Of a stretch of DNA of 64,000 bases, positions 1 through 64,000 are shown one piece after another. The notes beneath the pieces are model-generated. The model searched no databases, had not been told where the DNA came from, and worked only from the letters and a program-made list of their open reading frames with translations. The position numbers and the translations under genes were made by a program. Numbering within the stretch: the stretch's first letter is position 1; each line of letters starts with the position of its first letter. This stretch comes from Candidatus Altimarinota bacterium (GTDB lineage Bacteria; Patescibacteriota; Gracilibacteria; Absconditabacterales; Absconditicoccaceae): the NCBI GenBank assembly GCA_021734475.1, contig JAIPIU010000003.1, positions 1-64,000 of the forward strand. The letters run 5' to 3'.

Positions 1-1092
1 TCAGATTGAACAGCTTCATGAACAACATGAGTCTTTATAGAATGACTAAGCGGTAAAGTGTGAGCAAATCGATTTTGTGATAAAAATCTTACTAATTGTA
101 AAAAAATAGATTCAATAGTTACTACATGAGAATTGACTTTATATCTAACTGGTTCTGCTTTAGTTCCATATGTAATGGATGATGAAATAAATACTTTAGC
201 AACATCTAGTCTTACATGTACAAACTGACAAATACCAAAATCAAATTGATCTACTCGATCTTGTCAAGCAGATACAGATACAGATAAATATTTTTCAACA
301 GCAAGTTTCAATACATCAAACTGAATAGTTACACTATCTTGAGCTTGATGACAAAGCAATGTAACTCTTAGTTTAGAATGAAGATATAGAACTGGTAGTG
401 ATATAATAAAAACAGATACTAATTGAGCTTCAGTTTTAAACTGAAATATATGATTATGAATAACTTCTGATTCTTCAGATAGAATAACAATAGCAGGTGA
501 TATGTGATTATATTGAAATATTATAAATATTTACAACAAATTTTTATGATGAAGTTTATTTATAAAATGATGAGACTGAACAAGTGTTATTGGAGTTTGA
601 TGAGAAGGTGTGGATACTGCATGATGAAACATATACATAGTATGATGATAATGAGTTACATGATGAAATGTAATACTAGCTCACAATTCAACAACTACAA
701 TAGGTAGAGTATGAATATGAGACGCTACTCCATCTTATTTATTAGATGTAAATTGAACATGACGTTTTATAAACGCAGTATATTGAGCAGCTTTCTATTA
801 TAATTCAGATATTAGATACAAAGAAAATTTAGAATTAATTCAAAATCCATTAGATAAAATATTATCATTAAATGGTTATACATTCAATTGGAAAAATTGA
901 TGATGAGAAGATATTTGAGTAATAGCACAAGAAATTGAAAAAATATTTCCACAAGCAGTATCTACCAAAGAAGATTGATATAAGGCTGTAGAATACTGAC
1001 ATTTAGTTGCTCCACTTATAGAGGCTATCAAAGAACTAAATCAAAAAATCGAAACACAACAAAAAGAAATAGATATATTAAAATCTAAATAA
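1..1092 (+). pseudogene. Tail-fibre/surface protein with S74 chaperone domain, interrupted by TAA (5' end outside window)
   Basis: The frame is open from the window edge to TAA at 1090 when TGA is Gly, except for one TAA at 649-651. The upstream part is rich in Gly, Ser, Thr and Asn, like beta-structured fibre stalks. The C-terminal ~100 residues match the peptidase S74 (intramolecular chaperone of endosialidase) domain: NSDIRYKENLELI with the expected Ser-Asp and Lys, then LNGYTFNWK, DIGVIAQEIEKIFPQAV, and a C-terminal coiled coil (IEAIKELNQKIETQQKEI). In the family this domain trimerises the stalk and cleaves itself off. The TAA lies in a run of TGA codons (IVGG-stop-GVTGGN), so TGA to TAA is the simplest origin. 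It could be a true nonsense mutation or a sequencing error. Frame and domain calls are firm; the function (adhesin or phage-derived fibre) is inferred. Confidence 0.75.
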
Positions 1093-1111
1093 TTTAATTC
1101 AAATTTAAAAA

Positions 1112-1534
1112 ATGAAAAAATTATTTTTACCAATATTATTATTAACTTTAGTTATTTGATTTGTTGTATATGCACTTCCTCCCATAGTACAACGAAGCAA
1201 TTGAAAAAGTTATTATAAAATATGAACATGAACTTCAGCTTGAACTATAAGTTGATTTTCAACAAATTCCAATAATAGATGTAGAGTTATAAATACATCT
1301 AATGCTAATTATGAAATTTTTATACCAAGATCTACCTGAGAACGAGATTCTTTTTTATCAAATATACCATCAAATATATATTTATGAAACTGACAACCAA
1401 TATGCTGAAATCCACTTATAGATTTATGTGTGGAATGAACCGAACAATTCTATACATGTTGATGAAGTTCTCATACACGACAATGTGTTTGAGAATGTGC
1501 CACTATAAATTGTTCTTATAGCTGACCTTGTTAG
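1112..1534 (+). CDS. Small secreted cysteine-rich protein
   Basis: A 140-residue protein starting 20 bp after the S74 gene, probably in the same transcript. The N-terminus MKKLFLPILLLTLVIGFVVYA is a signal peptide or membrane anchor. The mature part is rich in Ser, Thr, Asn and Gly, and its C-terminal third carries about nine cysteines (CGNP, DLC, TCGG, QCVGECATINC, GPC), suggesting disulfides outside the cell. It contains many TGA-Gly codons and ends in TAG. No family recognised. Its position suggests a partner of the fibre-like surface protein. Confidence 0.65.
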
Positions 1535-1538
1535 CATA

Positions 1539-4049
1539 CTAATCAATTCACCAATTAATATCGCTATCTTCAACCCATTCAATATTTTTTGTCTTAGACA
1601 CACCGACTAGATCGTCGCTGTGTTTTTTTATAATATCTAAATAATCGTTTGGTCATTTTACTATCAATTTTTCTAATTCTGCTCACATAGAAATTTGTTT
1701 CTCTGTTTTATATTTTCTTACATATTCTACTATCTCCAAAAATTTATCAAAATCAGATTTTATTGCATCTTTATTATCAAATTCTGGATAATCTTTTATT
1801 TCAGGATAATTCGCTATATTTACAGATTCTATTCATTCAAACTGCTTAAAATAATTCTGATAAATTTCTTCTGTAACATGAGGCATATATGGGGCAATTA
1901 ATCTAATCACAGCATAGTATACTTGATACAAAGTATATTGAGCAGCTTTCTTTTTTTCTTCTCCATTTTCAAATAATTCTGGTTTATACAACCTCACTTT
2001 CACCATCTCTAAATAGTTATCACAAAAATCTTTCCAGAAAAAATCCTCAAAATGTATCTTAGCTAAACCATATTCATATTTATCCAAATAATTTCTCATA
2101 GTCGTAATAGTCTCTTGTAATCTAACTAATATCCATTCATCAGTCGGAAGCAACTGTCATTCCGGCGCTTGTCCTTTGCGAAGTCAAAGGGTTATTTTTG
2201 TTGCAGCCGGAATCTTATATCATTCCAATTGCATCTTCACAAAAGCAAAAGCATTCCAAAGTTTAGTAACAAGTTTCTGTCAGTTTTTTAATTCATTTTC
2301 ATCAAAAAATGTATCTTTTCCCAATTGTAGTCCAAGAGCCCAATATCTAACAGCATCAGCTCATCGAGTCTCTATCAATGATTCAGGATCAAATTTAGCA
2401 TTTCATTTGGATTTACTTATTTTTTCTCATTTTGCAGCCAATAGAAATCATGATACCATAATATCTTCAAATGGTTTCTGTCCATCTCTAAAATATGTAT
2501 GTAATGTCGTATAAAGCAACCACGTACGTATAATATCATGTGATTGAGGTCTCAGATTTATAGGTAATATATTTTGTTTATATCCATCTCTTTCAAGAAA
2601 TTTTTGGTTAATATACGGAGTCAATCATGATGTAAACCATGTGTCAAAAATCAAAGTTTCTGGTCTAATTTGGTCTGCTGTATATCCATCAGGCAAATCT
2701 ACACTAGGATCTATCATACCTCTAGACAATTGTTCTTCGCTAGGCAATATCACATTATCATCTTGATCATATCGTACAGGAATAGGTATTCAGAATTTTC
2801 TTGATCTTGAAATATTCCAATCTCGTTGAAGATTTTCTATCCAGTCATTAGATCTCTTTTTCATAAATCATGGAAACCATCTCATTTTTTCGTTTTGAGC
2901 TAATAAGATTTCTTTTTTATCAAGTAAATTTACAAACCATTGTTTGATAGGAATTATTTCAACAGGCACTTTTCATCTCTCAGAAATCTGCTTTGACTGA
3001 GTTATAGGATCTCTCTTGACTACTATATCTCATTTAGATTCAAATATTTCCATAATTTTTACTCTCGCGTCTTTTATTTTCATTCCATCTATTTCTGGCA
3101 CACCAGAATCTTTCATTCTTCCATATCTATCTATCACTACTTTTTCTCATAGATTATGCTTATTAATCCAAAAAACATCTACTTCATCACCATAACTACA
3201 ACACATTACTACTCATGTTCATTTATCCATTTTCACCTTATCGTCAGCCAATAAGGGCACAGTTACTCATATAGGAGTTGTGATTTTTCTTCAAATATAT
3301 TTTTGAAATCTTTCATCATCAGGATGTACAAATACCGCCAAACATGCAGGTAAAAGTTCTGGTCTAGTAGTTGCTATTACAAGATTATCTCAATCTTTTT
3401 TAGCTGTCATTCCGGCCTCAAGTTTTGCAGCCGGAATCTTATCATCAACAATAGTAAAATTCAAATAATTAAAATATTCTTCAAATTCCTGTTCTTCTGT
3501 TTCAGCTTGAGCTACTGTTGTTTGCATCTTGGTACATCGTAGAGCTGGAAAATCTTTACATACAATTTGTCATTCTTTGTATAATTTTACAAATGTACTC
3601 TGAGATATTTTTTGAACTTCAGGAGAAATAGTAGTGTAAAATCTAGTTCGATCAACAGATATTCCCAAAGATCTCCAAAGATTTTCATACAAAACTTTAT
3701 ATTTATCTACTACTTCCAAGCATTTATTTATAAAATCCTTGCGTTCTACATCTTTGATATTTATACCCAATTCTCTTTCTACCAACTGTTCTGTGGGTAT
3801 ACCATTATTATCATATCACATCGGATAAAAAACATTGTATCCAGACATCCTTTTGTATCTAGCTATTACCTCAGCTTGAGAATAAGAAAAAATATGTCAT
3901 ATATGTATTTTTCATGACACTGTAGGTGGTGGTGTGTCTATACTATATATAGGTAAACTTTCGTCATTTTTAAATTTATAAGTCTGATTTTCATCTCGAT
4001 ATTTTTGCCATTTCAGCTCAACTTCTCTTGGATTATATTTGTTTCACAT
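1539..4049 (-). CDS. valS: Valyl-tRNA synthetase with two in-frame repeat insertions
   Basis: Class I aminoacyl-tRNA synthetase that charges tRNA-Val; 836 residues, a compact ValRS. Visible motifs are [16 protein letters not shown] (HIGH), the editing-domain stretch [36 protein letters not shown], and GEKISKSKGN (KMSKS-type). The anticodon-binding helical end closes with [13 protein letters not shown]. Many Gly are TGA. Start chosen at [14 protein letters not shown]; an upstream ATG would add ten residues of no family character. Two segments do not belong to the family: [13 protein letters not shown] (3405-3440) and [19 protein letters not shown] (2157-2218). Both are translations of the palindromic ATTCCGGC...GCCGGAAT repeat and both keep the frame open. 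The last codons run to a TAG just beyond the TAG of the converging secreted-protein gene. Confidence 0.93.
2157..2218. repeat. Palindromic repeat element inside valS (copy a)
   Basis: Terminal inverted repeat TCATTCCGGC ... GCCGGAATC encloses a second hairpin, CCTTTG-cgaagt-CAAAGG. It is much more GC-rich than the surrounding gene. The core from GCGCTTGTCC to AAAGGGT is identical to the intergenic copy at 9598. Read on the minus strand it adds about 20 residues to ValRS without a stop. Confidence 0.85.
3405..3440. repeat. Palindromic repeat element inside valS (copy b, minimal)
   Basis: TGTCATTCCGGC-ctcaagttttgca-GCCGGAATCTT. It has the same ends as the other copies but lacks the inner hairpin. 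It adds about 12 residues in frame to ValRS just before the conserved [10 protein letters not shown] stretch of the editing domain. Confidence 0.8.
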
Positions 4050-4211
4050 TATCAAATTTCTAAATTGAATAAAAAACATTAAACGTACAAACGCAAAACT
4101 ACTTATATATTTCAACATTTCTATTTCAAGAAATATTTTTTACTTATTAACTAATAGAAAGACTTAAGTTTTCATACAGCTGCAAATAATTCATACATAA
4201 CAATACTAATA

Positions 4212-4240
4212 CCCCCTTGATAAAGGGGGGCTGGGGGGAT
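4212..4240. repeat. C5TT-ATAAAG5 palindrome (copy 1)
   Basis: CCCCCTTGATAAAGGGGGG then CTGGGGGGAT. The same type recurs at 39861-39890 inside rarA and, degenerate and reversed, at 9745-9772. Such C-run/G-run palindromes are common dispersed repeats in bacteria. Confidence 0.7.
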
Positions 4241-4276
4241 TTAATAAATGGCGGATGGTTTTGACTAGATTTTTTT

Positions 4277-4305
4277 GCACTTGTCCTAAGCGAAGTCTTA
4301 GGGTA
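4277..4305. repeat. Inner hairpin of the ATTCCGGC element (solo copy)
   Basis: The stem CCTAAG-cgaagt-CTTAGG replaces CCTTTG-cgaagt-CAAAGG of copies a and c, while the flanks TTGTCC and GGGT are conserved. The two changed stem positions compensate each other. Confidence 0.6.
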
Positions 4306-4397
4306 CTTTTTTTATCAATGAAAAAAAGTGAGTGGGTGGTTTGGAGGGCAAAACCCTCCATAAAAAACGTTAAATCTGATTAATATAACATTTCACC

Positions 4398-4425
4398 TTG
4401 AATTAATACCACAAAACATTATAAA
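4398..4425 (+). promoter_or_regulatory. Probable sigma-70-type promoter for the 4453 gene
   Basis: TTGAAT (4398-4403), 16 bp spacer, TATAAA (4420-4425), 27 bp before the ATG. Predicted by eye from consensus only. Confidence 0.4.
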
Positions 4426-4452
4426 AAAATGTCAAATTAAAACAAAAATAAT

Positions 4453-4764
4453 ATGTGTAAAAAATCTTTCAACAAAATCAAAGCTTGGGATTTCAACTGT
4501 GAACCCAAAAAACTTGGCGAAGAAAATTTCGTTGAGGTGTCAGCAATTCCACTCGAATTACCTTCCGGTTTAACATGGGGAAAACTTGAAGAAATTATTG
4601 AAAATCAACCAGAAAGCGAAGATTGCTGCTGTAATAGCGGTGGACTTTGGCATGATGGAGACAAAAAATGCTGGTTTACAGGAAGCCGCAGAGTTGCCGA
4701 AGAGCTTGTAAAATTAGGAGCTACAATTCCTGAAATCCAATCAAGACAACTAGTCAAAGTTTAA
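4453..4764 (+). CDS. Unknown 103-residue protein using only GGN glycine codons
   Basis: MCKKSFNKIKAWDFN... with a CCCNSGG cluster near residue 58, a Trp-rich centre (GLWHDGDKKCWFTGS) and a helical C-terminus. Eight glycines are all GGN and none is TGA, unlike both neighbours; codon use is also richer in GC. It is a stand-alone unit with its own promoter-like sequence and a strong terminator straight after the stop. The Cys and His residues could bind a metal. I do not recognise a family. The codon pattern suggests either transfer from a standard-code bacterium or selection against UGA. Confidence 0.8.
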   Translation: MCKKSFNKIKAWDFNCEPKKLGEENFVEVSAIPLELPSGLTWGKLEEIIENQPESEDCCCNSGGLWHDGDKKCWFTGSRRVAEELVKLGATIPEIQSRQLVKV

Positions 4765-4774
4765 GTAAAAACAC

Positions 4775-4805
4775 AAATCCCGACGTATTCGTCCGGGATT
4801 TTTTT
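4775..4805 (+). terminator. Rho-independent terminator
   Basis: AAATCCCGAC-gtattc-GTCCGGGATTT followed by a T run, 10 bp after the stop of the 4453 gene. Confidence 0.85.
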
Positions 4806-4828
4806 AATTCCCAAATTAAAATTTGTAT

Positions 4829-4873
4829 TTCGAACGCCAAAATTTTGTAAAAAGTTTTGGATGAGAGAATTAT
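4829..4873. repeat. Interspersed 45-bp repeat, copy 1
   Basis: TTCGAACGCCAAAATTTTG... through GGATGAGAGAATTATA, with an internal CCAAAA/TTTTGG hairpin. Near-identical to 6891-6935. Both copies are intergenic and followed by AAATTTCG-type palindromes. Confidence 0.75.
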
Positions 4874-4951
4874 AAATTTCGCATAGCGAAATTTGCAAAA
4901 ATCCAAAAAACATCTATAATCAGTATAGTTTATACCTTATAAATAAACAAA

Positions 4952-6046
4952 ATGAAAATAAAAAATGAACAAGACAAATACATTGATCTTCATGATCTGA
5001 TGATTGAAAAATGAGCATCAGATCTATATTTAACCTATTGAGAACATCCTACACTGAGAATAAATAACCAATTATTCAAAGTAGATCAATTACCACAAAT
5101 GGATGATGATATGTTGAATGAAATCAGATCAAATTTGGTTAAACCTGAATATGCAGAATATTTTACCAAAAATTTAAGTTTAGATAGATGAATATCACAC
5201 AATTGAAGACGTTTTAGGATAAACATATCCAAACAACAATGACATATTATGGTAGTATCTAGATTATTAATGGATACTCCTCCAAGTATAGATGAACTAT
5301 GATTACCTCCAATTTTCAAGGAATTAGCATCCAAAACTAGTTGAATAATATTGATAGCTTGACCTACTTGATCATGAAAATCTACAACATTAGCATCTAT
5401 CCTACAAGAAATAAACACAAATTATTCTAAACATATCATAACTATAGAAGATCCTATAGAATATAAATTCAAACCAGCAAAATCTATAATAGAACAAAAA
5501 GAATTATGAAAAGATATAGTATCATTTTCATGATCATTGAAATATACACTTAGACAAAGACCTGATGTGATTTTATTTGGTGAAATTAGAGATTTAGACG
5601 GAATCAGAAATGCTTTATTATTAGCTGAAACATGACATCTTTTATTAGCTTCTATACATGCTAGATCATCTATACAGACTATAAATAAGATAATCTGATC
5701 CTTTCCCTCCGAGCAACAAAATCAGATTAGAACACAGTTATCAGAAAATCTGATAGCTATAGTATCGCAAAAATTATTAAGAACAAAAAACAATAAATCA
5801 ATGTTCGCAGTACAAGAAATTATGATAAACAATACAGCCGTATCAAATATAATTAGAGAAAATAAAATGAATATGCTAAACAATACAATTTCAACCAACA
5901 AAAAATACTGAATGCAACTATTGGAAGAAGAATTAATAGACCTTGTAGCTTGAGATAAAATAAATATAAGTGAAGCGATAGATAATGCTAACGATCCAAT
6001 CTATCTACAAAAAGAACTTATAAACAGAGGAATATTAAAAAACTAA
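4952..6046 (+). CDS. pilT: PilT/PilB-family type IV pilus ATPase
   Basis: 364 residues, the usual length of PilT. The N-terminal domain carries GASDLYLTYGEHPTLRINN, typical of PilT/GspE N-domains. The Walker A motif GPTGSGKST lies around residue 137 with its glycines mostly TGA. The Asp box is followed by Walker B RPDVILFGEIRD, then the His box ETGHLLLASIHA. The C-terminal part matches retraction ATPases. It probably powers retraction of the pilus encoded at 53010-58212. An N-terminal ATG preceded by AT-rich sequence without a Shine-Dalgarno motif is usual here. It is followed 4 bp later by comF, so the two are cotranscribed; pilus retraction and ComF both serve DNA uptake in other bacteria. 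Confidence 0.9.
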
Positions 6047-6050
6047 AAAA

Positions 6051-6761
6051 ATGAAAATAATAAATTTTCTATACCCTACTATATGCTCAAATTGTTCTCA
6101 GCCATGAGAATATCTTTGTGCTGAATGTAAAAAAAAATTAACTCCACATCCAGAAATATGTCCATATTGTCATACTTTCAATAAATTCTATCAAACATGT
6201 TTTACCTGTAAAAATAAAAAAAATAGTCATCTGGAATGATTGATGATTGTATTTTCATATGATAAAATACTTAAAAATTTGATATACAAAGTAAAATATT
6301 TTCACAAAAAAGACATAGCAAATTTTTTAGCTCAGAGACTATATTTACTTATACAAACCAATCAATTATTACAATATCAAACCCAAGTACTCAAAAAAAA
6401 GATTATAATATCCTATGTTCCATCACATCGATATAGAAAATATTTTGTAAAATGATACAATCAATCACAAATAATAGCAAAAAAATTAGCATCCAAAATG
6501 TGACGAAAATTTGTAGATATAGTTAAAAAATCTAAAAAAACAAAAGCTCAAGCATTATTAAATAAAGATCAAAGAGAGTCAAATTTAATAAATTCTTTTG
6601 AGATTAGAAAAAACCTAAGTTTAAAATGAGATGAAATAGTTATCATAGTAGATGATATTACAACTACATGATCCACTCTAAACGAAATAGCAAAAACTAT
6701 TACAAAAAAATATCCCCAAATTTTTGTACGAGGAGTAGTTTTATGAAGAAATAACAAATAA
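6051..6761 (+). CDS. comF: ComF-family phosphoribosyltransferase-like protein
   Basis: 236 residues. The N-terminal four-cysteine zinc-finger-like region (CSNCSQPGEYLCAECKKK, then CPYCHTF and CFTC) is followed by a phosphoribosyltransferase fold ending in the PRPP loop VIIVDDITTTGSTLNE around residue 205. It starts 4 bp after pilT. ComF is needed for transformation in Bacillus and Haemophilus, probably at the single-stranded DNA import step, which fits the neighbouring pilus ATPase. Several Gly are TGA, including those in SQPGEYLC, VKGYNQSQ and the TTTGST loop. Confidence 0.88.
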
Positions 6762-6890
6762 TTTTCTAATATTTTTAGATATAAAATACATCAAAAATTT
6801 GTTTATAAATTTCGCTATGCAAAATTTGCTTGTGAATTTTCTATTAGTGAAATTTGCTTGTAAATTTTGCTATGCTAAATTTGTTTATAT

Positions 6891-6935
6891 TTCGAACACC
6901 AAAATTTTGTAATAAATTTTGGATGAGAGAATTAT
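6891..6935. repeat. Interspersed 45-bp repeat, copy 2
   Basis: TTCGAACACCAAAATTTTG... through GGATGAGAGAATTATA; differs from 4829-4873 at only a few positions. Confidence 0.75.
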
Positions 6936-6947
6936 ATCAGTAGATAT

Positions 6948-7075
6948 AAATTTTCTATTAGTGAAATTTGTTTATAAATTTTCTATTAGTGAAATTTGTT
7001 TATAAATTTTCTATTAGTGAAATTTGTTTATAAATTTTCTATTAGTGAAATTTGTTTATAAATTTTCTATTAGAA
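6948..7075. repeat. 28-bp tandem repeat array
   Basis: TTCTATTAGT starts at 6953, 6981, 7009, 7037 and 7065, giving an exact 28-bp period. The unit contains AAATTT...GAAATTTG and so can fold back on itself. A single diverged unit is at 6839. The array ends 65 bp before the ATG of the repeat-rich membrane protein. Confidence 0.9.
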
Positions 7076-7140
7076 AATTTGCAAAATATAGCTTTTTCAA
7101 ATATAATTATTTATATTATTTTAAAAGCAAAAAATACAAT

Positions 7141-8709
7141 ATGCCAACACAAGATGATCAAAATACCAAGAATCAAAACGATGATTTAAACCTGAATTTT
7201 GATTTCATTTTGGATGAAGAAGACGAGAAAAAACAGAACGAAACAAAAAAAGAAGATGATCTTCTAAATTTTGGTATAGTAGAAGAAAAACAAGAAATAA
7301 AAAAGGAAGATAAAAAAGAAATGATAGATAACAATCCTGTAGTTCAAGAAGAGATTCCTGTTATCCAAAAAGAAACTCCTATTCTTCAAGAAGAGACTCC
7401 TGTAGTTCAAAAAGAAACTCCTGTTATTCAAGAAGAGACTCCTGTTGTTCAAAAAGAGACTCCTGTAGTTCAAGAAGAGACTCCTATAGTTCAAGAAGAG
7501 ACTCCTATTCTTCAAGAAGAGATTCCTATAGTTCAAGAAGAGACTCCTGTAATTCAAGAAGAGACTCCTATTCTTCAAGAAGAGACTCCTGTAATTCAAG
7601 AAGAGACTCCTGTTGTTCAAGAAGAGACTCCTATTGTTCAAGAAGATAAATCAACAAAAAATTACGAACCATCAATGGATACATTCAATCAAACAATTGA
7701 ACAATTAAATAATTCAAGAGAACAATGAGAACAAAAAATATCTAGCGATAATTTAATTCAAAATACAAATAATATAGACAAAGAAGATACAAACACACAA
7801 ACACAATGAGTTATAAATCTAGATGATGTCTTATGAGATGATAATCAAGTTCAAGATAATTTACAATTTCAATCTACTCAACAAGAAATTCCACAAGAAA
7901 CAGAAACAACAAACACAGTCCCAGAAAATCCTATAGCTCAAGATAATAAAAATCCTTATGAAACTATAACAAACCCAACAAACACAGATAATCCTGATGC
8001 AAAAAAAGAACATAAAAAACATTTAATAAAAGTAATCTGAATAACATCAGTATGTGTTATAGCATGATTTTTCATACTCAAAACTATGTATCCAATGCAA
8101 TTTAATTCATCAGACACACAAGAAAATCCTGAAACAACTATAGAAACACCAGTAGAAGAAAATCCTTTTTTACAAGAACCTGAGCCTGTAGTTGAAACAC
8201 CAATTGATAATACAACAAATGAAGAAACTCCAGTTGAAGAAACAATACCCGAAGAAATAACAACTGAAGAACCACTAGACACAAACACAGATACAAGTAA
8301 TCAAGATCATAATACTACAAATGATGAAATTGACCCTTTCCAAGAATTAGACAATATACAGACTCAAGAAAAAATAAAAGAAGAAGAAAGTATTTCAACA
8401 ATACAGTCCTATATAGCTAGATGAAAAGAATACTTAGAAATATGAAACGAGACAAACAATAGAGATATTATAAAATATTCCAAATACATAAGTATAAAAT
8501 GAGAAAGTATACTAAAACAACTTGAAACAGCAGATTTTTTGGATATACAGTGAATAGATTCATACCTTGCACAATCTTCCTGATATTTAATCCAATTAGA
8601 AAATCTAAAAAATGAAGAACTTTCGAAACCAGAAATCACAGACGAAACATGAGACAACAACGAAACACAAGAAGAAACAAACTGATCATGAGAAGACAGT
8701 TCAGTCTAA
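7141..8709 (+). CDS. Repeat-rich acidic membrane protein
   Basis: 522 residues. Residues ~1-65 are acidic and lysine-rich. Residues ~66-169 are about 14 copies of a 7-residue repeat (ETPVVQE, ETPILQE and variants; 21 bp each). A disordered Gln/Asn-rich region follows, then one transmembrane segment (KVIGITSVCVIAGFFIL, ~residues 298-314) and a Pro/Glu/Thr-rich stalk. The last part (~420-490) is helical and looks folded. Cytoplasmic repeats with an outside C-terminus would fit the charge pattern, but orientation is inferred. TGA-Gly occurs only outside the repeats. No family recognised; the architecture resembles surface or envelope-spacing proteins. The start MPTQDDQN was chosen because upstream codons lie in the 28-bp repeats. 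It overlaps the recombinase frame at its 3' end. Confidence 0.8.
7336..7647 (+). repeat. 21-bp coding tandem repeat (ETPVVQE)
   Basis: About 14 units of a 21-bp repeat coding for ET/EIP-[VI]-[VI]-[VL]-Q-[EK]. Units differ mainly at the Val/Ile/Leu positions and Glu/Lys, so length change by slippage is likely. Confidence 0.9.
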
Positions 8710-9592
8710 TTATAATAATCTAACAAATCTGATTGATAAATATATTTTCTATCTACAATATGAAAAAAACGTTAGTCCAAAAACTATAGAGAACTACTCT
8801 CTTTGGTTAAATAGATTTTCTGATTATATAGGAAATATAGATATTGATAAAATCAAAAGTATGCATGCTTTGGACTTTAGAATACATTTAAAAAGTACAT
8901 GATTGAGTATCAAAACTATAAACTATCATATCGTAGCGATAAGATCTTTTTTGAAGTTTTTATTAAAAAATGATATAGATTGTATCAGTCCAGATAAATT
9001 AGAACTATCTAAAATAGCTCCCAGAGAGGTAAATTATTTAGAAGACAATGAGGTTCAATCAATATTGGAAATGCCAAGTAAATTTGCCAAAAAACCCATA
9101 CAAATAGCTAGAGATGAAGCTATACTTCGATTTTTGTATTGAACATGACTCAGAGTTACGGAATTAATATCTCTAAAAAAATCTAATATAAAAGCTGACT
9201 CAAAACAATTTTATGTAATCTGAAAATGATCCAAGATGAGGTCAGTTTTTATGACATCTCAAGCTAGAGAAAAACTCAAAAAATATTTACTATCTAGAGC
9301 TGATGATTCAGAATTTATTTTTATTTCATTATCTAGAAATTCCTTTGGCTGAGGTTTAACTAGAAATAGTGTAGAAGAGATAGTGAGAAAATATGCTAAA
9401 TTTGCAGGTATAAAGAAAAAGGTAACGCCACATACCCTGCGTCATAGCTTTGCTACTACACTTATAAAAAAATGAGCAGATATCAGAGCAGTACAAACAT
9501 TATTGGGACACTCCTCTATTACCACAACTCAAATTTATACTCACGTAGATGATAAACATCTCCAAAAAGTTCACGATCTTTTGGATGAATAA
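8612..9592 (+). CDS. xerC: Xer-family tyrosine recombinase
   Basis: 326 residues with the ATG at 8612, which overlaps the previous gene by 98 bp. The conserved SAM-like N-domain begins near [20 protein letters not shown], so the real start may be a later non-ATG codon. The catalytic set is complete: Arg in YGTGLRVTEL, Lys in [27 protein letters not shown] with the second His, and Tyr in QIYTHV. XerC/D-type enzymes resolve chromosome dimers at dif or act in mobile elements. No dif-like site or second xer gene is seen here. A single Xer is usual in reduced genomes. Confidence 0.88.
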
Positions 9593-9597
9593 TCCTT

Positions 9598-9670
9598 CGT
9601 CATTCCGGCGCTTGTCCTTTGCGAAGTCAAAGGGTCAATGTTCGCCTAGGCGAACTGCAGCCGGAATCTA
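9598..9670. repeat. Palindromic ATTCCGGC element (copy c, intergenic)
   Basis: GTCATTCCGGC...GCAGCCGGAATCTAC enclosing CCTTTG-cgaagt-CAAAGG (same core as copy a) plus an extra perfect palindrome GTTCGCCTAGGCGAAC. It lies immediately after the xerC stop. Confidence 0.85.
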
Positions 9671-9744
9671 CTTTCATTCTAAGCAAAGAAAAGAATCCAG
9701 GAATTTTTTAAAAAAATATCTATATATTCTTTCGTTTTTTAAAA

Positions 9745-9772
9745 CCCTCCTGTCCTCCCTTCAAAAGGGAGG
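9745..9772. repeat. C-run/G-run palindrome (degenerate copy, reversed)
   Basis: CCTCCTGTCCTCCCTTCAAAAGGGAGG. It matches the 39861 and 4212 copies in reverse orientation, including the CTCCTG/CAGGAG flank. A second C/G-rich inverted pair (GTCCCCCTGATGAG...AGGGG) follows to 9815. Confidence 0.55.
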
Positions 9773-9831
9773 CTTAGTTTAATCTAGTCCCCCTGATGAG
9801 AGGGAATCTAGGGGTTCTTTTTATAAAAAAT

Positions 9832-9871
9832 TTAAAAAAAAATGTACCTTCAGAAAAACCAAAAGTACATT
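9832..9871 (-). terminator. Rho-independent terminator of the serpin-like gene
   Basis: On the minus strand AATGTACTTTTGG...TGAAGGTACATT followed by a run of T, 10 bp after the stop codon. Confidence 0.8.
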
Positions 9872-9881
9872 ATATAATTTT

Positions 9882-10712
9882 TTATTTCCAACTGTCATAA
9901 TCACACCAAGAAACAAATACAGGTATTTTAAGACCAGGCTTTTCAATCCAAGTCATAAAAGGTTTGTTGAAAATCAGATTAACTTCACCAAAAGAGATAC
10001 CTTTTCTTACTGCAATAGCAGCAGCTGCTTCAGCTTTTGCTCCGAATTTATCAAGTTTAAACTTGGTTTGCATCAGAGCCTGAGTGATAACATTCTTTCC
10101 ATTATTCATGCCAACAAGCCATGAAATATCCGGTTTGCAATCCATTTCAATCTCAGGGAAAGAAACAGATTTTAATTCTGCTGGAACATTATCACTTTTA
10201 GTTTTTGCCATTCTACTGGCCCAAAAAAACAATTCTTGTTCATTACGTGGAGCAGAAGGAACATCTACAAGATAGATATTAAATCCCTCTTTTGACTGAA
10301 TTTCAACTATATAACCCTCACAATAAGGAGAATTCAAAAGTCTGATATTTTCAGTCATTTTTACTCCTTGATACTTTAAACTGTTCTGAGCATAGATAGT
10401 TGTTTCCGAAGACTTGATCCATGTCATCAAAATCTTTAGGATACTAGCAACACCAAATTCATTTGAATCAAGAGCATCAATTCGAATATCAAATCCATTC
10501 CTGGCAAGGAAACCGTTAATCTCATCTGCAGAATATGATGCAATAGTTTCCATAGCAAGAGATTCAAAATCTCCTGAAGAAATATTTTCTGCAATAACAA
10601 GTAATTCAAGTTGCTTTTGATTATTTGGTGACCACTGACCACCACCAATGAATTCAATCGCCTTTGCTAATACTGCAGCTAAAGGATGATTGGAATAAGA
10701 CATACTGTTCAT
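9882..10712 (-). CDS. Serpin-like protein using only GGN glycine codons
   Basis: 276 residues. The C-terminal half looks like a serpin. TKFKLDKFGAKAEAAAAIAV resembles strand s5A plus the reactive-loop hinge (EEGTEAAAATAV in serpins). LIFNKPFMTWIE...IPVFVSW resembles the F-x-x-D/N-R/K-P-F C-terminal signature. GYIVEIQSKEGFNIYLVDVP resembles the s4B/s5B region. The N-terminal part is shorter than usual (serpins are ~370-400 residues) and unrecognised. No signal peptide is visible, so it would act in the cytoplasm or leave by another route. All 16 glycines are GGN. The gene has its own promoter and terminator. Serpins inhibit serine or cysteine proteases by insertion of the loop; whether this short form can do so is unknown. 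Confidence 0.6.
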   Translation of the reverse strand: MNSMSYSNHPLAAVLAKAIEFIGGGQWSPNNQKQLELLVIAENISSGDFESLAMETIASYSADEINGFLARNGFDIRIDALDSNEFGVASILKILMTWIKSSETTIYAQNSLKYQGVKMTENIRLLNSPYCEGYIVEIQSKEGFNIYLVDVPSAPRNEQELFFWASRMAKTKSDNVPAELKSVSFPEIEMDCKPDISWLVGMNNGKNVITQALMQTKFKLDKFGAKAEAAAAIAVRKGISFGEVNLIFNKPFMTWIEKPGLKIPVFVSWCDYDSWK

Positions 10713-10756
10713 AATGTTCTATTTTTATTGGTTATTATTTATTTTTATTAAAATAA

Positions 10757-10784
10757 TATATAGATATTTATCTATAAAAGTCAA
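10757..10784 (-). promoter_or_regulatory. Probable promoter of the serpin-like gene
   Basis: On the minus strand TTGACT (10779-10784), 16 bp spacer, TATATA (10757-10762), 45 bp before the ATG. Confidence 0.45.
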
Positions 10785-10878
10785 TAATAAACTTAATATT
10801 GTTTTTTAACAACAAATAATTATAAATCAAATGCAAAAAACTTTCAGCTTTCAGTTTTAGGTTTTTAGCTTTAAAAAT

Positions 10879-11340
10879 GGGGATGCTTCTGGATTTGATA
10901 GGAGGATCTCATAGATAATGATAGCCGCTACTCAATGATCCTAGAGTTTAATCATGGTTCAAAAAAAAAGTGCAAAAACACTTAATAGAGCTTTCGCTCT
11001 CGTTCCTAGTTACTCTGTAGCTTAGTGGACGTACCAGCCTCGTCAAGTGACTCCTACTAGCCTCGAGGTCGACCTAAGTAGGAAAACCCCGTTACTTTTG
11101 TAAAAACCTATGCCTGCTTGTTGGCTAAAGTAAGCTTCAAAGGTAACATTATAGTCTTCTATCTAAATAAGTCCGAAATAAAAATGAGGAATTATTGCGA
11201 TAGAAACTACATATTATTCAATCAAAAATAGAAATATTTTTGAAAGATAATATGAAAATTTGCTTAATAAATAAGCTATTGCGGTAGAAATTATTGTTTA
11301 TGCCTTTTAGACATGGGTTCGAATCCCATCATCTCCACCA
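10879..11340 (+). ncRNA. ssrA: tmRNA
   Basis: Rescue RNA for stalled ribosomes. The 5' end GGGGATGCTTCTGGATTTGA pairs with the 3' end CATCTCC before ACCA; the T arm is GGGTTCGAATCCC. CCA is encoded. The tag frame most likely starts at GCA 10972 and ends with TAG at 11023, giving AKTLNRAFALVPSYSVA. The stop is TAG rather than TGA, as the code requires. Pseudoknot-like GC-rich stretches follow (11026-11130). The tag ends in SVA rather than the common LAA. A terminator lies 32 bp downstream. The end points are set by the acceptor stem and are firm; the resume codon is inferred. Confidence 0.92.
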
Positions 11341-11371
11341 AGAAAAAACACTAATTAATAACTATAGAAAT

Positions 11372-11396
11372 TCACGACAAAAGTCGTGATTTTTTT
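11372..11396 (+). terminator. Rho-independent terminator after tmRNA
   Basis: TCACGAC-aaaa-GTCGTGA followed by T7. Confidence 0.9.
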
Positions 11397-11410
11397 ATAA
11401 ACACTTAATA

Positions 11411-11440
11411 TTGACTTTTGTAAAAATAAAATTATATACA
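11411..11440 (+). promoter_or_regulatory. Probable promoter for the 11477 gene
   Basis: TTGACT (11411-11416), 18 bp spacer, TATACA (11435-11440). It lies 15 bp downstream of the tmRNA terminator and 36 bp before the ATG. Confidence 0.5.
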
Positions 11441-11476
11441 ATAAAATAAAAACAATTAAAATAAAAGGAGGTTATT

Positions 11477-11695
11477 ATGGGATTTTTTGATTTTTTATTA
11501 GGTAATAATGATAAATGTGGAACTTGTTACGGAACAGGAACAGTAGATAGAGGTAATCAACCAAAAACTTGTAGCAGTTGCGGTGGTAGTGGTAAAGGTA
11601 GTGATGGATGGTCCAATGAAAAAGATTCGGAAGGTAATCGTAAATCCCAAGAACGAGTAGACCAAGAAATGGAAGATTTGAAAAAATATTATTAA
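11477..11695 (+). CDS. Small DnaJ-type zinc-finger protein, GGN-only glycines, strong Shine-Dalgarno
   Basis: 72 residues with one pair of CxxC-x-G-x-G repeats: CGTCYGTGTV and CSSCGGSGKG, as in the DnaJ central zinc domain. No J domain is present. The tail (residues ~45-72) is charged and helical. It is preceded by AAAGGAGG ending 5 bp before ATG, a canonical ribosome binding site that is rare among genes here. All 12 glycines are GGN. It is a stand-alone unit with promoter and terminator. It may bind zinc and unfolded protein or RNA; the function is not established. Confidence 0.8.
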   Translation: MGFFDFLLGNNDKCGTCYGTGTVDRGNQPKTCSSCGGSGKGSDGWSNEKDSEGNRKSQERVDQEMEDLKKYY

Positions 11696-11742
11696 AAATT
11701 ATCCTAATTATGACGTAACAAAGTAATACAATTTAATTTATA

Positions 11743-11771
11743 CGGTTCTGTTTTACAGAATCGTTTTTTTT
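11743..11771 (+). terminator. Rho-independent terminator
   Basis: CGGTTCTG-tttta-CAGAATCG followed by T7, after the 11477 gene. The T run overlaps the stop codon of the opposite mini-ORF. Confidence 0.85.
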
Positions 11772-11868
11772 AATATCATTTCTCTTCAATAACATCAAAA
11801 ATACGTTCAAATTCATAATTTAACTGAGACAACCAGTCTTTAAAAGAGTTTAACGTTTTTTCAGTCAT
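11770..11868 (-). CDS. 32-residue mini-ORF, copy 1 of a duplicated sequence
   Basis: MTEKTLNSFKDWLSQLNYEFERIFDVIEEKGY, a short amphipathic helix, with GGAG directly before the ATG. A second copy lies at 12619-12726 with about 85-90% identity by eye. Differences mostly keep the peptide similar, which suggests the peptide matters, or that the duplication is recent. No family recognised; it may be a small regulator or remnant of a larger gene. Confidence 0.45.
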
Positions 11869-11926
11869 CTCCAATTACTAGAACATTAGACTTCAAAAAG
11901 TCCTGATTCAATAGAAATAAAGCCGA

Positions 11927-11959
11927 AATCGGTAGGGTTCAGAAACTCTCCGATTTTTT
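11927..11959 (+). terminator. Orphan plus-strand terminator (possible small RNA 3' end)
   Basis: AATCGG-tagggtt-caga-aactct-CCGATT followed by T6. No plus-strand gene precedes it. The sequence before it (11880-11925) contains GACTT-caaaa-AGTC, so a short RNA may end here. Confidence 0.45.
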
Positions 11960-11961
11960 GT

Positions 11962-12156
11962 TTAAAAAAAGAACCCCGAAAGGCTCTTAATTAGGACATC
12001 TTTTTCATCTATTACCATTTCATCTTCATTGAGTACATCCCTGTCCATTTTTTTTACCATACTCAGTGTTCTTAGCTGCTTGTGCTTTTTCTTTTCATTC
12101 ACAGTTTCACATCCCCCTACCTGTACCAGGTCATTTACCGCTTGGTCATGTTCCAT
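11962..12156 (-). CDS. Hypothetical 64-residue ORF downstream of UPF0251 gene
   Basis: MEHDQAVNDLVQVGGCETVN... is highly charged, with no TGA codons and more GC-rich codons than its neighbours. Its last codons run through a hairpin with T run (GAGCC-ttt-cGGGGTTCTTTTTTT, 11964-11986) that looks like a terminator, so the ORF may be spurious or its end may have been altered. No family recognised. Confidence 0.3.
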   Translation of the reverse strand: MEHDQAVNDLVQVGGCETVNEKKKHKQLRTLSMVKKMDRDVLNEDEMVIDEKDVLIKSLSGFFF

Positions 12157-12194
12157 CTTTATTAGGCATAATTATATTTGGTTAAAGTTTAAAA

Positions 12195-12515
12195 CTAGTT
12201 TTCAATTCTTATTACTTTTCAGTTTATAAGGGCATCTGTAATTTTATTCACAGCACTATTATACACTCTAGCAAAAGTGGATTTAGATATTACCATCTTC
12301 TCTGCTCATTGAACAATATCCATTCATTCAATATTTTTTAATCTTAGCGTTTCTAATTCATCTTTCTCTAAAACAACTTGATTAAGTTTAGATAAAGGAA
12401 CTCAAACAGGCTTGAATATTTCAATCTCAGATTGAAAATCTATACATCTCTGTTTTTTTCTCCTTCATCTTCCATTTCAACAACCAAATCATCATTTTTT
12501 TCAAAATCAGTTCAT
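12195..12515 (-). CDS. UPF0251 (DUF134) DNA-binding protein
   Basis: 106 residues when TGA is Gly. The family pattern is clear: RKKQRCIDFQSEIEIFKPVG, then PLSKLNQVVLEKDELETLRL, a helix-turn-helix EGMDIVQGAEKMVISKSTFA, and DALINGKVIRI. The N-terminus is glycine-rich (MNGFGKKGGFGCGNGRGRR), almost all TGA, and without recoding the gene would appear broken several times. UPF0251 proteins are putative sigma-like or HTH regulators of unknown target. Confidence 0.82.
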
Positions 12516-12618
12516 TAGTTTACAATTATATTTTAAAATACTATTATGGGATTATTCCCATATAGGATAATTTATTTTTTTGAAATTGCAAGTCTTTTTT
12601 TATTTTTATATTTATCTG

Positions 12619-12726
12619 TTAACCAAGCAAATATCATTTTCTTTCAATAACATCAAAAATACGTTCAAATTCAGAACTTAGCTGAGACAACCAGTCTTTA
12701 AAAGAGTTTAACATTTTTTCACTTAT
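12619..12726 (-). CDS. Mini-ORF, copy 2 of a duplicated sequence
   Basis: Same peptide as 11770-11868 with changes (SEKMLNSFKDWLSQLSSEFE...). The aligned start codon is ATA here; the first ATG is at 12714, giving a peptide three residues shorter. It then reads RKGYLLG and stops with TAA. Start and coding status are doubtful. Confidence 0.35.
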
Positions 12727-12757
12727 CTCCAAATGATGAGAATTAATTTAAATATAT

Positions 12758-12784
12758 AAAACAGGAAACAAATCCTGTTTTTTC
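12758..12784 (+). terminator. Terminator-like hairpin before the AbiE operon
   Basis: AAACAGGA-aacaaa-TCCTGTTT followed by T run, 60 bp upstream of abiEi. With no plus-strand gene before it, it may attenuate the AbiE transcript or act in a leader. Confidence 0.5.
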
Positions 12785-12845
12785 TCTTGCAAAAATAAAT
12801 TTTATGACTATATAGTATCTATATTTAAATACTATAGAGTCACAA

Positions 12846-13409
12846 ATGAAACATATAGACAAAATATTAGAATCAGGAAATACAGTTTTTAAGGCTAATG
12901 AATTTGCCTTACTCTTAGATATTACAAATAAAAACACACTTAAAACACTTATTCAAAGATTAAAGAAATCTAGAATCATAATTTATCATTGATGAGGTTT
13001 ACGAAGCCTAAAAAAATATGACTCCTATGAATTAGCATCAAAAATAAAAAGCAAATCATATATTTCTTTAGAGACTGTCTTACAAAAAGAAGGTATAATA
13101 TTTCAAGATTATGGAAATACTGTCACATTAATATCAGATAAATCATTTGAAAAAATTATTGACACAAGAAAGTATTCTTTTTCAAAAATAAAAGACACAA
13201 TTTTATTGAACACAATAGGTATAAAAGATATGGGTAAATATATGATGGCAAGTAAAGAAAGAGCTATATGTGATAGAATATACCTTACTCCATCATATTA
13301 TTTTGATAACCTATGAAATCTCAATACAAAACTATTAGAAAAATTAAGTACAATATACAATAAAAGTACAAATTTACGTATTAAAAAACTACTCCATGAC
13401 AATAAATAA
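12846..13409 (+). CDS. abiEi: AbiEi-like antitoxin / transcriptional regulator
   Basis: 187 residues. The N-terminal winged-helix region (VFKANEFALLLDITNKNTLKTLIQRLKKSRIIIYHGGGLRS) is followed by the C-terminal domain typical of AbiEi antitoxins (YISLETVLQKEGII..., SKERAICDRIYLT). In the AbiE system the antitoxin represses its own operon and counters the nucleotidyltransferase toxin encoded next. Its stop overlaps the toxin start by 14 bp, so the two are translationally coupled. Glycines are a mix of TGA (three) and GGN (six), intermediate between core genes and the GGN-only genes. Confidence 0.75.
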
Positions 13410-14112
13410 AAAATTTAAATCAAACAATGAAGAACATAAAAAAATGATGTTTTTGATTATAAAAGACTTATTTTCTTCAGAGATAAAATCAAAGATAGCT
13501 TTTAAATGAGGTACTTTGTGTATGTTTCTACACGAATTAGATAGATTTTCTGTTGATCTAGATTTTGATATTATAAAAAAAGATATTACACTAACAAAGA
13601 TCAAAGAGTTTACCAAAAACATTCTTAATCAATACTGAGAAATAACAGAAGAAAAGAAATCAAAACTTATTTTGAAATATGATCAAAAACAAATTCCATT
13701 AAAAATAGAATTTAATAATAGATTGTATACAAATAACACTTACGAAGTTAAAAACTTTTTTGGAAATAGTATTACTGCTATGACGCCTGATTGTATTTTT
13801 TGAAATAAATTGGTTGCCCTGACAGAAAGAAAAGAAAAAAAAGATAAAATAGCAGCTAGAGATCTTTATGATATACGATTTTTCTTTAATAATAGATGGA
13901 ATATCAACGAAGCAATAATAAAAGAGAGAACAGGAAAAAGTTTACAAACATACTTACAAAATCTTATTACATTCATTCCTAATAATTTCAATGAAGAAAA
14001 TATTTTAAGATGACTTGGCGAACTAGTAACTGAAAAACAAAAATTTTTTATTAAAAATAAATTAATAAAGGAAACATTAGGATTTTTAGAATTTACTATA
14101 GCGAATTTATAG
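13396..14112 (+). CDS. abiEii: AbiEii-like nucleotidyltransferase toxin
   Basis: 238 residues. The core motif is KGGTLCMFLHELDRFSVDLDFD (around residues 37-58): the G-G-T loop followed by R-x-S-x-D-L-D-F, the hallmark of AbiEii/DUF1814 nucleotidyltransferases. A later LVALTERKEKKDKIAARDLYDI matches the family K-x-x-A-x-x-R-x-x-x-R-D-x-x-D region. Family members block growth by modifying tRNA or other RNA and protect against phage. The first Gly of the KGGT loop is a TGA codon, so the toxin cannot be made in a standard-code host. A terminator follows. Confidence 0.82.
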
Positions 14113-14123
14113 ATTTTCCGAAT

Positions 14124-14156
14124 AAAAAAATCCCCGTCTATGCGGAGATTTTTTTA
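14124..14156. terminator. Bidirectional terminator
   Basis: AAAAAATCCCCG-tctatg-CGGAGATTTTTTT between the convergent abiEii and ABC-F genes; T runs on both strands. Confidence 0.8.
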
Positions 14157-14165
14157 TAAAAATTT

Positions 14166-15935
14166 TTATTGTCTTTCGCTCAATTCAAACCATCTATATT
14201 CTTTCTGTTCTAATTTACGAAGAATAACTCATAGTTCTTCTGATAAAACTCTTATATCATCATATGGTATATCTTTATGATCAAATATACGATTAATTTC
14301 ATCTCTCTCTTTTTCCAATTTTTCAATATCTTTTATAAGCTGATCCAATTCACGTTTTTCCATATACGATAATTTTTTCTTTCAATCAATATTTTGACTT
14401 TGTTCTTGCTCTTGGCTGATTTGTAAAGGAGCTGTCGAGTGTAATGAAACTGAGGATTTATTCCTATTTTTCTTCTCACTTTCTGGCAAAGATTTATATT
14501 CACTATAAGTACCCCAAAAATCATCTACAATACCATCACCTTCAAAAATAAATAAATGATCAGTAATTCTATCCATAAAAAACCTATCATGAGAGACTAC
14601 GATTAGACAACCTTTATAATTCATCAAAAATTCTTCCAATACATTTATAGTAACCAGATCCAAATCATTTGTTGGCTCATCCAAGATTAAAAAATTTGGA
14701 TTTTTATACAATACAGTCAGTAGGTATAATCTCCTTTTTTCTCCTCCACTCAAACTATTTGCAAATATATGTTGTTGACTCAAAGGAAAAAGAAATTGTT
14801 CCAATAATTTACGATCATGAACAATATCAATTACTCTTTTATCATCAGGGAAACTAATCTCTTTTTGTTGATAATGGCCAAACACTACAGTCTCTCAAGC
14901 TATTATAGTTCCAGAATCCAAACTTTCTTCACCCAAAATCATCCTTACAAAAGTTGATTTACCAACTCCATTTTTTCATATTATACCTATACGCTCATTA
15001 TGTCTAAATTCATGAGAAAAATCTGATAATATTTTTTTCGGTCAAAATGCTTTCTTGATATGTTTTAGTTTGAGAATTTTTCAGCCCAATTGTCTTTCTT
15101 GGATAGATAAAGCCAGTTTAGCTTGTTCATCAAAAAACATATCTTTACGCAAATCATAATTGTCTTGAATATCATAGAATCTCTTTGCTCTTGAGTTGGA
15201 TTTTGTTTGTCTTCCACTTGGAGATCTTTTTATCCAATTAAGTTCTTTTTTATATAATTGTTTAAATTTATGTACTTCTATTTTTTCATTTTCTTCACGT
15301 ATAGCTTTTTTTTCAAGATAATATGAATAGTTCCCAGGAAATTTATAAATTTCTCATCTATATAGTTCAAATATATCTGTACATATTCTCTCAAGAAAAT
15401 ATCTATCATGAGTAACCATAAACAAAGTAATATGCTGATTTTTTAGATATCGTTCTAGTCGTTCTATCATATCCAAATCCAAATGATTTGTTGGTTCATC
15501 CAATATCAACATTTCAGGATCTCACATCAAAACTTTCGCCAAAGCAACACGTTTTTTTTCTCATCCTGACAAAGATTTTATACTTTGATCAATATATGGT
15601 TTGATACCAAGTTTATTTACAGCTACATTCAATTCTACTTCTTGTTCCCAATCTTTGACTAAATCAAAATCAAACAAAAATTCACGAACAGTTTTATTTT
15701 CATCTAATTTAATATCTTGAGAAAGATATCATATACGTATTCCCTGTTTTCGTTCTATAGCCCCATCCCCCATATCAATTTCTCACATCAACAATTTCAA
15801 CAATGTCGATTTACCTGCTCAATTTTTTGCAACCAACGCAATTTTTTGTCATCTCAAAATATTCATATCCAAATTATCAATTAGGACTTTTGATGTATAT
15901 GATTTACTAAGATTATTTACTTTTAAATAAAGCAT
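14166..15935 (-). CDS. ABC-F family ATPase (Uup/EttA type)
   Basis: 589 residues with two ATP-binding cassettes and no membrane segments. The first Walker A is KNGAGKSTLL, with signature LSGGEKKRVALAKVL and Walker B MLILDEPTNHLDL. The second has GKNGVGKSTFVR, LSGGEKRRLYLL and FLILDEPTNDLDL. A charged linker lies between them (~230-290). The C-terminal tail (~515-589) is a coiled coil, as in Uup. ABC-F proteins act on the ribosome E site to relieve stalls or protect against antibiotics. The gene overlaps nothing and follows engB by 8 bp, so it is probably the last gene of a transcript from csoR through copA and engB, or from engB. Confidence 0.9.
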
Positions 15936-15943
15936 TTCAAAAA

Positions 15944-16534
15944 TTATCAAATAAGATCCTGAATATAATCAAGTAGTTTATCTCTTCATCTTTTATTAAC
16001 ATTAGAAATCATGAATATCTTTGGCATATTAGAGACTATAGAAGCAAGTTCTTCTCACAATAAACGTGTATGTAAACTAAGATCTTTTTGTGTCCCTTTA
16101 TCAATTTTGGTCATTACTATATCAAAACGAATATTTTCTTCATTTAGAGTGTAAATAAAATCTAGATCTATTTTTTGTGGTGGGATACTCCCATCAATCA
16201 ATACAAATACTCTCCTCAAAGTAGATCTTTCCAAAAAATATTGCTGTGTTGTATCTATCCAATAAGCCCTATCTCCTTTTCATGACTTAGCATATCCATA
16301 TCATGGCAGATCAACAAGATACCAACTATCGTTGATAAGAAAAAAATTCATCAACTTAGTTTTTCCTGGTTTATTAGATATTTTAGAAAGTGATCCATTA
16401 TTAGAAAGTGTATTGATAAGTGATGATTTTCACACATTTGATCTACCAATCATCGCAAATTCAGGAAAATCAGATTCTGGAAGTTCCTCAAATTTTGATG
16501 CACTTTTCACAAAACTTGCTTTAGAGACAATCAT
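15944..16534 (-). CDS. engB: Ribosome biogenesis GTPase EngB (YsxC/YihA)
   Basis: 196 residues, typical length. G1 is GRSNVGKSSLIN (first residues of the family loop), the switch region is [13 protein letters not shown]3 is DLPGYGYAKSG, and G4 is TKIDK. It is required for 50S assembly in other bacteria. It ends ...QDLI-TGA-TAA, so the protein gains a terminal Gly in this code. It lies 75 bp downstream of copA and 8 bp before the ABC-F gene. Confidence 0.9.
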
Positions 16535-16609
16535 AAAATTATATAAACAATAAACAATCTATTTATATCAAAAACTATCAATTATACCAACAATAATCAA
16601 TAGAAAATA

Positions 16610-18766
16610 TTATATTCTTTTCAATCTTAGACTATTCAAAACCACACTCACACTACTCACGCTCATTGCCAACCCTGCAAACATAGGTAATAATAGTCAT
16701 AATCATGCCACAGGAACTAATATTCAATTGTAAGCAAAAGCCCAAAATAAATTCTGTTTTATAATTTTATATGTTTTTCTAGATAGTTTTATTGCTTCGA
16801 CTACTTTATAAGGATCTCATTGAACCAAAACTATCTCAGCGGTTTCTATAGCCACATCAGTACCAATTCATATAGCTATTCATAAATCACTTTGTGCTAA
16901 TGCAGGAGCATCATTTATACCATCTCATACAAAAGCAACTACTTTTCATTGATCTTGAAATGTTTTCACAATATCAGCTTTACCCTCCGGATGTATTTCT
17001 GCATAAAAGTTTTCTATTCAAATATTATTAGCTATCGCTCTTACTGTGTTTTGAGTATCTCCACTTATCATTACAGTATCTATTCACATTTCATTAAGTA
17101 ATTTTATTCATTCAATAGTCCCTTTTTTTGCTTTATCTAACAAAGCCAATAATCAAATAATATTTCAATTATAACTAATATAATTAACAGTTTTTCCATG
17201 TTCTTGTAAATCCTCTACTTTTTTTTGAATAGTATCAGAAATAATTATATTATTATCAGCCAATAATTTTCTATTTCCAAACAATACTGATTTATTTTTA
17301 TATTGAGCAGACAATCATTTACCTGATATTTCTTCAAAATTATTTAAATTTTCTACTTCTATATTATTTTCAGTCATATAATTATTTATAGCAGTAGACA
17401 ATGGATGATTAGAATTTTTTGTCAAAGAATATACCATCAATAATATATCTTTCAATTCATAATCAATATCTATCACATCTGTAACTGTAGGTTTTCCCTC
17501 AGTCAGAGTTCAAGTTTTATCAAATATAACCACATCAACATTTTTAGATTTTTCCAAACTTTCTCAGGATTTTATCAATATTCATTTACTAGCACCATTT
17601 CATGAAGCTACCATAGTAGCCATAGGCGTTGCCAATCACATAGCACATGGACAAGCTATGACTATCATACTAACCATAATAAGTAAACTTTTTTGTACAT
17701 CTCAAGTATAAAAATACCAAATCAAAGATACTACTATAGCCAACACTATTATTACAGGAACAAATACGCTTGATATTTTATCTACCAAATGTTGTATTGG
17801 TGCTTTAGAATTTTGAGCATTATTTACAAATTCTATTATCTTCGCCAAAACAGTTTCTGATTGTTCCTTTATTACTTCTATATTTAATACACCATTTTGA
17901 ACTATAGTTCAGCTAAAAACATTATCAGCTTTTTTCTTATTTATAGGTATACTTTCTCATGTTAGCATAGATTCATCTATATTGGCTTGTCCTTGTAATA
18001 TTTTACCATCAACCGAAATCTTATCTCCAGACTTTACCAAAACCACATCTCAAATTTTCAAATCATCTACAGAGATTTTTCTTTCAACTCAATCTTTTAT
18101 AATTAAAGCATCTTTTGTCTGTAATTGTAACAATTTTTGTATAGCCTGAGAAGCATTTCATTTTGATTTAATTTCTAGATATTTTCACAATGTTATAAAT
18201 GTAATAATAAATACCGCTCATTCCAAAAAATGATAAAAATGTAACATATTATCAAACCAATAAACTTGAACAAAAGCATATATGCTATAAACCAAAGCAA
18301 GCAAAGTTCATATAGAAATCAATGTATCCATATTTGCCTGTAGTTTTAATAACTTTTTTATAAATCAAACATGAAAATTAAATCAAATAATCAAAACTAC
18401 AATAGATCATAAAATTATTAATCCCAAATCTATATAAAATATATGAGGTTTAAAAATAGTTTTAATATCAAAAAACATAGTAAAAATCATAGGTAGTCAC
18501 AAAATTAATGATATTATAAATTTTCTAAAAAATATTTTATACTGACTATTATCTATTTCTTGTACTACTTTATATCACAATTTATTTATTTCTTTACTAA
18601 TCTCTTTTAGGTCTATTATATTTTCATCATAGAAAACATTAGCACTATTGGATGCCAAATTTACAGAAATATTTTTTATTCATTGTTTATCTCAAAGTCA
18701 TCTTTCTATCAACAAAGAACAGCTAGCGCAGTGCATTCCAGATATTTTTAAGTTAGTTTTTTTCAT
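16610..18766 (-). CDS. copA: Copper-exporting P-type ATPase
   Basis: 718 residues. N-terminal HMA domain with GMHCASC (residues ~10-16), then eight membrane segments expected. Phosphatase motif MLTGES; ion-binding ACPCAMGLATP; phosphorylation site VIFDKTGTLTEGKP; HP motif NSNHPLSTA; MISGD; hinge VGDGINDAPAL. All are diagnostic for P1B-1 Cu(I) exporters. Conserved glycines are widely TGA. It is the fourth gene of the csoR operon, 23 bp after the HMA-SafE-cupredoxin gene. It exports cytoplasmic Cu(I), and expression should rise when copper releases CsoR from the operator at 20859. Confidence 0.93.
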
Positions 18767-18789
18767 ATCAAAATTTACTAATTAAAATA

Positions 18790-20106
18790 TTATTTTACAA
18801 CAATTTCTCATTGATACATTCACATACTAGCACAGACTACAGGATATTTTCAAGATTTTAGTCAGTCTATTTTATATATTATTTCTTTTCATTTTATTAT
18901 ACGATTAACATCACGAGAAATATCTGGTATAATCATAGTACTCATACATCATATACCATTAGAACTTGGTAATATAATTAATTCATAATTTTTTCCTGCT
19001 TTCAACTCCACACTTTCAGGTTCTAGAGACCATCAATTATGTCAGATTTTTATTTTTTCATAATTTTTTACTGTCTCTTGTTTTATATCACTAGACATAT
19101 ATTGGTTATCCTCAACAACATTTAAACCACCAAATAAAGTCCAGCCATTATTAATAGAAAAAACTCAAAAAATAATTACCAAAATTCAGATTATTTTATT
19201 TATAATACTAAATTTATTCTCTTTCATATATGATCATCACAGACCAATTCATAATAACACTGGCATAGTTCCTAGGGCAAACATAGCCATAATAAATCAT
19301 CATTGCCAAAAATTCCCACTACCAATAGCTACCAATTGCATAGATTGAGTAAATCAACAAGGCAAAAAGAAAGTCAAAGCTCATATAATAGGAGCAAATA
19401 TTGGATTTTTAGCCGTCAAAATATTTTTAGTTAATCTTTTGGGTAAATGAAAACCAAATCTAGTAATACTAGGTACAATACCAAGCATATGAAGTCACAT
19501 ATAAAACAATACTATTCCAACAATTATCGTAAATATAGCATTTGCTGATATTGATATTTTGAATACTTGTCCCACCCATCACAATATTCATCATAAAACA
19601 AAAAATCATAATATTCTTCATCCATGAAATGATAATTGAACACGCAAATGACCAAGCCATCATTTAGAGTCATCTACATATTTAGCAAATCACAATATCA
19701 CAGATCATGTAACAGCCAAACAAGTTGATATACTAGCTACCAATCCCATAAGCAAAGCAACCCCTATGTTCATTTTATCAAAACTAGGTAAATATTGATA
19801 AATATTTATTTTTCCGCCAAACATAAATAAAAAGAAAATAATTGTAGCAACAATTATAATCAACCATCATTTATTTTTTTCTGATTGAAAAGATTCCAAC
19901 TTATTTTTTTCTATTTTATATCCATTATCCAAAATAATTTTCTCTATTTGAGCAATTATATTTTCATGAGCAATATCAAAAGTAATCTCTCATGATTTAT
20001 AAGAAACTCCAACACTTCTAACTCAATTTAATTCTTTTATTTGTTTGTCCAAAAGTATTTCACATGATATACAGTGCATACCTTTTATATATAAAGTTTT
20101 TTTCAT
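18790..20106 (-). CDS. HMA - SafE/DsbD-type membrane domain - cupredoxin-like fusion
   Basis: 438 residues. Residues 1-65 form an HMA domain with GMHCISC. TM1 follows (~80-98), then a six-helix SafE/cytochrome c biogenesis (CcdA/DsbD-like) region with ASISTCLAVTGSVILG and FFLPCGFTQSMQ, whose paired Cys in the two symmetrical halves suit metal or electron transfer. The C-terminal ~110 residues resemble a cupredoxin (GHNGWSLEPESVELKAGKNYELI, then KYPVVCASMGMY with Cys and Met ligands). All three parts bind copper in their families. It stands between the small secreted protein and copA, so it probably passes copper or keeps it reduced at the membrane. Domain borders are approximate. Confidence 0.85.
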
Positions 20107-20159
20107 TTGATTTAAAAAAATAATCTAAAAATTAAAAATTCGTATTTTTAGAAAACAGT

Positions 20160-20543
20160 TTAAATCAAAAGTATAGTAACTTTACCGACAAATCATTTAT
20201 ATAATAGAAAATTATCTGGAGGTCAATTCACAAAAAAAACATTATCATCGTCTATTTTTTCAAAATATTTATCTAATATTAATTTAGTATAAATATAATC
20301 TGTTTGATAAATATCATCGAAATTTAAACTATTTAAGTAACTCAATTCTCAATACTGACCAACACACTTTTCCAAACATCAATCTATATTTTTATCTGAA
20401 TTATTTCTTTCTTTTTTTTCATGACAATGTCATATATCTGTACCTTTTTCTATATCAGAAAATGCCATAGCATTCACATGTACAAAATACGATGCTCCAA
20501 ATAGATATAATAACAAAGAAAATAAAATTCAGATTCTTTTCAT
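20160..20543 (-). CDS. Small secreted protein of the copper operon
   Basis: 127 residues with signal peptide MKRIGILFSLLLYLFGASYFVHVNA. The mature part has a His-Cys pair (IGHCHEKKE) and two further Cys (GCLEKCVGQYGE), so Cu(I) binding is plausible. It lies 17 bp downstream of csoR and 53 bp before the HMA-SafE gene in the same operon. No family recognised. The function as a copper chaperone is inferred from context only. Confidence 0.65.
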
Positions 20544-20560
20544 TTTTTATAAATAATAAA

Positions 20561-20836
20561 TTATTTATTTTGCGCAGTTTTTATAACAGTTGTCATTTCA
20601 TTTATCATTTGATCTAGTTTATTTTTATCTCCAGATCTAGCAGCATCTACAAAACAACAATTCAAATGATCTTCTAATAAACTCAGATTTGATGATTTCA
20701 ATAATCATATCACAGCTAAATTTTGTTGAACTATATCGATACAATATTTTTTTTTCTCCATCATATCAATAATTTTATCCAAAGTACTTCTAGCTTTTTT
20801 AACGGCTATAATAGCTTTTTCTTGGTTTTTTTTCAT
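20561..20836 (-). CDS. csoR: CsoR-family copper-sensing repressor
   Basis: 91 residues, all helical. It has the CsoR C-H-C copper site: Cys in KKKYCIDIVQQ, then His and Cys in LEDHLNCCFVDAA. It is the first gene of the copper operon, with a perfect palindrome 22 bp upstream of its ATG. CsoR represses until Cu(I) binds and then releases the DNA. CsoR/RcnR/FrmR share this fold; the copper neighbours decide the assignment. Confidence 0.88.
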
Positions 20837-20858
20837 CAATAATACAATTTAACTAAAT

Positions 20859-20877
20859 CCTATACCTATGGTATAGG
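20859..20877. promoter_or_regulatory. CsoR-type operator
   Basis: Perfect 19-bp palindrome CCTATACC-tat-GGTATAGG directly upstream of csoR. Known CsoR boxes are similar A/T-flanked C-run/G-run palindromes, so autoregulation of the copper operon is likely. Confidence 0.7.
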
Positions 20878-20931
20878 TATATATTATATTCATATTTTTT
20901 TAAAATGCAAGAAATTACTAATTTTTAATTT

Positions 20932-20959
20932 AAAAAAATCAGACTTAAAAAGTCTGATT
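20932..20959 (-). terminator. Rho-independent terminator of the formyltransferase-like gene
   Basis: On the minus strand AATCAGACTTTTTAAGTCTGATT followed by T7. Confidence 0.85.
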
Positions 20960-20967
20960 ATAAATCA

Positions 20968-21605
20968 CTATAAAAACTTTCTCATAAAATCTGGTACAAC
21001 CAAACTCTCTGGATGAATACCATCCCAATAAATTTGTCCATTCACAACCAAATCAGTTACAAATGATTGCCATCCGTGCTCAATTTTATTCACACGATCT
21101 CCCAAAGTTTCCGGAGTATCATTTAGTCGAATACGTACTGGATAACGAAAGAATACCGGACCTCGATCATATTCATCAGTTACAAAATGCATACAAACTT
21201 CAGAATTTTTAATTTCTCCTTTTTTATATGCCTTTATTACTGCCTCATGGACATGATGTCCATACATTCCAGGGCCACCAAAATTTGGTAATGGTCCAGG
21301 ATGAATATTAAATGTTGTACGTGGATCTAGTCCTTTTGTTAATTTCAACCAACCAGATAATGAAACATAATCAGCTCTGTAATGATTTACCAAAGCTTGA
21401 TAATCTTCTGCTTCAAAGCCACTCATTGATAGAGTAAAAAAATACCAAGATCAATAGCTCTATTTATACATTTATATTCTTTTTTGTTTGATACCAACCC
21501 AACGATATCAGCATTCAAAACCCCTGTACGTGAATTTTCAACTAATTCTTGAAATCCTGATCCTGAACCAGAATTAAAAACAAGCAAACGTGGTTTTCTT
21601 TTCAT
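20968..21605 (-). pseudogene. purN: Phosphoribosylglycinamide formyltransferase-like protein, frameshifted; GGN-only glycines
   Basis: Two adjoining frames make one protein of the formyltransferase fold. The N-terminal part MKRKPRLLVFNSGSGSGFQELV...AIDLGIF (21605-21440) is followed by SGFEAEDYQALVNHYRADYV, then HPGPLPNFGG (family HPSLLP-like loop) and MHFVTDEYDRGP (catalytic His and Asp region). Join point: a run of seven T (minus strand) near 21434-21440. One extra T would give LGIFFTLSMSGFEAED, a smooth continuation. So there is a 1-nt deletion, a homopolymer sequencing error, or recoding. About 20 glycines, all GGN and no TGA. The unit has its own promoter and terminator. It transfers formyl groups in purine synthesis in its family; the true substrate is uncertain. 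Confidence 0.75.
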
Positions 21606-21659
21606 GAAATTTTATTTTTGTTTATTATTTAATTTATTTAGAATAGCTTACTTAACAAA

Positions 21660-21687
21660 GATATAATTTTTATATAACAATTGTCAA
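21660..21687 (-). promoter_or_regulatory. Probable promoter of the formyltransferase-like gene
   Basis: On the minus strand TTGACA (21682-21687), 16 bp spacer, TATATC (21660-21665), about 55 bp before the ATG. Confidence 0.45.
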
Positions 21688-21794
21688 TATCAATATTATT
21701 TTAAATACAATCAAAACAATAGCTCAAATATTTCAAATTGAATTTAATCAGTCTTTTTTTATATTAAACAAACATTTTACAATTATTTTTTTAA

Positions 21795-22415
21795 ATGATC
21801 AAAACAACAAAAGAATTACTAGAAAAGTATTGAGATATTATCAAAGAAGAAATCAATATAAAAGAGATTTCTTTACTCCCAGATTCTCTTCAAATCACGA
21901 AAATATACAAACCAATATGATCTCAGATATCATCTAAATTCACAAAAGATACTGGTAAAATAATACAATTCTCTAAACAATGAAATATTCAAGAATTGGA
22001 AAACTGACAGATAAAAGTTTTTGATGATCAAAAAAACGAACGAATATTAGAAAAAGAAGATTATGAAATAGCATATCAATGAATAGATTGAGATAATATA
22101 GCAATAGATTGAAATATGATAGCCAAACTTAATCTCGAAATCACTCCTCAACTACAAAAAGAATGAATAGCGCGTGAAATATCTAGGTTTCTAAACCAAA
22201 TGAGAAAAGAAGCTGATTACAAAGTAGATACTAAAGTTACAATGTCATATCACACAACAGATCAATATCTAGATGAAATAGTTTTAGAATTCAGTGAGTT
22301 TTTAATTTGAGAAGCTCTATTAAAAGAGATCAAAAAAGAAGAAAATATCCAATGAGATATTAGTTCTATATTCACAATAGACCAATCTACAATAAATTTC
22401 ACCCTACAAAAATAA
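21795..22415 (+). CDS. Detached C-terminal domain of isoleucyl-tRNA synthetase (DUF5915-like)
   Basis: 206 residues. The sequence matches the extreme C-terminal domain of type II (archaeal/eukaryotic-like) IleRS. It opens with LLEKYGDIIKEEINIKEISL, like the IKEELNVKEV stretch that follows the RQPLS motif. It continues with EDYEIAYQGIDGDNIAIDGNMIAKLNLEITPQLQKEGIAREISRFLNQMRKEADY, where family members have DGxLVVALDTELTPELxxEGLAREVVRRIQ. The ileS at 48632-52777 stops precisely at the preceding KQPLSKLEI motif. So the two ORFs together make one full IleRS, split and separated. It lies upstream of recX and yebC on the same strand. Function in trans is inferred. Confidence 0.82.
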
Positions 22416-22437
22416 GTATTTAATTTTTTATAAGAAT

Positions 22438-22872
22438 ATGTCTTCTTGTTTTCAATTAGCACTCAAATACATTTCACGTTATCCCAAAACAGAAAAAGAA
22501 CTTTCTATTTATCTTTTCAAGAAAGGATTTTTAAATACAGATGTTGTTCAAACAATTAAAAAACTCAAAGAAATCTGATATGTAGATGATAGTAAATTTG
22601 TACAAAGTTACATAAACAGCGAACTTTCGAAAAAATGAAAACCAATTATATTAATTAAACAAAAATTAATCCAAAAATGAGTAGACAAAAACACAATAGA
22701 TAAACTTATGCAAGACAATTCAGAAGATATCAAAGATTGAATCTACAAAAAAATTCAAAAAGAAATACAAACATACAAAAAAAAATGAATAGATTGATTT
22801 GATATAATACAAAAACTTATGAGAAAATGATACAAACTAGATGACATCAAATCAGTAATCCAAAATAAATAA
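22438..22872 (+). CDS. recX: RecX-family regulator of RecA
   Basis: 144 residues with three-helix repeats: LALKYISRYPKTEKELSIYLFKKGF, VQTIKKLKEIGYVDDSKFVQSYI, and GKPIILIKQKLIQKGVDKNTI. These match the RecX pattern (R-x-x-E-L-x-x-K-G and GYIdD-x-x-F). RecX binds RecA filaments and lowers their activity. The start is an ATG 22 bp after the IleRS C-domain gene. recA is not in the window. Confidence 0.85.
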
Positions 22873-22910
22873 TTCTTTAATTCGAAATTTTTTAATTTTT
22901 TAATTAGTTA

Positions 22911-23663
22911 ATGGGCAGACGACATAGTATAGCAGCCAGAAAAGCATCATGAGATGCAAGTAAATCAAAATCATATAGTATGATGTCCAAAATAATACAA
23001 ATAGCAGCCAAAAAATGAGCAGATCCCAAAATGAATCCTTCATTGGAATTAGCAATACAAAAGGCTAAATATCTTTGAGTTACTAGAGATATAGTAGATA
23101 GAGCTATACTCAAGTGATCATGACAATTAGAATGAGAAGATTTACAAGAAATGACTTATGAATGATACTGACCAGAATGAATAGCTATCATAATCAAAAC
23201 ACTCACATCAAACACAAATAGAACAGCACAAAATATAAGATTAATAATGAATAAATTTTGATGAACTCTATGACAAACTTGATCTGTATCACGACTATTT
23301 GAAGAAAAAGGTATAATAATTTCTAATGGTAAAAAGAAAAAAGAAAATATTAATTGAAAAGAAATAGATAGTATTACACCTTTAAATAACGAAGAATTCG
23401 AAAACGAAATATTAGAAACATCTGCTAATGATTTTTCTATAGAAGAATGAATAGCTATCATACACACAAGCAAACAAGATTTTTCTGAAACAAAAAAACA
23501 AATAGAAAATTTAAATTACAATATACAAGAAGCCGACATACAATATATTGCAAAAGATGAAATAACTATTTCTGATTTAAACAAACAAGAATTATCTAAT
23601 TTAATAAACGCCCTCGAAAATGACGAGGACGTAGATCAAGTATATTACAACTTAAAAGAATAA
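22911..23663 (+). CDS. yebC: YebC/PmpR-family protein (TACO1-like)
   Basis: 250 residues with the family opening MGRRHSIAARKASGDASKSK, then [60 protein letters not shown], and FGGTLGQTGSVSRLFEEKG. YebC proteins bind DNA or, as recently shown for relatives, the ribosome, relieving stalls at proline runs. Numerous invariant Gly are TGA (FGGTLG, YGPEG). The last gene of the recX cluster; its stop faces the convergent 23674 gene 10 bp away. Confidence 0.9.
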
Positions 23664-23673
23664 CTTATATTTT

Positions 23674-25200
23674 CTAATTAGTACAAAGACTTGCATCATC
23701 AAGCATTCTATAAATCTCAAAAAGTTTTATTATTTTATTATAATTAGTTAAAGATTCATATTCAGTATCTATATCTTTAAATATAGAATCTAATTCTCGT
23801 AAATTTTTAGATTTTTTGAAATCCAAATCATTAATTCAAGATAACTTATTTATATATTCACTCACCTTATTAGATGCTAGTGTAATATTCAAAGATATTC
23901 ACTCACCAAAACATTGTTCTCACAATTCATTCGCTATTTCATCAACTTCTTGTGAAGATATTCATTTCCCAAAAACACTAATAGAAATTTTTCATTTATA
24001 TTGCATATTATTTCATATAACACTTTCAGATCTTACTTTATTAAAACTCAAATCTTTTATGGATATTATAGGAGGTAAGTTTTTCAAGAATTTTTTAAGA
24101 TATTCTGTTCTATCTACATCCAAAATAACTCTACCCAAATTATAAGCTATTTCAGGAATATTTCTATATTTATCTCTAAATCTATAATAACAAGTTTCCA
24201 TATCCACACTATCATCACAGAATGCTACATCCTTTACAGTACTATTTATTATTTGTTCATCTAATAATAAATTATCTCAAGTTCCAAAAATTCGATCATA
24301 CAAAACATATCAGATTACTTTATTTTGATTTAAATTACTATCTTCATTATGAAAATTCGATCATGAACCAAATTGTTCATCTATTTTTGTTATTAAATCA
24401 TCAATCACAGTAGGTTTATTTTCTTTTATATTTTGTATCAAATAATACATAAATTCATTAATCAATCCAACATTTTCTTGACTAGACGTAACCAAAAGCT
24501 TATCAAGCAATAGCAAAAAAGAACGCTTAGAATTAGATTCAAATGAAACACTAATAGGGATACTAAAAAATCAATTTTCATCTTCAATAAAATTTCACAC
24601 ACTCATATCCAACACCTTATTGGATTCGTTATTTTCTCATACATATTCAAAGAAACTACTCCATTTATTCACCAAAGCAGAATCTCAATAAGGATTATTT
24701 TTTATAAATTTTATTCATATCATATCTGTATGTATCTTATCTATATACAAATCTTTCCATATATTTAATCTAGGTAGATATATATATTGTAGTAAATATT
24801 CATAAGACGTAGATAGCTCTGACAAATATTTATTATATCTAAATTTATCATCTTTCAATCCAGAACTATATTCTATAATATCACTTATATCAACAAAAGG
24901 TCTAAAAAAATCTGCTGATTTAATAGTTTCTGTTATTTTATATTTATCCAGTTTTATAAGTTCAGAAGAACTTTTATTTATCTCTTTAATATTATTATAA
25001 ACCTTGAGTCACAAAAAAATAGATAGAAAAAGAGTTCCCAAAAACAATATAAACACAACCCAAAAATCTTTCTCATTATTCAAAACTACATCATAAATAT
25101 TCCTCCAAAATTTTTTCAAAGGAGATAAAAAGTTATTCAAACTTTCCTTTGCATAATCAGTATTTCTAGATTTTTTATTTTTAATATTTTCTTTTTCCAT
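23674..25200 (-). CDS. Unknown single-pass membrane protein (508 residues)
   Basis: A short cytoplasmic N-terminus (~45 residues, basic) precedes one TM segment, DFWVVFILFLGTLFLSIFLGL (~48-68), and a large outside domain without Cys clusters or known motifs. The domain is rich in Asp, Ser, Asn and Leu. It lies 22 bp downstream of another single-TM unknown (25223-26578). The pair is likely cotranscribed and may form an envelope complex. The topology resembles PilN/PilO-type assembly proteins or VirB8-like proteins, but I see no sequence signature. Function not assigned. Confidence 0.7.
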
Positions 25201-25222
25201 TATTACACTTATACATTTAAAA

Positions 25223-26578
25223 TTATTTAATAATTTCTACAAAATCAAATATTTCTCTCTCTACATCCTTTTGTATAGGCAAAGAGAAATTCATAGCAGA
25301 ATGATTTATATAAAACTGATTAGATCAAATATTTATAACTTTTGGTTGAACCCTTATATTTTTTGAACTAATGTCTTTTCATAAAATAAATTTACTCTGT
25401 TTAAGAAAATTAATAAGACTATTAACAACAAATATATGAGGATTTAATATCCCTTTATTAATCAAAGAAATTTCATCTTGTCTAAAAGTATCTACATTTA
25501 TAGAGAATGATATATTATTACTATTGGAATTAAATCAATTGAATATAATACTAAAACTAGGAATTTCTGTTTGTTCAATTTTTAAATCTATATAATACAT
25601 CAATCTCTTGAAAAAACTAGTATCAAAACCTGTTTGATTAGTCATTTTATAATACATATCAAAATCACCAATTTCTTGACAATCAGAATCTATTTCAAAA
25701 GGATTTAAATAACAATTATTTAAATATAGCATAATATCTTTTTCTCATCTATTTTTTACTTTTTCCATACCTAAAGAAACAAGCTCTTTTTCCACATCCA
25801 AAGAGTTAGATAATCATTCAATAAAAGTATCTAAATAATAAAAAACCTGGACAGCACTACTAAATTTTATATTTTCCAAAGACAACAAAGATCTTTTTAT
25901 ATTAGAACTACCCTCTTGGTCTTCCAGTAAAGTTTTCAATTCTTCAGTAAAAAATCAATATTTAGTAACATGTGTTTTGAGTTCTTCTACATCATTTTGT
26001 AAACTTATTGTAGAATTTAACAAACTATCCAAACTATTTTGCAATATATCTCTTTTTTCTACATAACTAAAACTAGGATTTCTCAGAAAAGAAGTTAGTA
26101 CATCTTCTCATTTTTCACTTAAATTCAAATCACTAATAACTTCTTTTTCACTTCTAAAGAGATATACAGATATTTGATCTTTTATACTTACATATTTTTC
26201 TACATATTTATCATATTTAGATTCTACTATAGATGATTTTAGATCATTCAAATAGCTATTATAAATATATAATCATATACTAAGTATAGCAAAAATCACC
26301 ATACCAAAAGATGATAAAACAAACAATTTCCAATAAGAATGACTTATTGCAATTTTAGAAACATCTTGTTTCATTCAATCATCACCCAAAACAATTTTAT
26401 TCTCATTTGGATCATAATTTTCAATATCTTGATCTATTACATCCAAATTAACATAAGATCATCATTCTTGAGATGAATCACCAAGAGAAAAATCCTGATT
26501 AAAATTATCAGAAGCTTCTTGTTTTTGATCAGAATTATCAAAATTTATAGGTTGATCATTTTTGTTTTCTTCTAGCAT
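25223..26578 (-). CDS. Unknown single-pass membrane protein (451 residues)
   Basis: An acidic, Asn/Asp-rich cytoplasmic segment (~85 residues) is followed by a TM segment, KLFVLSSFGMVIFAILSIGLYIY (~residues 84-106), and an outside part with long helices (~110-260, coiled-coil-like) and a beta-rich end. Same layout as the neighbouring 23674 gene, differing in a longer N-terminus. No motif recognised. Context with FemAB and a VirD4-like ATPase nearby hints at the envelope. Confidence 0.68.
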
Positions 26579-26680
26579 CAAATTTACTTTAATAAATAAT
26601 ACTAATAAATTCTAAGTAAATAATGGAAAAAATCAAAAAAAATAGAGAAAAATACCTTTAAGACTTGACAAAATTTATTT

Positions 26681-27685
26681 TTATTTACCTCTATATCTTG
26701 TATATAATTTAAATATCTTTGATAAAAATCAATTTAATATAAGATCATAACTGCCATATCGTTCAATTTTCATTCATCCAAGTGATTCTTTAAAATTACT
26801 TACACTAGTAAGGGGATGATCAGGAAATCATGTAGGTGCTCAACCCAACATATCACAATATGTAAATCAATTATCTCTAGCCCATCCAAATATTTTAAAT
26901 TTCAAATAATGATGTCATCATATATTACCAAATTTTCTATTCGCAAAACCATAAAGATAAATTATACGATGTTGATCATACAAACAAATACTACCTGCTA
27001 CTATTTCTCAATCTATTTGAGAAATAAAAAGATTCCCACGATTATTTTGAGTTAGATATCTAATAAGTTTGTAATAATCTTTTCTAGGTATTATATTTAC
27101 TCATTTATTTCAAACAGTTTCAAGCCATTTATTATAAAAAATATCATACCAATCAGGACTAGCTATACCAAAATAAATTCATTTTTTTATAGCTTTTTTT
27201 ACACGTTCTTTACAACCAGAATTCATTTCTGCCAAAAGTTGTTCATCTTTTTTAGTAACATCATAGACTATATTACTTTGAGGCATATTTTCTCTAAAAG
27301 ATACGTTCAAGTTAAATTTCGTATTTATAAGTTCACGTATATTCAATCTAATGCTTCTCATATCAGATTTAAAATCATCAGACCTACGTCAAACATTTTC
27401 AAAACGAATAATTTCATTTATAAATCACAATTGAAACAAAATATTTCTTTTATTTTTACTATATTTTTTTCTGATTTTATCTAATTCATGTAAAACAAAT
27501 TCCTCATTATCAGGTAGTTCTACTCACATAATTTGATACCAATTTAGTTTAAATGGACCTATTCTTTTTGTTTTTATAAGTCAAAAATATTCTTTTTCAA
27601 AAAGTTTTATGACAAAAGATGGCTTTTTATAAACCTTTTCATTTATATCTCTCCAAAGTTTTGTCTGATATATATTATAAGTCAT
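26681..27685 (-). CDS. FemAB-family aminoacyltransferase (peptidoglycan bridge)
   Basis: 334 residues. Two GNAT-like halves: MTYNIYQTKLWRDINEKVYKKPSF opening (Q-S-x-x-W family start) and GNLFISQIDGEIVAGSICLYDQHRIIYLYGFANRKF then GHHYLKFKIFGWARDNGFTYCDMLGG, which is diagnostic of FemX/FemAB (ygAs...y...w..i..a...G...yDlgG). The C-terminus runs through an in-frame TGA after DLILN to TAA, adding 17 residues. Members add amino acids from aminoacyl-tRNA to lipid II. This would use a tRNA such as Gly, Ala or Ser. Confidence 0.82.
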
Positions 27686-27798
27686 AATAGATTTATACTA
27701 CAAAAACAACCCCTACCATACAATTTTTCTATAAAAATACAAGACTATCGAATATTATCAATAACTATCTAGCAAATATAAACATACAGAATATGATT

Positions 27799-28566
27799 TT
27801 ATTTTAAAACCAATTCAGATGAATAAATATTACTCATTTTTTTAAGAACATCCTGTACATTATATCTAGGATCCTGTTGATTTTCATAATACCATTTATA
27901 TGGATCTAATAAAATAATTTTACTCAATTTATTCCAATCTTGAAATATTTCTCAATGAGTACAAAAAACATTATTAATTAAATTATTTTTTATCATCCAC
28001 CATTTCTTATCCTTCTGGTTTTGAGTATCATTGGAGTTTAATAAAACATTTCACTTAATAGATAATAATTTTTCATCTACAGTATTAAATAATGTTCGTA
28101 AATCAGGAAAAACTATCAATTGCTGACCAACTATTTCTTTATTAGATATTTCAATACTTCAATTTTCGATCAGAATTTCATTATTTTTTATTTTATTATT
28201 TTTATTTTCAGGTTTTTGTTTTCAATTTCATATTAATTTTTCAATATCAAAAGAAATAAAATATCTCAATACTGATTTATAATTAGAATATCGATAATAT
28301 ACCATCCAATTAATCATATCAATAGTTTTTTCTCCCAAAAATGACTTACAAACAATTTCAAAATCTGGTTTTTTTATATCATATTTATATTCATATTGCT
28401 CTTTAAACGATATTTCATTTCATAAACACAAAAAAATATCATCTTCATATTTAACAAGATTTCATATTTTCAATATTTTTTTCAATTTCAAATCTAGATT
28501 ATCTGATATTTTCAATTCAAAAACCCTATCAAATCAGGCAAATCTATTAAAAGAGAATATATACAA
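27799..28566 (-). CDS. Degenerate PriA-like primosomal protein (no helicase motifs)
   Basis: 255 residues from a TTG start. The N-terminal ~60 residues resemble the PriA 3'-DNA-binding domain (YIFSFNRFAGFDRVFELKI..., ILKIGNLVKYEDDIFLCLG). The next part resembles the winged helix (DMINWMVYYRYSNYKSVLRYF). The C-terminal part follows PriA motif order: GQQLIVFPDL, then HGEIFQDWNKLSKIILLDPY, where PriA has its DEEH box, then DPRYNVQDVLK (PriA PRYHARDVA). The Walker A loop and DEEH are gone, and the second helicase lobe and zinc domain are absent (PriA ~700 residues). It probably binds DNA forks without unwinding. The match is by eye and moderate. Confidence 0.5.
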
Positions 28567-28757
28567 TACTTCAAATTAATAAATAAAAACAAAAGAATAC
28601 TAACAAATAACAAGAAACTTTCAAGCTAGTAAATTAATTTCATCAAAAAGGCCATTATTCTTGCTTTTTTATATAAAAATATATATAATATAGTCGGAAA
28701 TCAATAGCGGTTTCAATTGTATTTCTTTTGAAACTTTACATTTACAAACAAAATTTA

Positions 28758-31661
28758 ATGACAAAATCAGAAAAAAAACAGGTATCTCCTGTAAAAAAAA
28801 CGATAAAATCTGATAATGTATTTTTCCAGATTAAACCATTCAAAGACAATGAATTTGGAGTAAATCATTGGGATGCTATTATCAAAAATTTAATAAGTCT
28901 AAAAAGCCATAAAATAAGTTTTATTATAAGTTGAAGTTCGGTGAACATAAAATTTTTTGTTATAGTTCCCAAATCATTCAAAAATTATTTTAAAAACATA
29001 TTCTATTCCAACTATCCCACATCTGATTTAGAAGAAATCAAACCTTTTTTTGTTCCTCAGAAAAGAAATTTTATACGTTTTTCTGATGAATGAATATTGA
29101 AAACACAGGCAGAATTCACCAAAGATTGAACTTATATGGATCCTCTAAAAGACATATTGGCATTATACAATAACATAGATAAAGACTCCAAATTAAATAT
29201 ATATTTTGACTATAAGTTTAAATTCAAAAAAAATATATTTCAAATAATTTTATGATTTTTCAAATGGGCTCGATGAGCTAAAAGAAAAAAAGAAGTTACA
29301 GATGAAGATGAAATAAAAAAAGAAATATTAATTTCTCTTTCATATGCAGTTAGAGCAAAAGATATACCAAGTAAAGAATGAATTCAAAGAAATATAGTAT
29401 CAGTATTATCACCTATGGTTTCAGATTGAAAAATAAAGATAAAGAAATCTGAAAAATTTCAACGAACTTGATTTAATCAGGTTATAAATTTTTTCCATAT
29501 ACCCACAAAAATAAACTTTAGTAAATGACTCGAATACTGTCTATACAGAAAACTTCCTTATCCCACAAATATTCCTACACCAGACAATCGAGACGAGAAA
29601 GATTTAACCATACTTTGAGATACAGACTATAGATGAGAAAAAATCAGATTTGGAATCAAAAAAGATGATAAATTTAGACATATGTATATAGTAGGTAAAA
29701 CTTGAACTGGTAAATCTACATTTATAGCAAATATGCTAAAAAGTGACATGATGACATGAAACGGTTTAGCTCTACTAGATCCACATTGAGAACTTGTAGA
29801 TATTATATTAGAACATATTCCAACAAACAGAATAAACGACGTAATACTTTTTGACGTTGCAGATTCAGATTTTCCATTATGATTTAATCTCTTTCAATCA
29901 GATACAGAAGAAGGTAAAAATTTAGTAGCTTCATGAGTAGTATCCACATTCAAAAGATTATTTGGAAATTCTCGATGACCAAGATTAGAATATATACTCA
30001 GAAATGTAGTATTATCATTAGTAGAATATCCCAACGCTACATTAATGCATATTCTAAGAGTACTAACAGATAAAAATTTTAGAGAAGATGTAATAAGTAA
30101 TGTAAAAGATGGTGTGGTTTTAAAATTTCGACAAACAGAATTTAATAAACGAAATGATAAACAAAGAGAAGAAGCTGTGTGACCTATAACAAATAAAGTT
30201 TGACAATTTCTATCATCGAAATTAGTAAGAAATATATTTGGTCAACCTAGAACAAAATTAAGCCTTAGAAAAGCTATGGATGAATGAAAAATTATACTTG
30301 TAAACCTCAGTAAATGAAGAATATGAGAAGATAACGCAAATATGATATGATCATTATTAGTAACAAAATTTCAAATTGATGCCATGTCTAGAGCAGACAT
30401 ACCAGCTCATCTCAGAAGAGATTTTTATCTTTATATAGATGAGTTTCAAAATTTTGCCACTGAATCATTTGTAACTATATTATCAGAAGCTAGAAAATAT
30501 AAACTATCTTTGATAGTAGCAAATCAATATACTTCACAATTATTACCAGAAATCAAAGACGCTATATTTGGTAATGTAGGTAGTATAATATCTTTCACTT
30601 TATGAAAAGATGACGCTGATGTAATCACAGGACAATTCAAAGAAATGGCATCAGTAAATGATCTTATATCACTACCAAAGTTCACTGCTTATACTAGATT
30701 AATGATAGATTGAATATCATCAGATCCATTTAACATGAAAACATTACCTATATCCACACCTGACTGATCATTAGAACTTATCGATAAAATACGTAAACAA
30801 TCTAGACAAAGATATGCAACTCCAAAAGATCAACTTGAAAGACTAATGAATGCTTGGAATGCAAAAACATTCTCTATACAAGAAAAAATAGCAGAAAAAG
30901 CTAAATTAGAATGACTATGATTAAGTGAACTTGAATTAAAAAACCTTGAAAATCAATTTGTAGTAGACCATGATTATCTTTTCAGGGAATTTAATATAGA
31001 TGGAGATGAACCGGATGCAATTATATTTGATACAGATAACAATTCTCACAAAGCCTTGCGATATACAAAACCAAAATGACTAGAAGATCAAACAAATATC
31101 AAATATAAAAAATGATGAAAAATCTGAACTATACCAACACATATCGATATCTATGAACATCAAACTATAAAAATACAAAATAATTGACCTCTAGTAATTC
31201 GAGTATGAAAAAAAGAAGATTGTATCAATCAATTAGAAGATATTATCAAAAATGCTTGATTAGATCCGGCTAAAAATGATTTTCTAAAATTTTGTCCAAA
31301 TACAAATAAACTCGAATCTTCTATGCCCAAAAAAGAAGTTAAACCTATTACTACTAAAACAATGAAACAGTCAAATATAAAAGACAGTAATGAAACAGTC
31401 AAACAATGAAACAATGAAACATTTTCAATCAAAGATATTAAATTAGGACAAGAATATGAATGATATATTAAATTAAGCTACAATTACTGAATGTTTGTAA
31501 CTGTAAAATGAGTAGAATGATTATTACATAAAAATTGGATTGTTGCACCAGATTGAGTAGAACGAAAAAAATTCTACAATATCTGAGATAAAATCAAAGT
31601 AAAGGCAAAAGAATTTAAAGAAGTTAATTGAGAAGAAAGAGTTGTTCGAAGTCAAAAATAA
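28758..31661 (+). CDS. VirD4/TraD-like ATPase with C-terminal S1 domain
   Basis: 967 residues. Start MTKSEKKQVS chosen; an ATG 30 bp upstream is possible. Residues ~1-290 are unrecognised and contain at most a weak hydrophobic stretch. The ATPase follows: Walker A VGKTGTGKSTFIANML (~320), Walker B ALLDPHGEL and later FYLYIDEFQNFAT (~560), and EARKYKLSLIVANQYTSQL, typical of conjugation coupling ATPases (TraG/VirD4/DUF87). The last ~75 residues are an S1 RNA-binding fold: LGQEYEGYIKLSYNYGMFVTVKGVEGLLHK ... FYNIGDKIKVKAK. It lies divergent from the PriA-like gene. DNA or RNP pumping is inferred; an S1 domain on this ATPase is unusual. Confidence 0.85.
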
Positions 31662-31684
31662 TAATTTTATAATATAATTTTCAA

Positions 31685-32968
31685 ATGAATAATTTTCTTT
31701 TAATTGCTATATTAGTGTTATTTTCAGGTTTTTTCTCCTGAGCTGAAATAGCTATAAGCAGTACTCCCATATACAAGATTAAACAGCTTCTCCATTCTCA
31801 TAAAAAGAAATCAGCAAAAATATTATTGATACTAAAATCAAAAATAGAAAAAACATTAATAACAATATTAATATGAAATACACTAATAAATGTAATTATC
31901 TCAATATTAGCAGCTAGAATATGAGATGAGCTTACAGCAAAAATGGCCATGTCAACAGCTAGTGGGTTTTTACTAATATCAGTTTTAACAACATTTATCA
32001 TATTATTATTTGGAGAAATTATTCCTAAAGTTTTTTCAAGTAAATTATCACTACAGATATCATTAGCTATAGCAAAACCGATACGATTATTATCATATAT
32101 TCTACGACCTATACTAATAATTTTTGAATTAATAATGAAAGTATTTAGTTCGTTTTTAAATGGTAATAATCAATGAGTTTCCAAAAATGACGTAGAAATA
32201 TTTATTCAACAATGACAAAAAGACTGAATATTTACAGAGACAGAAAGCCGTATTATAAAAAATTTCTTATACTTCGACGAAAGATGAGTAGAATCAATAC
32301 TGAAACATAGAACTGAAATATTTGCAATATCAGATGAAACAGTATTAAAAGATGCTCTAGAAGAAATAGCCAAAAGCCCATACTCTAGAGTACCAGTATT
32401 CAAAAAAGATAAAGACAATATAATCTGACTTTTAACTATCAAAGATTTATTAAAATTTCTACATAACAAAGAAAACACATCAAAAAAAATAAAAGATTTT
32501 ATAATCAGAGATGTTTACAAAGTTCCAGTTACAGCTAATATATTTGATATATTTCTAAAGATGAAAAAATGAGGACAACATTTCGCTATAGTAATAGATG
32601 AGTTTGGTTGAACGGAATGAATTATTACTATGGAAGATATTTTGGAAGATATGCTATGAGATATCAAAGATGAATTTGATGCATGAGAAGAATCATGAAT
32701 AGTAAAATTAAACAACCAAGAAATTATAGTAAAATGAGATGTTTTACTCAGAGAAATTATAGATTATTTCTATATAGATCACTTCGAAATACCAAAAAAA
32801 TATGCTGATGATATATCTGAGGAAGATATGACATCTTATATAATATTAGAAATATTAAAAACTTTCGCTCAAAAATGAGAAATAGTCAAATTATGAAATC
32901 TCAAGTTCGAAGTTATAGAGACCAAAAGAAATAAAATCCAAAAAGTAAAAGTAACATATGAAAAATAG
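31685..32968 (+). CDS. CorC/HlyC-family membrane protein (CNNM domain + CBS pair)
   Basis: 427 residues. An N-terminal CNNM (DUF21) domain with four membrane segments, SGFFSGAEIAISST and LFGEIIPKVFSSKLS, is followed by a CBS pair (ILKHRTEIFAISDETVLKDAL..., [51 protein letters not shown]) and a C-terminal CorC_HlyC domain (~340-427). Relatives transport or regulate Mg2+/Co2+ in the cytoplasmic membrane. It starts 23 bp after the VirD4-like gene and ends in TAG, followed by a strong terminator. Confidence 0.9.
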
Positions 32969-32975
32969 TTTTTAT

Positions 32976-33011
32976 AAAAACCCTTGTAGCACCACACACA
33001 AGGGTTTTTTT
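32976..33011 (+). terminator. Rho-independent terminator
   Basis: AAAAACCCTTGT-agcaccacac-ACAAGGGTTTTTT after the CorC-like gene. Confidence 0.9.
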
Positions 33012-33104
33012 CTATTTTCATAGAATAAATATTTCAGAAAATTCACAACGAATTTAGTTATTAGTTATTGGTAATTGGTAATTACAAATATACAAATCAC
33101 ATTT

Positions 33105-33524
33105 TTAGTCCCTAATTTCAACTGTTTCATATACTCTTTCTATCATAGTCTGTACTTCTCTTATAGGCATTTCGAAATTATTCCTATAAAACCCATTACC
33201 CAAAAGCAGATTATCCAAATTATCTCACACATCTACAAGTGATGATAGAATTTTTTCTATATCCTTCTTATTTCAGCTAAATTCTTTATTAACTTCCCTC
33301 TTAAGATCAATTAAATGATTTTTCATCTCTGTAATCTTACGAAGCATAATATCAACCAAATCCGTATCCATTTTTTCTGTTAAACTTATTCCATAAACTC
33401 ATACTGAATCAGAATTCAAATCAAGTACAGAAACCAACATATCACAAGTTTGATTAATCTTATCAATCAATTTATTAACCTTTCATAAAGAATTTGATGA
33501 TAATTTTGCATTTACTTTTTCCAT
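33105..33524 (-). CDS. Unknown 139-residue helical protein
   Basis: MEKVNAKLSSNSLGKVNKLIDK... is all-helical by sequence, with heptad-like hydrophobic spacing (IDKINQTCDMLVSVL, MLRKITEMKNHLIDLKREV, IEKILSSLVDVGDNLDNLLL). No signal peptide, membrane segment or recognised motif. Stop TAA. It stands alone between a terminator and a 420-bp spacer. Confidence 0.65.
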
Positions 33525-33947
33525 GGTGCTTTTGGATAAATAATAAAATAGTTTAAGTGTTTAATTCAACCGCCATAAAAACAAATGAAATGAAGTTTTT
33601 TTGATGATTGGATTATACCGATGACTTTAGATGCTTTAATTTCAAACGAAGTGAAGAAGTTAAAGATTTCTAAAGCTATCGCGTATGTATATTTAATTAT
33701 ATTCCATTTATTTAAATTTATTAAAAAAATCTGAATTTATCTTTCAGATCTCTTGGTATATTTATAATAACATAATATTTATATTTACAAATAGTCATTT
33801 TATCAATCTTTTGAGAACTATAGGTTATCAAATTTCAATATTGCAGTAATTTCGACACAGTTTTTTTTGCAGCCTACCTGTCGAATAAGACAGGATGAAA
33901 TATAAATTATAAAAAGTTCTCTAGAAAAACCAGAGAACTTAATTTTT
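33525..33947. other. Intergenic region with one weak ORF
   Basis: A 60-codon frame (33585-33767, plus strand, MKGSFFDDWIIPMTLDALIS...) is open only if TGA is Gly. It has no recognisable family and may be chance or a gene fragment. The rest is AT-rich, with a small inverted repeat CCTGTC-gaataa-GACAGG at 33878-33895. No RNA gene recognised. Confidence 0.4.
33911..33940 (-). terminator. Rho-independent terminator
   Basis: On the minus strand AAGTTCTCTggtttttctAGAGAACTT followed by T5, 8 bp after the stop of the 33948 gene. Confidence 0.85.
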
Positions 33948-34391
33948 TCACTTTACTTTAGCTAAAGTAATCACTTCAGCAACCACTTTTTCTTGATCTT
34001 TTATTATCAAAGAAGCTTGCCATAAACCCATCTTTACTTTCTTTACTTTCGCTTCAAAAACATATAAAATATCAAGTTTAAGTTTCTGAGTTATTTTACT
34101 TTCTGTAGTAATTGAAAGCATATCTTCCCATCCAAGTTTTTCTTTTACAATTCTTGCTCCATTCCATAAAACATTTAAAGCACTTACAACATCAATCAAC
34201 ATGATTATATGAAAGTGATTTACATGACCTCTAGATTCAAGAGTTGGATCACTACTAGGAAAGATACATTTACCAATCATTTCAACGTTCTTATCATCAT
34301 ATTCTATTACAATATCTGATTTTGAATCAAGATAATGTGGTGGCGGGGATTTCTTAGAAAAGTCTTCCCATTTTACAATTTCTTTTTTCAT
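33948..34391 (-). CDS. Possible hotdog-fold thioesterase-like protein, GGN-only glycines
   Basis: 147 residues. HVNHFHIIMLIDVVSALNVLW looks like a hotdog central helix. It is followed by strand-like alternation (MLSITTESKITQKLKLDILYVFEAKVKKVKMGLWQASLIIKDQEKVVAEVITLAKV), the usual order in thioesterase/FabZ-like folds. The catalytic residue is not evident. All five glycines are GGN. It stands alone, divergent from the TrmB-like regulator, with its own terminator. The hotdog call is by pattern only. Confidence 0.55.
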   Translation of the reverse strand: MKKEIVKWEDFSKKSPPPHYLDSKSDIVIEYDDKNVEMIGKCIFPSSDPTLESRGHVNHFHIIMLIDVVSALNVLWNGARIVKEKLGWEDMLSITTESKITQKLKLDILYVFEAKVKKVKMGLWQASLIIKDQEKVVAEVITLAKVK

Positions 34392-34529
34392 AATTTTTTA
34401 TATTTATATTTATAGACAATATATAATAATATATATACGATATATCAATAAATAATTATGTTTTTATGCTGTTGAAATTCGTCGACATTTTTATAAAATA
34501 TCGTCACTTTTAATAACTACAAATAAATT

Positions 34530-35267
34530 ATGGAATTAATTAACCTTTTAATAAAAAATAATTTTTCCGAAAAAGAAGCAAAAGTTTATTTAGCTTGTTT
34601 AGAACTAAAAATAGCAAATGCAAGTACCATATCTAGATACACCAAAGAAAAAAGATCTACAGTATATAGCATACTCAAAGAACTTCAAAAAAAGTGAATA
34701 ATTAATGAAATAGATAAAAACAAAATAGCATCATATTCTGCAGTACCACCAGAACATATTGCTAAAAAATTAGAAGAAAATTTTAAAAAATTCCAATCAT
34801 TATTACCAGCTTTCAATGCATTTACAGAAAAATTTGGCATAGCTCCCAAAGTACAATTTTTTGAATGATTAGAATGAATAAAAAACATCTATAACGATAT
34901 TTTACAGTCGCAAGTTGAAGTTTGCGCTTTACTAGGAACATCAAAGTTTCCAAAATTTATATCAAATTATTTAGAAACAATTTTCTTTCCAGAAAAAATA
35001 AAAAGAAACATATTTTCTAGAACACTTTTATCTGACAATTCAGTAAACAAAAAAAATATAAATAAGATACAAAGTAAAAAATATAAAAGAGAATGGAAAA
35101 TAACTAATTGATTAACTTTTATGGAAAATATTATAATTAATATCTATTGACCAAATAAAATAATGATAGCTGTTTTTACAGAAAAAGAACCATTTTGATT
35201 GGTAATATCAAGTTATTATTTATACGAAACCATTCTAAGTATATTTAATTTCCTACGAAAGAAATAA
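34530..35267 (+). CDS. TrmB-family transcriptional regulator
   Basis: 245 residues. The N-terminal winged helix-turn-helix, NFSEKEAKVYLACLELKIANASTISRYTKEKRSTVYSILKELQKKGII, is diagnostic of TrmB. A coiled coil follows (~85-105), then the C-terminal sensor half (VQFFEGLEGIKNIYNDIL; FGLVISSYYLYETI). TrmB proteins are mostly archaeal sugar regulators and also common in Patescibacteria. It is divergent from the 33948 gene across 138 bp of very AT-rich DNA, which it may control. Confidence 0.85.
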
Positions 35268-35287
35268 TTCAAAAGACTAAATAATTC

Positions 35288-36379
35288 TTAATTCTTAATT
35301 TTTAATTCATAATTCCCTACAAAATAACCACTACTCCATGCCCATTGCAAATTAAAACCTCAAGTCCTACCAGTAATATCACATGCTTCACCTATAAAAT
35401 AAAGTCATGGAATCGTTTTTGATTGTAATTTTTGATCAAGTTGAGATAATTTAATTCCTCATCAAGTAACCTTAGCTTCTTCCCAGGGTCTAAATGATTT
35501 TATATCCAAATTCACCTCATTTTCATTTTCTTTTAAACCAAGAAACTTAGCTATTTTTTTAGTCAAACTATGTACTCCAAATATAAGTTTTATTTGTCAT
35601 TTAGATAAATCTTCTAGATTTTTTCAAACATGAAGAGTTACATCAAAAACAACAGGTCCAGATATTCACCAATGAGTAAATAATAACATTCATTTAGATT
35701 GATACAAAATCTTTTTTCAGTCACTAACCCAAATTTCAACATTTGTAGAATTACCAGTTATTCAAGATAAATCTTGCTGAGTTTCTATACCACAAAGACA
35801 AGGATATGCAGTATTTGATTGAAGTCATAATTTATTAGCAATATCCCAAGCAAATCAAGTAGCTCATATCTGAGGGAATGTCTTTCATCAGCTAGAAACA
35901 ACAACTTTTTTACAAGTATATTTCTTATTAGATGTTTTCACAACAAATCAATCTTTATTTTGTTCTATATCTATTACTTCTTCTCAATTTCTTATTTCAG
36001 TATTATTATCTTTTGATTCTTTTATAAGAAGATCTAACAATTTATTAGATTTTTCACAATCAAGAAATATTTTTCATCATTTTTCTTGATGAGTACTAAG
36101 TCATCTTTCTTCAAGCCGATTTATCATATCATAATTTCAAAATTTATGAAAAATACTGTGTAATATCTGAATATTATCTCATATATAATCTTCATCAGGT
36201 TTTAATTTTATATTTGTGACATTACATCTTCATCATCCAGAAAGTAATATTTTGGATCAAACTTTATCAGATTTTTCCAATATTAATTTATCCAAATTTT
36301 TATCAGCAAAAATACTGCAAAACAATCAGCTTGCTCCTCATCAAATTATAATCACATCTCGTGTTTTTTGATCTTGCAT
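35288..36379 (-). CDS. BaiN/HI0933-family flavoprotein
   Basis: 363 residues. An N-terminal Rossmann FAD site, VIIIGGGASGLFCSIFA, is followed by LEKSDKVGSKILLSGGGRCNVTN, the family signature, SSGGKTFPQIGATGFAWDIA, and near the C-terminus GLYFIGEACDITGRTGGFNLQWAWSSG. This is the NAD(P)/FAD-dependent oxidoreductase family HI0933/YhiN, of unclear substrate. It is shorter than the usual ~400. Many Gly in the FAD loop are TGA. Confidence 0.88.
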
Positions 36380-36496
36380 TTTTTATTTTCACTTATAAAA
36401 CCAATAAAAAACTAAACATCCATAATCCAAGCTGGAAAAATTACATTCCTAGCAGACAATAGCCGAACAAAATGGCAGATTGTGAGGCCTAGAGTT

Positions 36497-36625
36497 TTTG
36501 AATACTGGCGCCTGTCCCGCAAAGGCGGAAGGGTAATGCCAAAAGTATTTCGTCGTCTGGGGGCGAAACCCCATAAATAACATTAGTAGATTCCGGTTGC
36601 AAATAAATAACACCAGAATGACAGT
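36497..36625. repeat. Composite GC-rich palindromic element (copy d)
   Basis: Its right part, read on the minus strand, is CTGTCATTCTGGTG...GCAACCGGAATCTAC, with the same ends as the ATTCCGGC elements. Its left part, GGCGCCTGTCCCGCAAAGGCGGAAGGGT, matches the inner hairpin in a diverged form (CCGC-aaag-GCGG). A further GC-rich GTCTGGGGGCGAAACCCC hairpin lies between. It abuts the stop codon of the aminopeptidase gene. Confidence 0.7.
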
Positions 36626-37825
36626 CTATAAAGTAAATTTCCCATCTTTATAAATCACTTTTTTCTTTCAATCAGCTAAAGTAGCTGTCACTGTTCTATT
36701 AGTAGTAGATATTATATCTACATGTTCTGCACTTTCATTTAATCAGATTTTATTTTTAATATTTTTATTTAATTTTTTTATATCTCAAACATAACATTCA
36801 TCAAAAGATTTCCCCAAAGCAATATGAGTATTACCATATTTTCAACCAACATTTTCATCATACAAAGTCTCTGCCATAAATTTTGTAATACGAGAAAATC
36901 TAGAATCAGTCAAACTAAATTCTCACAATTTATTCATATTTGGTATTTTCAACATTTGTTCAAAAACTTCTCAATTCTGATCCGCTTCAAAATGTACAAC
37001 AATTCATTTATCAAATTTTAATTTAATTCATTTTATCATCTGACCATAACGATAAAGTGGCTGATTTAGTTTAATCCAACCCTCTGTTCATCTCCAATCA
37101 GGCGAAGTAAAAATTTCAAATGATGGAATATTTCTTCATCATCCACCAAGTCGTTGTCTATTTTTTCATATTTTAATTTTTAAATCAACATCTTCTCATT
37201 TTATATGTAAGTATTCTATCTTTAGTTTATCAAGTTTATTTTTTAAAGAATTAATTTCAGTCATTATACCTTTTCGTTTTTTTATAGGATCTTTTTTATC
37301 CAAAAAACATGCATTTATAATTTGTTTTCGATATTCCTCCAAACTTATTCAAGCTTCCTTAGCCATAGCTGATGTTCAATAAAGAGCAGCTGTCCAAGTC
37401 ATCTTTCCATCATTTTCTTTCTTAACACGCCTTTCTATGTATGGTTTACGAGAAATCATTCTATTAGATATTTTTTTTGGATCAATTCATTTTAGATGAT
37501 GCATATCAGCGTCAGCTATTATACTAATAACATGAGTCATTTGTTTAACTTTACCATGCAAATAATAAGATGGATAAAACAACAACTGATGATCATCAGC
37601 ATTCTCAAAAAAATGCCTTGCTACACCATCAGGAATATATTCAAATATAGGATGAGCTCATGATTCCAATATTGATTCTTGAAGAGGTAAATAAAAAGAT
37701 TTAGCACATTCTGGTATTTGAACAAAAATCACATCATTTTTTTTTGTTCCTTCTCAACTCCGTAATGCAAATTTAACTAGTACGTCTGCATATTTTTTCA
37801 ATAATTCATAACTAGGTTTATACAT
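36626..37825 (-). CDS. M29-family aminopeptidase (AmpS/PepS type)
   Basis: 399 residues, the family length. Metal and catalytic segments: GIVVHFEADQNGEVFEQML (Glu ligand), LGEFSLTDSRFSRITKFMAETLYDENVGGKYGNTHIALGKSF (Glu, Tyr, His and Asp region), and the end VDIISTTNRTVTATLADGKKKVIYKDGKF. The C-terminal GxxxxIYKDGxF is typical. Cobalt/zinc exopeptidase acting in the cytoplasm to recycle peptides. The Gly in EADQNGEV, NVGGKYGN and ALGKS are mostly TGA. The last codon touches repeat element d. Confidence 0.88.
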
Positions 37826-37893
37826 TTCAACTAAAAAATTAACAAATTAAAACATTAACAAATCCCCAATTCCAAATATACCAATTACGGTTT

Positions 37894-39162
37894 TTAGGGT
37901 ATATTTATCATATCTTTATCAGCTTTATTTGCCATAATAAATCTCAATAAAAGTATCATAAAGGTAATCCAAAACACTCCCAAAAAGAATCATCAAACTA
38001 CATCACTAAACCAGTGTACATTCAAATATATTCTACTAAATCAAATAATAATTATAGGAATAAAACATAATAAAAAGAACCAAAATTCTCTCCATTTAGA
38101 TTTAATATCATTTTCAAATATAAGCCACACACTCAAAAAAAGTATAGTAATCATGGTTGTATGACCAGAAGGAAAACTATAGTCTTGTAGAAATATTAAA
38201 GCATTATCTGGTCTTAGTCTTCATATAAAAATTTTCATAAAAATATCTATAAAAAATCATCATAAATTTCATAGGATAAACAACCAATAATAATATTTCT
38301 TTTTTTTGTATATAAGATATATGATAAACAAAATACCTAAAAATAAAAATACATACAAATTTCACACAGTATTTATAGCAAACATTATTCTATCCAATAT
38401 AGGATTAGACAACAGATTAACCTTAAAATTTATAATATTATCTATATGAATAATAGATTGATGTCAAGCTATCTCATCAGCTAATTTTGCAAGTATAAAA
38501 ACTGATAATAAATTTGTGATCAAAGTATAAATATATTCTCTATTAAAAACGTGTCTTCTCTTATTTATATATCTATACGCAAATATCATTAATATACCAA
38601 AAACCATAGCTAGAAACATAAATTTTCACATACTTTTTCATATAGTTTCATAACTATGACCAAATATATATCAAATTATCACCCAAAAAACTGACCAAGA
38701 TAAACAACTCATCAAACTACCCCAAATATATTTAGTCAGAGATATATGAGACACTCAAGAAAGAAATGGTGTAATAACTCTAGTCCGTCCATAAAACCTA
38801 CTAAAAAATATTGCTTTCAAAAAATGATTATTCAACATATTCCTAGTTTTTTCCAAACTTTCTTTTTTTATGAAAATATATTTTCAATATTTAGAAAGAA
38901 ATGGATATCCAAATTTTCTTCACATAAAATATCACAAAAGATCTCACAAAAAAGATCATATAAATCAAACGCCTATCAAAATAAATATATTAAAAACTCA
39001 TATTCTAGCTAAAAATCAACCAAACAACATTACAAATTGTCATGGAGAAAACACTCATAAAGGAGGTATTCACTCTATTCAAACCAATCAAAAAACTATA
39101 AAATAACCGAAACTATGCAAAAAATCAGAAGGTAGATTCATTATCCAATTTACAATATCCAT
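37894..39162 (-). CDS. DedA-PAP2 fusion: membrane lipid phosphatase
   Basis: 422 residues. The N-terminal half (~1-190) is a DedA/SNARE-associated membrane domain: GFIGSFLGDLLGYFMGRKFG, FSRFYGRTRVITPFLSGVSHISLTKY. The C-terminal half is a PAP2 phosphatase with all three motifs: KIFIGRLRPD, FPSGHTTM, and SRIYLNVHWFSDVVGG (~residues 310-390). DedA proteins flip undecaprenyl-phosphate and PAP2 enzymes dephosphorylate undecaprenyl-pyrophosphate. So one protein may combine the recycling steps of the cell-wall carrier lipid. Confidence 0.88.
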
Positions 39163-39199
39163 TTTTTAATTTATAATACATAATTTAAAATATATATTT

Positions 39200-40414
39200 T
39201 TAGAAATATTTTCTTCATTTTAATTCATCAGGTAAGTGTTGTTGATCTTTGGCAGAATTATCATCATGAAAATATTTATATCATTTACCATATCAGATTT
39301 CTTTCATAAATTTTGTAGGTGCATTTCTAAGATGAATAGGCACATCCAAGTTTCAATATTTTGTTACATCTGCTTTTGTAGCCAAAGCAACTTTGTAGGC
39401 TGTATTATCTTTTTTAGCTTTTGCAAGATACATAGCTAATTGAAATATAAATACATCGCATTCTGGCATTCATATCTTTGCAATAGCATCATAAACTTGA
39501 TTAGCAAGTAATAATGCATTATTATCGGCTAATCATATATCTTCCGATGCAAATCTAAGCATTCTCCTAACAATATAAAGTGGATCTTCTCATCACATAA
39601 GCATTCTTTGAATTCGATAACATGCAGCATTTCCATCACTATCACGAAGAGATTTATGTATTGCTGATATTATATTGTAATGTTCTTCACCATTTCTATC
39701 AAAATAAATAGCTTTTTGTCATGCTTTTAATATATCTTCCTCTATAATTTCTCATTTTTTTCTGATCAATATTGCTGATTCTAATATATTCAAAGAGTTT
39801 CTCAAATCTCAGTTACCAAGTTTACTTATAAGTTCAAGATTTTCATCAGATATTTCTATGCCCCCTTTATAAAGGGGGTCAGGAGGATTTGTTTTATATT
39901 TATCCTGAATTTTCTTTAAGTTTTTTTTTAGAAACATAAGTATATCTTGATGTTCTAGTTTTTCAAAAACAAACACCCTGGATCTACTAAGCAAAGCATT
40001 ATTTATTGTAAAACTAGGATTTTCTGTAGTTGCTCATATCAATATAATATTTCAATTTTCCACATATGGAAGTAATGTATCTTGTTGAGCCTTATTCCGA
40101 CGATGTATTTCATCCAAAAAGACTATAGTTTGTTTACCATATTGAGTATTTAATTTAGCCTGTTCTATTATCTTTTTCAAATCGTCTTTTTTGCTAGTTA
40201 CTCATGACATCTGATAAAAGTCAGCTTTAATAACTTTGGATATTATAAGTGCTAAAGTTGTTTTTCCAACTCCTGGAGGTCACCAAAAAATCATTGATGG
40301 AACTTTTTCATTTTCCAAAAAAATCCTGATAGTCTTTCATTCACCTACCAAATGTTCTTGTCATACAAAATCTTCTAATTTTTCTGGTCTAAGAAAAGAA
40401 GGTATTGGCTCCAA
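39200..40414 (-). CDS. rarA: Replication-associated recombination ATPase RarA (MgsA)
   Basis: 404 residues from a TTG at 40412 (EPIPSFLRPEKLEDFVGQEHL); another TTG at 40439 would add nine residues. No ATG is available in frame. Motifs: Walker A FWGPPGVGKTTLAL, Walker B TIVFLDEIHR, sensor ATTENPSFTINNALLSRSRVF, then AWPY-like domain [28 protein letters not shown], and VKFGY-type tail AYKVALATKADVTKYGN. It acts at stalled forks. Residues ~180-192, KTNPPDPLYKGGI, are the translation of a C-run/G-run palindromic repeat inserted in frame between the ATPase and lid regions. Confidence 0.9.
39861..39890. repeat. C-run/G-run palindrome inside rarA
   Basis: CCCCCTTTATAAAGGGGGTCAGGAGGATTT. Read on the minus strand it gives NPPDPLYKGG within RarA without breaking the frame. 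Related to 4212 and 9745. Confidence 0.8.
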
Positions 40415-40500
40415 AACAAATTCTGAAATAAAATAAAGCAATCAGAATAATATTTAGAAACAAATTAAAATCAAGATAAGCTCAGATATAAAAAATTTAA

Positions 40501-41325
40501 CTAATTATCTCTTTCCAAAGTGATTTTTTTTACAAACTTAGGATTAGATGTATCATAAACTGAAAATCTAAAATTTGGGTATTTTTTTAATAATACAGAT
40601 TCTATAAAATTTCTCATTCAATCAACATTTTCATAAAAATCATCACTAAAACCAATACTTATTTTTTTGTTCTCCAAATAAATATTTGATGTATATTTCT
40701 CAAAAACTTTGTACAAATGATTTAGAAATGCCTCAAATCAAACCAACTTTCTCTCTCGTGTAGATAAATTTTTATCTACATTAAACATTTTATCAAAATC
40801 ATTTGAACGAACTGGCAAATAAAGATTATTATCAAGATAATTATTTACTACCTTATTTTTATTTCTAGATCTATGATTGGTATTTACTCACATCCAATGG
40901 ATCAATTGATCTAATTCTGATTGTTCCAAAACCTCAAAAATTAAAAACTTATGAGTATCTTTAATTTCTTGCATAGGATGACCACGAGCAGTTATTATAG
41001 AACTTGGTTTAGCCGTCATCGTAGCTTGTTTAAATTTATCCCAACTAGGTCAAAATCTATTATTATCCAAAGCATCTATAAATTCATTTTGAAAAGTACC
41101 ATGAGCGACAAAATTTTGCATAGATTTTTCTCTATCTCAATCCAGAAATCTATATTCTGCTAATTTTATCAATTCAGGATACTCTTCTTGAGATACTTCT
41201 ATCAAATTCCATTTTTCTCAATCAAATTTTTCCAAAAGAATTTTCGTATTAGTAAAAATCAGATTAGAATCTACATCAAAAGCATATCATTTCAATTTAT
41301 CATTAGAAGATAATTTCATATTCAT
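40501..41325 (-). CDS. Possible HAD-like hydrolase
   Basis: 274 residues. GYAFDVDSNLIFTNTKILLE (residues ~13-32) resembles HAD motif I (hhhhDxDx[TV]), KPSSIITARGHP resembles motif II with its Thr, and KKISIGFSDDFYENVDGM resembles motif IV with Asp-Asp. The order and spacing suit a HAD phosphatase. The second motif I Asp is present, so hydrolase activity is possible. Substrate unknown. Two ATGs open the gene (MNMKLSS). Confidence 0.5.
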
Positions 41326-41446
41326 AAATTTAATATAAAATACTTATTTTATACAAATAAGATAAATAAAGTCAATATAAAATATTGCAAATAATAAAAA
41401 AATAATTAAAATTAAATCTGATTTATTTTATATTTATAAAATATAA

Positions 41447-42022
41447 ATGAGCTTAGGTGGTGATGCTACAAAATATTATAGTAAAACAATATTATGAGAA
41501 AAAAGATTTATAAAAGAATTTGAACCAGAATATTTATCACAAGATAGAATACAGTCATATCATATAATTCATAAATATCTAAGTAAATATACAAAAGATG
41601 TATATTTTGGAGATATTGAAATAGATTGAAAAAAAATCGAAAATCGAAAAATTAATATACTATCTTTAGATCCAAAACTAGTTTTTTCAAAGAAAAATAA
41701 AAAATGAAAAGATATCATAATAACAAACTCTGAATATATAGAATGAAAGACATTAGAAGATTATAGAGATCAGATTTGAGATAATATAATAAACTCTATA
41801 TGCGACGCTATTACTAAATATATACAACAATTAACATGAATAGAATTTACTGATATGTATTGAGTAACGCCAATTAATATAAAAATAAATATAAAAGACT
41901 GAACAGCATACCTAGTAGTAACAGACATTTCATGCAATATTAGAAATTTATTTTATACATGAAAAAATATTATAAAAATTCAAGAATTAACAAACAAAGA
42001 ATTATCTGAAACTCTAAACTAA
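41447..42022 (+). CDS. Unknown 191-residue protein
   Basis: MSLGGDATKYYSKTILGEKRFIKEFEPE... has no signal peptide or TM. Gly are mixed GGN and TGA. IIHKYLSKYTKDVYFGDIEIDGKKI and IITNSEYIEGKTLEDYRDQIGDNI loosely recall a small kinase-like beta-sheet, and DMYGVTPINIKINIKDGTAYLVVTDIS recalls a kinase catalytic loop and D-x-S region, but this is too weak for a call. The stop overlaps the stop of the convergent truB by 2 bp. Confidence 0.6.
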
Positions 42023-42729
42023 ATATCAATTTCACAAAATTTAATTTGACTATTTTCTACTCATTGCATTTTCATGTCATTAATTTTCCATTCTCCAATA
42101 CTGATTCTTCTAAGATCAGTCAATATTCATCATGTTTTAAATTCCTGTCACAATCGATATGCAATAGATCTAATATACGTACCAGATCATACGTCTAAAC
42201 TAACTTTCAAAATTGGAAATTTATATTCTAATACATCAAATCAATAAATTTTCATAATTTTGTAATCAAGCTCTTGTTTTTTTCCTTTTCTAGCCAAATC
42301 ATAAGATCTTTTTCACTCTTTTTTCTTTGCACTAAAGGCTGGAATTGGAAGATTAAATTGAGGAATCAAAGATTGAAGTTTTTCTTTTATCTGATCCAAA
42401 TTAGGCGCTTCATAAAATTTTTCATCAATCAAAAGTCAATTTTTTCAATTCATAATTTCACATTTATAATTTATCATTTTTTCTCGATATTCCATATCCC
42501 AGGTATCTGACATTTTAGAAAAATCAATTGTAGCAATATAGCTTTTATCCAATCATATTAATTGAGTCAGATTTTTGGTATCTTTTCATATAGCCAAAAT
42601 CATTAATCCTGTGGCCATAGGGTCAAGAGTTCAACTATGTCAAATTTTTTGTCATATATAAAATTTTTTTAATACTTTAATCACTCCAAAACTTGATATT
42701 CAAGTAGGTTTATCAACCGCTAAAAACAT
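42019..42729 (-). CDS. truB: tRNA pseudouridine-55 synthase
   Basis: 236 residues. Opening LAVDKPTGISSFGVI, catalytic motif GHSGTLDPMATGLMILAIGK with the nucleophile Asp, then DKSYIATIDF, PIPAFSAKKKEGKRSYDLARKGK, and VGSGTYIRSIAYRLG, all TruB. It makes the pseudouridine in the T loop of tRNA. It lacks the C-terminal PUA domain seen in long TruB. The Gly of GTLDP and GSGTYIRS are largely TGA. Confidence 0.9.
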
Positions 42730-42879
42730 TATATCTAATATCTAATAAATCAATAACTAATTCCAAACATACTAATAACAAATTCCAACCTAGTTTCAAT
42801 CAATTACTAATCTTGTTATTTAGAGCTAAATCAGTATAAGAAAACAGAACACAATGTTTTATTTGTTTATTTTTTTGTT

Positions 42880-43434
42880 ATGGTGAAAATAACTACATCT
42901 GAAGTTAAAAGATGAACGATTCTAAAGATCGAATGAAAATTATTTAAAGTAACTGAAATGTCACACACACATATGTGAAGATGATGAGCAACAGATTCGT
43001 TTAAAGTAAAAGATATTGTTTCTGGAAAAACAAATGTGTTTACATACAACGCATGAACAGTTCTTGAGCAAGCTGAAGTAAATACAAAAAATGCTATATT
43101 TTTGTACAATTCATGAAATAGTTATTCATTTATGGAAAACGATTCATGAGAAATGTATGAAATAGAAAAAGAAGAAATAGATGATGTAGTAGATTATCTA
43201 AAAGAAAATTTAGATGTATATCTCATGATATATGAATGAAATGTTATATGAGTTATACTACCAGCAACCATAACATACAAAATCACATCTACAGTTCCAT
43301 GAGTAAAATGAGATAGAGCTCAAGCAGGTAAAAAACCAGCAACTATAGAAACATGATTGGAAATAATGGTTCCATTGAATAAAAATGAATGAGATAGTAT
43401 AATTGTAAATACAGAAACTTGAACAGCTAGTTAA
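42880..43434 (+). CDS. efp: Elongation factor P
   Basis: 184 residues, three beta domains: KOW-like VKITTSEVKRGTILKIEGKLFKVTE; S1-like end TGLEIMVPLNKNEGDSIIVNTETG. It relieves ribosome stalling at polyproline. Of 17 glycines, 15 are TGA and 2 are GGN, a good measure of recoding in a highly expressed gene. The loop tip that carries the modified residue reads HMGRGGATD, with Arg where many bacteria have Lys. Relevant because proline-rich proteins (ETPVVQE repeats) occur in this genome. ATG preceded by TTTTTTGTT, with no Shine-Dalgarno. Confidence 0.93.
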
Positions 43435-43460
43435 TATTTTATCATTGAAATAACATAACA

Positions 43461-44984
43461 GTGAAACAATGAAATATTTTAAATAATATATACATATACA
43501 AAATTTGATATTGATGAATTGGTATCTGAGCATTAGCTGATTGAAAAAAAGTATTAGTAAAATGATGAGCGCTACCCAAAAGTACTGTAGATATAAAAGT
43601 TGTAAAGAAAAAAAAAGATTTCATTCAATGACATATAATCGAAATCAAAAAATATGATAAAAAATATACAGATTGAGAAGTGTTTTGTCCTCATTATTTT
43701 ATTCCAATATGAATAAGTGAAAAAAATAAATTATCCCACAAAATATGATGTGGTGGTTGTAAATGGCAGATAATGAACTATAATAAACAATTGGAATTAA
43801 AACATGAAATTATAAAAGACTGATTCTGAAAAATATTAAAAAAAATAGAAAATTTGGAAATACCAAGTGTAATTTGAGCTCCTATCCAAAAATGATATAG
43901 AAACAAAATTGAATTTAGTTTCGGAGTATATATTTCTGCAAAAGAATGAATAGATCATAGACAAAATTTATGATTTCATAAACAATGAGAATTTAGCAAA
44001 ATAGTAGATATAGACTCTTGTGGTCTAATATCTTCAAAAGCTAATCAAATATTTGAATATATAAAAAATATATGTTTTCAGTCATGATTACCAGTTTTTG
44101 ATCAAAAAACTCATCAATGATTTTTTCGTCATTTAGTTATTAGAGAATGATTCAATACAAATCAGATTTTAGTAAATTTAAGTGTATTTGAAAATAACCT
44201 AAAAAATAATTTAAATAAAAAACGAGATGATTTTGTAGAAAATATTAAAAAAGACAATTTTTTAAAAGAACACATAACAAGTTTTGTAATCACAAATAAC
44301 AATTGACTAGCAGATACAGTAAAATCAGATCAATCAGAAACAAAAACACTTCGATGAGATTGATTTATATATGAAACTTTGAAATTTGATGAAATCATAG
44401 ACAAAGAAAACAAAAAAATAGAATGTAACTTTAGAGTCTCCCCATTTTCTTTTTTTCAAACAAACACCCTATGAGCTCAAAATCTATTATACGAAGCATA
44501 CAAAATGACATGACATATAAAATGAACAATATTAGACCTATATTGTTGAACATGAACAATATGAATAAGTTTTCTGAAAGCTGCTAGATGAAAAAACTTA
44601 GTATGAGTAGAAATAGTTCAAGAAGCAATTATAGATGCTCAATACAATGCAAAAATAAATTGAGTAGATAAAGATTGTTTTTTCTTGGCATCTGCAAGTG
44701 AAAAAGCATTCACAGACAATATTCAATTAAAAGAAAAAATAAAAGATTTAGAATTAGTAATTGTTGACCCACCAAGAGATGGTATGCACAAAAATTTAAT
44801 AAGTTTTTTAATAGATCTCAAAAAAGAATCTGATTTTAAACTATTATATATCTCTTGTAATCCAATAACTATGGCAAGAGATATTGAAATATTAATAGAT
44901 AATTGATTTAAAACCAAGAAAATACAAGCAGTAGATATGTTTCCACAAACCCACCATATAGAACTTATATCTGTCTTATGATAA
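43461..44984 (+). CDS. RumA/TrmA-family RNA (uracil-5) methyltransferase
   Basis: 507 residues from a GTG start (MKQGNIL...); no in-frame ATG is near. The TRAM domain is YGGIGIGALADGKKVLVKGGALP. The Fe-S cysteines are CPHYF...CGGCKWQ (RumA type). Methyltransferase motifs: DLYCGTGTIGISFLK, VDPPRDGMH, catalytic YISCNPITMARD, and MFPQTHHIELIS. It methylates uracil in 23S rRNA (U1939 or U747) or tRNA; which one is not decidable here. It lies 26 bp after efp and ends TTA-TGA-TAA, one bp before lspA. Confidence 0.88.
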
Positions 44985-44985
44985 A

Positions 44986-45426
44986 ATGAAAAAAACTATA
45001 ATAAAAACAAGTATTTTAACAATAATTTTATTAGCAATTGATATTATATCAAAGTATTTTTTCTACAACAAAGAATACCTATCAAATCTAAAAATAATAA
45101 ATCCTATTATGAATTATTGAATATCTCGATGAATACAGGCGAACATAACAATGGTAATAATTATAAGTTTTCTTTCTTTATTCTTATTTCTATATCTATT
45201 CAAAATTAAATATATTTGAGAAATTTGTTTAAGCTTACTATTAGCATGAACATTATGAAATATGATAGATAGAATATTTTTATGATGAGTAAGAGACTTT
45301 ATATCTATAAGCACTTTCCCTATATTCAACATATCAGATATATTATTGAATATATGAATACTATTAATATTAATAAATGAATTTTTTTTATTGAAAAAAT
45401 CTAAAAAAAGCTTACACTACAAATAA
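44986..45426 (+). CDS. lspA: Lipoprotein signal peptidase
   Basis: 146 residues, four membrane segments. The family box GTLGNMIDRIFLGGVRDFI contains the first catalytic Asp and FNISDILLNIGI the second. The usual N-terminal D-x-x-S/TK is AIDIISKYF. It cleaves the signal peptide of prolipoproteins in the cytoplasmic membrane, so lipoproteins are made here. It starts 1 bp after the methyltransferase stop. Confidence 0.9.
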
Positions 45427-45453
45427 CAATATTTTTATTAATTCAAATTAGAT

Positions 45454-45768
45454 ATGATATTCGAAGGAAAAATTACTTTTATATCAGACCAAACAGAAGT
45501 TGGTCAAAACAATTTACCTAAAATTACTTTTATATTAGAAGAACATACAGATAAAGAGTTCAAAAGTTCTATAGCTATTGATCTATTGTGAGACAAGACT
45601 GAACTTATAAAAAACTATAAAATCTGAGATATTATAAAAGCTTCACTAAATTTTAAATCAAATGAATTTAATTGAAGATTATATAATCGTATTACAGCAT
45701 GGAGAATAGATTGAGAAAATACACAAACAGCACAAGATTCTACAAAAACAGACGACTTACCGTTCTAG
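45454..45768 (+). CDS. DUF3127 family protein (OB-fold-like)
   Basis: 104 residues. GKITFISDQTEVGQNNLPKITFIL, then LLG/DKTELIKNYKIGDIIKASLNFKSNEFNGRLYNRITAWRI, match the DUF3127 pattern (ends G-R-x-[YF]N-x-x-x-A-W-[RK]-I). It is thought to be a small single-stranded-DNA-binding-like OB fold. The C-terminal tail ends in acidic DDLPF, like the D-D-[IL]-P-F tail of SSB that recruits partners. It follows lspA by 27 bp and meets the convergent Nudix gene 4 bp later. Confidence 0.75.
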
Positions 45769-45772
45769 TAAC

Positions 45773-46249
45773 CTAAGCTATTTTCAAAGGACTCGTTAAA
45801 AAGATATTGGAAGATTTATCCAATATTTTTTGTAAATCTTTTTTAGTAAACCACTTAACCTCAATCACCTCTTTTTGATCTGGAACAAAATCGCTTTCAG
45901 GTAAATCTACAATACTTTCAAAAAAAATAGAAACAATATTTAGATTAGTTTTTAAATTAATTTTTGTAATTCTTTCTAAGTTATACAAATTAATACCAAT
46001 TTCTTGTTTAGTCTCTTTTATTATACTTTGTTCGGGACTTTCTCATTTTTCATTCATTCAAGAAACAGCAGGTCACCATTCTCATGGATTATTTTTTTTC
46101 AAAAATGATCTTCTAGAAAGTAAAGTATCTCACTGAGAATTTATAACATTCAAAACAGACACACGAACTATATCAGAATTAGATAAATTATTTCTATTTT
46201 TATATCAAACTATGTTATCATTTTTATCTACCAAAATAACTTCTCCCAT
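45773..46249 (-). CDS. Nudix hydrolase (IDI-like subfamily)
   Basis: 158 residues. N-terminus MGEVILVDKNDNIVGYKNR and VRVSVLNVINSQGDTLLSRRS are typical of isopentenyl-diphosphate-isomerase-like Nudix proteins. The Nudix box lies around residues 64-86 (GMNEKGESPEQSIIKETKQE), with Lys-Glu in the usual Arg-Glu place. It hydrolyses a nucleoside diphosphate derivative; substrate unknown. Convergent with the DUF3127 gene. Confidence 0.82.
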
Positions 46250-46313
46250 AAAAAACATTAAACAATAAATAAAATAGTATATTAAATATTTTGAATATTA
46301 TGTCAATACTAAA

Positions 46314-48029
46314 TTATATATTATTTTTCAATTCAAGAAGTTCAGATTTTTGTTTATCTGAAAATTTTTTATCTTTTAAAATTAATTGTAATTGAGATTG
46401 TAGTATTGTTCATATAACACTTTTTATAAAAAGATATCTTTTATTTTCATCATGTAAACTTTCTAATTGAGTTTCCCGCCAAATATGCATTTCATCAAAA
46501 GATTTTTTTTCCTCTTCACTTATTTCTCATTTCAAAACTTTATTTATCAAACTTCAACTATTTACATCTCACAAAAAATTAACAAAATCGAGAATTCATT
46601 TTCGCAAAGAGTCATCTTGAATATATTTATATATAAATTTTTGGTAAAAAAGAGAATTAAAAATAATTCCTCTATCTGGTTGATAAAATTTATCATCCAC
46701 TTTATTTAATTTTTGTTTGAGCTCAAAAGCTCATTCATTTCTTTGAAATTTTTTAAATTGTCTTTCTAATATCTCAAAAGCAAAGCCAAATTTGTCTGCA
46801 AGCATACGTTTATAATCATCCTGTATAGTATAATTATCAACAGCTAAAATAAGTTCAAACATTTTATTCATAAATTTTTGTTTATCTATAGGTGAATTTT
46901 GATCATATTTATTTACACACATTTCTCGATAAGAGATAAATCAATCTCTTGCATTTTTCAAAAGATTATCAAAAACATCTTTTGAGTGTTCTTGAATTTC
47001 TAATTCATCAATATCTTTTACTCATTGAGGTAATATTATTAATCTAGGAAAAATATTTTGAGCATATGCTATTTTTAGGGCTCTAAATGTAGCAAGTTCT
47101 CAGGCTTCGTCATTATCAAAAAGAAAATAAACATTTTCAGTATGTCTTTTTAAGAGTTTCATATGTTCTTCTGTTAATGAAGTTCAACAAGTTGCAACTC
47201 ATATAGGAAAGCCTAATTTAAAAAGAGCTATCACGTCCATATATCATTCTACTACTATCAATTTATCATAAATATTTAGATTTTGTTTAGCTATATTCAA
47301 TCAATATAATATTTTAGATTTATCATAAGCTTTATGATCTCAACTATTTAAATATTTTGGATTATCTCAAACTCTGAATGCTCTAGCTCAAAACGCAACA
47401 ACGTTAGACATAACATCATATATAGGAAACATAATTCTATTTCTAAAAAAGCTATATGAATCAGTATTTTGTCATTTTTTTGCTAAAGATGACTGTAAAA
47501 TATCTTCATCAGAAAATCATTTATCCTTAATAAACTGAATCAAGCCATAATTATCATCTGGAGAAAATCAGATTCCAAATTTATCTATAATATCATCTCC
47601 TAATCATCTTTTATTATTTAAGTAATCCAAGGCTTCCTGATTCTTTACAAGTTCTTTTGTAAAATATTGCTGAGAAAGTTTATGTATTCTTTTTATTTTT
47701 TCTCTATCATCAGAAAAATCTTTCATTCTATCAGAGCTTAATTCATATTGTTTCAAATCTATATTTGAGTCTTTAGCTAATATTTTTATAGCATCCCAAA
47801 AATCAATCTTTTCAATCTCCATAATAAATGTTATAGCATTACCTCAAATTCAAGTACTAAAATCTTTGAAAATTTGTTTATGTGGAGAAACCATAAAAGA
47901 CGGAGTTTTCTCTTGTTTAAAAGGACTTAAACCAGCAAAATTACTTCCAGATCTTTTAAGAGGAATATATTTAGAAACTATATCTACTATATCAATTTTT
48001 GATAGTATATCTTCAGTAAGTTGAGACAT
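46314..48029 (-). CDS. dnaG: DNA primase lacking zinc-binding residues
   Basis: 571 residues. The N-terminal domain follows the CHC2 zinc-finger domain closely (SKIDIVDIVSKYIPLKRSGSNFAGLSPFKQEKTPSFMVSPHKQIFKDFST), but the four ligands (C, H, C, C in E. coli) are replaced by Ser, Lys, Asp and Thr. The Toprim catalytic domain is intact: KLIVVEGYMDVIAL and YFLFDNDEAGELATFRAL carry the Glu and Asp-x-Asp. The helicase-binding C-terminus (~400-571) is diverged. Zinc loss should change template recognition and primer initiation. It lies 65 bp after the Nudix start. ATG after AT-rich leader. Confidence 0.88.
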
Positions 48030-48104
48030 AAAAATAATAAAACATAAAAAATAAACATATATTAGACACAATACACTTTATATTTTTTATTATTTTTTAC
48101 AAAT

Positions 48105-48142
48105 AAAAAAAATCAGACTCCAATACTAAATAGAGTCTGATT
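48105..48142 (-). terminator. Rho-independent terminator
   Basis: On the minus strand AATCAGACTC...GAGTCTGATT followed by T8, downstream of the 48164 gene. Confidence 0.85.
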
Positions 48143-48163
48143 TCTGAAAAATTTTGAAATTTA

Positions 48164-48514
48164 TTATTTTCTCTTTGTAAAATATCAATTAACAAACAAA
48201 ACTCAAATAATTATAAACAAAGCACTAACAAAAATCCATCGACCATTATTAAACAGAATATACAAACCAATAATAAGTAGAATAATTCAAACCACAGAAT
48301 AAATTTTTTCTTCAGTAGTAGAGTGTTTCCACCATTTTCATAGTCCAGTAGCAATTTCTTTAGATTCTTTTTCTACAAATTTTGCCTCTTCTCTCATCAT
48401 ACTCTTAACTTGATTCACCTTATCATCTACATTAGTTTTTTTTACGACTCTCTTAACAACCTTTTTAGCAACTTTTTTAGCAACAGGTTTTTTTGCTGGT
48501 TTTTTTACTGGCAT
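48164..48514 (-). CDS. Histone-tail-like membrane protein
   Basis: 116 residues. The N-terminus, PVKKPAKKPVAKKVAKKVVK, is a Lys/Ala/Pro/Val repeat like histone H1 or HU tails. A helical segment (MMREEAKFVEKESKEIATG) precedes two hydrophobic helices, EKIYSVVGIILLIIGLYILF and WIFVSALFIIIGVLFV. The charge pattern puts the basic tail in the cytoplasm, where it may bind DNA or RNA at the membrane. No named family. Stand-alone with terminator. Confidence 0.7.
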
Positions 48515-48631
48515 CAAAAATTATTTAAATAATAAAACTCAATTAAATAGCTTATAATAAATTTTTTATATATTGCAAATCTTTTTAAATATCCTTATTC
48601 TTATAAAAATCTCATTAATCTATAAAACTAT

Positions 48632-51600
48632 TTATGCTTTAATTTCTAATTTACTCAATGGTTGTTTAATCTTTATATTATTTTTTGATCTAATAAATAA
48701 TCCCAAAGATATAAATCTTCTAATAAAAGAAATCTCTTCCAAAAGATTTTGATCAATATATTTTTTAGAAAAAATATCTAAAGTTTTTAGATGAACAGAA
48801 TCTCAATCTACTACATCAGTATCCTTAAATTTTTGTAATTTCAAATAAATATCTTCAGCTAAAAATGGAGCAAAAGGAGCAAATATTTTTACATAATTTT
48901 CCAAGACATCAAACAAAATATTATATGCTGACAATTTATCTTCATCTAATCCAGCAGCCCAAAATCTTCTTCTAGATCTTCTAATATATCGATTATTTAA
49001 TTTATCTACAAAACTAAGAACATATCTAGCAGCATCATCTAATTTATAATTATTCATAGCTTCTTGTACATCCAATCCAAGTTGATTTATAGCAGACAAT
49101 ATCCATTTATCCAATTCATTTTCTATTTTATAAGTGGGCAATTTTACAATTTCAAGATTAGTTATTTTTTGAGAATCATCTTGATAAAAATAAGACCAAA
49201 TAGGATTAAAATTAATATTATGAGCAACTATCAAGATATTTTTTCCAGATTCTTTTTTTATTAATTCTTTATACCAGCCTACTACATCTCCAGGATTTGC
49301 TTCACTTAATATATCTACAGTCTCAATAGAGATCTCACTATTTCTATAAATTTTAAGTATTTCTTTAACTTTTTTAGCAGTTTCAAAAGTCCTAAATAAT
49401 GGAGAACAATAAACAATATCAGGATTTACTCTAAGTATATTTTCAACAAAAGTCTTTTCTTCCATAGATTTTATTCAAACATCTGTAAGTTTAGCATCAT
49501 CAGATTTATTTTCAGCTTGAGCATGTCTCATAAAATAGACATTAGTTCAATTAGATTTAAAATTATCTACATTAGCATAAGTTTCAAAAAAATTATATGA
49601 ATTTACAATTGAACTTGTAAAATCTTTATATATTTGATCTACTCATTTTTCACTAAATCTCATAGGCTCAGCTCTAACCGCCGGAGAAGATAGTAAATAA
49701 AGCCTATAAGCATCAGATCAATATCTCTCAAAAATATGTTTAGGATCAGGATAATTTTTCAATTGTTTTGACATTTTACGTCAATCCTCTGCCAAAATTA
49801 ATCAATTTATAATTACATTATTAAAAGAATTTTTTCAAGTAATAGCATTTCATATTACATGCATAGTTCTAAACCATCATCTCGTTTGATCCAATCATTC
49901 AATAATAAAATCAGCAGGATAAACAAAAGGTTTTCTACTATTCTCTCATGTATATCAAACCTGTCCAAAAGGCATTGATCCAGATTCAAATCGACAATCC
50001 ATTACTTCTGAGATTCTATGATATTCTTTTCAATCAATATTAAACCAATAATTATCAATATATGGTTTATGTAAATCTATTTCTTTCTTATTATCATTAT
50101 CCCAATAACGAATATCAATTCAGGATTTTTGATAAAGTTCAAAACTTGAATTACAAGGATAGTGATTTTCTTTTTTTGAATTATAATCAAAATCACTGAA
50201 AACTTTTTTAATCAAAACTATAGGATCTCAATGAGAAATAGTAATGATAGTTTTTGTTTTAAATTTTTCATTCACATCCAAAACATAATCTTTTGTCCTA
50301 CTCAATACATCATTTACAGATTCTCAATTAGGAGAACGTTTTTCATCATTTGCTATATCTATACTTCTATGACAATCAAAATTATTTCATTGTTGTTCAG
50401 GCACATAAAACTCACTTATTCTAAAATCTACATATATATTTGCTCATATTTCAAATAATTTTTGATTTTTTTCATCTGATATATATTTCAAAAAATCAGG
50501 ATACACACTTTCAAATTTCGTTTTAATTTCCAAATATTTAGATTCTACAAAATCTAAATCACTAGGTTTTAAAACAGTCTTCAAATAAGGTAAAATAGAC
50601 TGTCGACATCTTTTAAGTGGAGATATAATAATAACATTATCATTTCAAAAAATAGATTTTTCTAAATACTCAACTAAATAATTTGCCTCTTCTTGTCATA
50701 ATTCATTCAAATCAGATTCTCACAAACAATCATGTAAATGATCTTTATTAAAAAGAGTTCTTCCATGTCTAATCAAAATATTTTTAGTTAGATTTTTAGA
50801 TCAATTAATTGTATTCTGATAAATTTCCTCTAATGTTCATACTACAACTCTATCTTCTTGATTATCTTTATTTTCCCATACAGGTAATGGAGATCACCAA
50901 TATCTATTTCTAGATAGATTCCAATCAGGAGCAGACTGTAGTGTATCACGAAATCTATTTTTAACAGTTTCAGGTACAAATCCTATTTTTTCAGAGTTAG
51001 GAACAGTTATTTTTGTAAGTTCTTGTTCTTTTATAAACCAGCTTGTGACAGCCTTCTGAATAAGTGGAGTTTCACATCTCCAACAATGAGGATATGAATG
51101 ATTATAAGATCTTTGTCATATAAGTTTTTTTTCATCTTTAAGTCTAACTATTACTTCTTTATTTACATCAAACACTGATTTTCCCTCATAATCATCTACT
51201 TGATCAGTAAATTCCCCAAAATCATCTACAGGCATAAAAAGCCAATTTTTAGAATCTTCTCTTGGTAAAAAATTAGCAACTACATCAAAATCTTCTTGTC
51301 CAAATCATGGCGCAATATGAACTATTCAAGTACCATCCTCTGTACTAACAAATTCTCACAATATCACCTTAAAAAACTGGTCCTTATATTTTTTATCGAT
51401 ATCTGATTTATTTATATATTCAAACAAAGGTTGATAAGAGATATCTTTAAGTTCTTTTCATTTAAATTTATAAATCTGAATATATTCTTCTGGATTTTTA
51501 TAATATTGTTTCAATAAATTTTGAGCTATCACATAATATTCTTTTGATGACACATCAAAAACCAAAAGATAGTCTATATCATCTCATGCCGCCAAAAACA

Positions 51601-52777
51601 TATTACTAGGTAATGTCCAAGGAGTTGTAGTCCAGGCAAGAATATTCAAATCAGCAGATCCAGTCTCTATATCGGAAAATATTCAAGAATGAAACAATCG
51701 ATAATCAACAAAATCTCTTTGTAGTTCATCTTTATCACTGATTAAATTATCTTCTATTTTGAGAGCAAAACCTAATTCATTTCAGTCAAAATCTACTTTT
51801 TCTACCCATTTTATATCAGTATGTTTTTCTGTTTCTTGAATTTTGGGACTTCATTGTATATCCATATCAAAATAATGAACTCTTCGTGGTTTTCACAAAT
51901 GAATTATTTTTATAGTTCATATTTTATTTAATACTTTTGAATCTACACCCAATTCTTCTTTTATTTCTCTCATTAAACTATCTTCCAAAGACTCTCATTT
52001 ATTTACTTTTCATCATGGGAAAAACCATAAATTTTCTTTTTGATGATGGACCATTAGATATTTTCAATCTTTTTTGATTACAGCAGCAACTACATCCATA
52101 AACCCATCATCGGTCATTTGATGATTATCTAAATCATTTTGATTCCAAAGTTTAGTTCAATTTACTTTAAATTTTATTGTAATAGCCGGATCTTGTCTAT
52201 CTTTATATCAATCATTTACTTCATTATTTGCTAATGTCGTAGCACAACTAGGACAACATCGTTGATTTTTAAATCATTTATAAACCAGATTTTGATTATA
52301 CATATTTTTAAAAACCCATATCACTGATTCCATAAAATCAAGGTTCATTGTAAAATAAGCATTATCCATATCAGCCCATCTTCATACATGATCTACGAAC
52401 CATTTTCGCTCATCATTTACATCACTAACATATTTTCTACATTCTTCTGTAAATTTTTTAACTCATAATTTTTGTTCTATATCTTTTTTTCAATCTATAC
52501 CTAAATTTTTTTCTACTGCTTTTTCAACGGGTAAACCATGACAATCTCGTCATCGATCTCTAACAACTTTATGTCATTTCATTGTCCAATATCTACCTAT
52601 CAAATCTTTCATCACTGAAACTAATCAATGTCCAAAGTGTGGAGTTCAAGAAGCAAAAGGAGGTCAATCATAAGTAATTGATTGTAATTTATCTGATCTT
52701 TGGTCAACAGATTTTTTAAATACATCATGTTTTTTTCGATAATCAAGCGTATTATTTACCAAATCTTTCTGATTCAT
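48632..52777 (-). CDS. ileS: Isoleucyl-tRNA synthetase with inserted Nudix and two histidine-phosphatase domains, lacking its C-terminal domain
   Basis: 1381 residues, one open frame (TGA = Gly); I checked the inserted regions codon by codon. IleRS parts: HFGH at 47-50, CCPSCATTLANNEV, editing domain LAWTTTPWTLPSN, WRCETPLI, WFIKEQE, VMDCRFESGSMPFGQ, GLDQTRGWF, KMSK at 1001-1004, anticodon domain ELDKWILSAIN and KQPLSKLEI at the end. Inserts: Nudix at ~220-335, box at 256-278 with all consensus Gly, Glu and Arg; phosphatase 1 at ~665-885 with LIRHGRT (H671), SPLKR (R723), ISHGDP (H849); phosphatase 2 at ~1078-1200 with FMRHAQAE (H1085), SPLFRT, AHN (H1186). The usual ~200-residue C-terminal domain is absent and encoded at 21795-22415. 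Each insert lies at a loop between IleRS modules. Confidence 0.92.
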
Positions 52778-53010
52778 ATTTTTATTAATATACTAAAACT
52801 TCTCACGCTCAAGCGTTTCAATACTTGTTATAAAAAAAGTTAAATCACTTTCAAGAATAAAACTAAGTACTAATAGCTAAGTAGCTAATAACATATTATA
52901 TCATAATACAAACAAAAGTAAAAAGAACAATCAAAACGCAAGCTTACATACTTGCAAATAAGCATATATTAGTATAAAATTTAGTAAATAATTATTTTTT
53001 AAACAAAAAC
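52778..53010. other. Divergent promoter region between ileS and the pilus operon
   Basis: AT-rich, 233 bp. It contains a small palindrome CACGCT-ca-AGCGTT near 52803-52817. No T-box-like element or gene recognised. Confidence 0.4.
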
Positions 53011-53568
53011 ATGACAGAAAAAACTTATCATTCAAAGCGAGAAAAAATATTCAAAGCCTTATGAGTAATATTTTTATTAATATTAGTGATTTTTATATAT
53101 GTTCAGATATCAACACTAGTAACAAATCAAAAAATTAAAAATAACCAAAATTTATTAAATGAACAAAATATTCAATTAGAAGAATATAAACAATCTACAG
53201 GATACAATAGACTATATCTAATAAGAGAATTAGAAGCATCTAGTAAAACAATGACACGGTCAATTTACATACCAGAAATTATATCTATCTTAGAAGAATT
53301 AAAATCAATAGATTCAGAATCTGGTGAAAACGATTCAATAATACTTTCCGATTTCAAAGTAAATTTACAAGAAATAAGTTTAAAATGAAGAGTATCAAAT
53401 CTAAAGCTATTATATCAAAGTTCGCCAACATGAAAATTCAAAGCATTAATAGACAGGTTTGAAGAACTAGATTTTATCAAAGATATGAAAATAAAAACAT
53501 ATGATAAAGTATGACAAAGATATTTTGAATTTGTTTTAACAGCTAACATAAACAACAATGGAGAATAA
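53011..53568 (+). CDS. PilN-like type IV pilus assembly protein
   Basis: 185 residues: a short cytoplasmic tail, TM segment ALGVIFLLILVIFIYVQI (~17-34), coiled coil (~38-60), then a small alpha/beta domain (MTRSIYIPEIISILEELKSI...). This is the bitopic PilN/PilO layout. First gene of the pilus operon; its stop overlaps the next start by 11 bp. The PilN name is based on position and topology, not on a strong motif. Confidence 0.65.
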
Positions 53569-54319
53569 AGAAATAATAGATAATTTGATCAAAAATGGTC
53601 AAATAGAAGATCAAGAAAGACAAGATGCAGTATGAAACTGAAATATCAGAGTAATTTCTATCAGATACAAACTATATTGCATTATATTAATGATTTTAAT
53701 AATAATCTGAATTTTCAATTATGTATTACCACAAAACGACAAATACAATCAATCCAAACAAAATTTACAAAATGTAAAAACAGATGTAGAAAATTTTGAA
53801 AATAAAAAAAAACAATATGAAAATGATATAAAACTAATTGAAACAATTGATAATTCTGAACTTAAAATCATAGATTGTTTAAACAATATGGCATGATGTG
53901 AACAAATGGAAGTTAATATAAAAGATAATTTTTCAGAAGTAATTTCTTATTTACAAGTAAATAATCTAAATTCACCCAAAATGAATGTAGATGAAAAAAT
54001 AATACTAAAAAACATAAACGAATATCTAACCCAAGAAAACGAAAATTGATATTCAAAAAACTGAGAAATAAATAAAATAGCAATTTGAGATCCAAGTGAA
54101 TTCAAAGAAAGTTTATTTTATGTATCTGTATTTTTAAATATATCATTCAACGATAAAGATTGATTACTTTCTTTTATAAATAACATCGAAAGAAAAATTA
54201 ATCCTGATAAAGATTTACGTATATTATACAAAATTGATGAAATATCTTATGATATAAATAATTATGATCAAGAACAAAATGTAGATATATATCTAAAAGC
54301 CTTTTATTACAAAAAATAA
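53558..54319 (+). CDS. PilO-like type IV pilus assembly protein
   Basis: 253 residues: cytoplasmic N-terminus (~45), TM segment LYCIILMILIIIGIFNYVL (~43-61), coiled coil (~70-110), then an alpha/beta outside domain ending LRILYKIDEISYDINNYD. Starts inside the end of the PilN-like gene. Same layout as PilO, which pairs with PilN to align the inner platform. One short internal loop with CLNNMAGCEQ might form a disulfide. Confidence 0.65.
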
Positions 54320-54329
54320 ATAGCCAATA

Positions 54330-55451
54330 ATGTGATATGATAAAGAAACTAAACAATCATGAATAGACAATATTATAATGAAATTTCTGCATCAAATAGA
54401 CAGATGAAATTTTGGTAGTAAAGAAAAAATTATCTTTTTAAAAGAGCTTTCGTATCTTATAAACTGATGAATATCTTTATCTCAAGCTATGGATATAATA
54501 GAAAAAAGTTCAGATAATTATGCAGTCAAAGAAGTAGCTAAAAGCATAAATACACACCTACTAAATGGTAAAGAACTTTCCTATGCATTCAGTAGATTAC
54601 CAGATTTTTTTGATGAAAGAGATTATAGTATCACAAAAGCATGAGAAAAATCATGAAATTTGGTAAGTACCCTAAAAGAGCTATCAGATGAATATAGTTA
54701 TATGAATGAAATCAAAAACAAATATATAACAGCTCTGAGCTATCCAATTATATTGATTATAATAAGTATAATAAGCGTAGTCTCTCTATTTGCATTTGTA
54801 TTACCATGAATATTTGAAATAGCAAATGGCTTTGAAAATATACAACTACCAATGATAACAGTAATATTAAAAGAAATAGCTGATTGAACAAAAGAAAATC
54901 GAAAGTCCATTATTCGAATAACCATATCAGTAATTACACTTTTATTAATATTTCTTTCGACAGATACATGAAAAAGAACACGATTTTCTATATTACTCAA
55001 GATACCACTATTTGGTAAAATGACTAAATATTATTATCTAATCAAACGATGTAGATATACCAAAATCATGCTTCAATCTTGAATGAATTATATAGAAACT
55101 TTTCAAATTCTTAGAGATATATTGAATATACCAATATATCAAAATATGATAGAAAACACATTATCATGACTTCAAAAATGAGAAACCATATACGAAACAA
55201 TCAAAAATCAAACTTATTTAATTCCAAGTAATGTAGCTGCTCTTATAAGAGTGTGAGAAGAAACAGCAAGATTGGAAGATTCACTAGAAAATATATTAAA
55301 AATACATGAAGAAGAACTAAACAATAATATAAATCGTCTTGCAAAAGTAATAGAACCAATTATATTGATCTTCATAGGACTAATTGTGGTTTTGATAGCA
55401 CTATGAGTCTTCTGATTAATTCTTCAAATAATGGAATGAGTTTGAAATTAA
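54330..55451 (+). CDS. pilC: PilC/GspF-type pilus platform protein
   Basis: 373 residues. Two repeated T2SSF halves: FLKELSYLINGGISLSQAMDII ... FDERDYSITKAGEKSGNLVSTLKEL and IKRCRYTKIMLQSGMNYIETFQIL ... LIRVGEETARLEDSLENI. Membrane segments at ~140-165, ~195-215 and ~345-370. It is the polytopic inner-membrane base on which PilB/PilT-type ATPases act. It starts ATG-TGA (Met-Gly). Its end overlaps the first pseudopilin gene by 16 bp. Confidence 0.9.
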
Positions 55452-55981
55452 ATAAAGCACTAATAAAATGATTTACTCTAATAGAAATGCTTATAGTCAT
55501 AGCAATTATAGGCGTAATTTTGTGAATGACTATATATATGTGATCAAACGATATTCTCAGATTAAAAAACAAGACTATCAAAGAAGATTTTGTAGAAACA
55601 TTTTCTTCGTTTTACAATAACAGTATATGATCAAATTATTATAACAATCAACGTTTTAGTCAGCTTAATTTAGATTTAATTTCTTGAGCTAATTCACTTT
55701 ATTTTACATATATTTGAGAAAACGCTCAATACAGCTGAAATAAAACAATAAATAATGAATTCTCTATTTCAAAAATAAAACTATTGAGCTGAAATAATTT
55801 TCAAGAAAATGATAAGGCCACAATACAAATATATCCATACAAATTTGGATGTGAAATATATGATAATATAAATTTATATTCAACACAAATAGAATTTGAA
55901 ATAAAAATCAAAACAGAAAAATATTGTTTCAATGTCTGATCTGACAATTGTAAACTACAAGAAATCCTTTGTCAGAATTAA
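55436..55981 (+). CDS. Type IV pilin-like protein 1
   Basis: 181 residues with prepilin site KGFTLIEMLIVIAIIGVILG: cleavage after Gly (a TGA codon), Phe +1 and Glu +5. The globular part is beta-rich with a Cys pair near the end (NVGSDNCKLQEILCQ) that would form the D-loop disulfide. Major or minor pilin cannot be told apart. Confidence 0.85.
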
Positions 55982-56054
55982 TTTTAATATTTGAAATTAT
56001 TGTAAATAAACATATAAACTATTTATTGGAATTTTGATTATTTATTAATTTTCT

Positions 56055-56669
56055 ATGAAAAAAAACTGATTTACAATATTGGAAATACTTATAATAATAG
56101 CTGTTTTTAGTATTTGAATTATGGCTGTTTTTTATCTAATCACAAATAATTTAGAAAGATTAGATGAAATAAGAACAAGAAATACAGCAACGTTTTTGGC
56201 AAAAGAAGGGATTGAATTGGTTTTCAATGCCAGAGATGCTAATTTACAAAAAGAGCTCAGACGAAACTGTGTTTTTACAGATAAATATATCAATGATCCT
56301 AGTATATACTGAGAAGAAAAATTTTGTGATTGATTTTTTTCTTCATGAATTAATACAAAATTTTTGCAAATAAATAATAATCCTAGAAAATATCCTGAAT
56401 TAACACGAACAAATTCTTGATCTTTTGAAAACAATATACTATATTCTCACATAGAAGACATAAATTGAAATAAAATTTTTCGATACAATCATGATTCATT
56501 ATGATGAGAAAAAACGAATTTTGCAAGATATATAAGTTTTGATAGTATAAAAGAATGATGAAATATTTTACCAATAGATAAAATAATAAAAATACAATCT
56601 CATGTTATCTTCCAAAAATGAAGCAAAACTTGAGAAGTCTTTTTAGAAAGTTTTATAGGAGATTACTAA
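56055..56669 (+). CDS. Type IV pilin-like protein 2
   Basis: 204 residues, prepilin site MKKNGFTILEILIIIAVFSIG with Glu +5; short leader of five residues. The helical stem continues to RTRNTATFLAKEGIELVFNARD, a pattern shared with PilV/PulG minor pilins (LAxEGxExxxNxR). Cys pair NCVFTD ... FCDG. 3 bp before the next pilin gene. Confidence 0.85.
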
Positions 56670-56672
56670 AAA

Positions 56673-57293
56673 ATGAAAAAAAACTGATTTACTTTAGTAG
56701 AGATACTTGTCGTATTGATTGTAATATGAATTTTATCTGTTGTTTTGATGAAAACATATACATTTATTTCTCAGATAGCATTTAGGATACAACAAGAAAA
56801 ATATATAAATAAAGAAATCTTGTTTATTTCACAAAATATTCAAAATTTTTCAGATAGAAATAGTATAGATTATTATAGATATGGATCAAGTTTAGACTCA
56901 AGCTATGGTATCACAGATACACTATATCTAAGCTGACAAGACTGAGAGTTAACAATATATAGCACATGAGACTGTATAGATCCATGAGAATCTATAGATA
57001 TTTTAACATGATGATATAAATGCTATCTAGAAATAATAAAAAACTGAAATACAATCCAAATAAGTAACCCCAATTCAATATATCTATCCAAAACAATATT
57101 CAAGATCATACCATACGATTCGACAGAAAATTATTTAAATACAAATTCATGTTCAAATTATATATCTTGTATATACAAACCATGATTTTTTATGATTAGT
57201 AGAGCTTATTCGCCTAGATATAATAATAATCGATATAATAAAATCCAAATACCAATACAACAATTTTTTAATTCAATCAATATAAATGAATAA
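56673..57293 (+). CDS. Type IV pilin-like protein 3
   Basis: 206 residues, prepilin site MKKNGFTLVEILVVLIVIG. The globular domain has Cys in STGDCIDPG, GYKCYLE, NSCSNYISCIYKPG. Its stop overlaps the next start by 8 bp, so translation is coupled. Probably a minor pilin of the PilW/PulJ group, by order only. Confidence 0.82.
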
Positions 57294-58212
57294 AAAGCCA
57301 CTAAAAAATAATCTAAACTGAAATATAAGTATTTTGGTGATTTTTGTTTTATTAGCGTCTTCTCTAATATGAATTTTATCTACAAATTTTATTAGAGATT
57401 TATTCAATTACAACAACACAATTTCAAATCATTATAAATGATATTATCTATCAAAAGCCTGACTGGAACTATCTCTTACAGAAATATCAAACAACTGAAT
57501 CTGATTTGAAAACAAGGTAAACACTTGAGATGACATAATATTATCAAATTTCGATTGTGCTAATAATTGTAATTTTTTGACTGAAATAAAATGAACTTCC
57601 AATTACATCTCCAATTCTATACAAGCACAAAGCTGATGTAATAGTCCAATAATACTAAATACTTGAGAATCTATCATCATACCACTATTCAAACAAATAA
57701 ACACTTGATCAAACTTTGAAAAACTTACAACAACATTACAATATCAAAATATAGCTCAATATATGACCAATATAAATTTGGAAAATATAACAGCGAATAG
57801 AGAACTAAGTATTGGAATATTTATAATATCATGAGATCAATTATTAGAAAACTGATTATTTATTCAGACATGATCTACTAACAATAACAATATAATAAAC
57901 AGTTTTTTACAATCATTTATAAATTATGCAAGCAATATTGAAATATGATGAAATACATTAAATAATTTATACATAGACAATAATTCATCATTAAAAAGTT
58001 TCCTCATATTTGGAAACTCTATGGAAAATAACGATATAAGCTTTTGTATAAAAATATCTCCAAATCTTAATCCATATCAAGAAATCACATTTCCTACCCA
58101 ATCTTTTTACATAAAAAGTATTGCCAATATAAATACAAGCTCCATATGATTAGAAGCATTACTCAAACAGGCAATACCACAGTTTTTGATACATACATAT
58201 TTAGATTTATAA
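57286..58212 (+). CDS. PilX-like minor pilus component
   Basis: 308 residues. The N-terminal hydrophobic segment NGNISILVIFVLLASSLIGI follows a short basic leader but lacks a clear Gly-Phe prepilin site and Glu +5. The next region, YYLSKAGLELSLTEISNNGIGFEN, matches the PilX/PulK-type A-G-x-E-x-x motif. A Cys pair (DCANNCNF) follows. Last gene of the pilus operon; terminator follows. Probably part of the pilus-tip complex. Confidence 0.7.
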
Positions 58213-58215
58213 AAA

Positions 58216-58240
58216 AATCTCCCTTTCAGGAGATTATTTC
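58216..58240 (+). terminator. Terminator of the pilus operon
   Basis: AATCTCC-ctttca-GGAGATT then an interrupted T stretch (ATTTCTATATTTT). Convergent with the 58262 gene. Confidence 0.6.
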
Positions 58241-58261
58241 TATATTTTATGATTTAAGATT

Positions 58262-58825
58262 TTAAAGTTTTCACATCAAATCTCCTAATTTATTTTCTTG
58301 ATCTTTTTTTGCTTCTTTACTAACTTCTTCTCTATCTATAGTATCCAAAACAGCCTTCCATCTATTTATTCTCATAGATCTTTCTTGATCTATAGCATTT
58401 TTTTCATTTTCATCTTCCATTTTCAAAGCATGTAAATTCATTTGTTCTTCTACATATATTTCATAAAGTCTCAAAATTTGAAAAGATCGTAATTCAGATA
58501 TAGTCTTCACTACACTCTGATCTCAACTCTTTACTGCTATATACAGATCTCTTCATTTTTTTTCTTTATCAAATTTTATTTCATAATCACTAGAAAAAGA
58601 ACCGATAACAAGTCTTTGTAAGATATTTCGATCAAAGTCATCTTTTAATTCTTCTGGAACAATATAATCTAATATAGAAAAGCTTTCAAGATATTCTTTA
58701 TATCGCTCTTGATCTTGTATTCATCCTTTGATTTCTCAAAAAAGTTTTTCATATTTTTCTACTATTTGCTTTTTTTCTTCTTTTTCTCTCAACTCCTCTA
58801 TAAATGCTTGAAAATCGAATAGCAT
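58262..58825 (-). CDS. Unknown 187-residue charged helical protein
   Basis: MLFDFQAFIEELREKEEKKQIVEKYEKLFG... is strongly charged and helical, with no TM or signal peptide. It ends DLM-G(TGA)-KL. It lies 150 bp downstream of the VirD4-like ATPase on the same strand, so it may be its cytoplasmic partner. No family recognised. Confidence 0.65.
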
Positions 58826-58974
58826 TCTAAAAAATTATAAATTAAAACACGACAAAAGAACGGGAACATAAAATAATGTATATCCAAAATATCACACATT
58901 TCAATAGAAAATCAAAATACTACAAATATTTTTCAAAAAAAGTTTTTTGACAAATTTTAAAAATATTTTATATA

Positions 58975-61900
58975 TTATTTAGAATCATCTTGATTTGTTG
59001 AACTATCTTGTTTTACTGGATTATCTTGATTTTCTGAGCTGTCTTGAGGCAAAACTTCTTCATCTACTCCAAGCCCCAGTCTAGCATTTATTTCAGCATC
59101 TACAAACTCTCTCTTTCTACCATATTTTTTACCACAATATTCTTTTAGTATAGGAACTATTTTCTTACTTTGATAATCTTTTGAATAAAGCATGTTCATA
59201 CTAAAAACACGGGTTGTTGCATTATCTATATTTAGTTTTATGTAAGCTTTATAATTTGCTATTCAGACAATATCTTGTCCAGAAAGAATAGGAACATATT
59301 CTTTTTCCAAAAATTCAGCATCTGGAGCTCAAACTTTAAAAGATTGCATAGTACCAACGTTACCAAAAACTGCAGCTTTCACATCTCATTTTCATCATCA
59401 ATCTCAACCCAATCATTTAGGTGGATCCAACTGTGCTATATATTGATGAGCCATTATCAAACATAATCTATATTTTCTAGCTTCCGATAATATATCTGCA
59501 AAAGTTCAAGAAACAAAATTTTGAAATTCATCAACATACAAATAGAAATCTTTTCTATCTTTTTCATCCATTTTAGCTCTTCACATAGCAGCAGTATATA
59601 TTTTTGATACAATAATCATACCAAGTAACTGAGCATTCATTTCTCATATTTTTCATTTACTCAAATTAATTATTAGGATTTTCCTATTGTCCATTATATC
59701 TTCAAACTTAAACGCTGATTTAGTTTGTCATATTATATTTCTAATCAATCTATTGGTATTAAACGAAACAAATTTAGCAGAAAAATATGGAATTATTTCT
59801 TGTTTTTCTCTATCTCCCATAGCATTAAATGTTTTTTCTCGTCGATTTTTTACTACAGGATTAGTTACTTTTTTTGTTTTATATTCTCTATATCCTTCAT
59901 CAGTAAACAGTCTAACAACATCCAAAAGAGTTGGTCTATCATCAAAATCTTCTAATAAAGTCAGACTTCAATATTTAAAATATTCTTGTATACGAGGACC
60001 AAATATTTCAGGACCAAACATTTTTATAAATATCTCAGTAGCATCGTTTACTACTCTATCTGCTTCATCCAAATTACTTATCTCATATAGATTCAATCAC
60101 ATAGGTCTATCTTCATTACCAGCATCAAAATAGACTACATCTTTTGCTCTTTCTTTGGGAACATAAGCTAATATATCTTCTGCTAAATCTCCATGAGGAT
60201 CTACAAGACATATTCCATCTCCATTCCAAACATCTTGCCTAGCTAAAGTTTGTAGAAATACTGATTTTCATGTACCAGATTTTCATATACAATAATAATG
60301 CCTTGTTCTATCTTCTCTTTTCATATATACTGGTGAAAGATTATTTCTATATATATTGATACCAAGCAAAACTCAATTTTTAAACATCTTATATCAATAT
60401 CATTTCTTTTCTCTAAATAGTTTTACATATTTTTTTCATTTTTTTTCTACAATATCTTTTCATTCCAATTCTTTTTGGGGAAATTTTTCTACAGACTCCA
60501 AATATTCTTCTTGAAAAATTTTCTCTGATACAGCCCAATGACTTTTATAACCACTAGCTAATATATCAGACAATATTCACTTTTTATATTTCTCTGCCAA
60601 TATTCATCACATTACAAATCATGTTTCTTCTTCCTTTGGCATTATAGGTAAATTAGAAGGAGCAGGTAAAACCTTATATTGCATCCATTCTATAATAGGA
60701 GAACGATTGTATATACCATCTGGAAAATGAAACAAAGAAGTAAGTTGATTAACCGAAAAATATCAATATTTAAAAAAGAATCCTGTAAGATAAAACTTTG
60801 TTGCTATAGTCCAAAGTGGTTTAAATATAAATCCAAAAGCATCATGTTTGGTATTAGCTTCATTTAGTTCATTAGAATATTCATCTGCATATATATTGTA
60901 TGCACTCACCAAACTATCAATATTTCATTGTAAGTTATCTTTGGTATCAGATGAAGTAATCAGAATAATAGAAGATCTAAAAACAGGTAATCAAGCTTCC
61001 TCTCATATAGCATTCATAGCATCTTCTTTTGCTTTTACCATACGAACCATTGTAACTCCATCAGCTTCATCTTTTCATCATGAAAGTAATTTTTTACTAG
61101 GTCACATAATCAAAAATCAAAATATTTTCCAAGGCATAAATATATAATGTCGCCAAGGAGTCGTATTTATATCCAAATTTTTATATAGCCTATCAGCTGC
61201 TTTTTTCATTTTATCATTAAACCAAGATCACTCTGGCTTAATAGGCATCAAAATAGAAACTGTATCATAATTTGATACTTTACTCATAGCGTCTATCAAA
61301 TTATTTATAGGATCATCTGGCATCAACTTATACATTTTGATAGTATATATAGGATCTTTTTTTGGTTCAATTACAGTTATATCGCTATGTTTTCTAGCAA
61401 AATATCTAGGTTTAGGAATAGATTCTATAGAACAATCAGAAAATTGAGAAGATATTGCTCATTCTACTATTTTTTGATATTCAGGAAAAACTCACACAAT
61501 AAAACTTAATATTCAATCTTCATAATGATATATCATCACAATCTTTTGTTTTGAAAAGATCTTATACATAAACTTATCAAAAGTACTAAGTTCAGTAATT
61601 TTATGAAAATTCATATAAACCTGAGACATACGTCAGATTTTTTCTTTCATGTCTTTAGCTAATTCTTTTGCTTGTTCGCGACCTAATTTATCATCTCATT
61701 TTGGTAAATTTACTTTCATATAAACAAATCTATTTTTATTTAGAAATGAATATAAATATCTCAATCAATACTTTAGTACTTTCAAAAATAAATAAAAAAA
61801 TATCAATACCAAGAATCAAGTCATTACATAATTTCATATTTGATTCCAAGAATATCAAAACATTCAAGCAGGATCTTCTGGTTTTTGTATAGTCGTCTGA

Positions 61901-62154
61901 ATATCTCATGGATCTTCATAGCCATCATTGGAAACAATATCTTGTTTAACTACTAATTTTCCAGATTCATAATCTTTTTTTATCTGATATATATATTCTT
62001 TGATTTTTGTAGTTCATCCAAAATTAGAAAAACATTCTGCTTTATCTTTTCACCATGCAGATGTTGTCAAAGGAGATACATTATATTGTTGTGAAAAATC
62101 CTTTACTAATTGATTAGCAAGCATATCCTTACATTGTTGTAGTTCTATAGCCAT
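58975..62154 (-). CDS. VirD4/TraG-like ATPase with N-terminal membrane anchor
   Basis: 1059 residues. Residues ~1-105 lie outside or form a small domain with a Cys pair, then one TM segment YVMTGFLVLIFFYLFLKVL (~108-126). A long middle domain (~140-600) is shared in layout with the 28758 protein. ATPase: YYCIGKSGTGKSVFLQTLA (Walker A, ~633), CLVDPHGDLAEDIL, KILIINLSKGKIGEMNAQLLG, FYLYVDEFQNFVSGTFADILSEARKYRLCLIMAHQYIAQL (Walker B and C-side motif). A Gly run, GLGGGGGKGD, near residue 900 is encoded by TGA codons. The C-terminus is acidic with SSENQDN/TNQDD repeats. It is paralogous to the 28758 gene but lacks the S1 domain. Role in DNA or protein export is inferred. Confidence 0.87.
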
Positions 62155-62276
62155 AAATATCTGTAAATATAAAGGATATTCAATTATAGCTCAAAATAAT
62201 GATTTTGTCAAAAAAACTAACAAAAAGCCCACAGACACCTTACGTTTTTACTAAAAAGATATATAATTTATATTAT

Positions 62277-62303
62277 TAAAAAACTGAGTAAACATACCTC
62301 AGC
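62277..62303 (-). terminator. Terminator of murE
   Basis: On the minus strand GCTGAGG-tatgttta-CTCAG followed by T6, about 35 bp after the murE stop. Confidence 0.75.
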
Positions 62304-62336
62304 AAGGAATTAACTTATTTATCTTTTATCTATTAT

Positions 62337-63665
62337 TTATCATTCTACTTTAGTAGAAGTGTTTATCAAATTTTCTAGTATATCTTTATCATTCCATTTT
62401 TTTCTTCCAAAATTTGTAAGTTGAACTGTTTCATGTCATTTACCTGCAAACATTACAAAATCTCATTCTTTTGCCTGTTCTGTAGCAAATTTTATAGCTA
62501 ATTCTCTCTCAGGTATAATATATAGTTCTTTGTTTGGAGTATTCAAATCTCTAATTTTTTCTGTTAATTGATTTAAAATTTGAATTCTATTTTCAGTATC
62601 AGGGTCATCATCAGTAGCTATCAAAACATCAGCATAACTATATGCAATACTTCACATATCAGGTCTTTTTAGTTTGTCTCTATTTCCAGGAGCACCAAAC
62701 ACTACAATCAGTTTTTTATCTTTTTTGATAGTATTCAAAAAAGCAAGAGTTTTATCCAAAGCATCCGGAGAATGTGCAAAATCAATAAAATAATTTACTC
62801 AATTTAATTTTACAGCCTCCATTCTACCAGAAACTCATTTAAATCCAGATAAAGAAGCAACTGCCTGTTCCATATCCAATCATATATGCACAGCTACACT
62901 AAGTGCTGATAATATATTATAAACATTATAGGTACCAGGCAAAAAAGTTTTCATATGAAATTTTTTTCATAAATATATAATATCAAAAGAAGTAGAATCT
63001 ATTTCTTCCACTATATTCTCAGCTCTTAATATTGCAGAATTATTTACACCAAAAGTGATTTTTTTATCAAAAGCCATATCATCAGACCAAGTTCTTCAAA
63101 TTTTATCATCAGCCGGAAAAACAGCATATTTATTAGATTTATTATTTCTCAAAACATATTTAAAAAGCTTCTTTTTAGCGTTTATATAATTATTAAAATT
63201 ACCATGATAATCCAAATGATCATGAGTAAGATTTGTAAGTATTGCAAAATCAAAATCTACTCACTCAAATCTATATTGATCCATACCATGAGAAGACACT
63301 TCCAAAACTGCTATTTTACATCATTTAGATTTAGCCGTAGATAATATAGATTGTAAATCAAATATATCCAAAGATGTCATCTTTTTTTCGTTTATTATTT
63401 CTTTATCTCATATTTTTATAACGGCGGTACTTACCATCACAGTTGGTCAAACTTTATCATTAAGCATTTTGTGAATCAAATTAACAGTAGTGGTTTTGCC
63501 ATTTGTTCAAGTTACTCCTATCACAAAAAAGTCTTTTGATGGATATCCATAAAATGTATTAGCTATATTTCACATAAGCCTCTTCCATGCCTGATATACA
63601 AAACTTGTTTTTATAAAATCATATATTTTATCATAAAATAGTATTTTCTTTATTATTTCTTTCAT
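62337..63665 (-). CDS. murE: UDP-N-acetylmuramoyl-tripeptide synthetase (MurE)
   Basis: 442 residues. ATP loop [21 protein letters not shown] (~47-67), [45 protein letters not shown] (Mur ligase signature), carbamylated-Lys region, [34 protein letters not shown], then [20 protein letters not shown]. In the third domain [10 protein letters not shown] stands where DAP-adding enzymes have DNPR, so the third residue is probably Lys or another amino acid rather than meso-DAP. The N-terminal Rossmann-like domain is shortened. Shows that peptidoglycan is made or remodelled. Ends GAA-TGA-TAA. Confidence 0.88.
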
Positions 63666-63731
63666 ATACAGACTTAGTTCTAAAACAAGGTCATACTAAC
63701 AATAAAAAAACTTTTTTCAATTTCTAATTTA

Positions 63732-64000
63732 TTATTTATAATTTTTAATTAACCATCATCAAATAATAGCAGCAGTCTCCATTCTCAACACAGAATCTCA
63801 TAAAGATATGATTTCAAAATTTTTTCAAAAACCATCATAATCTTTTTGAGTTAATCCTCATTCTGGACCAACCAATCAATATATATTATCCCGAACAGTA
63901 TTTACACCATTTACAGTATTTACACCATTTACAGTATTTACACCCTTATCAAAAACTATCAATTTAGAATTTTTAATTAAGTTTTCCAAATTAGAAATAA
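63732..64000 (-). CDS. rsmE: 16S rRNA m3U1498 methyltransferase, C-terminal part (5' end outside window)
   Basis: The visible 89 codons contain the SPOUT knot core: YGLVGPEGGLTQKDYDGF and SLSGDSVLRMETAAIIGGWLI, the RsmE signature (GPEGG...; ILR-x-E-T-A). It methylates U1498 of 16S rRNA. Just before the knot an 18-bp tandem repeat (63897-63945) gives GVNTVNGVNTVNGVNTV in frame. The gene continues past the window edge. Confidence 0.85.
63897..63945 (-). repeat. 18-bp tandem repeat in rsmE
   Basis: ACAGTATTTACACCATTT repeated about 2.7 times. It stays in frame (NGVNTV repeat) in a region that is a surface loop in the family. Confidence 0.85.

What the first reader, a model, noticed from the sequence alone, without database searches (positions are those of the whole stretch)
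643..663. TAA within a TGA-Gly run: decay route special to this code
The S74 protein reads ...IVGG-TAA-GVTGG... with flanking TGA codons. One G-to-A change turns TGA (Gly) to TAA (stop). In this code every Gly codon of this type is one transition from a stop, so glycine-rich fibre genes should be fragile. If the stop is real, the chaperone domain may be made separately or the gene may be switched off in part of the population.
Basis: partly seen in the sequence, partly recalled or inferred. Interest (0 to 1): 0.55.

Follow-up and report, generated by a model that had tools for sequence, protein, structure and literature searches.

The report
Single nonsense break in surface fibre
A cell-surface fibre gene of a bacterium that reads TGA as glycine is cut short by one TAA stop just before its folding-helper domain; this looks like an ordinary recent gene break, not a decay route special to this genetic code.

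Summary
Confirmed: TAA at 649-651 lies in frame between 216 open codons and 146 codons that hold an undamaged Peptidase_S74 chaperone domain. Among stops of the window with 50 open codons on each side it has the highest two-sided coding score.

The gene starts on the preceding contig, which shares 80 bases with the window start. Gene order in a same-genus genome supports the join; there a superoxide dismutase gene and valS are neighbours and the fibre gene is absent. So this is an accessory bacterial fibre with a hydrophobic N-terminus.

No ATG, GTG or TTG follows in frame, so separate translation of the S74 part is unlikely. The residue at this place varies and is rarely glycine in fibre-like relatives; TGA as ancestor gets 0.23-0.48 in a rough model. 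Stop-gain risk exceeds that of a standard-code version of this gene only above a transition/transversion rate ratio of about 2. Of 26 related fibre ORFs, 24 could be read to their stop, with 847 TGA codons; none shows a cut-off fibre remainder behind its stop.

Best reading: a recent nonsense mutation in a dispensable fibre gene. Without reads, a strain mixture or consensus error stays open.

The parts
1..80 (+). 80 bases identical to the last 80 bases of contig C7 (C7:62364-62443); the gene continues upstream there (start at C7:62199, 55 more codons with a hydrophobic N-terminal segment, by my reading)
   Evidence: join supported by the reading frame and by gene order in G001
1..648 (+). fibre gene, proximal part in the window: glycine-rich repeat protein, 30 TGA codons read as Gly
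   Evidence: no Pfam match up to E 1
649..651 (+). in-frame TAA that cuts the fibre before the chaperone domain
652..1092 (+). distal part: end of the repeat, Peptidase_S74 chaperone domain and C-terminal stretch, 146 codons and TAA
   Evidence: PDB 6f45_A E 1.6e-7
805..822 (+). S-D-I-R-Y-K motif of S74 (Ser 805-807, Asp 808-810, Lys 820-822)
   Evidence: conserved 23/24, 21/24 and 23/24 in an alignment of this protein with 23 sequences from relatives
574..606 (+). sister repeats in the same protein with GG-x-G, x = GAC (574-576) and GAA (604-606)
   Evidence: codon listing; position 574 also
1112..1534 (+). small ORF, 140 aa, probable signal peptide and Cys-rich end (by my reading); no family match above cut-off; not seen at the G001 junction
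1539..4118 (-). valS, valine--tRNA ligase; right border of the accessory segment
   Evidence: NCBIfam TIGR00422 668.5 bits against cut-off 612.1

Best explanation
This is an accessory surface-fibre gene of a code-25 bacterium, present between a superoxide dismutase gene and valS in this genome and absent at that place in a same-genus genome. It has taken one nonsense substitution. Translation should end after 271 residues, before the last repeat and before the S74 domain, which in known fibres folds the trimer and then cuts itself off. The fibre would then be unfolded, degraded or short, so the gene is most likely a recent pseudogene or null allele. Shown: position, frame, undamaged distal part, accessory status, no in-frame ATG/GTG/TTG, uninterrupted relatives. 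Inferred: surface location, loss of function, recency, and that the consensus base is real.
For: In-frame TAA with coding-like sequence on both sides, the highest-scoring case in the window. The RF-1 domain model finds two places in a 96.7% complete assembly, RF1 and an ArfB-like protein, and no RF2. TAA ends 41 of 51 genes. No ATG/GTG/TTG in frame after it. Distal S74 domain undamaged, with its Ser, Asp and Lys, which points to a recent lesion. The gene is absent at the matching junction of G001, and no S74 match was found in the two same-genus assemblies, 81% and 87% complete. It is the only S74 match in its own genome, while two other ORFs there that share its N-terminal module (C2, 343 aa; C3, 648 aa, a weak match) are not interrupted. 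Removal of the S74 domain after folding: PMC4690869 (passages).
Against: No reads, so a consensus error or strain mixture is not excluded; the contig break lies in the same gene. The undamaged distal part is also what a working gene would show. Most fibres with this N-terminal module show no S74 domain (21 of 24 read to a stop), so a shorter product could work.
Confidence: 0.68

Rival explanations
1. The stop is not fixed: it is a consensus error, or the allele of one strain in a mixed population, and other cells carry an open gene.
For: The window starts at a contig end; C7 and C8 share exactly 80 bases inside this gene, so the assembler met a fork or lost support here. The assembly has 3.06% estimated contamination. 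A published Gracilibacterium draft also broke in a hypervariable repeat gene (PMC6851277, abstract and passages).
Against: The break is about 570 bases before the TAA, not at it. Other contig ends of this assembly overlap too (45, 131 and 139 bases), so overlaps are not special to this gene. No other interruption scores as high in 64 kb, so the consensus is not generally poor.
Confidence: 0.17
2. The shortened 271-residue product is a working fibre without S74, and the distal 146 codons are a leftover.
For: ORFs with the same N-terminal module but no S74 domain detected are the majority: 21 of 24 read to a stop (one of the 21, L246, ends in an S74-like helix by eye), among them the own-genome ORFs on C2 and C3.
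Against: Several of those end in a Cys-rich segment of their own (such as CFCNGT or CYCNN), which the shortened product lacks (read by eye). The stop falls inside the repeat, with coding quality unchanged across it.
Confidence: 0.1
3. Programmed recoding: ribosomes read through UAA or hop from the Gly UGA before it to the Gly UGA after it, giving a small amount of chaperone-bearing fibre that could help the shorter chains to fold.
For: Identical TGA codons stand directly before and after the stop, as in a take-off/landing pair; the distal part is undamaged.
Against: RNA folding around the stop is ordinary: z -1.30, 15 of 200 shuffles fold at least as well. None of the 24 related ORFs read to a stop shows such a case. 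TGA on both sides is not rare here: 7 of 361 codons.
Confidence: 0.03

Closest known systems
S74 / intramolecular chaperone fibres (phage T5 pb1, K1F endosialidase, GA-1 neck appendage)
   Same: C-terminal S74 domain with the Ser-Asp...Lys motif after a repeat fibre.
   Different: Bacterial chromosomal gene with a hydrophobic N-terminus, and the chaperone is cut off from the fibre by a stop codon.
Ordinary nonsense pseudogenes of accessory surface genes
   Same: One in-frame stop, gene absent from a near relative, paralogues present.
   Different: Read with TGA as glycine, so the TGA-to-TAA route exists; whether it was used here is not shown.
Code-25 Gracilibacteria/Absconditabacteria genes (PMC6851277, PMC8629427; passages)
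   Same: TGA as Gly, low GC, RF1 without detected RF2.
   Different: Nothing seen here at code level beyond what those passages describe.
Published argument on codons near stops and stop reassignment (Johnson et al. 2011, PMC3161013; abstract and passages)
   Same: Treats codons one step from a stop as prone to nonsense mutation.

Membership tests
Peptidase_S74 (PF13884) chaperone domain | profile match over the curated cut-off | tested here: met
   64 bits against 22, E 1.6e-17
Peptidase_S74 (PF13884) chaperone domain | Ser/Asp and Lys of the motif | tested here: met
   S52, D53, K57 of P0001; 23/24, 21/24, 23/24 in the alignment. That Ser starts the cleavage is from PMC4690869; the role of Lys is recalled
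Peptidase_S74 (PF13884) chaperone domain | joined in one chain to the fibre it folds | tested here: not met
   TAA at 649-651 separates them as assembled
Peptidase_S74 (PF13884) chaperone domain | trimer formation and self-cleavage | not testable with these tools
   needs expression
Nonsense pseudogene | in-frame stop inside a frame that is open in relatives | tested here: met
   no cut-off remainder behind the stop of 24 related fibre ORFs
Nonsense pseudogene | further lesions or relaxed coding quality | tested here: not met
   no other stop in frame; distal coding score 0.319; fits a recent lesion
Nonsense pseudogene | no function left | not testable with these tools
   needs proteomics or a knockout
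Separately translated chaperone | start codon in frame before the S74 domain | tested here: not met
   no ATG, GTG or TTG in frame after the TAA to 1089; only ATA, ATT, ATC
Programmed readthrough or bypass | stimulating RNA structure or conserved stop context | tested here: inconclusive
   z -1.30; no such case among 24 related ORFs
Code 25 | RF2 absent, RF1 present | tested here: met
   two RF-1 domain places: prfA over its cut-off, and an ArfB-like protein just over its cut-off (100.5 against 100 bits)
Code 25 | tRNA-Gly with anticodon UCA | not tested
   no tRNA in the window; rest of the genome not scanned

The most novel reading that the evidence does not exclude
The stop is a programmed one: ribosomes hop from the Gly UGA before UAA to the Gly UGA after it (or read through), so that only a few chains carry the S74 chaperone and these seed the folding of the shorter chains. 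In a code where UGA is the main glycine codon, TGA-stop-TGA could serve as a ready take-off and landing pair.
Probability: 0.03. Interest if true: 0.7.

Novelty: new member of a known kind. Interest (0 to 1): 0.2.

Why it matters
On its own it matters little: one accessory fibre gene appears broken. The useful part is a first test of the fragility idea. Transition routes to stop rise when TGA is the main glycine codon, transversion routes fall, and the related TGA-rich fibre genes examined are uninterrupted. It also shows that the window begins inside a gene and that this fibre belongs to a multi-copy bacterial family.

Tried and rejected
Phage tail fibre: rejected. The gene sits between housekeeping genes, has a hydrophobic N-terminus, and its N-terminal module recurs in 17 of 49 genomes of the family. 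S74 matches in 1,416 phage records show only that the domain is shared.

Two genes rather than one broken gene: rejected, because no ATG, GTG or TTG follows the TAA in frame and matches to relatives run across it.

TAA reassigned: rejected, since it ends 41 of 51 genes.

Finding the same locus elsewhere: the 75-residue piece with X at the stop gave no phage match; an exact DNA pattern around the site gave none in viral contigs; a second degenerate pattern gave none. The first degenerate pattern gave 92 stretches. My first reading took in only 85 of them, with 86 matches, 14 fibre-like; the full reading gave 93 matches, 15 fibre-like by a simple rule, Gly in 1 of 15 and in 32 of 93. Two of the 15 repeat others.

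Limits of the counts: the ancestor model uses a typed list of 18 residues (own repeats, and 10 of the 14: two repeats, one M and one I were left out), pseudocounts and partly assumed codon shares. The five viral records with Gly by gapped alignment (L070 to L074) were left out as ambiguous; including them would raise TGA. The 26 fibre ORFs come from 18 stretches that I chose among the 43 matches; two run off their contig and one holds a run of N. The S74 test was BLAST with this domain only. Behind the stops (900 bases, three frames) matches to fibres began at the N-terminus of a neighbouring fibre ORF in eight of nine cases; the ninth (L247, 31% over 135 residues) follows an ORF that already ends in S74. 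A fibre cut long ago, with its remainder gone, would not be seen. Tandem repeats: none.

Full report
What is there. The window is bases 1-64000 of contig C8 of a 1.17 Mb, 8-contig assembly. Frame 1 under code 25 is open from base 1 to TAA at 649-651 and again from 652 to TAA at 1090-1092. The distal 146 codons hold a Peptidase_S74 domain (PF13884, E 1.6e-17) that also matches a solved long tail fibre distal subunit (6f45_A, E 1.6e-7). The Ser, Asp and Lys of its motif are conserved in an alignment with 23 sequences from relatives (23/24, 21/24, 23/24).

The gene is longer than the window. The last 80 bases of contig C7 equal window bases 1-80. On C7 the frame goes back to a start at C7:62199, with a hydrophobic N-terminus. 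In the same-genus genome G001, valS is followed after 159 bases by a superoxide dismutase gene and then by the same genes as on C7 (names by NCBIfam, where the dismutase scores 227.5 bits against a family cut-off of 348). This supports the C7-C8 join and shows that the fibre gene and the small ORF at 1112-1534 are absent there. Neither G001 nor G002 has an S74 match, but they are 81% and 87% complete and the junction in G002 was not resolved. The N-terminal module occurs in 17 of 49 genomes of the family, often in several copies. This is a bacterial fibre family, not a phage tail gene.

Is the stop more than chance? Stops with 50 open codons on each side were scored with a codon model trained on 27 window genes. 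The TAA at 649 has the highest two-sided score (0.27 and 0.32). The next (0.20 and 0.16) lies between the ORFs 56055-56669 and 56673-57293, an ordinary boundary; the third (0.11 and 0.16) is antisense to the ORF 4952-6046; 15 more are weakly positive on both sides. So this is the one clear interruption that this scan finds in 64 kb; frameshifts were not sought. TAA is a normal terminator here (41 of 51 genes). RF1 and an ArfB-like protein were found and RF2 was not.

Did it come from TGA? The place is the x of a GG-x-G repeat. In the same protein the sister repeats have GAC and GAA there. Five sites in four relatives matched by a strict pattern have N, T, P, I and K. Of 15 fibre-like viral matches one has Gly (32 of all 93 matches have Gly, mostly outside fibre context). 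A gapped alignment puts Gly there in five near-identical viral records. With this gene's codon use alone, TGA as the ancestor gets 0.34-0.70 for rate ratios 1 to 8; with the residue profile 0.23-0.48 (rough). TGA remains the likeliest single codon, but it is not shown.

Is the code fragile? In the window's 51 predicted genes, 767 of 1,140 glycines are TGA. This fibre has 54 transition and 96 transversion routes to a stop, 44 of the 150 being TGA to TAA. Re-encoded for the standard code it would have 15 and 179. The own code is worse only above a transition/transversion rate ratio of 2.1 for this gene and 5.3 for the window's predicted genes. As a field test, 26 related fibre ORFs were found by their N-terminal module alone, so broken ones would have been found too. 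24 could be read to a stop and hold 847 TGA codons. In the 900 bases behind those stops, in three frames, BLAST found fibre-like sequence in nine cases: in eight it begins at the N-terminus of a neighbouring fibre ORF; in the ninth (L247) it follows an ORF that already ends in S74. No cut-off remainder was seen, so these genes are not seen to decay often. The same TGA-to-TAA step exists in other codes that read TGA as sense (recalled: Mycoplasma, as Trp). A published screen remarks, on yeasts, that in-frame stops in pseudogenes mostly arise by transitions from certain codons (PMC8629427, passage). Johnson et al. argue that fewer stop codons mean fewer truncations (PMC3161013, abstract and passages). 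Among the titles listed by my searches (20 of 205, 8 of 8, 10 of 18) I saw none on TGA-to-TAA decay in code 25; most were seen only as listings.

How it most likely works. The S74 domain in known fibres serves folding of the trimer and is then removed by self-cleavage (PMC4690869, passages). With the stop, the chain would end after 271 residues without it. No ATG, GTG or TTG follows in frame, so a separate chaperone is unlikely. The likeliest state is a null allele or young pseudogene of a dispensable gene; the undamaged distal part suggests that the lesion is recent. A strain mixture or consensus error cannot be excluded, as the assembly breaks inside this gene. A working short fibre is possible, since 21 of 24 relatives read to a stop showed no S74 domain. 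Recoding has little support.

Side result. In an alignment of valS, CGA codons of this genome and of G001 and G004 stand at several places where another of the three has Trp TGG, while AGA never does (own CGA opposite W 5 and R 9 of 24 aligned residues, the R themselves partly CGA, one gene). This fits the published reassignment of CGA and CGG to Trp in Absconditabacteria (PMC8629427, passage) and suggests that plain code 25 is not the full code of this genome. It does not change the stop.

Noticed in passing
window 1539-4118 (-) and G001:C3, G004:C9 (L103, L104): CGA codons stand where near relatives have Trp (TGG) in valS, so CGA (and perhaps CGG) seems to mean Trp here, as published for Absconditabacteria; plain code 25 would give wrong residues.
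   Followed up: partly
window 1-80; C7:62364-62443: The window begins at a contig start inside the fibre gene, and the previous contig overlaps it by exactly 80 bases.
   Followed up: yes
G000:C2:30626-30823, G000:C3:260999-261178, G015:C7, G032:C9, G040:C5, G047:C1: A multi-copy family of fibres shares this N-terminal module but has different C-termini (S74, Cys-rich, others), in some genomes in tandem clusters.
   Followed up: partly
window 1112-1534 (+): Small probable secreted Cys-rich protein next to the fibre, without a family match above cut-off, not seen at the G001 junction.
   Followed up: partly
contig ends C1, C2, C3, C5, C6 of G000: Several contig ends share overlaps (45, 131, 139 bases), and the C3 and C5 starts share sequence, pointing to repeats at the breaks.
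   Followed up: no
window 56055-57293 (+): Two ORFs of 204 and 206 aa lie back to back in the same frame; perhaps a tandem duplication.
   Followed up: no
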